Positions 1 to 64,000 of a stretch of 64,000 bases of DNA are shown piece after piece. Both the position numbers and the translations under genes were made by a program. Numbering within the stretch: the stretch's first letter is position 1; every line of letters starts with the position of its first letter. This DNA comes from Cavenderia fasciculata (taxonomy: Eukaryota > Evosea > Eumycetozoa > Acytosteliales > Cavenderiaceae): assembly GCF_000203815.1 (NCBI RefSeq), contig NW_004457723.1, positions 1,612,001-1,676,000 of the forward strand. Reading direction: 5' to 3'. The notes under the pieces were generated by a model that ran no database searches, was not told the origin of the DNA, and was given only the letters and a program-made list of their open reading frames with translations.

Positions 1-3000
1 CAGTCATCGATATCCTCTCACTTACCAACTATCTCCCACTGTTTTTCAAGATTCTTCTCGCACAATTTGATCCAACGGTCATGTTTGATGAACTTCTCAA
101 GAGAAACAATGATTTAACACCTCGAGAGACATCAGCCAGACACATATGGGTCAATAGTGTTGCCATTGCCATTGGTTCAAACAACAATTCATATCTCTAC
201 CACATGGTTGACAATAACCCATTCTTGGTCGCTGGACAATGGTATCCTGCATGTGAAGGTCTATTCAGAGACTGTGGTATGCAGTACGATATGGGTACCA
301 CCATGAAAATAGAGTGTATGAGTGAGAGCTACCTCAACAAATACTTGATTGCCGTCACTTTTTGGAGTTCTTTTGCATGGTACGGTTCAATTTGCGACCA
401 AGGAGTTTACGAAAAGTTGATGTCCTCAAAACTTCATTTTGTCAACGATGAAGACTTTTTGGACCCCAAACGCAAAAACGGCGGCCCTACCCACAAAAAA
501 TTTATCGACTTTATCAACCATCGTGCAACCACATCGTTTAACGAAATCATTGGCACCAAAGAAATCATCGACGACAAGATCGAGACTGACCATTTCGTGT
601 CTGAATTGCTCTACAGCATTTGGAACGATTGTTACGACTCACCTGCTCCTCATAAAAAGTCAACCTTTGCAAATCGAGCTGAAGTGGTCGTCTATGAAAA
701 CTATCTCACTGAAATGATCAAGAATGTCAAATCACAATACACACAACTCAAAGCAGATCGTCTACAAGTTTATTTTGCCAACAGCCTCATCACATCAGTT
801 CGTCAAAACCTCACCAACGTATTTTCATCACCACTCTATGAATACCAATCAATCTTTAACAACTTGTTCGAACAGTTTGTTATTGAAGAAAGTCAACCAG
901 ACGGGTCACCCAAGGATATGGACCTGTTAATGTATTTCACAAAGAATGTATCAGCTATTTGCATCAGCAAATATTTCAAGAATCTGATTCGTTTCCTCAA
1001 GTTGTTCTATCAAATGTTTGCAAGAAGATTACCAGAGAATTATACAAACAATACAATCTCGGAATGTATGGAATATCTCACGAATCAAAAAATTGAAGAT
1101 GAATCCAACATTGAAGAAATGACCAAATCATGGGAAGAATTGAAATCAAGTTGGATTGAAATCACCAAACATCTCAATGTTCTAGAAGGTGGTTGTCGTG
1201 CTCGTCCAGAATACGAAAAGATCATTCCACCAATCGATGATACCACACTAGTCAGTCAACTAATCAACATGCCAGAGCTTAAAAATGGAGGTGGTGAAAT
1301 TATTAGACTGATTAACAATTGGATGACCGATACCCAAGGAAAAGTTGTCTCAAAGATAACTATTGCTCCAAAGTCAGCCCTATTTGAATCTATTCTCGAA
1401 AAAATGATGGATAGATTGGAAACAATGGATATTGGTGAAATTCCATTCGACTATGGAGACAACTATCTCTTGTTGGGATCCAACTTTGAAGTTGCAGACT
1501 ATCAAAAGTTCCTCATCGAATCAGTCTCTCATTACCACCAATTCCAACGAACCAATTTCCATCCAAACTTGGCACTTATTCAACAAAAGTTGATCTACAA
1601 ATTTGCATCTGGAAAGAGTACTGGTCGACAACTCAAGAACTTTACTGGTGAATTCCCATTCAAAAGAGTTACTGAAAACAAAGATCAAACCATTGAAAAG
1701 CTTCCACACTCTCGACTCGTTCCAGAACCAATCAAAAACTTGATAGATATGAAAGATCAATTGGAATCAAAGCTCTATGCTCATGAAATCGTCACATCAA
1801 CATGTATCCCAATCACAGCTACATGTCGATCTAAATTGAGTTCAGTCAAGTTGGAATCATTTGCCAGTAGTTTGGTATCAACCATTACTCGATTGGTTCA
1901 CAAAGAAAAGGATGCTGAAGATATCGGTCTTCCAATCATGCATTTCAACTCAAAGTTTGGAATTGACAACACCAACATCCCATCTCAGGTCACTAAATTG
2001 TTGGAGAGCATTAAGATCAACAACATCAAGACATTGGCAGACATTGTAATTCAAGGATATCTATCTTATGGTTATTTGTACTCAAATGTAACCAAAGAAC
2101 CAACTGATCCAAATCCAGACTTCATTGACCAGCTAAATACCATGAAGAGTTATTATATTACAGCCATCAGTGGTGGTGGATTAGAGATACACAAAGGTAT
2201 CCAATATCTCAAAGGTATTGTTCAAGATTTATGTTCTCAAGACTGTATCAATGATATCAAAAAGTCACAACCAGACCATCACCTCAAACTCTTATTCTCA
2301 CATATCAACAACTCAAGTATGCCATTGGATATCATCAAAGTTGAAGAGATGACATCACCAACTCTTCCAATGTCATACTATGCATACTTTATGAGAACAT
2401 TACATGAAATCCTTTCAATTCTCTATTTGGATTCTCAAAACAGTCAAAACCAAATCAAAGAATACAACGAACCTTTTATCACTCAATTCAACGATCACAC
2501 AAAGAAACTAAAAGAAAAAGAAGAGGAAGAGAAAAACAAACAACAGCTCGATAAATCTGATCAAGACGAAAAAGAATTAACAATCGAGGAAAAACAAGAC
2601 CAAGATCAAGAGGAAGAAGAAGAAGAGGAAGAGCTTATAGAAGATAAGAAAAATCCGGGCAAAATCAATTTCAACTTTTATGTCAACAACTATTGTTTCT
2701 TGGATGATGATGGTGATGATACCAAGGAAGAAGAGGAGGAGGAAGTTATCGAAAATGAATTCAATTTTAGTCTCAGACCAATTCTTCCAATCAAGAATGT
2801 AGACATTGTTCATTGTCTATTCAATTGGATCAGATATGCCAATCACAACATCCCAATGATGATCTCCAAACAAAAAGACTTGGGACCACTCTCCTCACTC
2901 TTTCAAAGATTCTGGTCAAGATGTCAAAAGAACCAAACATCTCCCATCGATATCTCTAAACTCTATCTCCAATTCCCAACTGGAGCCTTCACGTTGTCAG

Positions 3001-4932
3001 GTGATTTATTGATTCAACTATTGGCAATACTCGCTCAAATGGAAAATGATAATGGTATCAAGAAACTTTACAGTGCAAAGATTCAATCGATTTGTGGTAA
3101 ATGTAAAGCAACAGTTCCAGACAGTCAAAGAAATGAAAGCATGCTCTTTGAAAGAGTATTACCATTACGTCAAGATACCAATGTCCAAGATCTAATCAAA
3201 GACATTGTCAAAGATCAAAGTTCAAATACATTCTTGTAAGTTAATCTCGTCGACGGGGAATATAATGCTTTAAAGAAGAAATATTCTAACATTTTTTTTC
3301 TCCTTTTTTTACTTTAGCTGCAAATACTGTGGAACATATAAAGCTCCAGCAGTCAAACAATTAATGGAAGCTCCACAATATTTGTTTGTCAGTTTCAAGA
3401 GATATAATGATGAAAAGGAAAAACATCATTTACAATATCAAGAAACTATTAAATTGAATGAATACTATAATTCCTCTGGAATGAGATACATGTATAATAT
3501 TCAATCAATTCTCGTATGTATTTTAAATATCAAAATATCATAATTATTTATTTATTTATTTACTAAAAATTATCATTTATGATTCTAGTGCCGTGAAAAG
3601 AACCTAAACAGAAATGAAGAACCAGTATTATATATCAAACATCGAGAACAAGATATTCATCTTAGATGTGCAACCACTAACAGTGTGATTACGTCAAACA
3701 TTGAAGAGAGTCTATCAAGAAATTGTGTGTTGTTGATTTATGAAAAGGTACACGAGCACAAGATATCAACTCCAGAAGCCGCCACACCCATTGTCGATGA
3801 AGTACCAGAGAAATTGAAAAGACCAACCTTCAATCCTCCAAAGAAACAACAACCAATTGTTGATGCAAGCTTCCAACCTGGTTATTTGGCCGTTTACGAT
3901 CCTCATTCAACAGAACAACAGCAAAGAGGTGATACACCTGCTGTACAGCAGTACCAGGATAATCCAAATCGCACTGTCACTCCAATCCCAGCTACCCTCC
4001 CAACAAACAGTACCCCCAACACTGTTAATATGACGTTGACCCAAACCAAACCAACCCCTCAAGTCGGACTGACGCAATCAATTGTTGATGGTACCAAGGA
4101 TGCACATTTCCAACCAGGCTATCTTTCAGTAAACGACCAACTTTTCCCAGGAGGAGATAAACCAAAAACCAACCCACAACAAGATATTTCTTCCTCTTCC
4201 AAACCAAGTCATCTACGATCCACTTCGACACTCCACTTAATATTTAAAAATGAAGAGCTCTTTGATTGGATCAAAACTACCCTCAAAAATGACGCCTGTG
4301 TGAATGATTTCATTTCAGATCTACAAAAAGAAGGCATTGACACATTTGAAAAGTTGTTTTCAGCAATGGACCAAGATCTCGAGAAGATAAAATCTAAATT
4401 CTCATCTCGTTTGAAAGTAGCCAAATTCAAATTTATTTGGAGAGATGCCGAGACACGACGTCAACAAAGACCCAAGGTTTTCGGAAATGAAGATATATTT
4501 AATTGGATCAGAGCATACCTTCCAAATGAAAACAATATTGACCAAATTATCATGGATCTCGAAAGCAATTCTATAGACACCTTTGATATTTTGTTTGCAT
4601 TTATGGACGAAGATTGGAATGGTATTCAATCTAAATTCTCATCTCGTTTGTCTCAAAACCATTTCAATCTCATTTGGAACAACGCTGAGGAACGACGCCA
4701 GCAACGAACGCCAATTCCAGGCCACCAAGAATTCATGGAATGGGTTAACACTATTGGTTTCAGCAAGTCCTCATTGCCTCAAATTCATGAAGTCCTCGAT
4801 GAGCTTGGTGTTGACGATTACCCAATCCTCGAGGGTGAATTGGAAGATTTATCAGACTCTGGTAATTTATCAGTCTTTAGTTTAGCTCATCGTCTATTAT
4901 TCAAATCTGCTTACAATAGAACCATTTTCTAA
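1..4932 (+). CDS. Degenerate ubiquitin-specific-protease-like protein with C-terminal SAM-like repeats (5' partial)
   Basis: The reading frame is open from base 3, so the start lies left of the window. Exons are <1-3235, 3318-3513 and 3589-4932, with introns starting GTAAGT and GTATGT. The part around genomic 2800-3760 looks like the end of a USP (peptidase C19) domain: a CGKC and CKYC zinc pair, the strand 'QYLFVSFKRYN', 'YNIQSIL' and 'CVLLIYEK'. A clear Cys box and the His box (H-G...GHY) are not visible, so the fold is probably catalytically dead. Upstream lies a long helical region of unknown role and an acidic Glu/Asp stretch (about 2510-2750). Three related SAM-like helical repeats follow at about 4237-4455, 4480-4700 and 4722-4929, each of the type 'FDWIKTTL...FEKLFSAMD'. 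Likely a large ubiquitin-binding or scaffold protein. Family assignment is moderate and inactivity is inferred. Confidence 0.75.
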
Positions 4933-5052
4933 TAAGATTCCCAATCAATAAAAATAAATATATAATGTTTTACAATTAATGTTTTATTATAATAAATTTT
5001 ATTGTTGTATTAATCAAATAAGTAAACTATTATTATCTATAAGTTATCAAAA

Positions 5053-7447
5053 TTAATTCTTTTTCCAAATTTTTGATAATCTTTTTAAAAAACCTATATT
5101 ATTATTATTATTATTATTATTATTTACTTTATCTTGATTTGATAATTTAAGTTGTATTGATTCCAAGTATTCTAAAGTGTAAACTTGGTTTACTTTGTGT
5201 ATCATATTCTTATCAAAGTGGGGTAGGAGATGAGATGGATCATTGAAAAGGTTGAATAAGAATTGAATACATTCGTATCTGACAGTAATTTCTTTTATAC
5301 ACTGTTCTCTTGATATTTCTTCAGCATTGCTGTGGTCATGTATGAATTTTGCCACCTCTATGTGTCCGTATTTAATAGAATAAACAAAGGTCATAGAGGT
5401 ACCTCTGTAATTTGTGTTGGTGTAGATATATTGGATGGATTTATAGTCACCAGATGCTGCAATAATATCGATGCAGTGGGGTGTTAGGTGACAACAATCA
5501 TGTTGGTGAAGGAATCGAATGATATGGTATGTAACTGGGTTGAACCTGCTCCTAATATTACGACAAAGAACCTTCACATACTTTTCAGTGTTACCTCGGA
5601 AGACATTGTTGTCTAGACTGTACAAAAACGATACAATCTCGAGCGATGGTGTCCCTCGTACAACCAAGTCTCTTAGAGCCTCGGGGTTTAGAAGTTCTCG
5701 GTATTGGTCGAGAACCCAAACCAACATGGAGAAATGTGAGTTGTCGATCAACTCTAGCACACATTTACCAATAAATTCATTCGAGAGTGGATCCTGTATT
5801 TTGTCATTATGATCCTTGACGAGTGGAGAAATATCCTTGAACGTTTGGAATCCAAAATAACCCATCATCCAGGTCATAAGTTCCATGTTGCCTCTTTTCG
5901 CTACCAAAGCAAATAATGAATGACTATCGACCGATGGATTCCTGCTGTATGGTGTAAGATTATTTTCCAATAAATATTTTGCTACTGAACTATAGTCTCC
6001 CTAAAAATAATTAATAAATTAATAAATTAATTCTTTTGTTTTTTCTTTTTTTTTTTTAATCTTATTACCTTTCCTTTACTACAAACAAAAGCAATTGATT
6101 GATCAGGTAAATCAAATTGAAGATTTTTAATCAAAAAGTCTACAACTTCAAGATGTCCGTTGATGGTAGCATTATGAAAAGTGGTAGAGTCTAGATAACA
6201 TGATGTTCTTTCCACAATGTACTTTACAAGATTTAAATGACCCGCCGAGCATGCAGCAGACATTGCCGATTCTGTGCATGGTTCTGATCTATTCTCGTGC
6301 ATGTAAGAATAAATATCCAAATATCCGTTACCTGCTATATATGACATTGTCGATGGATTGGTTGGAATGGTAAGTTGTTGTTCCAAATAAATGAGAATAT
6401 CCAAGTTGGCCATATAGTCAAAGGCAAACCCAGACACTGAATTCTCTCCAAATCGTGTGTAATAGAGTTTAACAAGGTCCAAAGAGTTTAATCGCACTGC
6501 AATGTCTACAAACTTGACATTCAACAATACCTCTCCAGGTAATAATCGCTTTGGAATATTATCTATCAATAATTTTGAAATATCATATTTATCTTTTAAA
6601 CTACCTTTACCATTTAATCTTGAAATAACAAATAAATTAATTAATTAAAATAAATAAAAAAATAGATAAATAAATAAATAAATAAATAAATTATAATTAT
6701 AACTTACATATTTAATAATGCAATAGTTTTGAACTTTAAAGATGGATAATGTTTGAGTAAATATACAACAATGCATGTATGACCATTAAAACAAGCAATT
6801 TCAAAGGCATTTTGAGTGATTTTAATTTTATGGACGGTGTTTAGATAGTGGAGGATGTGTTCATGGCCATACTCGCATGCCATCAATGCAGTGGCTGCAG
6901 AGGGAAGGATACCCAGCTCGTTGACGACGTACTCGAGACACTCTAGATTACCACCTGCAGCGATATTATGAGCAAACCAAAAAGGTGAGCCTGTGCAATC
7001 CTTGCTCGTTTGGTCAGGCACATCATTGGTTTGGTCAACCTGATCGAATATGGTCAATGAAAGTGTATGACGAGGGTAGAGAGGAAACCTCCTAACTATC
7101 TCTTTTAGTATCTTTACATCTCTACAGTGTCTAAGAATAGATGGTACTGCTTTAAATGCCAATATAAAAGTATCATCATGTTTTAGTTTTGAATACAATA
7201 ACTTTAAACTTCTTTGATTAAAGTTGTCTTTAGACTTTTGATCATTATCATCATCATCATTATTATCATGTGATGACCTAAGATCTACTTTAAAATATGA
7301 TACTATATAACTTGGAAGAGATTGAAAACTATGTTTGGGTTGATTGAAGCTGATGGTTGCATGTATCTCTGGTATTGATTGAAATATCTTTCTAACTATA
7401 ACCTTGTTACCAAATACAAATTGAAAGGTTCTATAATCTACTGACAT
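5053..7447 (-). CDS. Ankyrin-repeat-like family protein, 745 aa, three exons
   Basis: On the minus strand the exons are 7447-6708, 6618-6069 and 6000-5053. Phases join exactly (740+550+948 = 746 codons with the stop). The protein begins 'MSVDYRTFQFVFGNKVI', the F-x-N-x-x-I-x-x-x-I-F N-terminus seen in all three family members of this window. It continues with degenerate ankyrin-type units such as 'GHEHILHYL', 'GHLNLVKYIVE', 'GHLEVVDFLIK' and 'GHIEVAKFIHD'. The length matches the 747-residue paralogue at 22386-24629. These proteins form very large, poorly characterised dictyostelid families and probably bind other proteins. A short Asn tract near the C-terminus comes from an ATT repeat at about 5094-5123. 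No enzymatic domain is visible. The gene is tail-to-tail with the USP-like gene, with 120 bp between them. Confidence 0.85.
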
Positions 7448-7488
7448 GTCTTTAATCTATCTATCTATCTATATATATATAGACTTAA

Positions 7489-7537
<49 letters not shown>
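7489..7537. repeat. (ATT)n microsatellite
   Basis: A run of ATT triplets, preceded by CTAT and AT repeats from about 7455, lies just upstream of the ankyrin gene's start codon at 7447 and before the 3' end of the DUF1294 gene. The open frames through it are low-complexity by-products. Confidence 0.9.
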
Positions 7538-7643
7538 CATGATGATAAATTTGTGTTATATCAATGATCATTGTTCGTTTGTGGATCTTTTTTTGAGGAC
7601 TAAATCGATTTGGAAATTACTGAGTACAGTTATTATTAATAAT

Positions 7644-8336
7644 TTAGTAGTGGTCTTGTTTATTCTTCTTGTGATTATATCTATTCTTTTTTCCTCCACC
7701 TTGGTAGTTATTATTATTACTATTATTATTACGCTTATTATTATTATGAATATTGTTATTATTATTATTATCATTTTGATTGTCACCCATTGATTCTTGT
7801 TCGATACTATTTGTCTCTTCAGTAAATCTATTATTATTATTTTGATTGTTATTATTTCTATTAAATTTAATTGATCTATTATTGTTATTGTTATTGTTAT
7901 AATTGTTGTTGTTGTTATTATAATTATTTTGATTATTATGATGTTTATTGGTTGTATATGTTTGTTGATGGCTGTGATGTTGATGTTGATGTTGTTCAGC
8001 AGGTAATAATAATTTTCTAAGTTGATCTGGTATTAATTGAGGTCTCTTTTTGAGTGCATACACCAATCCACTCAATATAGCAATGTTACCTGCAACGGCA
8101 CTAAAGTATACATTCTTGAATGATTGTTTGGCTCGTTTGTGTTTGAATTGTTCCATGGCCCACATGCCACCGATCCAACCACCTGCCAATGCAGTCAATT
8201 GCAGTGTACTCTCTCTGACACGCCATTTATGTTGAATGGCTTGTTGCTTGTCATAGTAGAACATGTATGCTGCTCCTGCATTCACTCCTACTCCGTAGGT
8301 TGTAATGATTGCCATTGGTCCTTTTAATAGATTCAT
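7644..8336 (-). CDS. DUF1294 membrane protein with Asn-rich tail, 230 aa
   Basis: A single-exon minus-strand frame. The first ~110 residues carry the DUF1294 signature: 'YYDKQQAIQHKWRVRES', then 'LTALAGGWIGGMWAMEQFKHKR' and 'KQSFKNVYF', with about three hydrophobic segments (residues ~5-28, ~48-65, ~80-98). DUF1294 proteins are small membrane proteins of unknown function, common in bacteria and scattered through eukaryotes. The remaining ~115 residues are Asn/His/Gln-rich and end in a Lys-rich basic stretch, an extension typical of dictyostelid proteins. The start at 8336 is the first Met before the conserved hydrophobic segment. No function is assigned. Confidence 0.8.
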   Translation of the reverse strand: MNLLKGPMAIITTYGVGVNAGAAYMFYYDKQQAIQHKWRVRESTLQLTALAGGWIGGMWAMEQFKHKRAKQSFKNVYFSAVAGNIAILSGLVYALKKRPQLIPDQLRKLLLPAEQHQHQHHSHQQTYTTNKHHNNQNNYNNNNNNYNNNNNNNRSIKFNRNNNNQNNNNRFTEETNSIEQESMGDNQNDNNNNNNIHNNNKRNNNSNNNNYQGGGKKNRYNHKKNKQDHY

Positions 8337-8970
8337 CTTTCTCTCTTTCTCTCTCTATCTAATTATATCTATCCTATCCTCGCACTCACACTATTTCTCT
8401 TTTTATATAAAGTAAGTACTTTGGTTTGTAGTAAGTATCTTTCTGAACAATAGAGATTTGATTTACATTGTTCAAAGAAGAACTTCTCATTAAAAAAACG
8501 AGCGAAACATGATCGATCTCAAACATACAACAATTCATTTAAATTAGCATTACTCTTAATCTCTTATACCAAAAGAAGCAACAAACAAATTCTCGTCATC
8601 TCTAAGAGATATTCCCTCTCCTCTCTCTCTATATATATATTACCACACACGATCAGAGTAGATTAAATTTGAACTTAACACACAATTGTATAAACACCGC
8701 ACCCTCCTTATTTTTTTTTGTCTAATAAGTTTGGTGGTGTGTATTTTAAAACAACAACTCATCAATGTCAATGATCACCAATCATTAAAGTCGTTGTTGA
8801 CAGTTTTGAGTAAAGGTATCATTATGCACACCGGTGGTAGTAGATATATATCATCATCGGCCAGCATAGCAGATCATTTTAACAATTACACAATTTCATT
8901 CATTCGATCATTGGTATCATCAATCACTACTACAGATATGGATACCATTTCATTCTATTCTTGATCAAAC

Positions 8971-9118
8971 ATAGAAGTAGTTTAAATATGGTAATCACTG
9001 ATCATTGGAATATTATCATTTACCAAAGCGAGAAGATGCTTAAAAATGGTAATCATTGGTATGTTTTCATGTACCCAAAACTAGAACATGTTTAAATAAG
9101 GTAATTAAAATGATCATC
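8971..9118 (+). promoter_or_regulatory. Three imperfect upstream repeats of the cyclase promoter, copy A
   Basis: The core 'TTTAAAtATGGTAATCA' occurs at 8981-8997, again near 9040-9056 and in weaker form near 9091-9106. Each lies within a 40-60 bp unit that also has GATCAT or TCATTGG. The array is kept in copy B at 20920-21068. Position and conservation suggest transcription-factor sites; the binding protein is unknown. Confidence 0.45.
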
Positions 9119-9179
9119 TATCAGTTCCACCGATAATTATTAATATTGATGCCCATCCTCTTTTCATGCAACCGTTTAG

Positions 9180-9187
9180 TATAAATA
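9180..9187 (+). promoter_or_regulatory. TATA box of cyclase copy A
   Basis: TATAAATA lies 112 bp before the ATG at 9299 and is followed by an A/C-rich leader. The same box stands at 21118-21125, 111 bp before the ATG of copy B. Confidence 0.6.
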
Positions 9188-9298
9188 GAGCAATTTTCGA
9201 TTCATTATTTAAATCACAAATCAAACAATCAACAGTTTAACAACTAATTAAATTCACAACAACTACCATACACACTAATAATAATAATAATATTAAAA

Positions 9299-10285
9299 AT
9301 GGCAATTGAAATCATCAACTTTAACCAACTCATCCAAAGACAATCTTCTTTGGATAGATTCCCAACCACACTATTCCCAACCAACTATTTCTACATTGCT
9401 TTTTGTATCATTGTCTTCCTATACACCATCCAAAAGCGTGACAAGAAGTCATCAAGTCGCTTTATGGAAATACTCTCATCCAATCAATCAATAAGTATTT
9501 TAGAAATCAACTTTAATAACCGTATTGTCAGAACCAATAATAGTTCAGTATCACTCGAACAATTCTGTCAATCATACGTCATCGATTCAATCACCCTCCA
9601 AAACAACATCATCTCATCAATGAATCAATTCTCTCCAAGTGACGTACAAATCAAGAGCAAGAGCTGCTCTTCATACTATCGTCTCACTGGAAAGTACGAT
9701 GCTTCGACCAATGTCTTCCAAGGAATCATGATTGACAACACTCAAGAGAAACAACAACTCAACAAGCTCAAGAACACCTTGACTCACGATGCACTCACCG
9801 GTCTCCAAAATAGATACCATCTCAACAACAAGATCCAAAAGTTTTGTGCCAAGTCTTCATCAGAACAATGCTCAATCTATTTCATTGATCTCAACAAATT
9901 CAAACAAATCAACGATACCCACGGACACGACAATGGTGATGTTGTCCTCAGATCAGTTGCCGATCGCTTCCAACAATTCGCCGACGAATCAGTTCTCCCA
10001 GTCCGCCTTTCTGGCGACGAATTCCTCATTGTCAAGCGCAATGTAGAATCAAACACACAAGCTGACCAATTTATCTCCAGCTACCTCTCAAGTGTCCAAT
10101 GCGACACTGTCCAACTCAACAACTCAACGTCAATCAAAGTAACTCTTTCCTTTGGAGGTGTTGTATTCAACAAATCACAATCAACTCAAACCGATAAGTT
10201 GATTAAATGTGCCGATGAAAGAATGTATCAAATGAAAAAGAACCTTTTACCAAACGGCAACTCTACCGTTACCTTTACTGCTTAA
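9299..10285 (+). CDS. dgcA: Diguanylate cyclase, DgcA type (GGDEF domain), copy A
   Basis: A 328-residue single-exon gene. One hydrophobic segment (residues ~27-43, 'NYFYIAFCIIVFLYTIQ') followed by KRDKK suggests a membrane anchor. A linker leads to a GGDEF domain from about residue 160: 'DALTGLQNRYHL', 'FIDLNKFKQINDTHGHDNGD', the signature as 'RLSGDEF', and the C-terminal 'CADERMYQMKK'. This enzyme class joins two GTP into c-di-GMP. In dictyostelids DgcA is the known eukaryotic example, and its product triggers stalk-cell differentiation. The first Gly of GGDEF is Ser here, and the RxxD inhibitory site upstream is not visible ('ADES' instead). The start has the context AAAAATGG. The gene is almost identical to 21236-22201 after residue ~45. 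Confidence 0.92.
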   Translation: MAIEIINFNQLIQRQSSLDRFPTTLFPTNYFYIAFCIIVFLYTIQKRDKKSSSRFMEILSSNQSISILEINFNNRIVRTNNSSVSLEQFCQSYVIDSITLQNNIISSMNQFSPSDVQIKSKSCSSYYRLTGKYDASTNVFQGIMIDNTQEKQQLNKLKNTLTHDALTGLQNRYHLNNKIQKFCAKSSSEQCSIYFIDLNKFKQINDTHGHDNGDVVLRSVADRFQQFADESVLPVRLSGDEFLIVKRNVESNTQADQFISSYLSSVQCDTVQLNNSTSIKVTLSFGGVVFNKSQSTQTDKLIKCADERMYQMKKNLLPNGNSTVTFTA

Positions 10286-10311
10286 ATTAATAAATATTAA
10301 ATAATAACAAA

Positions 10312-10340
10312 AAAAAAAAAAGTAGTGTACTTTTTTTTTT
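10312..10340 (+). terminator. A/T hairpin behind cyclase copy A
   Basis: A10-GTA, loop GTG, TAC-T10: a perfect 13-bp inverted repeat 27 bp after the stop codon. The same structure lies at 22222-22250 behind copy B. It could help 3'-end formation; that role is inferred. Confidence 0.4.
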
Positions 10341-10467
10341 CTAAACACCTAAAATACTTGTCTTCTTTATTCTTTTTATATTAATTGTGCCAATAACAAA
10401 GTGACTTTCATAAAAGTAAAAACCAATTATTGTTGACGCCCTCTCTCTCTCTAGTTTGTTCTGATTT

Positions 10468-10513
10468 ACACCCACTATCTTTTGTTTGCAAAATTGGTTT
10501 TTTTTGCAATGAG
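10468..10513 (+). repeat. Left terminal inverted repeat of the pogo-like element
   Basis: Begins ACACCCACT and ends TTGCAATGAG. It pairs with the reverse complement of 12652-12697, with mismatches at three adjacent bases after ACACCCACT and one near the inner end. Confidence 0.88.
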
Positions 10514-10674
10514 TAATTTAATTTCTTTAAGTCAAACATCTACTATGGCAGTTACGGGTAGTAGTTGGAGTACAAGATTAAAATAAATAATAGAAAAGTT
10601 TTTTACAGCAAATGAATGTCATTATTATATTCAGCACATATATATAGATATTATTGGTATAAGATAAAGTCAAA

Positions 10675-12595
10675 ATGGAGGAATTAGCAAGCACAAAGCA
10701 AGATCAGAAACAGGTGTATGGAGAGATTTTAGGTGTTTTAACAGTCTTTTGGGAATGTAAATCAGGGCTAACATTACAAAAGGTCTTGGTGAGAGAACAA
10801 AAGGAGCGATTGGAAGCATCTGTGATGCTTACACTAGAGCACGGGGAGATTAGCAACAAAAATATTAGCTTCGTTTTGGGATTAGAAGAATATGAAGTAT
10901 CAGGGGCACTAAAGAAGAAATCTATAGTACCTCGCCAAAAGACACTTACACAAGAGGAAGAGGAAAAGATAATAGCCAAGATCAAGATATCTATTCAGCA
11001 GAATAGACCTATGACAAAGACAGATGTCAAGATTTTGGCACTCAATCTCTGGAAAGAGTGAACGGGCACAAAGAGAGAAAAGATGCTGTCAGACTCTTGG
11101 TGGAGAGGTTTTAGATCGAGATACGTAGATCTCAAGCTTAGATATGTTCGCTCTCAAGATTATAAAAGGGCACTTGCTGAACAAAAAGGTGGTTCTGACG
11201 CATGGATCAAGGAAACTAGAGATTTCATAGTAAAACATGGTATCAAACAAGAAAATATATTCAACATTGATGAAAAGGGAGTTCTCTTCACAGATACTAA
11301 ACAAAAGGTAACTATAGACAGTAGTGATTATACACATGCAATTGATTAGAGTTTACTAATAATTCAATGTCTTTGTCACAGGTTGTCATGTTTGTTTATA
11401 AAAATGCAAGGGAGACACTCAAACCAAAAGTTTTTAAACAAACTCAGTCCCAACACTTTACATTGGTAGGAGGAATAACAGGATTAGGTGGTAGTCTAAA
11501 GCCTTATTACGTTTTGCAGTTTCCAATCAAAAAGAATTGGTCCATTACTAGTAAAAATGAATATGGCTATCTGGAAGTTAATAAGAGTGGCTATGTAAGA
11601 TGATTTTTTAAAAATTTTCTTTTTCTACAAAATCTAAATATTATAATTAATTAACACACTCTTGTCTATAACTAATCGTATATAGGTAGATGAGTCAATC
11701 AAGCTAGACTGTGTCCAATTTTTTGTTAAACAGCTGACAACACCTGGCGACAAGTTACTTTTGGTCGACAATCATGGAAGTAATTTTAGTCCTGAATTAC
11801 TTCAATGGGCCAATGAAAACAAGGTTCACATTAAGAGCTTTCCATCCAATATGACACATATCTTACAACCTTTGGATCTTGTCATTTTTTCATCATTCTC
11901 TCAATCACTAAAGAATATGATACTAAAACAACTTCAAGACAAACCCAACTTTAAAATCGCACCCGAACACTACCAACAGTTTTCATGCTTTGCATGGGTC
12001 GAAGCAACAAAGCCAACCAACGTAATGGCTGCTTGGAACAAGTCAGGTATCATTAATTGTTCGCCACTCTCACCACAAGATCAGGGATTGATACCAAAAC
12101 CACCCAAGGCAACAAAAAAATCTTCAAAGGCTCTTGCTCTTGTTCAAACCACTTCTAATGCATTGGTAACGACAGATTCTTTACCACACAAGCAAAGATC
12201 AATGATGATGAGAGATAAGATGAGTACAGGCACTGTCTGGACCGACGACACAAATCGGTATGTTTAAACGATAACAACTACTACCCATTTTTTACTAACC
12301 TAATTTTCATTTAAATCAAAGAGACTTGGTTATTCATTATAAAAAAGAGACACGAAAGAGAAGACAGCCAAAAAAATCAGACTCTGGAGATGTTAACCTG
12401 AGCCAAGTTAACAATTATAACACCTTTAACCAAATTAATGTGGCTACCGGCGAAATGCGAGATGAAAATAATAGACCAGCTAAAAGAATAGCCTATGAAA
12501 GCAATACCAACTCATCATCCCAACTGTCAACCACTATTCAAAATCCTTCCTTAGTCTCTTCCGTCAAATCCCTATTTAATAAATTCTTGCATTGA
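10675..12595 (+). pseudogene. Pogo/Tigger-type transposase with one internal stop
   Basis: Exons are 10675-11307, 11382-11594, 11686-12257 and 12322-12595 (564 codons including the stop). Exon 1 is interrupted by a single TGA at 11059-11061, and the frame continues without shift on both sides. The N-terminal part has helix-turn-helix-like stretches ('LTQEEEEKIIAKIKISI') and 'SWWRGFRSRY', as in CENP-B/Tc5-type DNA-binding regions. The catalytic DDE_1 residues are present: D in 'FNIDEKGV', D in 'LLLVDNHGS' and D in 'HILQPLDLVIF'. The last two are 35 residues apart, the pogo-type D35D spacing. The C-terminus is basic ('KKETRKRRQPKK'). The enzyme would cut and paste the element. The stop is either a recent inactivation or a sequencing error. 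Confidence 0.85.
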
Positions 12596-12651
12596 ACTGT
12601 CTTCCCCCATATTCCCCATATAAATTGGGTCACCCCAAACTTTTTATTTTC

Positions 12652-12697
12652 CTCTTTGCAAAAAAAACCAATTTTGCAAACAAAAACAAGTGGGTGT
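12652..12697 (-). repeat. Right terminal inverted repeat of the pogo-like element
   Basis: Reverse complement of the left repeat at 10468-10513, with a 30-bp uninterrupted identical core. Confidence 0.88.
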
Positions 12698-13439
12698 TAA
12701 CTAGTGTACACAATTATCATGGTTGGACCATTGAGCTAAAGAGTTGATGCACACTCATCTTCTCTCCTCTTAAGCAAGCAAGCAAGCAAGCAATCAATCA
12801 ATCATGACAGCACCACATAGTTGAACTGAACTTGCAACACACACTCTGCTGCTGCTGTGCTTAGTGCACTCGTTTGTTAGAGTGTGTGTCAGTGTGTGAC
12901 AGACAGCCAATGAACATCAAATTTAATTGGGTGTGTTCATTGCATTCCCCTTTTTAGTCAAACTCGTTCAAGACGACAGACTGTGAGACGTGCAACCCCC
13001 GCCACCCACAAACTCATCATCATCCAGCAATGAAAATTAATTATGCGTATCAGATATATATAAACCCCCCACTACCCACACTAACTAATATTAAAAATAT
13101 TTAAATAATTACCGAGTGTTTCTTGGTATACCCTAACCAACCTGCTCACTCTCTCATACTCTATACTTATCCACTGATCATCCACTTTATTTCTTTTATG
13201 AAACTTGTTTCAAAAATCGTATGATATACAGATAATAATAGTGTCCTACTATTATCTCTCTCTCTCTCTCTTTTACTTCTCTATACTCAAACTCTTAAAC
13301 TTTAATTAACCATTTAACTTTCTCTTATTTTTTATTTTTTTTTCCATCTATCTATAGTCTTAAATCAACACAATCATTACTACTACGACCTATCAACAAT
13401 CAAAAATCAAATCATATATTTTACATTCATTATCCAATC
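12698..13439. other. Intergenic spacer with simple repeats
   Basis: No gene is seen. The stretch contains AAGC/AATC tetranucleotide runs (about 12773-12803), TG-rich patches, a CT run near 13255-13271 and an A/T- and pyrimidine-rich leader just before the start codon at 13440. It is probably the promoter of the secreted low-complexity gene. Confidence 0.6.
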
Positions 13440-16335
13440 ATGAACCCATTAATTATCATCTTTATTTTGTGTATCGTTGTATCATCTGTTTTTGCCAATA
13501 TGTCTTGCAACAACCAATATGTCTTTGTCAACGACACCAACTCATTGTCATCATCTTTTTCATTGTTCAACCATGTTGAGCAACAATCGACTATCATCCA
13601 AAATAACAATATTTCTTTGTCTATGATGCCATCATCCGTTTCATTGCCATCTTTTAATCATTTTGAACATCCAATCATTCTTATCAAAAACAAAAACAAC
13701 AAAAACAACATCAACTACAACAACAATAATAATAATAGCAATAATAATAACGATATCCATTCATCTATTTCACAAACCCAATTTGATTCAAATCATATTG
13801 TTTCTCAATGTCATTTACCATCAAACCATACTTTTATTCCTGTCTATAACAACAAAAATAATAATAACAATAATTTATCTTTTAATTCATCAATTTCAAT
13901 TCCTTTTAATGTTTTGTCCCAATCCCATTTCCAGTTACCATTAAATCACTCAACCAACAACCATATAATTTTCTATGACGACAAAGAGGAGGAGGAGGAA
14001 GAGGAAGAGTATGTTCAATGGAACAGCAACAGCAGCAACAACACAATCTCATGTTTCAACCATGTTAAACATCAATTAATTTCCATCAACTATCCATTGC
14101 CAATTAGTAGTTTTCCATCCTTTTCACACAACATTCACTATAACTCAAGCCATGTTTTGTGTATCTCAAATCATTCAACAACCAAAAACCATATTGTTTT
14201 AGAGGAGGAGGAGGAGGAGGAGGAGTCTGTTCAATTGAACAGCAACAGCAATACAATCTCATTTTCATATTTCAACCAATCAATTCCCATCGATAATAAT
14301 AATATTATTTCATTCCTCAATGTCCATCAATCATCGATTCCATGTTTTAAATCTAGTGATATTTTAACTCATTCAACAACAAACAACCACATTCTTGTAG
14401 AGGAGGAGTTTGTTCAATTGAACAACAGCAGCAAAATCACACATTCATTAACTTGTTTAGACAATGTTAAACATCAATCAATTCCAATTAGTAATCAATC
14501 AAATAATAATAATAATAACTATTTTTCATTAATTCATTCATCATCATTGAATTCACCTATTCCATTTTCATCTGATTATTTTAACTCTGCAAACACTTCC
14601 ACATCATCATCATCAACATTATCAAATACAATCAATTCAACAAGATCAAAGACAAGCCCATTTTCAAGATACTCCAGCAACATCTCAAGAATAGAAAACA
14701 ACAACAACGCGGTAACAAGCTCTGACAATTTAAACCAATTTACTGATACCTCTTCTTTTATTTTTATAGATACCAAAGTTGCCAACAATTATTTTGATTC
14801 TCTCAATTGTTTCGGAACCAATCATTCAAATCATACAATAATACAACAATCATCATCACCAATCAATCATCATACAATCCTCACCACAACCCACACTCAC
14901 AATCAATATTCACAAATCACTCCACCATCTTCAAATAATAATAATAATTCCTATTCATTTATTCACCCATTATTATCCATTAATACAGATTTTATTGTGC
15001 CCCAATGTCAATCACAACCATTAATTTCAAATTACTCAACAACCAACAACCTCATTCTTTTAGAAGAAAGGGAAAAGACTGTTCAATTGAACAGCAACAA
15101 CAACAACAACACAATCACAATCTCATTGTTCACCCATGTTGAACATTATTCAATTCATAATAATAATAATCATAATATTTCTTTCCATCAATTAAGTGAT
15201 ACATTATATCAAAGTCAATGTCAATCCAATCATACATTCTTTCCTATCAACAATAATAATTATAATTTATCTTTTCATCCACAGTGTCAATTCCTTTTAT
15301 ATATGTTTTGTCTCAATCCATGTCACCCATTCCATTAAACTCTAGCGATGTTTTGTTTCATTGTCAATCACCAAATCATTCAACAGCCACCAACAATTTT
15401 AATTTAGATCAGGAAGAGTCTGTTCAATTAAACAGCAGCAGAAATACAATCTCATTTTCATATTTCAATCAATCAATTCCCATAGATAATAATAATAATA
15501 ATATTTCATTCTTCAATGACCATCATCATCGACTCCATGGTTTAAATCTAGTGATATTTTAACTCATAGTCAATCATCATTGCCACAATTAATATTAAAC
15601 CATTCAACAACCAACAACCACATTCTTTTAGAGTTTGTTCAATTGAACAGCAACAGTAGCATCACAAATTCATTAACTTGTTTAGACCATGTTAAAAACC
15701 AATCAATTCTTTTTAATAGTAATCAATCAAATAATAATAATAATTATTATTCATTAATTCATTCATCCATTTCACCTAATCATTTCAACTCATTCTCATC
15801 ATCAAACACATCATATATATCAAATATAATCAAATCAACAAGATCAATTGCAAGCCCATTTAAATCAAGACACTCCAACATTTCAAGATTAAAAAACAAC
15901 CCGGTAACAAATAACAATAATAATACCAACACCAAATTAAAAAATACAAATATCAACAATAATAATAATAACTATGCCAACAACAACTCATCATCATCAT
16001 CATCATTCTCATGCTTCAACCATGTTGAAACATTCATCTCAACCAACAATCAACCAAAAAATATTAATAATAATAACAAAAATAATAACAAAAATAACAA
16101 AAATACAAAAACAAATATTAATAATAATATCAACAACAATAATAACAAAAATACAAAAACAAATAACAACATCAATAACACAAGAACAACAAACAATAAT
16201 AATATTATAATCTTTGCCGAACACTTCAACCCACAATCAATCATTCATTCATCACCAATCCTCAAGTCAGTTGCCCGTCCCAAACCCAGTGATCAAGAGT
16301 ACCAGTTTCCAAGCAACAATCACCACCATTCGTAG
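13440..16335 (+). pseudogene. Secreted Asn/Ser/His-rich repeat protein, broken by two frameshifts
   Basis: The first frame (13440-15338, 632 aa) starts with a good signal peptide, 'MNPLIIIFILCIVVSSVFA', then a low-complexity sequence built of degenerate ~100-residue units. Recurrent blocks are 'NHSTTNNHILLEEE..VQLN', 'SFSYFNQSIPIDNN' and 'SLTCLDHVKHQSIPI'. The same blocks continue after 15338 in two other frames: about 15284-15562 and about 15540-16335. Comparing the repeat units places the shifts near 15284 and near 15535. Fusing the frames would give about 960 residues. Unit similarity implies growth by internal duplication. It could be a young pseudogene, an expressed shorter protein ending at 15338, or an assembly problem in repeats. 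The function is unknown; an extracellular matrix or coat role would be a guess. Confidence 0.6.
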
Positions 16336-18180
16336 ACCAACATAATTAACTCTGTATCAAAAGTTGATAATTAATTATAAATTTACTGACTCTTTTTCTT
16401 TTTATTTTATAGGTACACTAATCATTATTCTCTTCAACTCTTTTGGTAATAACAACATCTTAATAAAACAACTAATAATATTAATAATAACCAACCACAA
16501 TAACTAATAATAATAATAATAACAATAATAACAACAATAACTAATAATAATAATAATGACAACAACCAACAGCAATAACTAATAATAATAATAATTACAA
16601 CAACAACAACCACCAATTACAATCCTCTTCTTTTCTAAAAAAAAAGATATTCAATTACTTTTACCCAAGTGGTTTCCCTCTATTCCTACTCTTTTCTTTT
16701 TATACATTTTCCGTTGCCATCGTCCGTGCCCAGTCCAGTCCAGTCCAGTCCATCATCGTCCATCCATGTTCCACGTCTCCCTAGGCTTTTATACCCAAAA
16801 AAGATATTCAATTACTTTGAACCAAGTGGTTTCCTTTTAAAAAGATATTAAATTACTTTTACCCAGAGGGTTTCCCAGGTTCGCCCCCGTGTAAGTCGAT
16901 TTTCTTCGCATTGGGGGGCTTTTTTTTTTTTTGGACTGTTCCCATGGTCTAAACAACCATGGGAACAACCAAAACTATATTTTTCTATTTCTTTCTTTCT
17001 CTTTTTTCTCTTTTTCCCTCTCTTTTTTATTATTTTTTATTTATTTATTTATTTATTCTTTTACCGCCAATTCAATATTATTTTTCTGACGATTTTAAAA
17101 TTAATTAAACCATCATCAGAATTGTAATAATTATTATTTGTAACAAATATTTGTGACACTACAACTGTAGCAATATGTGTCTTTATAAAGGTATGCACCC
17201 AAAGATGGTTTATGGGTTTGTAACTTTAATTTATTAAAATTAACACTTTTAAAATAAAAATAAAATAAAAAAGCAACCACACCACTTCACCAACTCTGAC
17301 TTTTTGATCAGACCTTTATTATTTTATTTTTCTTGTATTTATAAATATAATTAATGACTTGTTACTCACAACATATCAATATATACTGATACATATAACT
17401 ATAGATAGAAAAGATGATACGAATAAATAAATAAAGACTGTTTTTATGTGCACTATCTATTTCTTACAATCATTATTTAGCTCCATCATCCCCCAACTAT
17501 TCCTCGTGACACATCCTCTATAGTCCATTGCCCATGATCCACAATCATGCCTAGTACAACCATCATCCACCACTGGTGGAAAATCAAGAAAGTATAAAGT
17601 CTTATTGTGACAGATGAATTTTATAATGTTTTAGTTAGTATTGGAATCGATTGATCAAGATAGATTCTTCACAAAGGAAATAATATTAATATTAATTTAT
17701 ATTATTTTAAATATATTTAGTTATTTTAGAGACACCAGCAAATTACTATGTTGATACGTGATAGATTAAGGATTGCGGATTGTATATAGTGGACCCAGGC
17801 CGATGTCTGCCATCCTCCACCATCATATACCATCTATCAATCAATCATCTATAGTCCATCCACTATCCATGGTAGACTATAGTCGTCCATCTTTGTCAAT
17901 CTCAGCCACCATTGTACATATTCAACAATAGTCCAAGTGGAAAATCAAGAATGCATCATGTTTTATTAATATCGATGGTTCAATGCATTGGAATGATGGA
18001 TCAATTAAATAGAATCACAATAGTCCAACTGTGGATATCGTATTATTATTTGATTTACATCAGCAATGGACTCTTGTAGATACAGTACATTTTGATTATA
18101 ATCATTGTTTAATACAAAGAATCCAATAAACTTATAGAAATCTTTAAACTACAATTCAATCTAAGACTAAAATTTCTATC
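16336..18180. other. Long non-coding spacer with small repeats
   Basis: No convincing gene. It holds TAA/CAA triplet repeats (about 16460-16620); three copies of a ~37-bp unit beginning AAGATATT-AATTACTTT (16643-16680, 16799-16838, 16841-16876); CAGTC pentamers near 16730-16750; a 12-bp stem hairpin at 16937-16967; and AT-rich unique sequence up to 18180. Two segments near 17575 and 17935 share 'GTGGAAAATCAAGAA', hinting at an old duplication. Confidence 0.5.
16937..16967. repeat. Perfect 12-bp inverted repeat (hairpin)
   Basis: TGTTCCCATGGT and ACCATGGGAACA are separated by 7 bases (16949-16955). The hairpin follows a run of T and a GC-rich stretch. It could be a small RNA hairpin or a remnant of a mobile element. 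Confidence 0.6.
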
Positions 18181-18181
18181 T

Positions 18182-18947
18182 ATTTCCACCATCCACTATC
18201 CATCTTCTATCCATCCATCCACTAACCTCTATCCATCCGTCCTCATCCATCCATCCTCATCCAACCATCCTCTATCCTCTATCCATCCATCCTCTATCCT
18301 CTATCCAACCATCCTCATCCAACCATCCTCATCCATCAGCCCTCTTCATCCATCCGTCCTCATCATCTATCCATCCGTCCGTCCTCATCATCTATCCATC
18401 CTCTATCCTCTATCCATCCATCCTCTATCCACCATCTTCTATCCAACCATCCTCATCCAACCAACCATCCTCCATCCATCCTCTAACCATCCGTCTTCAT
18501 CCAACCAACCATCCTCCATCCATCCTCTATCCACCATCTTCTATCCAACCATCCTCATCCAACCAACCATCCTCCATCCATCCTCTATCCATCCGTCCTC
18601 ATCCAACCAACCATCCTCTATCCATCCATCCTCTATCCATCCATCAGCCCTCATCCACCATCCTTCTTCATCCATCCGTCCGTCCTCATCCATCCATCCT
18701 CTATCCACCATCCACCATCCACCATCCCTATCCATCCACCATCCGACCATCCTCTATCCATCCAACCACCATCCTCTATCCATCCACCATCCGACCATCC
18801 TCTATCCATCCATCCACCATCCATCATCCATCCACCATCCACCATCCACCATCCATCCTCTATCCTCCATCCATCCACCATCTACCATCCATCCTCTATC
18901 CATCTACCATCCATTCTTCCACTATCCGCCATCCACTATCCATCATA
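18182..18947. repeat. CCATCC-rich minisatellite
   Basis: About 770 bp built from variants of CCATCC, CTCTATCC, CTCATCC and CCAACCATCC in irregular higher-order order. The open frames on the minus strand (Trp/Met/Asp/Gly repeats) are by-products of the repeat. Confidence 0.92.
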
Positions 18948-19079
18948 GGTGCGGTACACCTTGCTTATCTTTTTTAGAGTCAACAATAATTAATTAATTA
19001 ATTATGTATTTTCTTTATAACAATTGATCAAATAGGATTATATTTAGGAAAGATTTGGATATAAAATCTTATTTCTTTT

Positions 19080-19438
19080 TCAACATCGAATCAATGATAT
19101 TAGATCGATTTCAAATTGTAGAAATGCTACATTGTTGTGTAGCTTGTCCACACGTTTGATGTTGGGGATGGTCGAAATGATATTAGACAATTTCTGGTGT
19201 ACTTGGGTTTGAATGTTATTACTCTCGGTTTTAATCCTTTAAAAAATAGATTGATTGATCTTCAAATTAATTTTCATCAATTGCAATGCAACACTCAAAA
19301 TATTATCACTATAGGATGCAACAATTGGTAAATGTTCCAATCCGAATCCTCTTACTATCAATTGATAATATTGAATTGTTTGATTTGTTCAACAATTGGG
19401 TATAATAATGGTAATTGTCTTCCACGAAGATGAATCAT
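19080..19438 (-). pseudogene. Decayed unknown gene fragment
   Basis: Read on the minus strand from an ATG at 19438-19436, the sequence is coding-like but broken. 'MIHLRGRQLPLLYPIVEQIK' is followed by a frameshift near 19365. A second stretch, 'LEHLPIVASYSDNILSVALQ', follows. After an in-frame TAA it continues as 'TESNNIQTQVHQKLSNIIST' to a stop at 19080-19082. The composition is amphipathic and helical, unlike the surrounding spacer. The family is not recognised. It may be the remnant of a gene lost during rearrangement of the cyclase/ankyrin units. Confidence 0.4.
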
Positions 19439-19540
19439 AGAAAAGATGAATTAGAATATTAAAATGGGATCAAATAAATTTTGAGGAAACCCTTTTAAAC
19501 TAAATCATTATTGGATCACCTAACCCAATAACTATACTAA

Positions 19541-19640
19541 CAGTTCCCTTTACCGATATTTAAATTAATAGATAATAACAAAAAAAAAAAAAAGGTTATT
19601 TTTCAAACACCCTAAATACTTGTCTTGTCTTCTTAATTCT
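19541..19640 (+). pseudogene. Relic of a third diguanylate cyclase 3' end
   Basis: The sequence 'CCCTTTACCGATATTTAAATTAA' region (19547-19570), then GATAATAAC, a long A run and 'CAAACACCCTAAATACTTGTC' wording (19599-19620) matches the end of the GGDEF genes and their 3' flank (10269-10370 and 22185-22280), with the stop-codon neighbourhood altered. Only the last few codons and the 3' flank remain; the hairpin is degraded. Confidence 0.55.
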
Positions 19641-19684
19641 TTTTTTAAAACCAACTTGAACAAACAAATAATAATATTTTAATA

Positions 19685-20149
19685 ATGTCAACAATCACAT
19701 TTCATTGTATATTCAGATCTAAATACATTAGACAAATGATATTCAATCATATTAATGATATATCAAAACAATTGTATCAAAGATCATTGGTAGGAAGAGA
19801 CATCATCAAATTACCTCTTCTTGAAATGATATCAATCTACGCAGTGCCGTGGGACTTTATTCGTCATTATCTACCAACTGATATTGATCAAATACAATTA
19901 AAAGGAGTGATCAGTAAATACTGTTGTCATGACAATGCAACATTGGATAAAGTCAAACATCTATTGGAGTGGTCTCACGTTGACTTTGATTGGGATCTCT
20001 TTAAAAGTAATGGTAGATATATACCAAATAAAGAGATACTGGAATATGTCATAGAGAGCTGTCATGATGATTTTACTAGCTTTGTCATACAGATAATGAA
20101 CACTCCTTTCAAACCTCTAGGTTACCAAATGGACACCATAATTAATTAA
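19685..20149 (+). CDS. Truncated ankyrin-family protein, 154 aa
   Basis: It starts 'MSTITFHCIFRSKYIRQMIF', the N-terminal pattern of the ankyrin-repeat family seen at 5053-7447 and 22386-24629. It continues through the helical N-terminal region and stops at residue 154, where relatives run to about 745. No continuing exon was found in the ~350 bp that follow. It is therefore probably a 3'-truncated copy, though a short expressed product is possible. The first ~16 codons, without the ATG, recur at about 22311-22365, downstream of cyclase copy B. Confidence 0.6.
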   Translation: MSTITFHCIFRSKYIRQMIFNHINDISKQLYQRSLVGRDIIKLPLLEMISIYAVPWDFIRHYLPTDIDQIQLKGVISKYCCHDNATLDKVKHLLEWSHVDFDWDLFKSNGRYIPNKEILEYVIESCHDDFTSFVIQIMNTPFKPLGYQMDTIIN

Positions 20150-20919
20150 TATTAAAATCGTAAAGTATTTGCAGTACACAATGGTAAGAATTCTTCATGA
20201 AAATAGAAATAAATAATAACTGATAAAGATGTAAATAATAATCTGATATTAATTAAATCATTTGATTAATCATAATAGGAACAAACTAAAGCATTTCAAT
20301 CAATGAAATGAATAATGTTGCAAGATCGCCAAAATAGCTATATATATAATATTTATAAATTATATAACGACAAAACATGTTTCCTTTTGTCAAGATTTCC
20401 ATTTAGTCTTTAGATCTGGTATGTACCATCTTTTCACTTACAACAAACACTACTTTTAAAAGTACTCGAGTGACAATTAGTCAGTGTCAAGGTTCTGATT
20501 CGGTAATCGCATACTCTCAGAGTTTATACCAAAATAAGCAACAAACCAAACCATCATCTCTAAGAGAATATTCCCTCTGCTCTCCTCTCACTCACTATGA
20601 CCACACACGATCATATTAGATTTGAACTCAACACACACAATTGTATTAACAACGCCCCTCCTTATTTTTTTTTGCCTAAACAGTTTGGTGGTGTGTATTT
20701 TAAAACAACACTCATCAATGTGATCACCAATCATTAAAGTCGTTGTTGACAGTTTTGAGTAAAGGTATCATTATGCACACCGGTGGTAGTAGATTTATAT
20801 CATCATCGGCCAGCATAGCAGATCATTTTAACAACTACACAATTTCATTCATTCGATCATTGGTATCATCAATCACTACTACAGATATGGATATCATTTC
20901 ATTCTATTCTTGATCAAAC

Positions 20920-21068
20920 ATAGAAGTAGTTTAAATATGGTAATCACTGATCATTGGAATATTATCATTTACCAAAGCGAGTAGATGCTTAAAAATGGTA
21001 ATCATTGGTATGTTTTCATCTACCCAAAACTAGAACATGTTTAAATAAGGTAATTAAAATGATCATCT
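20920..21068 (+). promoter_or_regulatory. Three imperfect upstream repeats of the cyclase promoter, copy B
   Basis: Counterpart of 8971-9118. The three TTTAAAtATGGTAAT-type units are retained in the same order and spacing, while part of the following spacer (around 21069-21085) differs from copy A. Confidence 0.45.
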
Positions 21069-21117
21069 CCATCTGATCACCAACTGATGCCCATCCTCTT
21101 TTCATGCAACCGTTTAG

Positions 21118-21125
21118 TATAAATA
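21118..21125 (+). promoter_or_regulatory. TATA box of cyclase copy B
   Basis: TATAAATA lies 111 bp before the ATG at 21236, in the same context as copy A. Confidence 0.6.
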
Positions 21126-21235
21126 GAGCTATTTCGATTCATTATTTAAATCACAAATCAAACAATCAACAGTTTAACAACTAATTAAATTCACAACAAC
21201 TACCATACACACTAATAATAATAATAATATTAAAA

Positions 21236-22201
21236 ATGGCAATTGAAATCATCAACTTTAACCAACTCCAAAGACAATCTTTGGATAGATTCCCAACCAA
21301 CTATTTCTACATTGCTTTTTGTATCATTTTCTTCTTATATACCATCCAAAAGCGTGACAAGAAATCATCAAGTCGCTTCATGGAAATACTCTCATCCAAT
21401 CAATCAATCAGTATTTTAGAAATCAACTTTAACAACCGTATTGTCAGAACCAACAACAGTTCAGTATCACTCGAACAATTCTGTCAATCATACGTCATCG
21501 ATTCAATCACCCTCCAAAACAACATCATCTCATCAATGAATCAATTCTCTCCAAGTGACGTACAAATCAAGAGCAAGAGCTGCTCTTCATACTATCGTCT
21601 CACTGGAAAGTACGATGCTTCGACCAATGTCTTCCAAGGAATCATGATTGACAACACTCAAGAGAAACAACAACTCAACAAGCTCAAGAACACCTTGACC
21701 CACGATGCACTCACCGGTCTCCAAAATAGATACCACCTCTACAACAAGATTCAAAAGTTTTGTGCCAAGTCTTCATCAGAACAATGCTCAATCTATTTCA
21801 TTGATCTCAACAAATTCAAACAAATCAACGATACCCACGGACACGACAATGGTGATGTTGTCCTCAGATCAGTTGCCGATCGCTTCCAACAATTCGCCGA
21901 CGAATCAGTTCTCCCAGTCCGCCTTTCTGGCGACGAATTCCTCATTGTCAAGCGCAATGTAGAATCAAACACACAAGCTGACCAATTTATCTCCAGCTAC
22001 CTCTCAAGTGTCCAATGCGACACTGTCCAACTCAACAACTCAACGTCAATCAAAGTAACTCTTTCCTTTGGAGGTGTTGTATTCAACAAATCACAATCAA
22101 CTCAAACCGATAAGTTGATTAAATGTGCCGATGAAAGAATGTATCAAATGAAAAAGAACCTTTTACCAAACGGCAACTCTACCGTTACCTTTACTGCTTA
22201 A
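21236..22201 (+). CDS. dgcA: Diguanylate cyclase, DgcA type (GGDEF domain), copy B
   Basis: A 321-residue intact paralogue of 9299-10285. Differences are confined almost entirely to the first ~40 residues (7 residues missing in small in-frame steps, V to F in the membrane segment), plus one N to Y change in 'RYHLYNKIQ'. All GGDEF-domain motifs are kept: 'DALTGLQNRY', 'FKQINDTHGHDNGD', 'RLSGDEF' and 'ADERMYQMKK'. It should therefore also make c-di-GMP, the dictyostelid stalk-inducing messenger. The in-frame nature of the indels and the conserved TATA box argue that both copies are working genes, or that duplication or gene conversion was recent. The single hydrophobic segment suggests membrane anchoring. 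Confidence 0.92.
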   Translation: MAIEIINFNQLQRQSLDRFPTNYFYIAFCIIFFLYTIQKRDKKSSSRFMEILSSNQSISILEINFNNRIVRTNNSSVSLEQFCQSYVIDSITLQNNIISSMNQFSPSDVQIKSKSCSSYYRLTGKYDASTNVFQGIMIDNTQEKQQLNKLKNTLTHDALTGLQNRYHLYNKIQKFCAKSSSEQCSIYFIDLNKFKQINDTHGHDNGDVVLRSVADRFQQFADESVLPVRLSGDEFLIVKRNVESNTQADQFISSYLSSVQCDTVQLNNSTSIKVTLSFGGVVFNKSQSTQTDKLIKCADERMYQMKKNLLPNGNSTVTFTA

Positions 22202-22221
22202 ATTAATAAATATTAATTAAC

Positions 22222-22250
22222 AAAAAAAAAAGTAGTGTACTTTTTTTTTT
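22222..22250 (+). terminator. A/T hairpin behind cyclase copy B
   Basis: A10-GTA, loop GTG, TAC-T10, identical to 10312-10340. It starts 21 bp after the stop codon. Confidence 0.4.
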
Positions 22251-22385
22251 TCTAAACACCCTAAATACTTGTCTTCTTTATTCTTTAAAACAAACTTGAA
22301 CAAATAATAATATTCAACAATCACATTTCATTGTAAATTCAGATCTAAATACATTAGATTTAATTTGTTTGTTTCTAGAAAAGAT

Positions 22386-23572
22386 TTACATTATATTACA
22401 ATTTGATTGATAGCTTGCTTTCTTTTTAGAGTTGGCAAGAAGTGTTTTGGTATGTTTGGAAAAGTATTCTTTGAGAAAGAATCTAATGTCATCGCTGAGT
22501 GACTCTTGATTGAGTGCTCTAAAAGAGTCTAGAGAGAGGAATAGATCGTTTGGAGCGCACGGGAACAACTCTGGATTCTGGACAATGTAGAGGAGGGTGT
22601 CTACACGGTTGGCAAACACAAGGGCATGTACAATGACGGTAAAGGAAATATGAGGACAATGCTTGATGATGTGGTGGAGCACTTCTACACACGTAATCGA
22701 TTGAATGTCTGGATATACTTTGACAAAGTTGACATGTCTAAGAAACTCTAGTCTACAGTATTTGGTGGCTGCTGTAACCATGACTAAATTGGATTGATGA
22801 AAGTTTGGTAGGTAATCAATTAAAGAGACAAGTCCCTTTTTACCAATCAAACTGTAATGACTGTGACTAACCAACTCTAACTCTTGAACATTAAGTTTAG
22901 TGATAATATAATCGATTGCTCGATATCCTTTGTTTACCAAATTAATTCGCATCAAGTCTGATCCGTAGGCAGCGTGGTATCGATCGATTGATTTAAAGTC
23001 GGCATTGGCACATACACCCGACAAGAGATACTCCATCTCCAAGTTACGTACTCTTGCATCGCTGGTGTTGCCGTAGGCTAGTGCTTTGTTGGTCTGGTGA
23101 CTGTCAAATAAAAAGTCAAATGCCTCTCGAGTAACTTGGAAGTGTTGGTGGTCAATGATATAGTACCATGCACTCCACTCGAGGTTGCATAGCATCTTGA
23201 GCACCTCAAATGACACTACCTTTCCTTTAATCCGATCGATCAGACGAACAGCCTTGGTAGTCGCCATCTTGTACAACCAGTCTATAATCTCCAACGTCCC
23301 ATTACTCGCATCTCTCTTGCTTGCCAACCCAAATAACCATTGTATCTCTTCTCTATTAAATTGACATATATCATCAAAGGTAGTAGTAGGGTCAGGTAGA
23401 GAAAAACTTGTACGTTGTTCAATGTCTAGTTGATTAATCTTTTTTAAAATTGTGATGATTTGGTCTTTGGTACAATGTTTAAATAGTGCACCCAAGAATG
23501 ATCTCAGTTGTATCGATCCAGCTTGAGGGGATATTGGTGGTGCCAACGGTGGTGGATGTGGTAGTGTGTCAC

Positions 23573-23603
<31 letters not shown>

Positions 23604-24629
23604 GTTGTTGATGGGGACAGAGACATCGGGATACTTGGTATAAATAAGTTTGGCCAAATAATCAAGACTGCATCGATCCGGACCAAGTGTGCGTATCTCC
23701 AACTCTACCAAATTATTTAGAAAGAATGTTTTAGAGTATATCGTGATTAAATGATGATACACCAACTCTTCCAATAATAATGGCGACGACGACAAGTTGG
23801 GATGGAATTGTGCAAGTGACATTCTGATCACAGCAACCTCTTCTTGTTGGATTTTTGCAAAGTGACATGCCAACTCTACCCTCTTGTCCAACGAGTGTCT
23901 AGCAATCTCTTTTATAATCTTTTCATGTCCAAACTCTGTTGTCTCGCAAAAGGTGGTTGCCAAGACACCGCTAAACTCTTTAAACACTTGCATACATCCC
24001 AACCGATACAAAAAGTGTAACCAGTGTTTTCCATTCATTGACCGTGACACTGTAGCCGCTCCAAAGTGAGTGACAAACCAGTTAAACACCGATGCATCGT
24101 TTAGATGTGACAAACTAGACAATAGGATCTGCTCGACGATAGTACCATCCTTGTCACGTGGTGAAACACACTTTTCCTTTAATAGATAATCCATTACATG
24201 CAAATGTTTGCCTTTGGCAGCACCCACATAACATTTGTCGTCTAGGTTGAGTTTGGTTGGGTTTTGTTGTGCCACCAACAACTTGATAATCTCTAGGTTT
24301 CCAGCTTGACACGCCAATCTGATAAGATCATCCTTGTAGAATCGGTGTTGGTACTTGTCATAGACCACTCGAAACTGGTCATAATCAGACATCTTCTCGC
24401 ACACCAAATCGATTGCCTCAGCTGAAAAGTAGAGTGGACAACCACGACTAATCTTGTCAACTAGCAGACTATAATGGTTATGTGTCAAGATATCCTTTGC
24501 CTTGAACCAATCATCATAACGATTAAACTCTATAGAGTATTTTTCTAATTCTCCATGACTCTCTAAACTTGATAATATCCTCTTGAATAGATATCTATTC
24601 TTGAATACTTGATCAATTGAATTCATCAT
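22386..24629 (-). CDS. Ankyrin-repeat-like family protein, 747 aa, single exon
   Basis: Begins 'MMNSIDQVFKNRYLFKRILS', the family N-terminus. Degenerate ankyrin units follow, for example 'LIRLACQAGNLEIIKLLV' and 'AAKGKHLHVMDYLLKE'. A short Asn tract (residues ~340-353, from an ATT repeat at about 23574-23602) separates the N-terminal half from later, more divergent repeats. It is the same size as the three-exon relative at 5053-7447 but lacks introns. It probably acts in protein binding; no catalytic motif is visible. The stop at 22386 lies ~185 bp from the end of cyclase copy B, which is convergent with it. Confidence 0.88.
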
Positions 24630-24861
24630 CTTATTAATTTTTCCTCTCTCTTTTGTTATTTAAACATATCTACTCTTTTCTTTCTTCTATTATATAGGTA
24701 GTGGTAATAATAATTAATGGTATATATATATCACCAATTTGTGTTGTGCATGTATTTATAATTGATTGTTTGTTCGCACTACTTTTCTAACCTTTCAACA
24801 AAACCACGCACACACATGACTGTAGTTTTGTCGCCATGAAGATAAACAATTCACTTAAAAA

Positions 24862-25086
24862 ATGGAATATTCTATGAAGTGTTTAGTAGTGATCACTATT
24901 ATTATTATAAATTTTTGTTGTTGTTTTTTAATTATTTTATTATTATTATTATTTTATTACTGTATACATAATAACATGGAAGTATCAAATAAATATAATA
25001 TAGATTGGAATAATAATTTTATCAAGAATCCAAAAGCAACAAAACAAATAGATTTAAATGTACTTGTATCTAAAAATACTGTATAG
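24862..25086 (+). CDS. Possible small membrane protein, 74 aa
   Basis: The ORF has a typical A-rich start (AAAAAATGG) and one long hydrophobic segment (residues ~7-32, rich in Ile, Leu, Cys and Phe). A polar tail follows, 'KYNIDWNNNFIKNPKATKQI', that looks coding. No relatives are recognised. It sits between two minus-strand genes. The hydrophobic part comes from an ATT-rich tract, so it may not be a real gene. Confidence 0.35.
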   Translation: MEYSMKCLVVITIIIINFCCCFLIILLLLLFYYCIHNNMEVSNKYNIDWNNNFIKNPKATKQIDLNVLVSKNTV

Positions 25087-25145
25087 AATGAGGAAGGAGA
25101 GATAATTAATAAATAAATAAATAAATATTATTATAATTATTATTA

Positions 25146-26045
25146 TTAAAAATATTTTTGTTTTTTAATCAATTTACCTTTAATTGCAACAACATTTGAA
25201 GTTAAAACAAAAACATTTAGGATGGTTCCAAAACTAAATGGATAATCCCAAATCATCATTAAAATAAGGAAACCTTTTCCAAAACTTGATAGAATGATTG
25301 CCATTAATAGATAGTTGTATTTGATGATTGCGTATCGAGAAGAGTATATAAGTTTGACTGCTAGTACAATCGACAGAGCATATAACGCAAACTCTGCAAT
25401 CGCCGTCAAAAATATAAACCAGTATCTATCATAGGGTACGTCATCTTGCCAATCATAATAATAAAATGCACTCTTTGGTTGTGTATATTCGCAATCTTCT
25501 TTTAATCTTAACCATTTAATATCTAAAATCAGACAGAAAGAATAAATGATTAATAATCCATTCCAAAAACTCTTTAGACTCCAACAATCCATGTTAAGAC
25601 ATACATGACTCGAAAAATATATATACTATTAAAACCTTTACATATTGTATCTATAAATAAATTAAAATGTGTATATTAATAAATAACTCTCTCTCTTTAA
25701 ATATTGCATCAAACCAACCAAATTGGTTTAAACACATACAGATATTCCAAAATCTCTATATAATTGTCTATTAAATAAAAGGTGTCTATATGCTTGAGGT
25801 TTATGAAGGAATAAGTCTAGAAATACAATAATGAAATCAAACTCTACATATTTATCTGCTATTTGATGACAATGAGACTATATGTATATAAATAAGAGAC
25901 ATCAAGTTAGTATCAAACGATATAGATATAGACATGTTAAACACAAGACACATACACATCTTGTTAATCTAATATTTCCACTACCCGATTTACCAAACTC
26001 TTTGTAGACATCGTTTACCGGTCTACCACATTCAATGCAAATCAT
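25146..26045 (-). CDS. arv1: ARV1 homologue (ER sterol/lipid homeostasis), three exons
   Basis: Minus-strand exons 26045-25956, 25877-25740 and 25625-25146 give 235 residues. Exon 1 codes for the zinc-ribbon start 'MICIECGRPVNDVYKEF'. Exon 2 supplies the second Cys pair, 'RCSHCHQIADKYVEFD', and the conserved 'LDLILHKPQAYRHLLFN'. Exon 3 holds the membrane segments and the C-terminal 'SSFGKGFLILMMIWDYP' and 'VLTSNVVAIK'. ARV1 proteins sit in the ER membrane and act in sterol and sphingolipid distribution and GPI-anchor synthesis. The first two exons are too short to appear as long open frames but fit the family exactly. The exon 3 border is the least certain. The gene is divergent to the glutaredoxin gene. 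Confidence 0.85.
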
Positions 26046-26454
26046 GATTCAATCTCCTCTCTTCTCTTTGTTTATATGTTGTTGTTGTCGTAGTCGTCGT
26101 AATTATAAATATCTTGAATGATGAGATGATGAAGTTATATATTGTTGTGACTAATCATTGATGTGGACAAGAAAGATGTGATGCTTTTAAAAAAAGAACT
26201 AAAAAAAGTATTCTTTTGTGAATCATTGTAATTCTTCGTCTCTTTCATTTCATTGTTGGTTTAATCTTTAATATCACTATATATAAATTTAAAAATGGTA
26301 ATCTATCTATCTATCTATATAGTACTATTCATATATAATATCACATTATGAAATATGAATATGATGATGATCAAAAAGAAAGAGTTGTATGCAATGAGAA
26401 CCAATTCTAATCCTTCATCCTCCTCCTCTACCTCCAATATACACATAATAGAAT
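26046..26454. promoter_or_regulatory. Shared spacer between ARV1 (minus) and GLRX5 (plus)
   Basis: A 409-bp region between two divergent start codons. It contains GTT/GTC triplet runs, a CTAT repeat near 26304-26319 and AT-rich sequence, and presumably holds both promoters. No specific sites are recognised. Confidence 0.45.
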
Positions 26455-26995
26455 ATGTTCAACAGATTAGCAGCCACTGGTAAATACATCAGTAGCAATA
26501 GCAGTAGACTTGTCAACAACAACAACACAATGATGATCAATAATGGTCGTTTATCATTCCAAAGATACTACTCTAGCATCACTGAAGATTTCAAAAAGAA
26601 GGCTCAATCACAAGTAGATGCTGCTCCATGTGTCCTCTATATGAAGGGTACTCCACAAAACCCACAATGCGGTTTCTCAAACACTGTAGTCCGTATCCTC
26701 GATACTGAAGGTGCTACTTTTAGTTCACATAACATCTTGATCGACGATGAACTTAGACAAGGAATGAAGGAATTTTCGTATGTATTAACATATAATAATC
26801 AAACAAACATAAACAACATGTGACTAATTATCACCATTTATTTGATATTGTTCATTCACTAGTGACTGGCCAACATTCCCACAAGTATACATCAAGGGAG
26901 AGTTTGTAGGTGGTGCCGATATTATGATTTCAATGTTCAAGAGTGGAGAATTATCAAAGTTATTAAAAGAGGCTGGAGCAATCAAACAAGAATAA
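26455..26995 (+). CDS. glrx5: Mitochondrial monothiol glutaredoxin (GLRX5/Grx5)
   Basis: Exons 26455-26777 and 26863-26995 give 151 residues. A Ser/Asn/Arg-rich N-terminal ~45 residues looks like a mitochondrial targeting peptide. The glutaredoxin fold follows, with the monothiol active site CGFS in '[15 protein letters not shown]', the '[17 protein letters not shown]' strand/loop (TFPQ cis-proline and GG glutathione-binding residues) and the C-terminal helix. Grx5 carries and transfers [2Fe-2S] clusters in mitochondrial iron-sulfur assembly, bound with glutathione. The intron splits the Ser codon after 'KEF'. Confidence 0.95.
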
Positions 26996-27738
26996 AATCA
27001 ACCAAAACAAAAATCACAAATAATATATATTAGGAAAAAAACAAAATCAATCAATGATATATATGGTAAATATTTATAATGGATGATAATTAATTATAGT
27101 AGAATATTCAATAATATCGGTAGAGTATTATTACATGTATTAGTTGTTCGGAAAATCCCATAAGAAAAATGAAAAAAAACAAACACTTGGCAAGGTACTA
27201 TCGTATTTGTTCGGTTTTGTCTAAAAAAATGGGTTGCTCGACATATGCTCGGGATTGACCGCATTTGATTATCTATGACCTCCGAAAGGATCTCAAAATC
27301 GAAATATAAAGAGGAACCATCAAAGGTGTAGTCGATAAGATTCTTTACGCTCGTCCCTCCCCCCCCACTTTTTTTTAAATTAATTTTAATGATAATGAAG
27401 TAATATAACAAAATGGCAGAGGCGTGATCACTCGCAGACTTTGATGACAATAAGAACGAATCATCATGGAACAGCTGACAAGAAATAGAAGCTCTTCTGG
27501 GGGGTATAAAAGAAGAAGAAGTTTTGAATTCTCTTCCAAATCTCTACCAAAAATTCATTTTATTTTAATTTTTAATTGTTTTTTTTTGAAGCAATGATAA
27601 AAATCAGAGATAGAGATATTTTAGACTTTTATATCTATCTATCTTTTTAACACTGAATTAAGATAATGACATAAGACGAAAGAATAATAACATAATAGTA
27701 TTAGTAGTAGTAGTAGTAGTAGTAGTTATATATATATA
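26996..27738. other. Intergenic spacer before the oligopeptide transporter
   Basis: AT-rich 3' flank of the glutaredoxin gene, then a relatively GC-rich segment (about 27110-27500) without a convincing gene. A C8 run lies near 27359-27367. A TAG/TAGT repeat (27700-27727) and TATATATA lie just before the start at 27739. Confidence 0.5.
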
Positions 27739-30112
27739 ATGTCAACAACATATCATTACGATGATGACGAAGAAGATGAAAGAGTAAATGGATCAGTCTT
27801 GACGACAACGACTACCACCAACGAAGAGAATGAATACAATGATCATATAGGTGGTAGTAGTGATCCAACTGCAGAGATTAATATGTCAAGTAACAATATA
27901 ACATCTTCTGATGCACTATTGCCTCAATTTACTGTATGTTATGTACTATTGTAATCATATATACAAAACAATCATCTATTCAAGTTCTAATTCTCTCTCA
28001 ATCTACTACTACTACTTTTTAAAAAAAGTGGAGAGCAGTAATAGCAGGTGTAACAGTTGGAGGATTAATGTGTTTTAGTAATATGTATTTTGGTTTACAG
28101 GTATGTATTTTTTTACATACAATCAATGGTTGGTTAAAATTTTAGGTTATAATACTCACAACTTCCTTCCTTTTATTTGTATTTGGTATCCACTTATTCC
28201 AGACAGGGTGGGTTACAATGGGATCACTACAGTCAACGCTGTTAGGATTCCTATTCTTTAAGTTGATTGAAAAAAAGTTGACTCTAAAATTCAATCATTT
28301 CGAAAATGTATTATTACAAACGATTGCTGTGGCAACAGCGACAATGCCATTGGCAGGTGGATTTGTAGGTATTATCCCTGCACTCCAAATGCTAAACGAA
28401 CAAGAAGCAGCTGCAGCTGGAAAACCAGTCGAAACACCATCCTACCTGTCATGGTGGGGTCTTACACTTTGGTCATTCTCATTGGCTTTTTTGGTGTATT
28501 TTTTGCCGTTCCTCTTAGAAAACAAACTATTCTCGTAGAAAAGTTAAAGTTTCCATCTGGTACTGCTACTGCTCAAGTATGTAAATTGGAAAAATAATCA
28601 ATCATATATATATACATTTGTTAATTTAATTTTTATTTATTTATTTAGATGATTAAAGTATTACATAAATTAAATAATAATCAAGTTAATCATGAAATGT
28701 TTGAAAATTCATCATCACCAAATCAACAACAAGATGAAAATTTATTATTAGATAGCATAGATAAAGATCCATTGGATAGCATAGATAATAGTCAAGAATT
28801 ATTAAATGATATAGATATGACAACAGACTCTTTTCAAGTGGAATCAATGACAAATGAGAGTAACAAGGAATGGAGTAAAAAATGGAAAATATTATTTATT
28901 TCTTTTGGTGTATCATCTTTTTATACATTTCTCAGTTATTGGGTACCGGCGGTAAAGAATGTACCTATATTTGGTATGTACTTGGCAAATACTTGGAGTT
29001 GGTCATTGACACCATCACTTAGTTATGTTGGACAGGGTATGATTATGGGTCCCAAGACTGGTGTATCAATGATGATTGGAACGGTACTTGGATGGGCTAT
29101 ATTGGGTCCGATAGCACATAGTAAAGGATGGGCACCTGGAAAGGTACTGGATTGGAAGCATGGTGTTAAAGGATGGTTATTGTGGATATCTTTGTTTGTC
29201 ATGTTGGCCGAGTCGATTGTATCGCTGCTCGTCCTACTCGTCCAAATGATACGTGCGAGAATGGGGTTACGTCCAGTCATTGATAGTCGTGATCCTGCTA
29301 AAGAGTCACAACGTGTACCTCGCAACTGGTGGGTCATCGGATTGGTCATCTCGTCGGCACTCTGTATTATCATTGTTTCACCATTATTTGGTGTAAAGTT
29401 TTATGAAGTGTTGGTGGCTGTTGTCCTAGCACTTCTCACTAGTATCCTTGCAGTGAGAGCACTTGGTCAAACCGACATGAACCCAGTCAGCGGAATTGGA
29501 AAGATATCTCAAATTGTATTTGCTGGTGTCGCACCGCACAATGTCCTCGCCAACCTTGTTGCAGGTGCCGTGGCAGAGGCTGGTGCACAACAAGCAGGTG
29601 ACCTTATGCAGGATCTCAAGACTGGACATCTTCTCAAGGCATCTCCACGAGTCCAGTTTTTTGGCCAGTTGATCGGTTCGTTCTTTAGTGTCTTTTTCGC
29701 AGTTGGTGCATACAAGCTCTATTCGACAGCCTACACAATACCCTCACCCGACATGCCCGCACCTACCGCCAGTATCTGGCTCGACATGGCGTTACTCGTC
29801 AACGGCGGCTCGCTAGCCGACCACGTCCTACCCTTTTGCATCGTGTCGGCCCTTCTTGTCTCACTCATCCCCATCCTCGAAGCCATCAACCCCAAACTCG
29901 AACACTATCTCCCCAGCGGCATCGCACTCGCCATTGGCATGTACGTCACACCCAACTGGACCATTGCACGTTGTCTCGGATCACTTGCCCAATGGCTCTG
30001 GCACCGCTTCTTCCCCGTCACAGAAGGTGAATACATGATCATCGTTGCATCTGGTTTTGTCCTAGGTGAAGGTATCACCTCTATTATCACTGCATTATTA
30101 AGTGCCTTTTAA
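27739..30112 (+). CDS. Oligopeptide transporter (OPT family), with an apparent one-base frameshift
   Basis: Exons 27739-27933, 28029-28100, 28203-28576 and 28649-30112, about 701 residues if the frame is restored. It has an acidic cytosolic N-terminus, then many membrane segments. OPT motifs are 'NMYFGLQTGWVTMGSLQS', 'SWWGLTLWSFSLAFFGVF' and 'VPLRKQTILVEKLKFPSGTA'. C-terminal features include 'GQTDMNPVSGIGKISQ', 'GAVAEAGAQQAGDLMQDLK' and 'GSFFSVFFAVGAYKLY'. OPT proteins use the proton gradient to import small peptides, glutathione or metal chelates. At a T6 run (28487-28492) the frame slips by one base, and the family-like sequence continues in the next frame. All other phases agree if one T is added. 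This is either a sequencing slip or a recent mutation. Codon bias becomes GC-rich toward the 3' end. Confidence 0.88.
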
Positions 30113-30206
30113 AACCAAAAGCACCTACAAATAAACCTTCATCCTCTATTCCAAACTTTTTGTAGAAGCAGATTCCTTTTTTTGGTAATTCGAAAAATTA
30201 ATTTAA

Positions 30207-30870
30207 ATGTCTGACCCCAATACTGATAACATAAAGCAAAGATTAGACAAAAGTAGGAATATATATTTATTCTAAAGTAAACTTTGTGTAAAACACATTA
30301 CTAATAATATCTATCCACAGTCAAATCATTAGCCTTGGGTGACAAACTCAAAGAAAGTGATATCGCTGATTTACTCCAAGAAATTGGTGTTCCCTCTGGT
30401 CAAGTAGATGTCAAGTCGCTCTTGAAAGATAATTACGATTCCAAATATCGCTTACTCGATCTTATCCATACCACGGGTGTGCCAGGTTTAGCAAAATGCG
30501 ACCATGGAGATCTTGAACGCATACTGTTAGAAACTACAGGTAATCACAAACAAACAATACCTTTATTCTCCTTTTATTTTTTCATGGATTCTTGATACTA
30601 ATCAATTTCTAATCATCTCCACAAGAAAAGAGAATCGATTATGTTGCAACCATCCCAATCCAATTTATAGATAGTTCGCCCCAAGGAATCATGGACCAAA
30701 TCAAACAATTTGAAGCAAGATATCCTGGTAAGTTTTCACTGCCAGAACTATGCATGCAACATCTGTTGGTATTAGTCCACCTACATGGATCACTTCATGA
30801 ATTCCAGAAACGAACGTTGAATCGATTTCAAGCAATCCCTCTACTTTCTCCCAACCCACTATTCTATTGA
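30207..30870 (+). CDS. Unknown small protein, 169 aa, three exons
   Basis: Exons 30207-30252, 30321-30539 and 30626-30870 join in frame (510 bases). The protein starts 'MSDPNTDNIKQRLDKIKSLA' and has SAM/death-fold-like helical wording ('IADLLQEIGVPSGQVDVKSL', 'LIHTTGVPGLAKCDHGDLER'). It then has a predicted alpha/beta stretch and ends 'PLLSPNPLFY'. No family is recognised with confidence. It might be the N-terminal half of a larger gene that now ends early, since no further exon is seen before 31929. Confidence 0.55.
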
Positions 30871-31929
30871 GACAACAACTCAGTCGGTTACTCTCTCTCC
30901 TATCCCCCTCACATTGTAAATGTGTTCATCGTTGGAACTGTTGACATCTCGAATGAGATACCATTAAAAATCTGTCTTGCACAAAATAAAATAAAAGCTT
31001 AACATTAAATAAAGATCTTTATACACCTGCCCTTTGCCAAAATATCGTGACGAATTATTTAAATAAATGGGGATCCCCACGACCCGACCAGCAATAAAAA
31101 TAAAAATCGATGATAGATCTGGTTTGGCGACCACTATGCCCTCGAATATCTTGTTTTGGGTGAGATCATTGCATGATTTTTTTTGAGACAACCGCCAACA
31201 ACAATCACACTCTCTGTAGCTACTTCTCTTGACACACTCACATCGAGACACGCCCACCACACCATACTTTGTTCTATCAATCGATCACCACCAACAACAA
31301 CAAAAATAATTGTATTTGTATTCTTTTAAATAAAAGATAGAGATAAAAAGATAAAGAGATATCTTTAATCAGTCAATAAATAAATAATTATAAATTAGTA
31401 GTTAGTAGTACTTATCAATAGATTAATAATATTGATAGCAACAACAACAACAACAATAATCAAGTAGTATTTCATCATCAACTCATAACAATATCTACAC
31501 AACACACACAAACGCGCGCCAACAATCATACAAATTTGTATTTGATTCAAACCACCACTAAATCATAATAGTAGTAGTAGTAGAAAGTAGTAATCATATC
31601 ATAATAATATCGATATTCAACCACCCACACACACAACTCAAAACATAATATCCGCAATTCGAATATATTTATACTTTCATTACAATCAAATCAGTCAAAT
31701 TCAATAAGAGAGAGAGAAAAAGAAGACTAAATAATAATAATAATAATATTTTAGAATAAGAAACAAATAATAATAATAATAATAGTCAAAACTTTCTTTA
31801 TAAATCACTTTTTCCTTCTTCTTCTTCTTTTTCTTCTCTCACCAATCCACCACCCATTGTAATTTTAAATTATTAATATATTTATATATATAATAAGTAA
31901 AAAAAAAAAAAAGAATAACTTGATCAAAT
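30871..31929. other. Intergenic spacer and long leader of the LRR/pseudokinase gene
   Basis: No gene is supported. Simple repeats (ACA, TAA, TAG, CACA and GA runs) fill 31290-31830, ending in a T/TTC-rich tract and an A12 run shortly before the ATG at 31930. A somewhat GC-richer patch at 31060-31260 is of unknown nature. Confidence 0.5.
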
Positions 31930-34900
31930 ATGTCATCAACAGAATTTGATAAAAGAGACCTACTTAAAAGGAGTGGAAGTGTATTGGGAGGTGGTAGTAA
32001 TAGTAACCTTTTAGTGGTGAGCAAGAACTCACCCAAAGTACCAGGAAGAGACACAAAGTATGACGAACGTACTCTCACCAAACCACCTTTGGCCGATGGT
32101 GGTGAATCCAAACTCGCCGATTTCACTGTAAAGGATAGTAGAACCTTTTTCGCAACTAAATCCTACCCCATCTTTTTCGATGCAAGTGATGCCAACTACA
32201 ACTTGGAATCTGATGAATTTTTAAAGAGTTGTCCAAATATTTTAAAATCGTAAGGAATCAAGTATATTAGATGTTTGAAACCAAACCAAGCCAAACCAAC
32301 CTAATCATTCTTTTGTTTTTAGATTAAATTTAACATCAAATTCATTGATTGAATTTAGTTCTGCTAGTCATCTAACTAAATTGAAATGGTTGATTTTGGA
32401 AAAGAATAATTTAGTCGATATTTCTATTCAATCATTAACCGCATTGGTCTATCTATCAGTTGCCAATAATCGTTTGGCTCATGTACCAATAACAACTGAT
32501 TTAAAGAAAATTGTTCATCTTGATTTAAGTTTTAATAGATTAATTGGTAAGGCAATGCAAAGAAGAAGAATATTAAAATACAATACAAACAACAAAAATA
32601 GAATGAATATTTATTTATTTATACTAATTTATTTGATTTATTTATTTAATTATATTTTTAGATGGATTTGAAGAATTATCAAAATTGAAAACATTAAAAG
32701 TATTGGATTTATCAAATAATAATATTAATATTCCATTGGATCAATTTAACAAGGAAGTATTGGGATCGTTGAAAAAGGTAAAGACATTGGAATACTTTTC
32801 ATTGCAGGGTAATCCAATCGATCGAAACATTCAAGAGTTTCGTTGTTTTGTAGCCAATGAACTCAAATCGATCAAATATTATAATTGGAGTTTAGTAACA
32901 AAGGATGAGAGATCAAAGGGTGGCAAGTTGGAAAGTGAGAATTTTTGGGCGTCTGTCATGACCACCCAATTCCAAATCTCAACTATTTTCAATAATGCTG
33001 GTAGTGCTTTGAATCTAAAGTCGTCCCAGGGTGGTGCTGCTGCCGGTGAGGAAGAGACTGAACGAACACCTTACAAAAGTCCAATACTTTTATCCAAAGT
33101 ATCACAGTCACCACTACTTAAAAAGATTGTGTCATCGAGTAATGGAAGTGGGTTGAATAGTAGTACTGAAGATTTCAGTCCTTCATCATCACTCTCTTCA
33201 TCGGGCGGATTTGGTACACCTTCTAAATTAGAGTCTGTGCCATTGCGTCGTAAGCTATCTTTTACGGGTAGCTCTGACCAGGCATTTTCCAAGACCGGTG
33301 GTCCAGTTCAAGAGGATAGCTTCACGTCCAAGTCATCTGGAACATCTACCCCATCAACCTCAAAGTTGGATCTTGATCCATCGGTACAAGTTGTTGTTGT
33401 GAACAAACGATCGTCCAATGATAACCTATCACCTATCAGTCTCCAACCAACTAGTCCACCACTTCAAATGTACATTGAGCCAATCGATCCACTCGCTGGC
33501 AGAGATGATCAAAGTATGTCTGCCTATCTTGACCTACTCCTCGAGGAGCTAGGTCCTATCAACCTAGAGGTCGGTCCAAACGTCCACCACTCTACCTACC
33601 TCGACATGTTGTACCGTGCAATCGTCGACGATGTCATGATGCCCGAGCTTCTCCTCGCCGATGTTCCATCACAGGTCTCTTCTGACATTCCATCACATGT
33701 CTCATCCTCCCAACCCATGCCCATTTCACAGGCACCCATCATTCGAATGTCCGAGGATGAGATTATCAAACCTGTCGAAGAGGTGTCTACAGCAGCACCA
33801 CCACAATTCCCAACAACTGCACACTCTCCTTCAGTTGCCACCTCATCACCAAGAAAGACATCACAATGGGTCAAAGTTTCAGATCAACAAGAAAAGATGT
33901 TTGGTGGAATGGATGTTATTATTAAAAAGGATGCTACCCCAGCTGTAACGACTACAACTACAACTACATCTACAACAATTGCAACCGAACCAAAACCAAT
34001 TTCATCATCACCAATCATATCATCTTCTAAACCTGCAGCAGCATCTTCACCATCAATATCGACACCAAAACCAGTAGCAGTATTAAAGAAATCACCTGCT
34101 CTTTCGAGTAGTCCATCTAGTGGTAGTCCAATGATGTCATCATCACCCAAACCAACAGGAGCTGCTGCAGGATCACCCAACCCATTTGGAGTTGTTTTAA
34201 AAAAGGCACCTGCTCCAGCCAGTGGCTCACCAGCTTCTGGACCATCACCTGTATCTCCCATTTCACCAAATGTTACTTCTCCACCAGCTGCTGCCTCTCC
34301 ACCAGGTTCACCACTTATCCGCAAGGTACCTGTTGCAAAGAATCCAGTCCCACCATCCCCATCTACTCTCTCAACCATCATCTCCAAACCACCACAATCC
34401 AAACCATCTCCACCAACTCAATCTCCACTTGCTAAACCACCTGGTAGTGTGGCTCCACCAGTTGCAGCTGCTGCACCAGTTGCTCCTCCATCAACATCTA
34501 CTGATTTCGATGTAGATACTTTCAAAGATGATATTGAAAAGACATTAAGGGATATTGAAAACACATATAATAATAATCAACTATCACAACCAACATCACC
34601 AGTTGTTGCTGCTAAACCAGCTGCAGCAACAGCAGCAGCTACTCCAGTAACAGTACCAGTTGTAAAGAAAGCAACAGCTGCAGATTTTGATATTTTAGAT
34701 GATTTATCAAATGCAATTAAACAAGATGAACAATCAACTAGTACAGCAAGACCCAAACTATCACATGTTGATTCTAGACAAAACTTGCTCAAAGAGATTA
34801 GTCAAAAGGATGTAACAATGAAATTGGATCAAGTGTCTAGTGCAACACAAAAGCTCAACGAGATGATTGAAGAGTACAACCAAACCAAGGACAAGGTGGT

Positions 34901-37900
34901 CGATGACAATTTGTTAAAGTTGGACAAGTTACTCAACACTTTTGAGCAAACTACTCAACTACAACAAAACACCTACTCAATGACTCCACCCACCGACACG
35001 TTGTCACCCAAGTTGACTCATCGATTGTCGACATACAACGTGCCACGTCCATCCAGCCAGCCATCGTGGATCTGCAACTACAGCGATGTACAAGTCAACG
35101 CCAAGCTTGGAACGGGTAGTTGGGGAGACTGCTACCTAGGTAGTGTCTGGCAAAAGACAGTTGTATTCAAGAAACTACGTATCCAACGATTCTCTGATCA
35201 GTTTATCGATGCATTCAAGGAAGAGGTTGACAAGTTACGTCAACTCGGTCCACATGACAATGTAGTGCCTGTGATTGGTGGATGTGCCGACACCAACATC
35301 ATGGCAATCAGTCCACACGTAGAAGCAGTCACATTGCAACAGATTATTGCCGAGACACCCGCCAGTGTTACACCAGACTTTATCGTTGCGATTGCTGCCG
35401 GTGTTGCACGTGCCATGTGTTATCTCCACCAATTCAACATCATCCATCGTACACTCAAACCATCCAATATTTTATTAGATACAGAGGGACGTGTCATGAT
35501 CAGAGACTATGGTTTTACAGCCATTAAAGATAACTTGTACAAGTCATCAGCCACACATGGAGGTGCAGTCAATTATTTTGCACCAGAGATTTTTGAATCG
35601 GGTGCTTCCAACTATGACCAAAACATAGATCAATATGCATTCGGTCTCATCCTATGGGAAATGTTTACACATCAAAATGCATTCCCATCGTCGGTTGCAC
35701 AACACCAGATTCCCGATCTTCTCAAACAAGGGTATCGTCCAGAAGTACCATCTCAATTCCCAATGGTATTTGATCGTCTCATCCGTGCTTGTTGGAATCA
35801 AGATCCATCAGCACGTCCCAATTTCCTTACCATTAGTAAGATCCTATCACAACCTACTCAACGTCTATTTGCCAATCAAATATCAATGACACTTCCCATC
35901 CCAATCACCGATAATCATGGGTCACTTCCAACATCCCAAAAACCAATCTATCCTCATCATCAACAAACCTCTACTCCCACCACTGCATCCCCACCAACAT
36001 CTTCACCAACCATCACTTCTCAACAAAATAATAGTAATAATAACTCTACAACAAATATAAAATCAGAATTGGAGCGCAAGATGAAATTAGTAACAGAAAA
36101 AGTAATGTTAATGATAAAGAATGGTGGAGAAAGAGTTATGATGGACAAGGCATTCAAGGCACTTGAGAATCTTGCAGCCAATGAGGAAAATGCAGAGACA
36201 TTTATTGGATGTGGATTAGTACCATTATTGATCCAATCATTTGCTCAACACATCCATTACCAAGATTCAATCTTGTCATCGTTGAATCAACTCTGTTTGA
36301 ATGTATCGTTGTGTGCCGAGTTTGTTCATAATGGTGGATTGACACAATTGGTACGTCTCATGAACTCTTCAAGTATCAATACATCAATCCTTGCCTGTAA
36401 ACTACTTACAACTGTTGCCGATGAAGAATATCTCCGTGCTATTCGTGATAGTGGTGCACTTAAAGTACTCTTTGTCACTTTACAATCGACCAATGAACTG
36501 TTGCAAATGCAAACGGTTTGGGCATTATCTCGTGCCCTTTTGGATGTTGGTAACCAACAATACTTTATTGCATGTGGTGGTATTCCAATCCTTCTAGGTA
36601 TGGTGTCTAGTACAAGACAAGGATTATCGGTACGTGCACTCATCTCTCTATGCTGTCTTATCACCAACCCACAATGTCAACAACAATTGGTCAATGCTGG
36701 TGTCTTGTCAAGATTAATAGAGTCTATTGACCGATCACCCAAACTACTCAAGATTCCAACCATTCGTATCATTGGAAATATTGTAGACAAGGAACAAAAG
36801 GTCGATGCCAACCAACACTCACTTCGCGATCTCGTCATCCAAAACAACTTTATCCATGTTCTCATTGACCAAATTCAAACGACCGATGATCAAGATCTCA
36901 TTGATGTAGCCACATCATGTCTTGTACCCATCCTTCAAAATGATCCAAATGCCCATCAACTATTCTACCAACTTCACGGTGTCGATAAAATACTCTTACA
37001 TTTTAATGTCAACTCTCAATCAAATGAAATCCTTGTCAACATATTAACCATCTTTACTTTAATTATTAATCATGGTAAATATTTAAATATTAAACAAAGA
37101 AATAAGAAACAAAAGAAATAAGAAAGAAAGAAAGAAAGAAATATTAATATTCTTTTATTTTAGATTTATCAAGATTAAAATTAAGATTTAGTATTATAAA
37201 ATTGGTAGAATTATTAAATAATGGTAATGTTGGAGATGTTGATAGTTTAGTTGTTATTAAAGCATTACAATGTTTGACTATCTTTGCTACACATGTATCT
37301 TGTGTACCAATGATTCTGGAATCCAATGCAACTGCATCGGTCAAGGCATTATTGGTATCACCAACAAACCAAGATGTTGATATTAAGATTTCAACCATTC
37401 GACTTATTTCCTCGTTGTCAAAGACTGGAAATTACTTTATCAATGCTATCATTCAATCTGGTATAGTTGCAGCTTTACTCGATAATATTCGTGACCATGG
37501 ATCATCGTCGTTGGTAAAGGACGAATCGATTGCTTCGGTTGCTTGGTTATCTGCCTCTGCAGAGTGTCGTCAATTGTTTATGGAAAAGAATGTGTTCCAT
37601 CGTCTGCTTGAATACACTCAGGCCAATATCAATAGACTTACCAACTATCTAAAGGAATCATTGTTGTGGGCCATTTCATTCTTTGCTCTCGATGCCACCT
37701 GTCAAACCCTCATCTGTCAAGTCCAAGGAACACTCGAATTTGTTGTATCCAATCTACTCACCGACGCTCAAATCTCTGGTGAAGAGGGACAAGTATGTAG
37801 AATGCTTGCCATCAAGACTGTATTGATCCTTTCACAAAAACAAGTCAACCATAGATTCCTCAAACAAACCAACATCATCGATTCCCTCACTAATTTGACC

Positions 37901-37969
37901 GATCACACCTCTACCGATAATCAATCCATTCAAATTGCTTCAAAAAAGATCATTCAATTGTTACAATAA
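31930..37969 (+). CDS. LRR - TKL-type pseudokinase - armadillo-repeat protein, 1920 aa
   Basis: Exons 31930-32249, 32323-32546, 32662-37074 and 37164-37969, all phases consistent. Order: polar N-terminus; leucine-rich repeats (residues ~105-255, 'LKVLDLSNNNINIP'); a long Ser/Pro/Thr/Ala-rich linker (~290-900); a short coiled coil; a kinase-like domain (~984-1244); armadillo/HEAT-like helices to the end (~1317-1920). The kinase part keeps the Gly loop 'GTGSWG' and Lys in 'VVFKKL'. The catalytic loop reads 'IIHRTLKPSNIL', so HRD is HRT, and DFG is DYG. Loss of the catalytic Asp predicts an inactive pseudokinase. It is likely a large scaffold in signalling. An old duplication or fusion of a TKL kinase with ARM repeats is inferred. 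Confidence 0.88.
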
Positions 37970-38639
37970 AATAATTAAATAAATAATAATACTATAGCAG
38001 CAGATAACCAATTGTTTCAGATCGGCTTTACATCAAAATAGTTCACTATTGATAATGATTCCTAGTCTCTTTTAAAATAATTATCGGGTTATCGGGTTAT
38101 ACTCGCGATCTCCTTTTATAAACTACTTGTGTTGATGAATATCTTGGTGAATAAATATGTCTTTAGTATACAATGCGAAATGATTGTACTATACATTGAA
38201 TTGCCAATCGATTTCAATGGGAATTAGTTAAAGATGGGTTGATGTTTCTTTATGTATTTAGATAACCTTTATTTTTCTTATTCTTTTTACTCATTCATTC
38301 ATCTTTGGATATGTTGATAGAATGGATATCATTGTCGATACACAAACATATATGATCCATATACATATCATTGATGATTTCCCAAAAAGGGAGTTGGTTG
38401 ATTAAAACAACCAAATTGAAAACAAGTACTTTATTGATTCTTCTTTCTTTTGACATCCATCTCATCCAAATTAAATTCAATTGAATTGATTTCTTATTAT
38501 TCTTTCTTGATCCTCTCCTCGAACCCAAACAAACGGGAGAGTTGAAAAAAAAAAACCAAACACAAAAAATTTTAAAACAATTATTCTTGTGCCCATTTAT
38601 ATTATCATTAACTTATCTAATTATTTGTTCACAAAAATC
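37970..38639. other. Intergenic spacer
   Basis: AT-rich 3' flank of the pseudokinase gene. It includes a short tandem 'ATCGGGTT' repeat near 38083-38098. No gene is supported. Confidence 0.5.
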
Positions 38640-38941
38640 ATAGGGAAAGATCGGAATATTGTACTTGCAACATAGAGGAATCATCAGAACAACAGGGTAA
38701 TCCATCAGATAGGACAAGTTCCATCAAAGGTATGTTTGAACAGTTCAACAGGGACATGGCAGTAGGTGCTTGTATAGATTCAGCGTTATTCGGTCTCTTT
38801 TCAATGGGTACCCATACCAATTCCAATGAACCCATACTTGAATCCATTGTCCCATCGCATGCACAACACAATTCAAACAAGAATACCCAAGAAATTGTAT
38901 CATTTCTAACTAATCTACTCGTTTTCCATATATTATATTAG
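38640..38941 (+). other. Orphan exon-like open frame of unknown nature
   Basis: After a possible acceptor (TCATAG at 38637-38642) the frame reads 'ERSEYCTCNIEESSEQQGN' and continues through 'MFEQFNRDMAVGACIDSALF' to a TAG at 38939-38941. The composition is protein-like. No start exon could be identified upstream, and the only in-frame Met is at 38732. It may be the last exon of a small gene or a gene fragment. Confidence 0.3.
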
Positions 38942-39163
38942 AATCTCATTATTCATTCATTCATATCTATATAGCTATACAACCTACTATATTCACACTA
39001 TTGAAATCGTTTCAACAACAACAACAACAGTACAATTAGCATATATTTATATATTTACTACACACAGAATATCTAAATAATAATTATCGAGAGACGACGA
39101 TCATTGAAAGCGCAAAGATTCATCTTTTATTTATTTATTTATATTATATTAATACTTTTGAAA

Positions 39164-40658
39164 ATGAATGTTAATCCACAACCACATTTAATCATACCAT
39201 TGAATCTAATGCCAATCATGCATACACTGCTAACTAGTAAGCAGCAACCACCACCTCTCACCAATGAAGAAGAAGAGACTGCATGGAAAATGGCCAAAGA
39301 GTATCGTATCTCGGTGTATCGGTTCCCGGGACCCCTTGCCAGCACTGCACGTGCATTGCAAGGGGCACAGAAACACTTCTTTAAGAAGTTGTTTACCTTC
39401 AAGGAAACACCACAACACGCCATCGTCGAGGATGAAGCTGTTATATACCCACTCGACGAGATTGACCGTGAGCGTATCGTCTTTTATCAGGGATCGTTGC
39501 TCGATCTGTTGACGGACCGGTCACTCAAGAAACATGTCCACGATGAGACCCGTATTCGTTGGAATCAAGTAGGTCGACAAATCAAGGTCATGTCGTCAAA
39601 GTTCCGTGCCACTTTGAAGCGTATGGGTGGTGTTGCACCTGCTGAAGAAGAGGTTACTGCGGTAGCTAACCCTAGCAACGACGAAGCGTCTGAAGGAGAG
39701 TCTGGTACGACTGAATCCAGCTTGGACACACAAGATGCCAGTGCTATGATTGTGCCACGCGCATCCAAGGAACCCGTCCCTCTCATCACCATCATGGAAC
39801 CACTCGCAGCATACAACTACACCACCGACTATACACCACCTGCCTACGATGCACAAGGTTCTAAACCTGCTGCAGCAGCTGTCCCCATGGTAGTCGAACC
39901 ACAAGAACCAGCATCACCCGAACAATCAACAACAACTCCATCCTCTCCACTTCCCAAACCATCAAGCCAAACCGAATCAACTCCAACCCCAACCTCGACC
40001 TCTACCACTACTACACCTCGTGCCGCTGCTGCTGCTGCCGCTGCTGCATCTAAATCCAACGCCAACAATACCAATACCTCTACCTCTACTACAACAACCA
40101 CGCCACAAATTACTAGACAACAACACCAACAGGGTTCAAAGGCAGTTTCATCTCCAGTCGTCCCTAAACACCAGCCATATGGAGGGTCACCCAAAATCAC
40201 CATTGTCAATGGTAACAACAAACAACAACCACCACCTACTCTACAACAACTCAAACCACCTCTACAACCACATCATCATCATCATCATAGCAACAACAAC
40301 AATAATGTAAATTCATCATCCTATCAAAATATTTCTGCTCCACCCGAGAGAACACCAGAAGAGGTTGCTCGATTGGCTGCGAGATCAAGAGAGTTGAGGA
40401 AACAAAAAATGATAGACTTTGTTTCGACTCCACCTCCACCAGTCCAACAAAATATCATCCGTCTCACAGACCAAAGCAAACAAATTACACAAATTCAAGA
40501 AATGAAGAATACATATTTGACCATGAATAGAATTGATGATAGTTTTTATAATAGAGGCAAGATACCATTTTTTAAATTAATTTCAAATACAACTAATATA
40601 ATTAATCAAAGTAATAATAATAATGATGATAATAATAATAATAATAATAATAATGATG

Positions 40659-40690
<32 letters not shown>

Positions 40691-40735
40691 TCACGACAAC
40701 CTACTTCTTCAATTGCATCTTCTTTCAAAAAATAA
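39164..40735 (+). CDS. Unknown protein with helical N-terminal region and long disordered tail, ~523 aa
   Basis: The frame extends upstream to an ATG at 39104. The first 20 codons look like AT-rich leader sequence, so the Met at 39164 (AAAATGAATG) is preferred. Residues ~25-160 are ordered and partly charged ('NEEEETAWKMAKEYRISVYR', 'EIDRERIVFYQGSLLDLLTD', 'IRWNQVGRQIKVMSSKFRAT'). The rest is Pro/Ser/Thr/Gln/His/Asn-rich, with an Ala run, a poly-His and a late charged helix ('TPEEVARLAARSRELRKQKM') before the Asn/Asp-repeat end. No known domain is recognised. Given the disorder it may be a regulatory or adaptor protein. Confidence 0.75.
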
Positions 40736-41125
40736 TAATAATAATAATAATTATCTTTTGTCCAATCGATTTTAAAACATATTTATATATATCACACAAC
40801 CCGAAACAAACCTACCTTTTTTTTCCTCACTCTCTCAAGTATTGTTGGTAATTAATTTAAATAGATAACATATCAACACAATCCATCACCTATCATGTTA
40901 ATAGTAATAATAATAATAATAATAATATAGTATAGTTTACTATTTGATTAATACAACAACAAAATTTACAACAACCAATATACAAACAAATAAATGAATA
41001 ACTTTTTTTAAAATAAAAAGTTAAATCTGATTTAAAAAATATACAATGGGGAAATCAATCAATTACTCTTGATTGATTATTACCCCAATTTAAAAATTGA
41101 TTTATTACTATTATTATTATTATAA
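40736..41125. other. Convergent 3' spacer
   Basis: AT-rich spacer between two convergent genes, with TAA-triplet repeats at 40738-40751 and 40905-40927. No gene is seen. Confidence 0.6.
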
Positions 41126-41232
41126 TTATTTTGATAAACCTTTTAATGCACCAGGTGACTTGTATGAATTTCCATGATGGTGATTATGATGATGATTATT
41201 ATTATTATGATTTCCATTATGATGATTATTTC

Positions 41233-41263
<31 letters not shown>

Positions 41264-43234
41264 TGGTTGTGGTATTGATTGAATGACTGATAATATAGAA
41301 TCACTAGTTGTACGAAGTTGTTCAATTGCTTCTTTTAATAATTCCTTTTCACTCTTTTCTGTACGTTTGTTTTTGTTTTGGATTTCATTCTTTGCGTCTT
41401 TTTCCAATTGAATTGCATTTAATATTTTTAGTCTTGCTCCAAGTGTAGGGATTTCCAAATCTTCAATTAAATGTTGTTCCGTTACGTAATCCAAAATATC
41501 CACTGTAATTTCATTTCTAATAAAGTTGTCTTCGTATTTTGATAGATTTAACTTTGATAACCATTCAATGATTCCTTTGAATTTAATGTTGGCTGCTGTA
41601 GTAGCTGGAGTTGCTGCACCACTACGATTATTTAAATTAATTGTTAAATCTTGTTTAATACTAATACTACCATTCATCATTGGTAATGGAGGTATTGGTG
41701 GTAATTGAGATGATGCAGATGTAAATGATTGTTGTTGTTGTGAAAAACTAATGGTTGGTATGATTGGATTTGGTATTGTTGCAGTCGTTGATTGTTTTGG
41801 TTGTGGTAATAATTGTTTTGGTTGTTGTTGTTGTAGTTGTGATTTAATTTGTTGATGTTGAACTTCATTTGATTTACTAGTTGCTGCTGGTTTTGGTGGA
41901 TTTGGTGGGATTGGTGGAGGTGGTTTAACCATGGTTTCAACTTCCTTTTGTTGAGGTTGTTGTTGTTTTGGTTGTGATACTGGTACTACTACAACTGGTT
42001 TAGGTTTATCTGCACCATCCAATGTTTGTTGTTGTTGTTGTTGTTTTGGTTGAGATGATGATATAATTGGTTCATTTCCATTTTCTGTATTTACTTGATC
42101 AGTTGTTGGAACATTTTTAAATGGTCTTAATCTAATTCTTTTTTTCTTTGGAGCTTGATCTATTTTGGTCATAACCTTTTCAGCATCTAGAATGGCAATA
42201 TCTTTAAAGTAACGGTGACCGTCACTACCACCAAACATGAATATTTGGTGACTGACAATCTCGGCGGTGTGGGAGCATCTAAAGGTTGGGGTGTTATCGG
42301 CTGTAAACTGTCTCCACACGAGTGTGACGGGATCCAATACAAAGGTGTCATTGAGGATCTTGCCACCATCTCCAACACCTCCAAACACTACAAATTTGTT
42401 GTTGAATGGTGTAAAGGTATGGCCGGCACGACTGGGCAGCTTCTTGTCCTCTTCTTCGGGTGACTCTACGTTTAGACGCCAAGTAAGAGTGGTCAAGTCC
42501 AAGATGGAGAGTCCGTTGTAAGTGGGATCACCCGAGTTGAGGGGACTGGCACTATTGCCACCGTAAAAGTAGATGCTGTTGCCTGCTGCATAGTAGATGG
42601 CACCGTGTCCCCAAGAAGCTGGTGGTGATCCTGTGCAATTAGGAATTGACCACTTCATGGTCAACGTATCCAAGCAATAGAGTGAATTAAAGGTCATGTG
42701 ATTATCACTACCTCCATAAATATATACATTTGATCCTACCACTGTAGCAGAGTGTCGTGATCTTGGCATTGGTACATTGCCGCTAGTCTTCATCTCCTTC
42801 CACTCCATCGTATCAACATCCAATAGATAGACATCAGATGTATAAAACTCTCCCTCTATACCTCCAAACACCAATATAGTATGTGAATTCAATGCTACAC
42901 CTGAATGACCTGCTCTACTTGTTGGTTTCTTTCCATGAGTTAAAGGAAATAACCATGATGATGTTTCTATAATATATATAATAATATATTAACCATGATT
43001 AGTTAGGAGGGGGGGGGGGGGGGGACTATAATCATAGTAAATGTAATGCAATGAATATATATATATTTATGTGATGTACATACCAACATGAAATTGAGAC
43101 AAATCACCTTGTACATTCTTTCCATCCCATCCACCAAAGATATAGACACTATTTGTCTTTGAACAATAGGCTGAAGAATGTGCACACCTTGCAGGTGCTA
43201 CCTTGCCACTGACACTACTTCTTGTCCATGACAT
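41126..43234 (-). CDS. Kelch-repeat protein with C-terminal SAM domain, 663 aa
   Basis: Minus-strand exons 43234-43084 and 42966-41126 join in frame. Six Kelch blades are recognisable from their GG-turns: 'VYIFGGWDG', 'ILVFGGIEG', 'VYIYGGSDN', 'IYFYGGNSA', 'FVVFGGVGD' and 'IFMFGGSDG', forming one beta-propeller (residues ~20-330). A Gln/Pro/Thr-rich linker follows. A SAM domain spans residues ~510-575 ('FKGIIEWLSKLNLSKYEDNF'), then a short coiled coil and an Asn/His-rich tail. Kelch propellers bind proteins and SAM domains often oligomerise, so an adaptor or scaffold role is likely. The single intron contains a C16 run on the coding strand (43009-43024), prone to length change. Confidence 0.9.
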
Positions 43235-44332
43235 CTTCTTTTCTTTTCTTTTCTTTTCGTTGTAATATATATATAAACTATTGTTCTCTCTCTTTCTCTC
43301 TCCCTATTTATTTTGATTCAAGATCTAATAATAATCTCTCTCTCTCTGTCTGTAGCTGTATTTGTTCGATAGAGTAATGTAAAAAAATACATCAATAAAT
43401 ACTAATGATGATCTTGTGTGTGGTACTTTATTTATTAAAGCTGATTTTTTTCGGTGGTTTCATTGAAAGAGAGAAGAAATTTGTCCAAATTTTAACCCAT
43501 TCAAGTCATTTTGGGTTTGTGTGTGTGGTACTTTATTATTACAGCTTACAGTATCTCCCTCACTCATTAAATAATAATAGTATTATTATTAGTATTATTA
43601 TTAGTATGATTATCACGAACCGTAACATTCATTTATTACCTATAATTTGCATCAGATCAACTCACCTTAATTTAACTAGTAGTTACTAGATCATCGTCTG
43701 ATGTGATCACCTCCCTCTCACTACAACCAAGTTATTTTTGCATTGCAATCTTTGCATTCCCCAAGATAAGATGGTGGGTTCTAGAAAAGAAAAACTATAG
43801 AACGAAAGAACTTAAAAATATAGTTTTAAGTGTGTATGCAAAGTAAGCTGAAGATCCAAAGAACTCTTCATTTGTCGTGCGGGGCAACCGTTTAAATCGA
43901 TGAAAATATCTTGCGTTCGAGGGTTGGGAAAAACACAGATGCTCAATGGGGCTCTGCCAATAATTGGGGGGCCCCATTGACTCTCAAAGAGATTAATCGA
44001 CAATGCACTTTTCGGAGAGCTCTCCAGAAATAGTTTGGTTCCTCTCTTTGCCCTCTTCATCGTGTGATGTACCTATTTTTCTAGTTTGAATCAATGTTTA
44101 AATTGGGAAAGGGCATGATGTTGTGGGTGAGTTAGCTCCTCATGTTCTTTATCTCTTTCTCTATTTATTCATCTCGCTCACTCTCTCTCTCTTTTATTCC
44201 TTCCATTTTCACTTTTATGATTATCATATTCATAACTTCATCTTTATATCAATTTATATAAATATCACTACTACCACTACTACTCACAAAATATAACACA
44301 AGAAAAGAAAGAATAAAAAAAGTAAAATAATA
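43235..44332. promoter_or_regulatory. Divergent spacer between the Kelch/SAM gene and the frizzled-like gene
   Basis: About 1.1 kb between two start codons. It contains CTTTT and CT repeats next to both genes, a duplicated 'GTGTGTGGTACTTTATTATT'-like wording (about 43418 and 43519), and a GC-richer island at 43850-44060 with an unsupported minus-strand frame. It presumably includes both promoters. Confidence 0.45.
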
Positions 44333-46467
44333 ATGAAAGTTCTTCAAAAACATCATCCAATGTTGATGATGTTATCGTTGACATTGGTCATCATATCATC
44401 ATTATTGTTTGGAATTGTCAATTCTTCATACCTTATAGATGGTCAACAACCTGGTACATGCCAAGTATTGACATCTAGTTCCTATTGTTATCCACTAGTA
44501 TCACCACAAGGTCAACCAGTCTACATTCCATTCAATGTCACCATCGATCAGATCGAAACAAATATCACCTCACTCTTATCACTACCATTGAATGATGAGT
44601 GTTTAAAACCAGCCCAACTTTTATTATGTTCAATGTACTATAATCCATGTAATAATGTTACCATTGATTATGGTAATGGAACTACAACTCCTATTCTTTT
44701 ACCATCATTTCCTTGTTTCAATGTTTGTGGTATGTAGCTATATATATATATATATGATGATAATGAATGGGTAAAAAAATCCAAACTAATTTAAAATATT
44801 AATTATTTTTGATTTATTTATTTTAGAAACTGCATTTCAAGGATGTTCAGATTATATTCAATATTTACCACCAAATTTTAAATGTGATATGAATACTAGT
44901 AGTGGACAACAACAATATCCACAATACCAAACCTCGTTTAATATAACATTGGAGAATGTAACCGGAACAGGTGAAAATAATTATACAACTGAATTAATAC
45001 AATGTAATGATAAATATACTGGAAATATTGTTGGATGTATGTATTAAAAAATAATAATATATTTATTTATAAATATATATTTATATTTTAGAGTAGTTTA
45101 TTTACTTTGATTATTTATTTACTTTTTATTTTTTATTTATTTATTTTTTAGCATGTCCAATACCATTAATATTTGCACCAAATAGAAGTAAAGATACATA
45201 TTATACAATTAGTGATAATTGTGTTTTACCATGTCCATTCCAACTTTGGAATGAGAGTGAAGAGAAAGCAATCAAAGACGTTTCTCTCATTCTATCTGTA
45301 CTTAGTTTTGTATGTTCTGTATTCTTGATCATTTTCAATGGAATCTTACCAAACAAAATATCAACAACCAACGAATCCATTCTCTATGTTGCACTTGGTG
45401 CATTATTTCTTGCCATTTCTCAATTTCAAAATGTAATTATAATATTTAAATCAAAATTTGAATCAATAATATTAATTAATATTTCTCAATTTAGCTTGGA
45501 CAAAACAATTTTAGTTGTTCAGAAGATCCTGGTAGATATGTAACACAGAGTGATGTGGAATGTGGAATTAATGGATTTTTATTTCAACTTGGAGCGATTC
45601 TAGGATTGTTTGGTTGGGGTTATGCTAGTTATGATTTCTATAGAACTATTCGTCTAAAATCTATTGAAAAAATAAGATATATTCGTATAGTCATTTGGTC
45701 ACTGGTTGCATTGATGTGTTTTATTCCTTTTGCAGGTCAAAGATATGGTTCTACATTGGCAACAAGTGGGTGTTGGATAACAGGTGATAAAAACAATCCA
45801 TGGCCATACCTTTTCTTTTATGCTGAGGCTATCCCCACAGTATTGATCATTCTACTATTCACAGGATTAACAACTCAAAAGTTATATTCTGTATACAAAC
45901 AAATTCAAAGTCAATCAATGTTATTATATGATGTATGTAAATCAAATCAAAATATATAAATTAAATATTAATTTACTAATCTCTTTTATTTATTTTTAGA
46001 TTAAATTAATGGTAGTAATGGTATTAATTATTTTCAATTCAACATTTGTATTATCATTTAAATTCTATATGGATAAACAAACAGATGATATTAGAAGTAG
46101 AATAGCAGATTGGGTTCAATGTATAGCACAAAATGGTGAATCTAGTTGTGATTTGAATATACCAGATTATTCATTAAGAATTCTTCAAGTCATTACAACC
46201 AATAGTTGGGGTATATTAGGTTTTATTGCCTTTGCTCTTGATGCCAGTAGTTTGGCATTGATCCGTCAATCCAACAGAGCCAACAAATTACTCAAATATT
46301 TTGGATGGGAATTCAAACAAACAAAGTCACTTACAGGTACTGGGAACCATCGTCTAAGCAAGATTATTCCTTCAAATACAGCAACAACATCTATAGGCAG
46401 TACATCATCTACCAGTGATGGCACTACATCAACTATAACTATTCAATCAAATGTTCCAAATTCATAA
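44333..46467 (+). CDS. Frizzled/smoothened-like seven-transmembrane receptor, 597 aa
   Basis: Exons 44333-44729, 44827-45036, 45152-45432, 45495-45932 and 46000-46467, all phases consistent. A signal peptide (~residues 10-32) is followed by a Cys-rich, N-glycosylation-rich ectodomain of frizzled type ('CLKPAQLLLCSMYYNPCNNV', 'FPCFNVCETAFQGCSDYIQ', 'NCVLPCPFQLW'). Seven membrane segments start at about residue 245 ('VSLILSVLSFVCSVFLIIF'), and a Ser/Thr-rich cytosolic tail closes the protein. Dictyostelids have a sizeable family of such receptors, related to Wnt/Hedgehog receptors of animals but of largely unknown ligand. The last helix is followed by 'LKYFGWEF'. The exact borders of exon 2 are typical GTATGT and TTTTTTAG. 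Confidence 0.92.
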
Positions 46468-46618
46468 ATATAACACAACATAACATTCACAACCATCCTA
46501 ATATTTATTTAAATAAAACGTGATCATCGTCATTAATCATTATTAATACTGTAACCTTAGTATCTACCTTAGGGTTAGTTTCTAAAAAAAAAAAAAAAAA
46601 AAAATATTCTATTGATAA

Positions 46619-46680
46619 ACAGATCCCTGGGGGGTTTCTTTGATATTATAGTTTTGAATTGTAGGAAGGGATCTTGAGAA
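46619..46680 (+). repeat. Left core arm of foldback repeat
   Basis: Pairs with the reverse complement of 46904-46967. Two perfectly matching blocks of about 19 and 22 bp ('AGATCCCTGGGGGGTTT' and 'GTAGGAAGGGATCTTGAGAA') flank a diverged middle. Confidence 0.75.
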
Positions 46681-46903
46681 CGTTCATAAAGATTATCATT
46701 GAATTGTTTGTTTGAATAAATAGATATACAAAATTTATGGGTTAATATTCCCAAAGTTCCAAAATCATTCCATGTCCAATTCCTTCATTGTTCTCAAAAA
46801 AAAAAAAAAAGAAAAAAGTCTACAAACTTTTTAATGAAACACCCATAAACGATAGTTTCAAATTAAATAGTGAAGAAATGTATATCGATGAGAGTAGGAA
46901 ACA

Positions 46904-46967
46904 TTCTCAAGATCCCTTCCTACAACTCAAACCAATCAATCATCTGAAAACCCCCCAGGGATCTGTT
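46904..46967 (-). repeat. Right core arm of foldback repeat
   Basis: Reverse complement of 46619-46680. On the plus strand it reads 'SQDPFLQLK'; the other arm, read on the minus strand, gives 'SQDPFLQFK'. Confidence 0.75.
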
Positions 46968-47313
46968 CTACAATACCTTTTTTTAAAATTACTATTATTT
47001 TTTTTTCCTAAAGAGAAAAACATCATAAAAAGAATCTTAAAAAAGATATATATATATTTTCTTATGTACGAAATATTATTATATATTACTAACTATATTT
47101 AAATTGATTGATGGTTCATTATGATGAGCGAGAACTTTCCAAAGGCCAATTAAATTTTCCCTCCTTTTTTTAAAAAAATCCATGCCGTTTGTGTTTGTCC
47201 CTCTCATTTTTTGTTTTGGATCATTTGCTGAGCAAGACTCGACTTGTTTGATTAAATTAGAGAAGAGTAATAACACACAAGTAATAGAAGAGAATAGAAA
47301 GAAGGAGGAGAGG

Positions 47314-48401
47314 ATGAGTACTGGTAGTAAAAAGTCAAACTCAACAGTTATACATTACAAGAAAAACAATATATTCTACAAGATGATGGGATCTGGATTC
47401 CTCTTCTTTGAGATGACTGGACAGTCGGTCGTATCATTCTACGATCACATCCTATCATTCCCAGAGATGTTTAATAGAAGTCTAAGAAGAAAGAATGGTT
47501 TCTTTTTCAAGATTAATCAGTCTTATTTGAAATGGAGAAATCCAAACAAATCGAATATTACCATTAAGGCTGCTACCTCTACCTCTACCACCAATACTCA
47601 AGACGATTCAACTACATCATCATCATCATTTGACTCAAACAACATATATACTACTACTACACCAACTCCATTAGATACTGCCTTTATCAATACTACTGAC
47701 ACTACACCAACTATAATCTCTGCAACATCAACTCCATCATCTTCATCTCCATCTCCATCACAATCATCATCATCATCATCAAAAGAACAACATTTAGAAA
47801 ATGAATTAGCAAGATTGAGAGCAGAGTTTTCAAAGATTATGGCTGCCAAGTCAACCAACTCAACCAATACTACTACTACTACTATATCATCTACACCAAT
47901 GCCACCACCACCTCCACCACCCCTTCCACCAGTGTTCAAGGCAACAGCACTAAACATTAAGAAAAAGAATATCAATGGAGTTGCACCAGATGTCAATGTC
48001 AATGCCACACCCACAAAGTCAATGTCTATCGGTGACATTCTTCGTAGTGGCAACGGCAAGGTACAACTTAAAAAGTCAGATGTAGTCAGATCACCAGGTG
48101 GTACTCCAATTAGAGATGTCACCAATAAACCATCTGTCGTTTCAACTCAAGATTTTATTGCTATGGCTTTGAAAAAGAAGTTCCAAGTATGTCTCACACA
48201 ACAAATCAATATATATATATATAATGAAGATATTAATCTATTTATTTTTCCTCCATATAGAATGTACATGTAAATGATTCACCAGAAGTCAAAAAGAAAA
48301 AGACTGGAGTGAAGAAAACTTCAAATGATTCATTCTTTTCTGATTCTGATGATGATGAATTTGTAGACAACAAAGAAAACAAATTTATTACATCCTATTA
48401 A
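47314..48401 (+). CDS. Mitochondrial fission regulator (MTFR1/MTFR1L family) homologue, 337 aa
   Basis: Exons 47314-48186 and 48261-48401. The Met at 47314 (after GGAGAGG) is preferred to the upstream Met at 47182, which would add a hydrophobic leader read from T-rich sequence; the longer form cannot be excluded. The middle is Ser/Thr/Pro-rich with a short coiled coil ('LENELARLRAEFSKIM') and poly-Pro. The C-terminal signature is clear: 'MSIGDILRSGNGKVQLKK', 'SPGGTPI' and 'DFIAMALKKKFQ', matching the conserved end of MTFR proteins. These are associated with mitochondria and influence fission and respiration. The last exon is acidic and Lys-rich and ends 'KENKFITSY'. Confidence 0.8.
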
Positions 48402-48519
48402 TTAATTAATTAATCAATCCAATCCAATCCAATCCAATCAATCAAAACAACCACTCTTTAATAATAATAATAATAATAAGAAGTAATAATTAATTTTACA
48501 TGTAACTTACAACAACAAC

Positions 48520-48607
<88 letters not shown>

Positions 48608-48960
48608 CCAAGCATAATAATAATAATAATAATAATAATAACCCAATTATTTTAATTTTAATTAATTTATTTAATTGAAGTTCTACACTCTACTCTACAC
48701 TCTACAACTACTAGTATCTATCTATACCCAAACACAAATCAACCTATCTTCATTATTTATACTTGGGATGATTAGACCCCATTCTAAAATAAATAATTAT
48801 TTAATATAATAATATTTGATTTGTTTGATCTTTTTTTTTAAAAAATAGATACAATACAATGACCAATTTCTTTGTTAGTTCTTTTTTTTATTTCAAGAAT
48901 GAAACTAAACGATGAATAACAAAAGAATAATTTGACGACAACATATACATTCATACATAC
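48402..48960. other. Spacer with microsatellites
   Basis: Holds AATCC repeats (~48416-48440), TAA repeats (~48461-48478), an 86-bp CAAT/AATC tract and further TAA repeats (~48616-48642), then AT-rich sequence before the F-box gene. No gene is seen. Confidence 0.7.
48522..48607. repeat. (CAAT)n microsatellite, about 21 units
   Basis: Uninterrupted tetranucleotide tract, likely polymorphic in length. Confidence 0.95.
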
Positions 48961-50724
48961 ATGGAAGATTTATTTGGTAAATTACCAAATACTATTATAT
49001 ATCAATGTTTACATTATATTAAAGAGGATGTTGATCTTATTAGTTTATTGTTTACTTGTAAAAAGTTATGGAGTTTGGTTGTTTCAAAAACAGATGGATG
49101 GCCTTTTCAATTCAAACAATACAACCCGATAGCTTTGCCAATCGTCTATGTCTCTCAACTCAACCACCATGTCAACAAGGAGGATTATTATTATGTCGGC
49201 AGGACAGAAGGAGGTTACAAAGACTCTTGTACAAATTTGAAACTACGATCATTCCAACAATACCAAAACGATGTCTTTTCGGTGACTCAACACATTGTAC
49301 TTCATATGGTTAATCCCCTCCACCACGAGAAGAAGAAAAGAATACCAAGCGATACTATTCTATTTGTTGTAGATGAAGATGGTGATGAGTTTCAACAATA
49401 CATTCCAAACTTGCCAACAGAGATTAAACATGTCAAAGCAATCAATCATTGCACTAAAGATTTGGATTGGTCATCTTTGTATTGGTTAGAGTCACTCCAC
49501 CTGGTTGGAATGTTTGACATAAAGACGGTACTACCAGGACATATCAAGAAACTAGTGACAGCCTGTCTACCACAAGAGTTGGTTGAGCTGCCCGACTCGT
49601 TGGTTGACTTGGTTGTTTCAGATCCCTTGGGGTTGTTAAACACAGTACAAATCACACGGCTCCCAACCACCCTACTCCGACTCTCCATAAATGTCAACCA
49701 GTTGGCTGCTGGCACTACTTGTTCTCTTAAAGCATTGACGGTGCTCGAGCAATTGACCATTGAAAACGTGCCCGATCTAGTGCTCGAGTTTCCAAACCAA
49801 CTGTTGGATCTAACACTATCGACCGATGGCCTTGACCACGTGATCAACCTACCACCCAACCTCCAGTCATTGACCATACCCACCCCATCCATTGTACCTG
49901 TCCTACCAACCAAACTATTCAAACTGTGCTTTAACAAGTGTCAAAATAATATTCTTGCAATAGGGTATATTCCAGAATCAGTGCAGCATCTAACATTGAT
50001 TTTCAATGCACTCGGTATTGATGAAATGGATGATGGGATCATTCCATCGAGTAACCTCAAAGAATTGACAATTGCAAACTATAAACATGTCATCATCGCC
50101 AATAATGGTTTATCATCATCGTCATCGTTCCCATCACTCTTACGGTTAGATGCACCTGTACACTGTGTCGGTCGAAAAGGTCTTCCACCTAAACTAGAAC
50201 AACTCTACTTGCATTTGAATGATCAGAATCCCAATCCATTACAGTTTACATATCAGTCATCAACACTACAACACATTTCATTTTCCAATTACCCATCATC
50301 TTGGCCTCTTTTCGGGTCGACTACTCCACCTCCAGACTCTCTCACATCACTCGAATTTCAAACAACCAATGCATATGTACTACTTGATGTTTCATGTCTA
50401 TTTTCAACAAAAACAATTCCACCTTTGCTTTCAACCATTACATTTACTAAACAAACACCCAAAAATACTCTTGTACGAGATACTAGTTCTGGGTTTACTA
50501 TAGTGTTGGATGACACACTCATTCAATCTAAAGTTGAAACAATCAATGCCATTACTTTGCAATTTAAAATCAAAAGATTGGATAACCACCAAGTATTGGT
50601 GATTGAAACGTCTAGGTTGTATGGTGGAATTATTGATTTTAAAGATCGATCAAAAGTCTACCATATTCATTGTCATGATGATTCTGAAATACCAAATCTA
50701 AGAGAAATTAAAACTACCTCTTGA
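48961..50724 (+). CDS. F-box / FNIP-LRR-like protein, 587 aa
   Basis: Single exon. The N-terminus resembles an F-box ('LPNTIIYQCLHYIKEDVDLI' followed by 'LLFTCKKLW'). From residue ~160 on there are irregular leucine-rich units of the dictyostelid FNIP type, e.g. 'LPTTLLRLSINVNQLA', 'FPNQLLDLTLSTDGL' and 'LPPNLQSLTIPTPSI'. Such proteins are abundant in dictyostelids and are presumed to recruit substrates to SCF-type ubiquitin ligases; the substrate is unknown. The start at 48961 follows repeated ATACAT and is the first Met in frame. No membrane segment or catalytic motif is visible. Confidence 0.82.
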   Translation: MEDLFGKLPNTIIYQCLHYIKEDVDLISLLFTCKKLWSLVVSKTDGWPFQFKQYNPIALPIVYVSQLNHHVNKEDYYYVGRTEGGYKDSCTNLKLRSFQQYQNDVFSVTQHIVLHMVNPLHHEKKKRIPSDTILFVVDEDGDEFQQYIPNLPTEIKHVKAINHCTKDLDWSSLYWLESLHLVGMFDIKTVLPGHIKKLVTACLPQELVELPDSLVDLVVSDPLGLLNTVQITRLPTTLLRLSINVNQLAAGTTCSLKALTVLEQLTIENVPDLVLEFPNQLLDLTLSTDGLDHVINLPPNLQSLTIPTPSIVPVLPTKLFKLCFNKCQNNILAIGYIPESVQHLTLIFNALGIDEMDDGIIPSSNLKELTIANYKHVIIANNGLSSSSSFPSLLRLDAPVHCVGRKGLPPKLEQLYLHLNDQNPNPLQFTYQSSTLQHISFSNYPSSWPLFGSTTPPPDSLTSLEFQTTNAYVLLDVSCLFSTKTIPPLLSTITFTKQTPKNTLVRDTSSGFTIVLDDTLIQSKVETINAITLQFKIKRLDNHQVLVIETSRLYGGIIDFKDRSKVYHIHCHDDSEIPNLREIKTTS

Positions 50725-50928
50725 AATAAATAAATCCTAAAAAAAACATATATTATATATTTTAAATATATATTATAATATAGAATATATAATAAAATAT
50801 TGATAGAGTCCAGTTCAAATATTATTAATTATTAATAATTATTATTGATTATTATTTTTTGGATTTTAAAAAATAATTTATTATTAGTATCGTCAGACCC
50901 AAATATATATAATATAGGACTGATATAT

Positions 50929-52067
50929 TTAAAGAACAAAAGTCTTTCTGTCAACATCCATATCAGCTTTGTGAAGATGTATATATTCACCACCGGTGGC
51001 ATCAAAAGTACCCTTTTGAAGATACATTAATTTGAGAGTAAAACGAGGACCGAGTTCTTGAAGATACGCCTTTTCATTGGAGGCAAACTCGTAACGATGG
51101 TGACGGAAAAAGATGAAATCACGTTGATTGTGCAAGGTAACGACACGTCTACCCTTGAAATTGGGGTCTTGTGGGAACATGGATGCAAACATACGTCCTA
51201 CCGTTAGACCCAAACGAGTTGTAAAGTTGTTAATGATAAGTTCTGGTTTGTGTGATGTCATCTTTCCACAGTTTTCAATTTTATCTGGCATTGTAATATT
51301 GGTAACTCTAAATTGTACTGTTGGTCCATATGGTAAATGTACCATCATCATTGTATCTATATAAAAAAAAGAGAAAGAGAAATAAAAAGTCAATAACCAA
51401 CCATTTTGACAATACTCTATTCTACTATCTATTTTCTACTCTATCTATTTTCTATACATACGAACAACTCCATTATCTTCATTTACAACTAAAAGATCGG
51501 TATAATCTCTATTGGCACAAAACTTGACAATATCTTTGAGTTTGAAATCTTTACGTGGAAAGTATTCACAATTGGGAAGAATCTCTTCGATCATTTTGAC
51601 AAATGGTGTAATGTGACGTCCTTGTGGTCTTGTATTGGTGGTAATGCATACCTTTGGTTCTTTTCCATCAAAGTATGATGCAAATTCATCTAAATTTACA
51701 TCTTCTGATACCTAAATAGTAAATCAAATTAAACATTAATACTCTATATTCTAAAACATAACTATCTATTTCTATTATTAATTTGATTTGTTCATACTTC
51801 TTCATCTTCATCTTGTACAATAGTTTCATCACCCTTTCTTAAACGTTCGATAGTTCTTGGTAACAATTTAGCGGGAGCTTGGTCACCAAGCTTCTTTGCC
51901 TCTTTAAGTCTATCTCTTCTTCTCTCTGACTTTTCCTTGTTGGTTTGTTGTCTTAATTTGTTCCACAAGATAACTCTACGAGCCTTATTCTTTATTTCAT
52001 TGGGTGTGAATTTGATATCGACCTTGCCGTCAATCTCTTCATCCTTTTTAGATTTCATTGGTTTCAT
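50929..52067 (-). CDS. rpf1: Ribosome production factor 1 (RPF1, Brix domain), 315 aa
   Basis: Minus-strand exons 52067-51798, 51711-51462 and 51356-50929. The N-terminus is basic and coiled ('KNKARRVILWNKLRQQTNKE', 'LPRTIERLRKGDETIVQ'). The Brix domain follows: 'KVCITTNTRPQGRHITPFVK', 'DYTDLLVVNED', 'LPYGPTVQFRV', 'HKPELIINNFTTRLGLTVGR' and 'RRVVTLHNQRDFIFFRHHRY', then a terminal 'ELGPRFTLKLMYLQKGTFD'. RPF1 is a nucleolar factor needed for maturation of the large ribosomal subunit (27S pre-rRNA processing, ITS2). Length fits the family. Divergent from DCAF13, which also serves ribosome assembly. Confidence 0.95.
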
Positions 52068-52502
52068 CTTTCTCTATATATGTGCGTGTGTTTTAAAACA
52101 ATCTTTTGTGAATTGTTCTAATATATGTGAATATGTAAATATATACTGTATGTACAAAGGGTATAAATGAAAGGGATAACAATAATAAAGTTGAAATTAT
52201 TACAAAAATTTTACTCGATCGCAGGTGGAGGTGTGAGCCGACTCGTTCGTTTGTTGCTCACTTGTAATTTTCGATTTTATTTGATAAATTTTCAAAAGTT
52301 AGCTCTTAAAAAAAAGAATAGAAAGAAAGAAAGAGAGAGATAAGATAGATTAATCTTCGAATCATATAACAAACACCATTGTACATAATTATTACACACC
52401 CCTATATACCCTATTTATAAATATATTTCGATATCTCTATTAGAACTCATTTCAAACAAACTAGATCACACTCATTCACACATACATATAAAATAGACGA
52501 AA
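52068..52502. promoter_or_regulatory. Divergent promoter region of RPF1 and DCAF13
   Basis: A 435-bp spacer between two opposite start codons of ribosome-biogenesis genes. A GC-richer central patch (about 52216-52262, with CGATCGCAGGTGGAGG) is flanked by AT-rich sequence. The co-orientation suggests shared control; no known motif is assigned. Confidence 0.5.
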
Positions 52503-54013
52503 ATGGTAAAAGACAAGAAGACAAGAGATTAGAATTAGAATTAGAATCAAGTTACTAATATATACTGTTATTTCTAAATATATATATTTGTAGAAAGTAA
52601 AAGTATTATCAAGATCAGAAGAAAAGGATACTAAAGAGACAAGTACAGATATTGTAAAGTCACACAAGAATTTAGATCCAAATCTACATCCATTAGAGAG
52701 ACCAAGAGAATATATGAGAGCACTCAACTCTGTAAAGATAGATAAATTGTTTGCAAAGCCATTTGTTGCTAGTTTGACTGGTCATCATGATGGTATCTTT
52801 ACAATGAGAAGACATCATAATACTATCAATTGTTTTGCTTCTGGTGCATGTGATGGTGAAGTAAAGATTTGGAATTTAACTACATTGTATGTAACTTTAA
52901 AATATGAATAGATATATATATATATATATTATGTATATTAATATTTGTTTGTTTGATTATATTTTATTTAGATCTGAAAGATCAACTATAAAAGCACATG
53001 AAGGATATGTTAGAGGATTATCATTTAGTTGGGAAGAGAATAAATTATTTACATGTGGTGAAGATCAGACTGTAAAGATTTGGAAATTGGATCCAATCGA
53101 TCATCAGTGTGATGGAGAGGTGGTATCCGTGTTTAGAGGCAAACATTCATTTACATCGGTCGATTGTCAACGTTACACTAATACATTTGCGACAAGTGGT
53201 ATTAATGTGGAGATTTGGGATGCCAACAGAGCATCGCCTATGCAGACATTGTCGTGGGGTCATGCTAGTGTGTCGCGTGTGCGTTTCAACCCAATCGAGA
53301 CACACGTGTTGGCATCTTGCACATCGGACCGCGAGGTCATCCTCTACGACACACGTCAACAATCACCTGCACAAAAACTGATTACACAGATGCGTAGCAA
53401 CTCGATTGCCTGGAACCCACAAATATCGCATATGTTGGCACTGGCCAACGAAGATGAAAACGCATACCAATACGACATTAGAAAGTTAAACAAGGCCATG
53501 TCAGTGCATCGTGACCATGTTGGAGCTGTGCTCGATGTAGACTATGCGCCAACAGGTCGTGAGATTGTCACTGGCTCCTACGACAAGACCATTCGTATTT
53601 TCACCAACGAACAATACAACAGTCGTGAAGTATACTTTACCAATCGTATGCAACGTATCTTTTCAGTGTTGTATACTGGTGATGCCAACTTTGTCTTGTC
53701 GGGTTCCGACGACATGAACATCCGTGTGTGGAAGGCCAACGCCACCGCCATGCTCGGTCCACTCTCTAGCAAACAGTTTAGCGACAAAAACTACAAAGAA
53801 AAGTTGCAAGAAAAGTTTAGTGAAATCCCTCAACTCAAGACCATCAAAGATCATCGTCGTGTCCCCAAAGCCATCTACAAGAAACGTTATGTCAAAAATG
53901 TCGTCCATGTTTCCAAAGAACGTCGTGAAGAGAAACAACGTAAATTCTCAAAACAAAATCTTGGTCCTAAAAAGAAACTTCTCTCTCAACATACTATTAC
54001 TGTTGAAAAATAA
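52503..54013 (+). CDS. dcaf13: DCAF13/Sof1 WD-repeat protein (SSU processome), 445 aa
   Basis: The first coding exon is only the ATG (52503-52505). It is followed directly by an intron (GTAAAAG...TTGTAG) and exons 52594-52886 and 52972-54013. The joined start 'MKVKVLSR' equals the conserved start of DCAF13/Sof1, and 445 residues is the family length. Motifs: 'YMRALNSVKIDKLFAKPFVA', WD repeats with 'GACDGEVKIWNL', 'CGEDQTVKIWKL', 'GSYDKTIRIF' and 'SGSDDMNIRVWKA', then the Sof1-specific C-terminus 'IKDHRRVPKAIYKKRYVKN'. Sof1 belongs to the U3 snoRNP/SSU processome and is required for 18S rRNA maturation. In animals it is also a CUL4 adaptor. Confidence 0.95.
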
Positions 54014-54631
54014 CAATCATAATAATAATAATAATAATAATATATTAATAATAATATTAATAATAATTATAATATTTTTTTTCCCTAATTTATCCATGGA
54101 TAGAGAGATGATATATCTCTATTATTGATTTATATCAACCATCCCTCCTACTACTTGCCACTTTATTTTATGAACTCTTGATCACCCTCCTGGGGGATTG
54201 ATTAAAGTCGCGTCACTTCATGGTGTCATGCCTTTCAATTGGATTAATGAAACTTGCCCTCACCTTACCTTCAACAACAAAAAACTTGTAAATCTCTTGA
54301 TTAGGTTAGGGAGGGGCTCTGTTGACTTTTTTTGTTGTTGTTATTTATCCAAAAGGTATCTGTTAGAGGTGGATTGTCTCCCCCAAGTTGCCTTTTTGGG
54401 ACTGTGTTCAAATTTTTGATGATACCACGTACAGCAATCACCCACTTTTGTAATGCATTTTGCAACCTACAAAATATTTCAAAGTAGCTAACTTGTTAAC
54501 AGTTATTCTGTCAGTTTATAGTTGTTAACCCAATCAATATTAATAAGATCATTAGAAAGAAAGATACTATCTGCAACGAGAGATCAAGAGATTTCAATCA
54601 TCATACAACCCAAACAAGAAAGAAGAGAAGA
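54014..54631. other. Intergenic spacer before the J-domain gene
   Basis: TAA repeats (54019-54042) and AT-rich sequence, then a GC-richer patch (54180-54420) containing an unsupported 73-codon frame. AT-rich leader precedes the start at 54632. Confidence 0.5.
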
Positions 54632-55900
54632 ATGAATACAAATCAAGAAGAGAATGGTCATCATCATCATGGACATAGCAATGAAATGAATAGCAATGAA
54701 CAAGGACAAGAAGAAGATGTCATTGTAGTAGAACCTATTAAACCATTCTATATGTATTTGGGAGTAGATACAAATGCTACATTTCAAGATATCAAAGATG
54801 CATACAAACAGCAATGTCTGATACATCATCCTGATCGACAAGGTGGAAATGCTGATCAATTTATCAAGGTAGCTAGAGCATATGAAGTATTGTCTGATCC
54901 TGCAAAGAGAAAGTTGTACGACATGAATATTGACGAACAAAACATCGATTTGTTGGTACAATTCAATTTCATTCATGACTTTGTCGATTCTTGTATTCCA
55001 ATCTTTGCATATGCCATCGCTGATCGTCTCTATCAATTCAAACCTCTTCTTTTGGCAAGTTCTGCAAGTATAAATTGGGAGAATATTAAAAATGTATGTT
55101 GTATAAATAATATATTTATAAATATTATCCAAACCATTAATATTTATATATGGATCATATTGTAGAGAGATAGAAATCCAATGGGATTTATTTATATGAT
55201 AGCATATCCATTGACAAATTTGGTGGTTGATAGAATATTATCTAGCGTGATGGAGAGATATAAAAGTAGACTATCGGAATCACAGATCAATAAACTATCG
55301 ATTTTGATTGATATTGTGTCGACTACACTGGCTATCCCATTCGAAGTGGGAGCATTGTACGCATGTATTAGAGGGTTCCCAACATCATCAATTCGAAACT
55401 ACTTTGCACTTGGACAGATTGATACGCGACCACTATGGAAAAGAATAGTGTTAAACAACTATGTCACCCAACTATTCTCAGTACGTGGATTAAAGTGTGT
55501 TGCAGGTGTCATCCTCTTTAAATTGGCATACAACTACACCAACTATTTCATCGCATCGATTTCAGAGTACTGTGGACATCGAGCCATCGCCACTCAAGAA
55601 GAATACAAAGAGCAGATGCAACAAAAGCTCCGCACACCTGTATCGTGGGTTGAAACTGCCAAGATTGTCCTTGCCAAGTACAAACCAAGTCTATGGCAGG
55701 GAGCTTCTCTCGCAACACTTGCCCTATCCTATTTCATTCCCTCACTACTCTTTCCAGCTCACCGTCTCATCTATAGAGTATCATTCCCATTTACAAAGTA
55801 TTGGGAGCCACGCCCACTCTTGCGTTATGCTTTCCTCGACTCATTTGCCACCCTTTCAATGGATGCACTTACTCGTCTCTATATGTCAATAAAGAAATAA
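54632..55900 (+). CDS. J-domain (DnaJ-like) membrane protein, 398 aa
   Basis: Exons 54632-55093 and 55166-55900. After a polar His/Glu-rich N-terminus (~35 aa) comes a complete J domain: 'FYMYLGVDTNATFQDIKDAY', the HPD motif in 'CLIHHPDRQGGNADQFI' and 'AYEVLSDPAKRKLYD'. The C-terminal ~270 residues contain several hydrophobic helices ('GFIYMIAYPLTNLVVDRIL', 'ASLATLALSYFIPSLLF'), so the protein is probably membrane-bound with the J domain exposed to recruit Hsp70. The organelle is not clear from the sequence. The second exon starts immediately after TTGTAG and keeps the frame. Confidence 0.85.
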
Positions 55901-56860
55901 ATGGATGCTAGAGTTGGTGGTACTAAACAAACCACGACCAACACATACCCAAGTATGATTACAATCAGACATCCTATCCACAAGTGTGGCAGGCAACATC
56001 AATCATGTTATCTGAGCTTTGCTGTTTAAAGTATAAATCATTTCAAAGAGATCCATCTTCATCATCTGTCTCAAGATCCCGCAGATTTCAGAAATTTCAG
56101 AATCTTGATGAAATTTATTGAATCTTGGCACTCGCCTTCATCTGTCCCAGTCAGTACTAATTAATTAAATCAAAAACTGTAATTGATTAGTCAACCGATT
56201 TATTATTATCATCATTATTCATCTCTTCTACAAATCTATCTTTTTGTCTCTCCTCTCTCTCTCTCTCTAACTTTTCAATATATTCCATCTCAACAACAAA
56301 AACTATCAAGGTAATTATTTATGATTATTTATTTTTAAAGGTTGATTCCTTTGATTATTATTTTTATAGTCCAAAAACATAGCTACTATAGTAGTAGTAG
56401 TTAGTAGTAGTATATATTAAGATATATTCAAAAACAGATACAAAGGGAAAGGGGGAGAACTTCTTTTGTTTGAAAAAATGGTGATTTGTCTTTTTAAAAA
56501 CAAAATCGGTCCTTCTCTCATCACACTTCACACAACACGAACTTTAGGCAGCTATTTATTTATTTATTCTTTTATCTTTTCAAAGATAACATTTGTTTCT
56601 TTCAATAGCAATGAACCATCACAATCATGAACATATATTGATTATTGCCGGTTTACCGCTATAGCGGTCATAGGACATCCTTTCACCAACCGATATATCT
56701 GTCCAACCAATCAATCAATCAATCAATCCACCAAACTAACTGTTTCTTCTCCCCTCCTACTCTCTTTAAATGCAATAGATTGTAAAAGTTGATAGGTTTG
56801 AAACAAGTATATATTGCCACATCGGACGAGTAACAACAAATAAGTACAATAAAGAATATT
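55901..56860. other. Long spacer before the JmjC-like gene
   Basis: About 960 bp without a gene. It contains a CT run (~56253-56268), a TAG repeat (~56390-56412), a perfect 14-bp palindrome at 56655-56668 and CAAT repeats at 56709-56727, then a leader before the ATG at 56861. Probably promoter and 5' leader. Confidence 0.5.
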
Positions 56861-58506
56861 ATGTTTCAAAGTTTGGGTTCTCAACATCAACAACAACAAC
56901 AACAAGATCATCAACCGATACAATACCAACAACAACAACATGAATACCAACAACAACCACAAAAATTACCATTTTCTAACAACCCTCATGCTAGTTCTGT
57001 CACGTCCAATATATTAAAATCGGCCAATAAGGTCAATAATATCGTCTATGCGCCAAAGATTGACTATTCGCAACTCACCGAACAACTTGTTTACGAACAG
57101 GTCATCAAAGGTGGCAGACCACTAATCATTGCCAACGTCACTAAAAATTGGGATATGCCGTTTGACCTACGTTGGATCACTGAACGTTACAGTAATATTG
57201 AAGTCACGGTTCGAGTCAACAATGGTCCAGAGAAACATTGGAATCTTGGTCAATACATCATGTATGACAAAACAAAGAGTAATCCACACTCTAATTATAA
57301 TAATTTAACAACTACAATTAATGATATTAATAATAATAATAATAATACAATTAATGGTAATGTTGAAAATGGTGTAATGAATAGTCATCATTTAAATAAT
57401 TCACAACAACAACAACAACAATCAAGATCATCACCACTAAAATCATCGAATGGTAATTTACCACAAATAATGATTCCAGTATCTACCAATGTAGTCAATT
57501 ATAAAAAGGATGTACCATGTCCACCCGAGTGGAAAGGCTATATTATGGAGGAAGGTAGATTGTATCCGTTCCTAAGGGAACGTGGACCTGGTGACTTAGT
57601 GTCTGAACTACCACCAAACAAAATGCCAAACACTACCAACCTCAACATTGACTATCATGACTATTTCTCACCTGGTCGTAGAGAGGTTAGTGGATCAATT
57701 GGCTACAACCTAATGGTAGAATCTGAAGACAATGCATCCTCTTTTTGGTTTTGTACGACCACTCCAAATCATCAAGAAATTACAAAACATTGGCATGATA
57801 AATCAAGTATTTCTTTATTTGATAATGAATCAAAACAAAAGACTCTTCCTTTTGAAGGTAAATATTTATTATTATTATATTATAAATAATTATTTATTAA
57901 TTCTTTTCTTTTCTTTATTTCTTTTTATATTTCTTTTTAGAATTATTAAATTCACAATATGAAATGCATATATTTGAACAAAATGTTGGAGATTTGGTTA
58001 TATTGCCAAGTTGTGCAGTTTATCAATACCTGAATGTTGGAGGGAACACGGTAAAGGTTGCTTGGAATAGAGTGACAATCGATTCGTTGTACAATGGTGT
58101 CAAGTATATTCTGCCAATCTATCGAAGTATCAAACGTCGTGATATATTCAGTCTCAAGCATCTCTCCTACAACAGTTTCAAAAAGAGAATCAGATCGATC
58201 GAACAATTCTCAAACAATGGAGGTGATCTCGGCGAGTTGGTGCACATGACCGATGAAATTGTGACACTACACAAGATTGTATCAGAGATTGATTGGAATG
58301 AAACTATCGATCTTTCAATCATGTCAAATGAACGAAAGTGCAATGATATTGTCTCTACCGTCGTCTCTTCATCTTTTACCGGTGAAACCGAAGGTATGCA
58401 TCGACGAACTTGTTTTGGATGTAATGCATACATATTCAATCATTTCTATAGTTGTACTGAATGTTATGCCAATCATTATTCAAATGGTAGTAATAATATT
58501 AATAAC

Positions 58507-58581
<75 letters not shown>

Positions 58582-60361
58582 TCAGCTTCATCTTCTCCCA
58601 ACTCTAATAATAATCATAATTCAACACAACCACCTGGACACTTTGATTTATGTTTAAATTGTATTGCAGAGGCTACTATTTGTAAACATGCTAAAAAGGT
58701 GCAGTTGTGTCAATACTCTGATCAACAAGAGGTGAGGGAATTGTTGCAAGTGTCACGCAATATTTTGCATGCGTTGTTGTCGATACATCCACAACACAAG
58801 GATAATGTCGATCTCATCTTTCAAAACTTTAGTTATGACACGATGGTTTCGTACGCCACGATGGCATACAACCAAGTCACACTGACCAACGAGGATGAGA
58901 AGGCGACTTGTCATCAGTGCAAGCTTGCTAGACCACGCAGTAGGATGGCATACTGCACACGCGAGCAGGAGCACGTTGCGAGCGTCTCGTGTTACAGCTC
59001 TCCCAGAAAAAAGAAAAAGGCGGCCAAGGCATGCCAGAAAAAGTACTGTCAGCAGTGTCTGATGAACCGCTACAACATGACGTTGATAGACTGTCTCAAG
59101 GAGAAAAAGTGGGAGTGTATGTTTTGTCGCGACCGATGTGACTGTTCAGCATGCATCAAACGCAAAAAGGAAAAGGGGCTACCCGTTCCAGCATCCACCT
59201 CTGCCAAGTACCGCTCTCCACCCCCGTCGCGTTGTACCTCTCCTCCTCCATCGAATCTAGGGTTATTCAACAATATGCCTGTCGTTCCTACTAGTATGAC
59301 GTCCGCCGTCCACTATTACTCACCATCCTCCTCCCCCTCCTCTTCCTCTCACCAAACAACAACAACAACAACAAACGGGTATCACGGAGCCATTCAATAT
59401 GGAAGTGATGGTACTACATACGCCTATCCAGTCTATCATGATATGGCACCACCACCTTTACCCGTTGTACCCAAGCTTGGTCTATGGGGATTACCACCTC
59501 ACCAATATGACGGTGTTGTAATGTCACCTCACACTTTGATGATGTCTCCGCGATCGGCTGTCTCTTCACCTGCACTTTCCACCAGCGACTCTTCGTCGTC
59601 GCCTTCCTCTCATGCATCATCGTCTTCTCCCTCATCTCTAGTGTCGAGCATGCTAAAGCTCAAGACATCACACTCCAACTTGGCACTCATCCCATCTCCC
59701 AACTCTAACCCCCCTCCTCCACCCTTTGGCTCATCGTCAAGTGGACGAAAACCACCTCTTGGGTCAATGTCATCATATGAAGCAGCAGTGAAAAGGGACG
59801 GATCTTTCAACAACAACAACCAGACGGTTGTCCTCACACAATACCCAGTATTGTCTTCACCCGACAGACAAGTGCACGGTCGGGCACTCCTCCCCTCATC
59901 AACTAGTTACGAATCGTTCCATGGCGCGACACTATATAAACCTATCCACACACCATCATATTTTGAAGAAGGAGGACTGGAACCCCCAGTTGGCACAGAC
60001 CTAACCTTGGAAGACGACAAATCCAAAAGATCACTCTTTTTGAAAAAGAGAAAGTCAGAGTCGCAGCTCAGTCTCTCGTCGGATAGCTGGATGCCACCCT
60101 CTAAAAGAGACCATCATCAACATAACCAATCCTTGTCGTCTCCCCCCTCTCAATACGACTCTACCTCGGTTGTTTCTTCACCTTCTCCAGTTCCCTTTGC
60201 TACTCCCAACTATGAGCATGATCATCATCATCAACAACATCATCATCATTTCAAACAACCATCCTACCAAATCTACGGAGCTGGCAATCAAATGGATATT
60301 GTTGGCGGATTGCAAAACATCGATGACATTACATCCAACCATAGTCAAATCTATAATCATC

Positions 60362-60393
<32 letters not shown>

Positions 60394-60938
60394 ACAACTC
60401 AATATTATCAGAATCACCAACCACAGTATTACGACCATTCCAATTGGGAGGACAGAAGTAGAAGTTTGGCGAGTCATATGGGTGTACCAGATATGTTTGA
60501 TCAGTTGGCTCTTTCAAGTCAACAACAACCAATTATGTCTGTACCTTCATCACAATCATCACAATCACCATCATCCAGTATCCAAGGTGATCAAGGTGAT
60601 CAAGTACCATCATCACACCCAACACTTGATCCATTTAATCAACAATTTCATCCATACGACCATCATAATCATCACAATCAACAACAAATCCAGAATCCTT
60701 TCAAACAACAACAACCAATCTACCAAAGTCATTCACAACCACACCAACAACAACCATATACATATCCACCCGAAACCATTTTAATGAGTAATCAACATCC
60801 TATGCAATCACTTGATCATCAACCTTCACATTTCATGGTGAAATCACCAGACCAACAGCAACCACAACAACAACCATATTTTAATGGTTTAGGAACATGG
60901 ATTGAATCATGTATATTAGATCCAATTCAAACCACCTG

Positions 60939-60971
<33 letters not shown>

Positions 60972-61125
60972 TACTACTAACAAGGAAGATATCGAAGGAA
61001 TCGAATCAACCAATTATATGTTTCTCTCTTCAACTCCATACCATAATAATCATAATCACCAATCCAACTCGTCTTTTGAAAATGTCCAACCAGATGTTAC
61101 TCTTTTATATTCTCAACAACCTTAA
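56861..61125 (+). CDS. JmjC-fold protein with ZZ-like and zf-4CXXC_R1 zinc fingers, probably catalytically dead, 1393 aa
   Basis: Exons 56861-57857 and 57941-61125. A Gln-rich N-terminus is followed by a JmjC-type region related to KDM3 demethylases ('GGRPLIIANVTKNWDMPFDL', 'WKGYIMEEGRLYPFLRE', 'FEQNVGDLVILPS'). The HxD iron ligands are not found before 'GYNLMVES', and the distal His position reads 'CAVYQYLNVG' instead of a PHQ-like motif. A ZZ-like finger follows (~485-575, 'CFGCNAYIFNHFYSCTEC', interrupted by a 30-Asn tract), then a zf-4CXXC_R1 domain (~655-740, 'CHQCKLARPRSR', 'CQQCLMNRYN', 'CMFCRDRCDCSACIKRK'). The last 650 residues are disordered and Ser/Pro/His/Gln-rich. Likely a nuclear chromatin reader or scaffold. 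Loss of activity is inferred. Confidence 0.88.
58493..58580. repeat. AAT-triplet expansion coding a ~30-residue Asn tract
   Basis: Runs of AAT inside exon 2 of the JmjC-like gene, between the two halves of the ZZ-like finger. Likely length-variable and always in frame. Confidence 0.9.
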
Positions 61126-61320
61126 AACACTTCAATACTATATATCTCTATCTTATCAATATTTTTAATCAATAAACCATAAAGTACATACATACATTTA
61201 TTTGTATATTTCTTATTACAATGATATTAAATTAAATTAAATAATTAATTAAATAATTCGGTCTTTGCTGATTTTCATTATTAATTGTTCTGATTTTTAC
61301 AACCATTAATTGGTTATAAA

Positions 61321-64000
61321 ATGTTTACCAATCAGATTACAAATAATAACAATAGTAGAAAGAAAGAAATAGATTATGATGATGATGACGATGACAATCA
61401 ATACAATAATGAAAGTTATGATGATATAGGTAGATTTGATAATAATCAAGATAATGACACTGACGACACTGATGAAGAGGAACAGGAAGAAGAAGACTCA
61501 CAAGATAAAGAATATGAAAAGGATCTAAATTATACAAAGAGTGGAAGAAATGTAGATGTTAATGATGATATTGGTGAAATATTAGAGTCTATAGATCAAG
61601 GAGCATTGGAGAAATTGGGAATTAGGAAAGCTGATGGCACACCCTATCAATCAATGACCGAATTGGTTGAGGATTTATCAAAGGATGGTCATACTAGACA
61701 TCTTCTCAATATAACAGATACTGTTGAAAAGAAATTAGAGTCATTACCAACATCTGTCATTGATACTTGTATGTGAATGACATTTAAATCAACATAATAA
61801 AGAACCAAAAGATAAAGTATATCATATTAACAACTTCCCTTCTCTCATTTTTTTAGATTTAGAACAATCATCACAATTGGTACAATTACATAATGTTATT
61901 CAAGAGAATGACAAGATTCTTGCAAGTATTGAAGAGGTATTTCAATCATTTGATGATGAACTTCACGATTTAATCAAGGATATGCCAGACACGCATGTAA
62001 CTACAATGCTTGTTAGTCAATCATTGGAAAATAGAATGAAAACAAGAGATGCAGTATCTGCAATTGTCAAACGTATCGTCATCCCACCAAGCCTCATCAA
62101 CAGTATCACATCTGATGATATCAATGAGGAATATGTACAAAACATTCAACTTTTAACAAAGAGAGTAGAAAACCTAGAAGATTTAATGGGTATACAAGCA
62201 AAGTTTGGTGAAGATATTGCATTTGAAATTGATTTATTAAAGAAAAAGGTAATAATCGAAATGAAAGGAAGGATATGAAATATTATTGTACTAACAACAA
62301 TGATTGTTTGATTATTAATCAATTTGTAGGCATGCTATTCAGTTAGAGATTTCTTACTGAAACTAATTATTGGTCTAAGAAAACCAAGAACCAATGTACA
62401 AATTTTACAACAATCCAAATTATTTAAATATAGTGCACTTAATCAATTCATCTATGATAATTCTCCTTCATTTGCTGTTGAAATTAAAAATCTTTATGTA
62501 TGCGATAGATAGAAAAAGAGAAAGAGAAAAATAAGATAACTTGACTAACACTTTTATTTGTTATTTATTATTTATTTAGTTGGAAACAGTTTCAAGAATA
62601 TTTATTTCATATTTTAAAAATTATGGAGGATCATTATCAAAGGTATATGTACCAATTGCAACAAAATCAGATGTTGTTGGGTATTATGATAATACTATTA
62701 AAGGGTATTTTGGAACAACTTCAAAAGCAGCAGTAGATACATTCAAAGCATCGGCATTTAATTTGAATGTACCTAACCTACCAAACGACATTTGGACGAG
62801 TATTCGAAGCGAAGAAATTCTCGATAAACCAGATACTACCACAACCAACATGTTGAGAAGATCTCACATCTTGTTGAGGGCTACCGATGCACCACTTATC
62901 GTTCCTCATACAGCTATCAAAAATGCTAAAAAGTATCCATTTGAACAAATATTTAGATCAATGAATATTCTACTACTCGATACTGTATGCTCTGAATACC
63001 TATTTGATCAAAAATGGTTTGCTAAACCTTTAGTTTCAAACAAAGAAACATCAGGTTTAATTAAACCAATGTTTGATAAAATATTTCAAGTTTTCTATGT
63101 ATGTATCAAAAACAAAAACAAATCAAAACAATTATCTATTTAATTTATTAATTATTTAATTATTTTTTATTTTAGGAAAATATTAATCAATATGTTTCAA
63201 CTAGTTATGATTGTTTAGGAATTTTATTATGTATAAAGTTGAATCAAATGTTTGTAAATATATTAAATGAGAGACGAATCGATATACCATGTCTCAGTAA
63301 CTACTTTCACCAAGTCGATGTCATTCTATGGGATAAATTCAGTGAATTATTTAAAAGAAATATTGATAGTCTTAAAATTGCTCTAACCAAAGATAGTGGT
63401 GTTGTTGATTTTAGACCTCATATTGTAAGTTTCAAAAATATAAAAACAAAAGAATTGTATTGTATTTATTAATATTTCTTTCTTTCTTTTTTTAGTATAC
63501 AAGAAGATTTTCAGAATTTTATGCAAGTATCTCTGAAATTATTGGTGGAGGTGTAGCAGACTCTCGTGTTACAGCTTGGGTTGCTGTCCTTCGTTCATCA
63601 ATGGAAAGATTATTAGAACATCTATCAAATAATTTCCCAGACAAGAAAACAAAATCAATGTTTTTAATTAATAATTATGATGTTGTTTTATCTGTTCTTC
63701 GTGTATGTAATATATATATGTAAAAAGTCAAAACAAACAAGCAAAACTCAGAGTCTGGCATACAAACTTGTATGAGCCCCGCACAATTCTGTCAGTTCGA
63801 TGATTTTGACTTTTCACATATATAAATATTTATTTTTAAAAATACAAAAATATTAATCTTTTATTAATTAATGTAGGAAAATAATTTACCAGAAAATGAT
63901 GAAGGATATATATTATTTAATCAATTATTGATAGATCAAACAAATATTTATATTGAAGAACAATTATATTCACACTTTAAAACATTGATTGATTATATTA
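61321..64000 (+). CDS. vps52: VPS52, GARP/EARP tethering complex subunit (3' partial)
   Basis: Exons 61321-61768, 61857-62248, 62330-62497, 62580-63098, 63176-63424, 63496-63702 and 63877->64000, all phases consistent. After an acidic Asp/Asn-rich N-terminus, coiled-coil segments follow ('LVQLHNVIQENDKILASIEE'), then family signatures: 'VRDFLLKLIIGLRKPRTNVQ', 'VSRIFISYFKNYGGSLSKVY', 'DAPLIVPHTAIKNAKKYPFE', 'VDFRPHIYTRRFSEFYASI' and 'KSMFLINNYDVVLSVLR'. VPS52 is the core coiled-coil subunit of the GARP (VPS51-54) and EARP tethers that bring endosome-derived vesicles to the trans-Golgi network. The C-terminal part lies beyond the window. Confidence 0.95.

Follow-up and report, generated by a model that had tools for sequence, protein, structure and literature searches.

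Two near-identical diguanylate cyclase genes in one block

The window analysed here, a 64,000-nucleotide stretch of Cavenderia fasciculata DNA (C7:1612001-1676000; the contig labels C1, C3, C4, C7, C8 and C12 are our own), carries two open GGDEF genes on the plus strand. We take Dictyostelium fasciculatum to be this organism, now placed in Cavenderia. Copy A (9299-10285) encodes 328 residues comprising an N-terminal tail, one hydrophobic segment, an unassigned middle region and a GGDEF domain at residues 162-315 with an SGDEF motif, and copy B (21236-22201) encodes 321 residues with its GGDEF domain at 155-308. The near-identity of the two genes reported in the first-pass annotation is borne out by a single collinear blastn match between 8564-10375 and 20524-22286, a stretch of ~1.8 kb with 94.2% identity over 1816 columns. 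Copy B lacks I12, S17 and FPTTL 21-25 of copy A (seven residues in all), and the replacements are V39F and N176Y, the latter being the single replacement across the 289 residues beyond 39. Identity is densest in the coding body, with zero differences from codon 201 to the end. Both genes are intact.

The upstream region of A (8564-9298) is shared with that of B (20524-21235, placed by blastn, the upstream comparison and the motif scan) and is near-identical to it from about 8750. The earlier description of about 700 bp of duplicated upstream DNA with a TATA box and repeats stands as to extent, since similarity spans ~735 bp and TATAAATA lies upstream of both genes at -119/-118, but near-identity is limited to the proximal 550 bp, where 14 of 533 positions are substituted (2.6%), against 28 of 178 (16%) in the distal part at 8564-8748. 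A TTTAAAAATGGTAATCATTGG-like motif occurs twice upstream of each gene in a loose scan that also returned three matches in one mononucleotide shuffle of the window. Downstream, the 3' flank of A that is common to B (10286-10375) contains an A-run/T-run palindrome, and the end of the 3' flank of B (22202-22358) resembles, in truncated form, the beginning of the ankyrin-type unit found at 19685 (19540-19732 against 22181-22358, 75%).

Several features lie between the two genes, all on the plus strand. A DNA transposon of ~2.2 kb (10465-12700), with terminal inverted repeats of ~52-57 nt and a DDE_1 match, is followed by a spacer (12699-19533) holding a low-complexity ORF at 13440-15338; a long low-complexity tract of CATCCATCC type occupies 18200-18950 of this spacer. 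Beyond it lie the 3' remnant of a third dgcA copy that has otherwise been lost (19534-19647, 73-90% identical to dgcA 3' ends) and an ankyrin-type-related ORF of 154 residues (19685-20149), which is matched at least 160 times genome-wide and whose relatives adjoin other dgcA copies. The transposon has five other copies in the genome at 99-100% identity, and it is young because all six are this similar; a counterpart of the block on C3 has no transposon and about 170 bp at that place. The element is a later guest in the block and was active recently. A duplication driven by the transposon is ruled out by its absence from the C3 counterpart and by the youth of its copies.

The possibility that the pair is an assembly duplication is extremely improbable, with nothing in its favour except high identity. 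Between -750 and +110 the two copies differ in 159 aligned columns when gaps are included (hence substitutions and indels alike), their outer flanks differ, the transposon stands on one side only, and the counterpart block lies on another contig, C3. According to excerpts of PMC5282741, primer walking and a map of fosmids aided the D. fasciculatum assembly.

Domain architecture and the SGDEF motif

A match to Pfam GGDEF at 4.6e-35 and a score of 111.1 bits against TIGR00254, above its curated cut-off of 37.4, agree with the original identification of the genes as eukaryotic GGDEF diguanylate cyclases. All 13 aligned family rows carry SGDEF and not the canonical GG(D/E)EF, a feature that, judged by sequence, counts against the textbook motif and not against DgcA as such. 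Other conserved residues of the domain are retained, with D190, N198, D199, G206, D207 and G232-F235 among the columns invariant with nine of 12 bacterial loci. These 12 loci, picked by short peptide patterns in a scan for a bacterial donor, share 28-35% identity with the copies, and none is close. The predicted structure is good only across residues ~151-309 (ten-residue means of 76-94), with most of residues 1-144 below 50; a PAS-like middle region is suspected by eye, in a part of the protein where the model is uninformative.

Taken together, A and B should be single-pass, membrane-bound diguanylate cyclases that make c-di-GMP, the stalk signal, from promoters of the same type. The first-pass annotation had proposed two differently anchored enzymes; this reading, taken to imply separate roles, draws on the location of the length differences in the N-terminal tail. 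We regard it as very unlikely: the hydrophobic segments are alike except for one V/F change, what remains is a seven-residue difference in the tail before the segment, and tail length also varies among the other intact copies. A six-frame search of the genome for c-di-GMP effectors returned zero EAL and zero PilZ matches, with control matches in 6/14 and 5/14 genomes, respectively.

A dgcA family of 13 places

Counting GGDEF genes across the 31.0-Mb, 21-contig assembly, as had been suggested, gave 13 places on five contigs (C1, C3, C4, C7 and C8), in a search whose controls matched in 8/14 genomes. The family and not the pair is therefore the unit to consider, for the window holds only A and B, and 11 further places lie outside it. 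Amplification of dgcA to 13 genes in D. fasciculatum is already published (PMC10559540, Kawabe et al. 2023, seen in excerpt), and A and B are two intact members of the 13-place family found here in a group-1 dictyostelid, most likely D. fasciculatum, the agreement with the published figure being one of count.

Eight of the 13 places are open. Besides A and B these are copy C (C3:1322139, minus strand), copies D and E (C4:353624 and C4:356123), copies F and G (C4:375013 and C4:378204, both minus) and copy L (C4:896882-897751, minus). The other five carry lesions: copy H (C3:2304567) has a 1-nt deletion within a C run, copy I (C3:2296441) frame changes and a TAA, copy J (C3:2370388, minus) two single-base insertions, copy K (C8:470996) a TAA, a 20-nt gap and an N-terminus that is not in place, and copy M (C1:1692599-1693598, minus) a frame-breaking 2-nt gap. 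Because the assembly was built from Sanger and 454 reads (PMC5282741, in part), errors in the reads might account for the lesions in H and M. Fragments of dgcA are scattered at C8:473854-474195, C3:2301646-2302001, C3:2373904-2374017 and C7:1275212-1275325, as signs of gene birth and death. Copies L and M are distant from the others and have no listed ankyrin-type neighbour; one of them may be the ancestral locus.

Probable spread of copies with ankyrin-type genes

The ORF at 19685-20149 had zero matches in a Pfam search; two of its relatives on C4 show a weak ankyrin match (Ank_2) below cut-off, and a 350-residue ORF between G and F is an ankyrin gene (Ank_4, 2.3e-70). Within the best 42 of its at least 160 genome matches, a cut of our choosing with E values as weak as about 1e-31, C4 accounts for 38, of which 37 fall within 149-552 kb, where D, E, F and G are located as well. 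The four matches of this set on other contigs include the window ORF, C3:2302078 and C8:471765, each immediately following a dgcA copy or the remnant of one. Lower-ranked matches listed are largely on C12 and other contigs. The 149-552 kb stretch of C4 is a dense ankyrin-type gene cluster containing four intact dgcA copies.

Among the matches listed, an ankyrin-type gene stands 126-627 bp behind four of the 13 dgcA copies (D, E, G and K), and an ankyrin-type gene flanked on both sides by dgcA is a repeated arrangement, present on four contigs, with some of the first or second copies being remnants. On C4 the arrangement occurs as D-ankyrin-E and G-ankyrin-F, mutually inverted; on C3 as remnant-ankyrin-H and remnant-ankyrin-J, with the contexts of H and J alike over 3.7 kb at 91%; on C7 as remnant-ankyrin-B; and on C8 as K-ankyrin-fragment. 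Upstream DNA is common with B in ten of the 13 copies (A-J) over at least about 70 bp, extending no more than ~75-120 bp in E and F. A decayed counterpart of the block made up of A, spacer and B lies on C3, where the spacer from 12699 matches the DNA between I and H piecewise from C3:2297688 onward (63-100% identity, some pieces being internal repeats). No ankyrin-type gene lies near C, L or M among the matches listed, and carriage by ankyrin-type genes does not extend to these three copies.

Because promoters and neighbours were copied along with the genes, the copies spread as DNA segments, and retroposition is ruled out as their source. Our best reading, which we hold to be probable, is segmental duplication together with ankyrin genes, followed by local gene conversion. 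Recombination among the abundant ankyrin-type genes would have multiplied and moved the unit, with dgcA travelling along; copies within one block would later have been homogenised by gene conversion; and the latest such event may have affected the pair A-B between about -550 and the stop codon, perhaps with A written onto B. This account of ankyrin units and conversion was not found in the open-licence PMC literature in the portions covered. The present analysis thus recasts the pair as part of a 13-place family and adds an account of how its members spread with ankyrin-type genes.

Possible gene conversion and the likeness of A and B

Had the block already contained both genes when it was copied, A would be expected to group with I and B with H, the positional counterparts suggested by the block comparison. 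The observed divergence at third positions from codon 76 to the end is instead 0.020 for A-B and 0.035 for H-I, against 0.138 for A-I and 0.114 for B-H, so that paralogues at neighbouring sites such as A and B are closer than these putative positional counterparts. AU tests on the coding sequences of ten copies, with clades picked after the divergence table was known, rejected A+I (p 0.0011) and B+H (p 1e-11), and the corresponding tree joined A+B with support of 100/100. A tree of 350 bp of upstream DNA from eight copies again recovered A+B (61/99) alongside H+J (86/93), rejected A+I and B+H, and placed A+B beside I weakly (40/79); this placement gives a weak indication of conversion from A to B. 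The conversion tests and trees covered copies A-J, setting aside K, L and M (partial, distant or both), and the promoter tree further set aside E and F. Gene conversion within each block would explain why A groups with B over their positional counterparts.

In three versions of a run-length permutation test, pairwise p values for A-B were 0.010, 0.047 and 0.061, but no tract remained significant once corrected (global p 0.94, 1.00 and 0.98), because the pair is almost uniformly similar. With the coding sequences of ten copies no pair reached global p 0.05, the best being I-J at 0.056, and with six copies (A, B, C, H, I and J) the pairs A-I, I-J, H-J and B-I fell below it. The A-I run at 9163-9413, which had a global p below 0.001 with these six copies, may reflect either retained ancestry or exchange between contigs. 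In an earlier version A-B did not appear among the pairs with pairwise p <0.05; its significant rows for E are set aside, because non-homologous upstream sequence of E and F had been included. Since the A-B tract is not significant, the case for conversion rests on the positional argument. Conversion, which the first-pass annotation had offered as an alternative, is the explanation favoured by comparison but is not proven.

The main rival to this explanation is that B is a simple, recent 1.8-kb duplicate of A that landed behind the ankyrin-type gene without conversion, which we consider somewhat unlikely. Such an insertion fits the near-uniform divergence of A and B from -550 to +90 (14/533 upstream, 5/254 at third positions within the body and 4/84 in the 3' flank). 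B and H are also unlike at their left junctions; since the sequence separating B from the ankyrin-type gene fails to align with the sequence that precedes H, B could have arisen by a more recent insertion of a copy of A. Against this, a second dgcA behind an ankyrin-type gene also occurs twice on C4 and twice on C3, and the slot was therefore probably occupied earlier. Moreover, divergence rises upstream of about 8750, and A and B stay homologous farther upstream, past the near-identical part, with 16% divergence (28/178 versus 14/533, p 5e-9), although this distal DNA is in part rich in CT/TA and could be evolving rapidly. The likeness of A and B may be accounted for by conversion or by late insertion, with duplication followed by conversion as our preferred reading.

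Selection, promoters and gene dosage

The comparison of synonymous with non-synonymous differences proposed at the outset gave dN 0.0026, dS 0.058 and dN/dS 0.045 for A-B on 13 substitutions, and all 21 comparisons among the close intact copies A-G lie between 0.034 and 0.256. In broken copy I, seven of eight private changes fall on the first or second base of a codon, compared with seven of 23 in intact A-G; this pattern is absent from broken copies H (1/2) and J (1/5), and all these numbers are small. Copy E is cut at -68 and its TATA box is gone, copy F keeps the TATA box and has lost the upstream motifs, and copy G has its TATA at -125, with the motif found only when seven mismatches are allowed. 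Because of the losses in E and F, expression probably differs among the copies, with A and B alike. Excerpts of PMC10559540 report late up-regulation of dgcA in stalk cells and disturbed stalk formation upon its loss, at the level of the family and not per copy.

Gene dosage, as suggested in the first-pass annotation, is a possible hypothesis. Selection for dosage of the stalk-signal gene might have driven the amplification and might still maintain it, a proposal that is compatible with duplication followed by conversion and that draws on the low dN/dS among A-G and on the retention of SGDEF throughout the family. We nonetheless judge it unlikely, given the lesions in five of 13 copies and the damaged promoters of E and F; purifying selection on copies is also no proof that copy number matters. 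The fuller scenario, in which a laterally acquired developmental signal gene was captured by an expanding ankyrin array, multiplied, scattered with its promoter across several contigs and then maintained in concerted evolution as a multi-copy set, so raising the output of c-di-GMP for the stalk in this species, appears to us quite unlikely. Were dosage true, this species would show the scaling-up of a horizontally acquired signal gene in multicellular development.

Comparison with known systems

Among bacterial enzymes, the copies may be set beside the YfiN/TpbB (DgcN) type, from which they differ in scoring below the equivalog cut-off (143.8 versus 325 bits), in having no recognised N-terminal domain and in replacing GGDEF with SGDEF. 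They also carry ADES where several bacterial rows show RxxD. As excerpted from PMC3974145, ECA3270 of Pectobacterium atrosepticum is an active SGDEF cyclase; the motif is therefore compatible with activity, and the copies described here may be active. In the same excerpts, a change to serine at that motif position inactivated VCA0965, and the SGDEF motif alone thus does not settle activity. Among eukaryotes, the dgcA genes of Dictyostelium discoideum, Polysphondylium pallidum and P. violaceum are likewise eukaryotic GGDEF genes (PMC10559540 and PMC4686194, in part). Compared by description in the excerpted text of PMC10559540, dgcA is single copy in most Dictyostelia, in contrast to the 13 places, eight of them open, found here.
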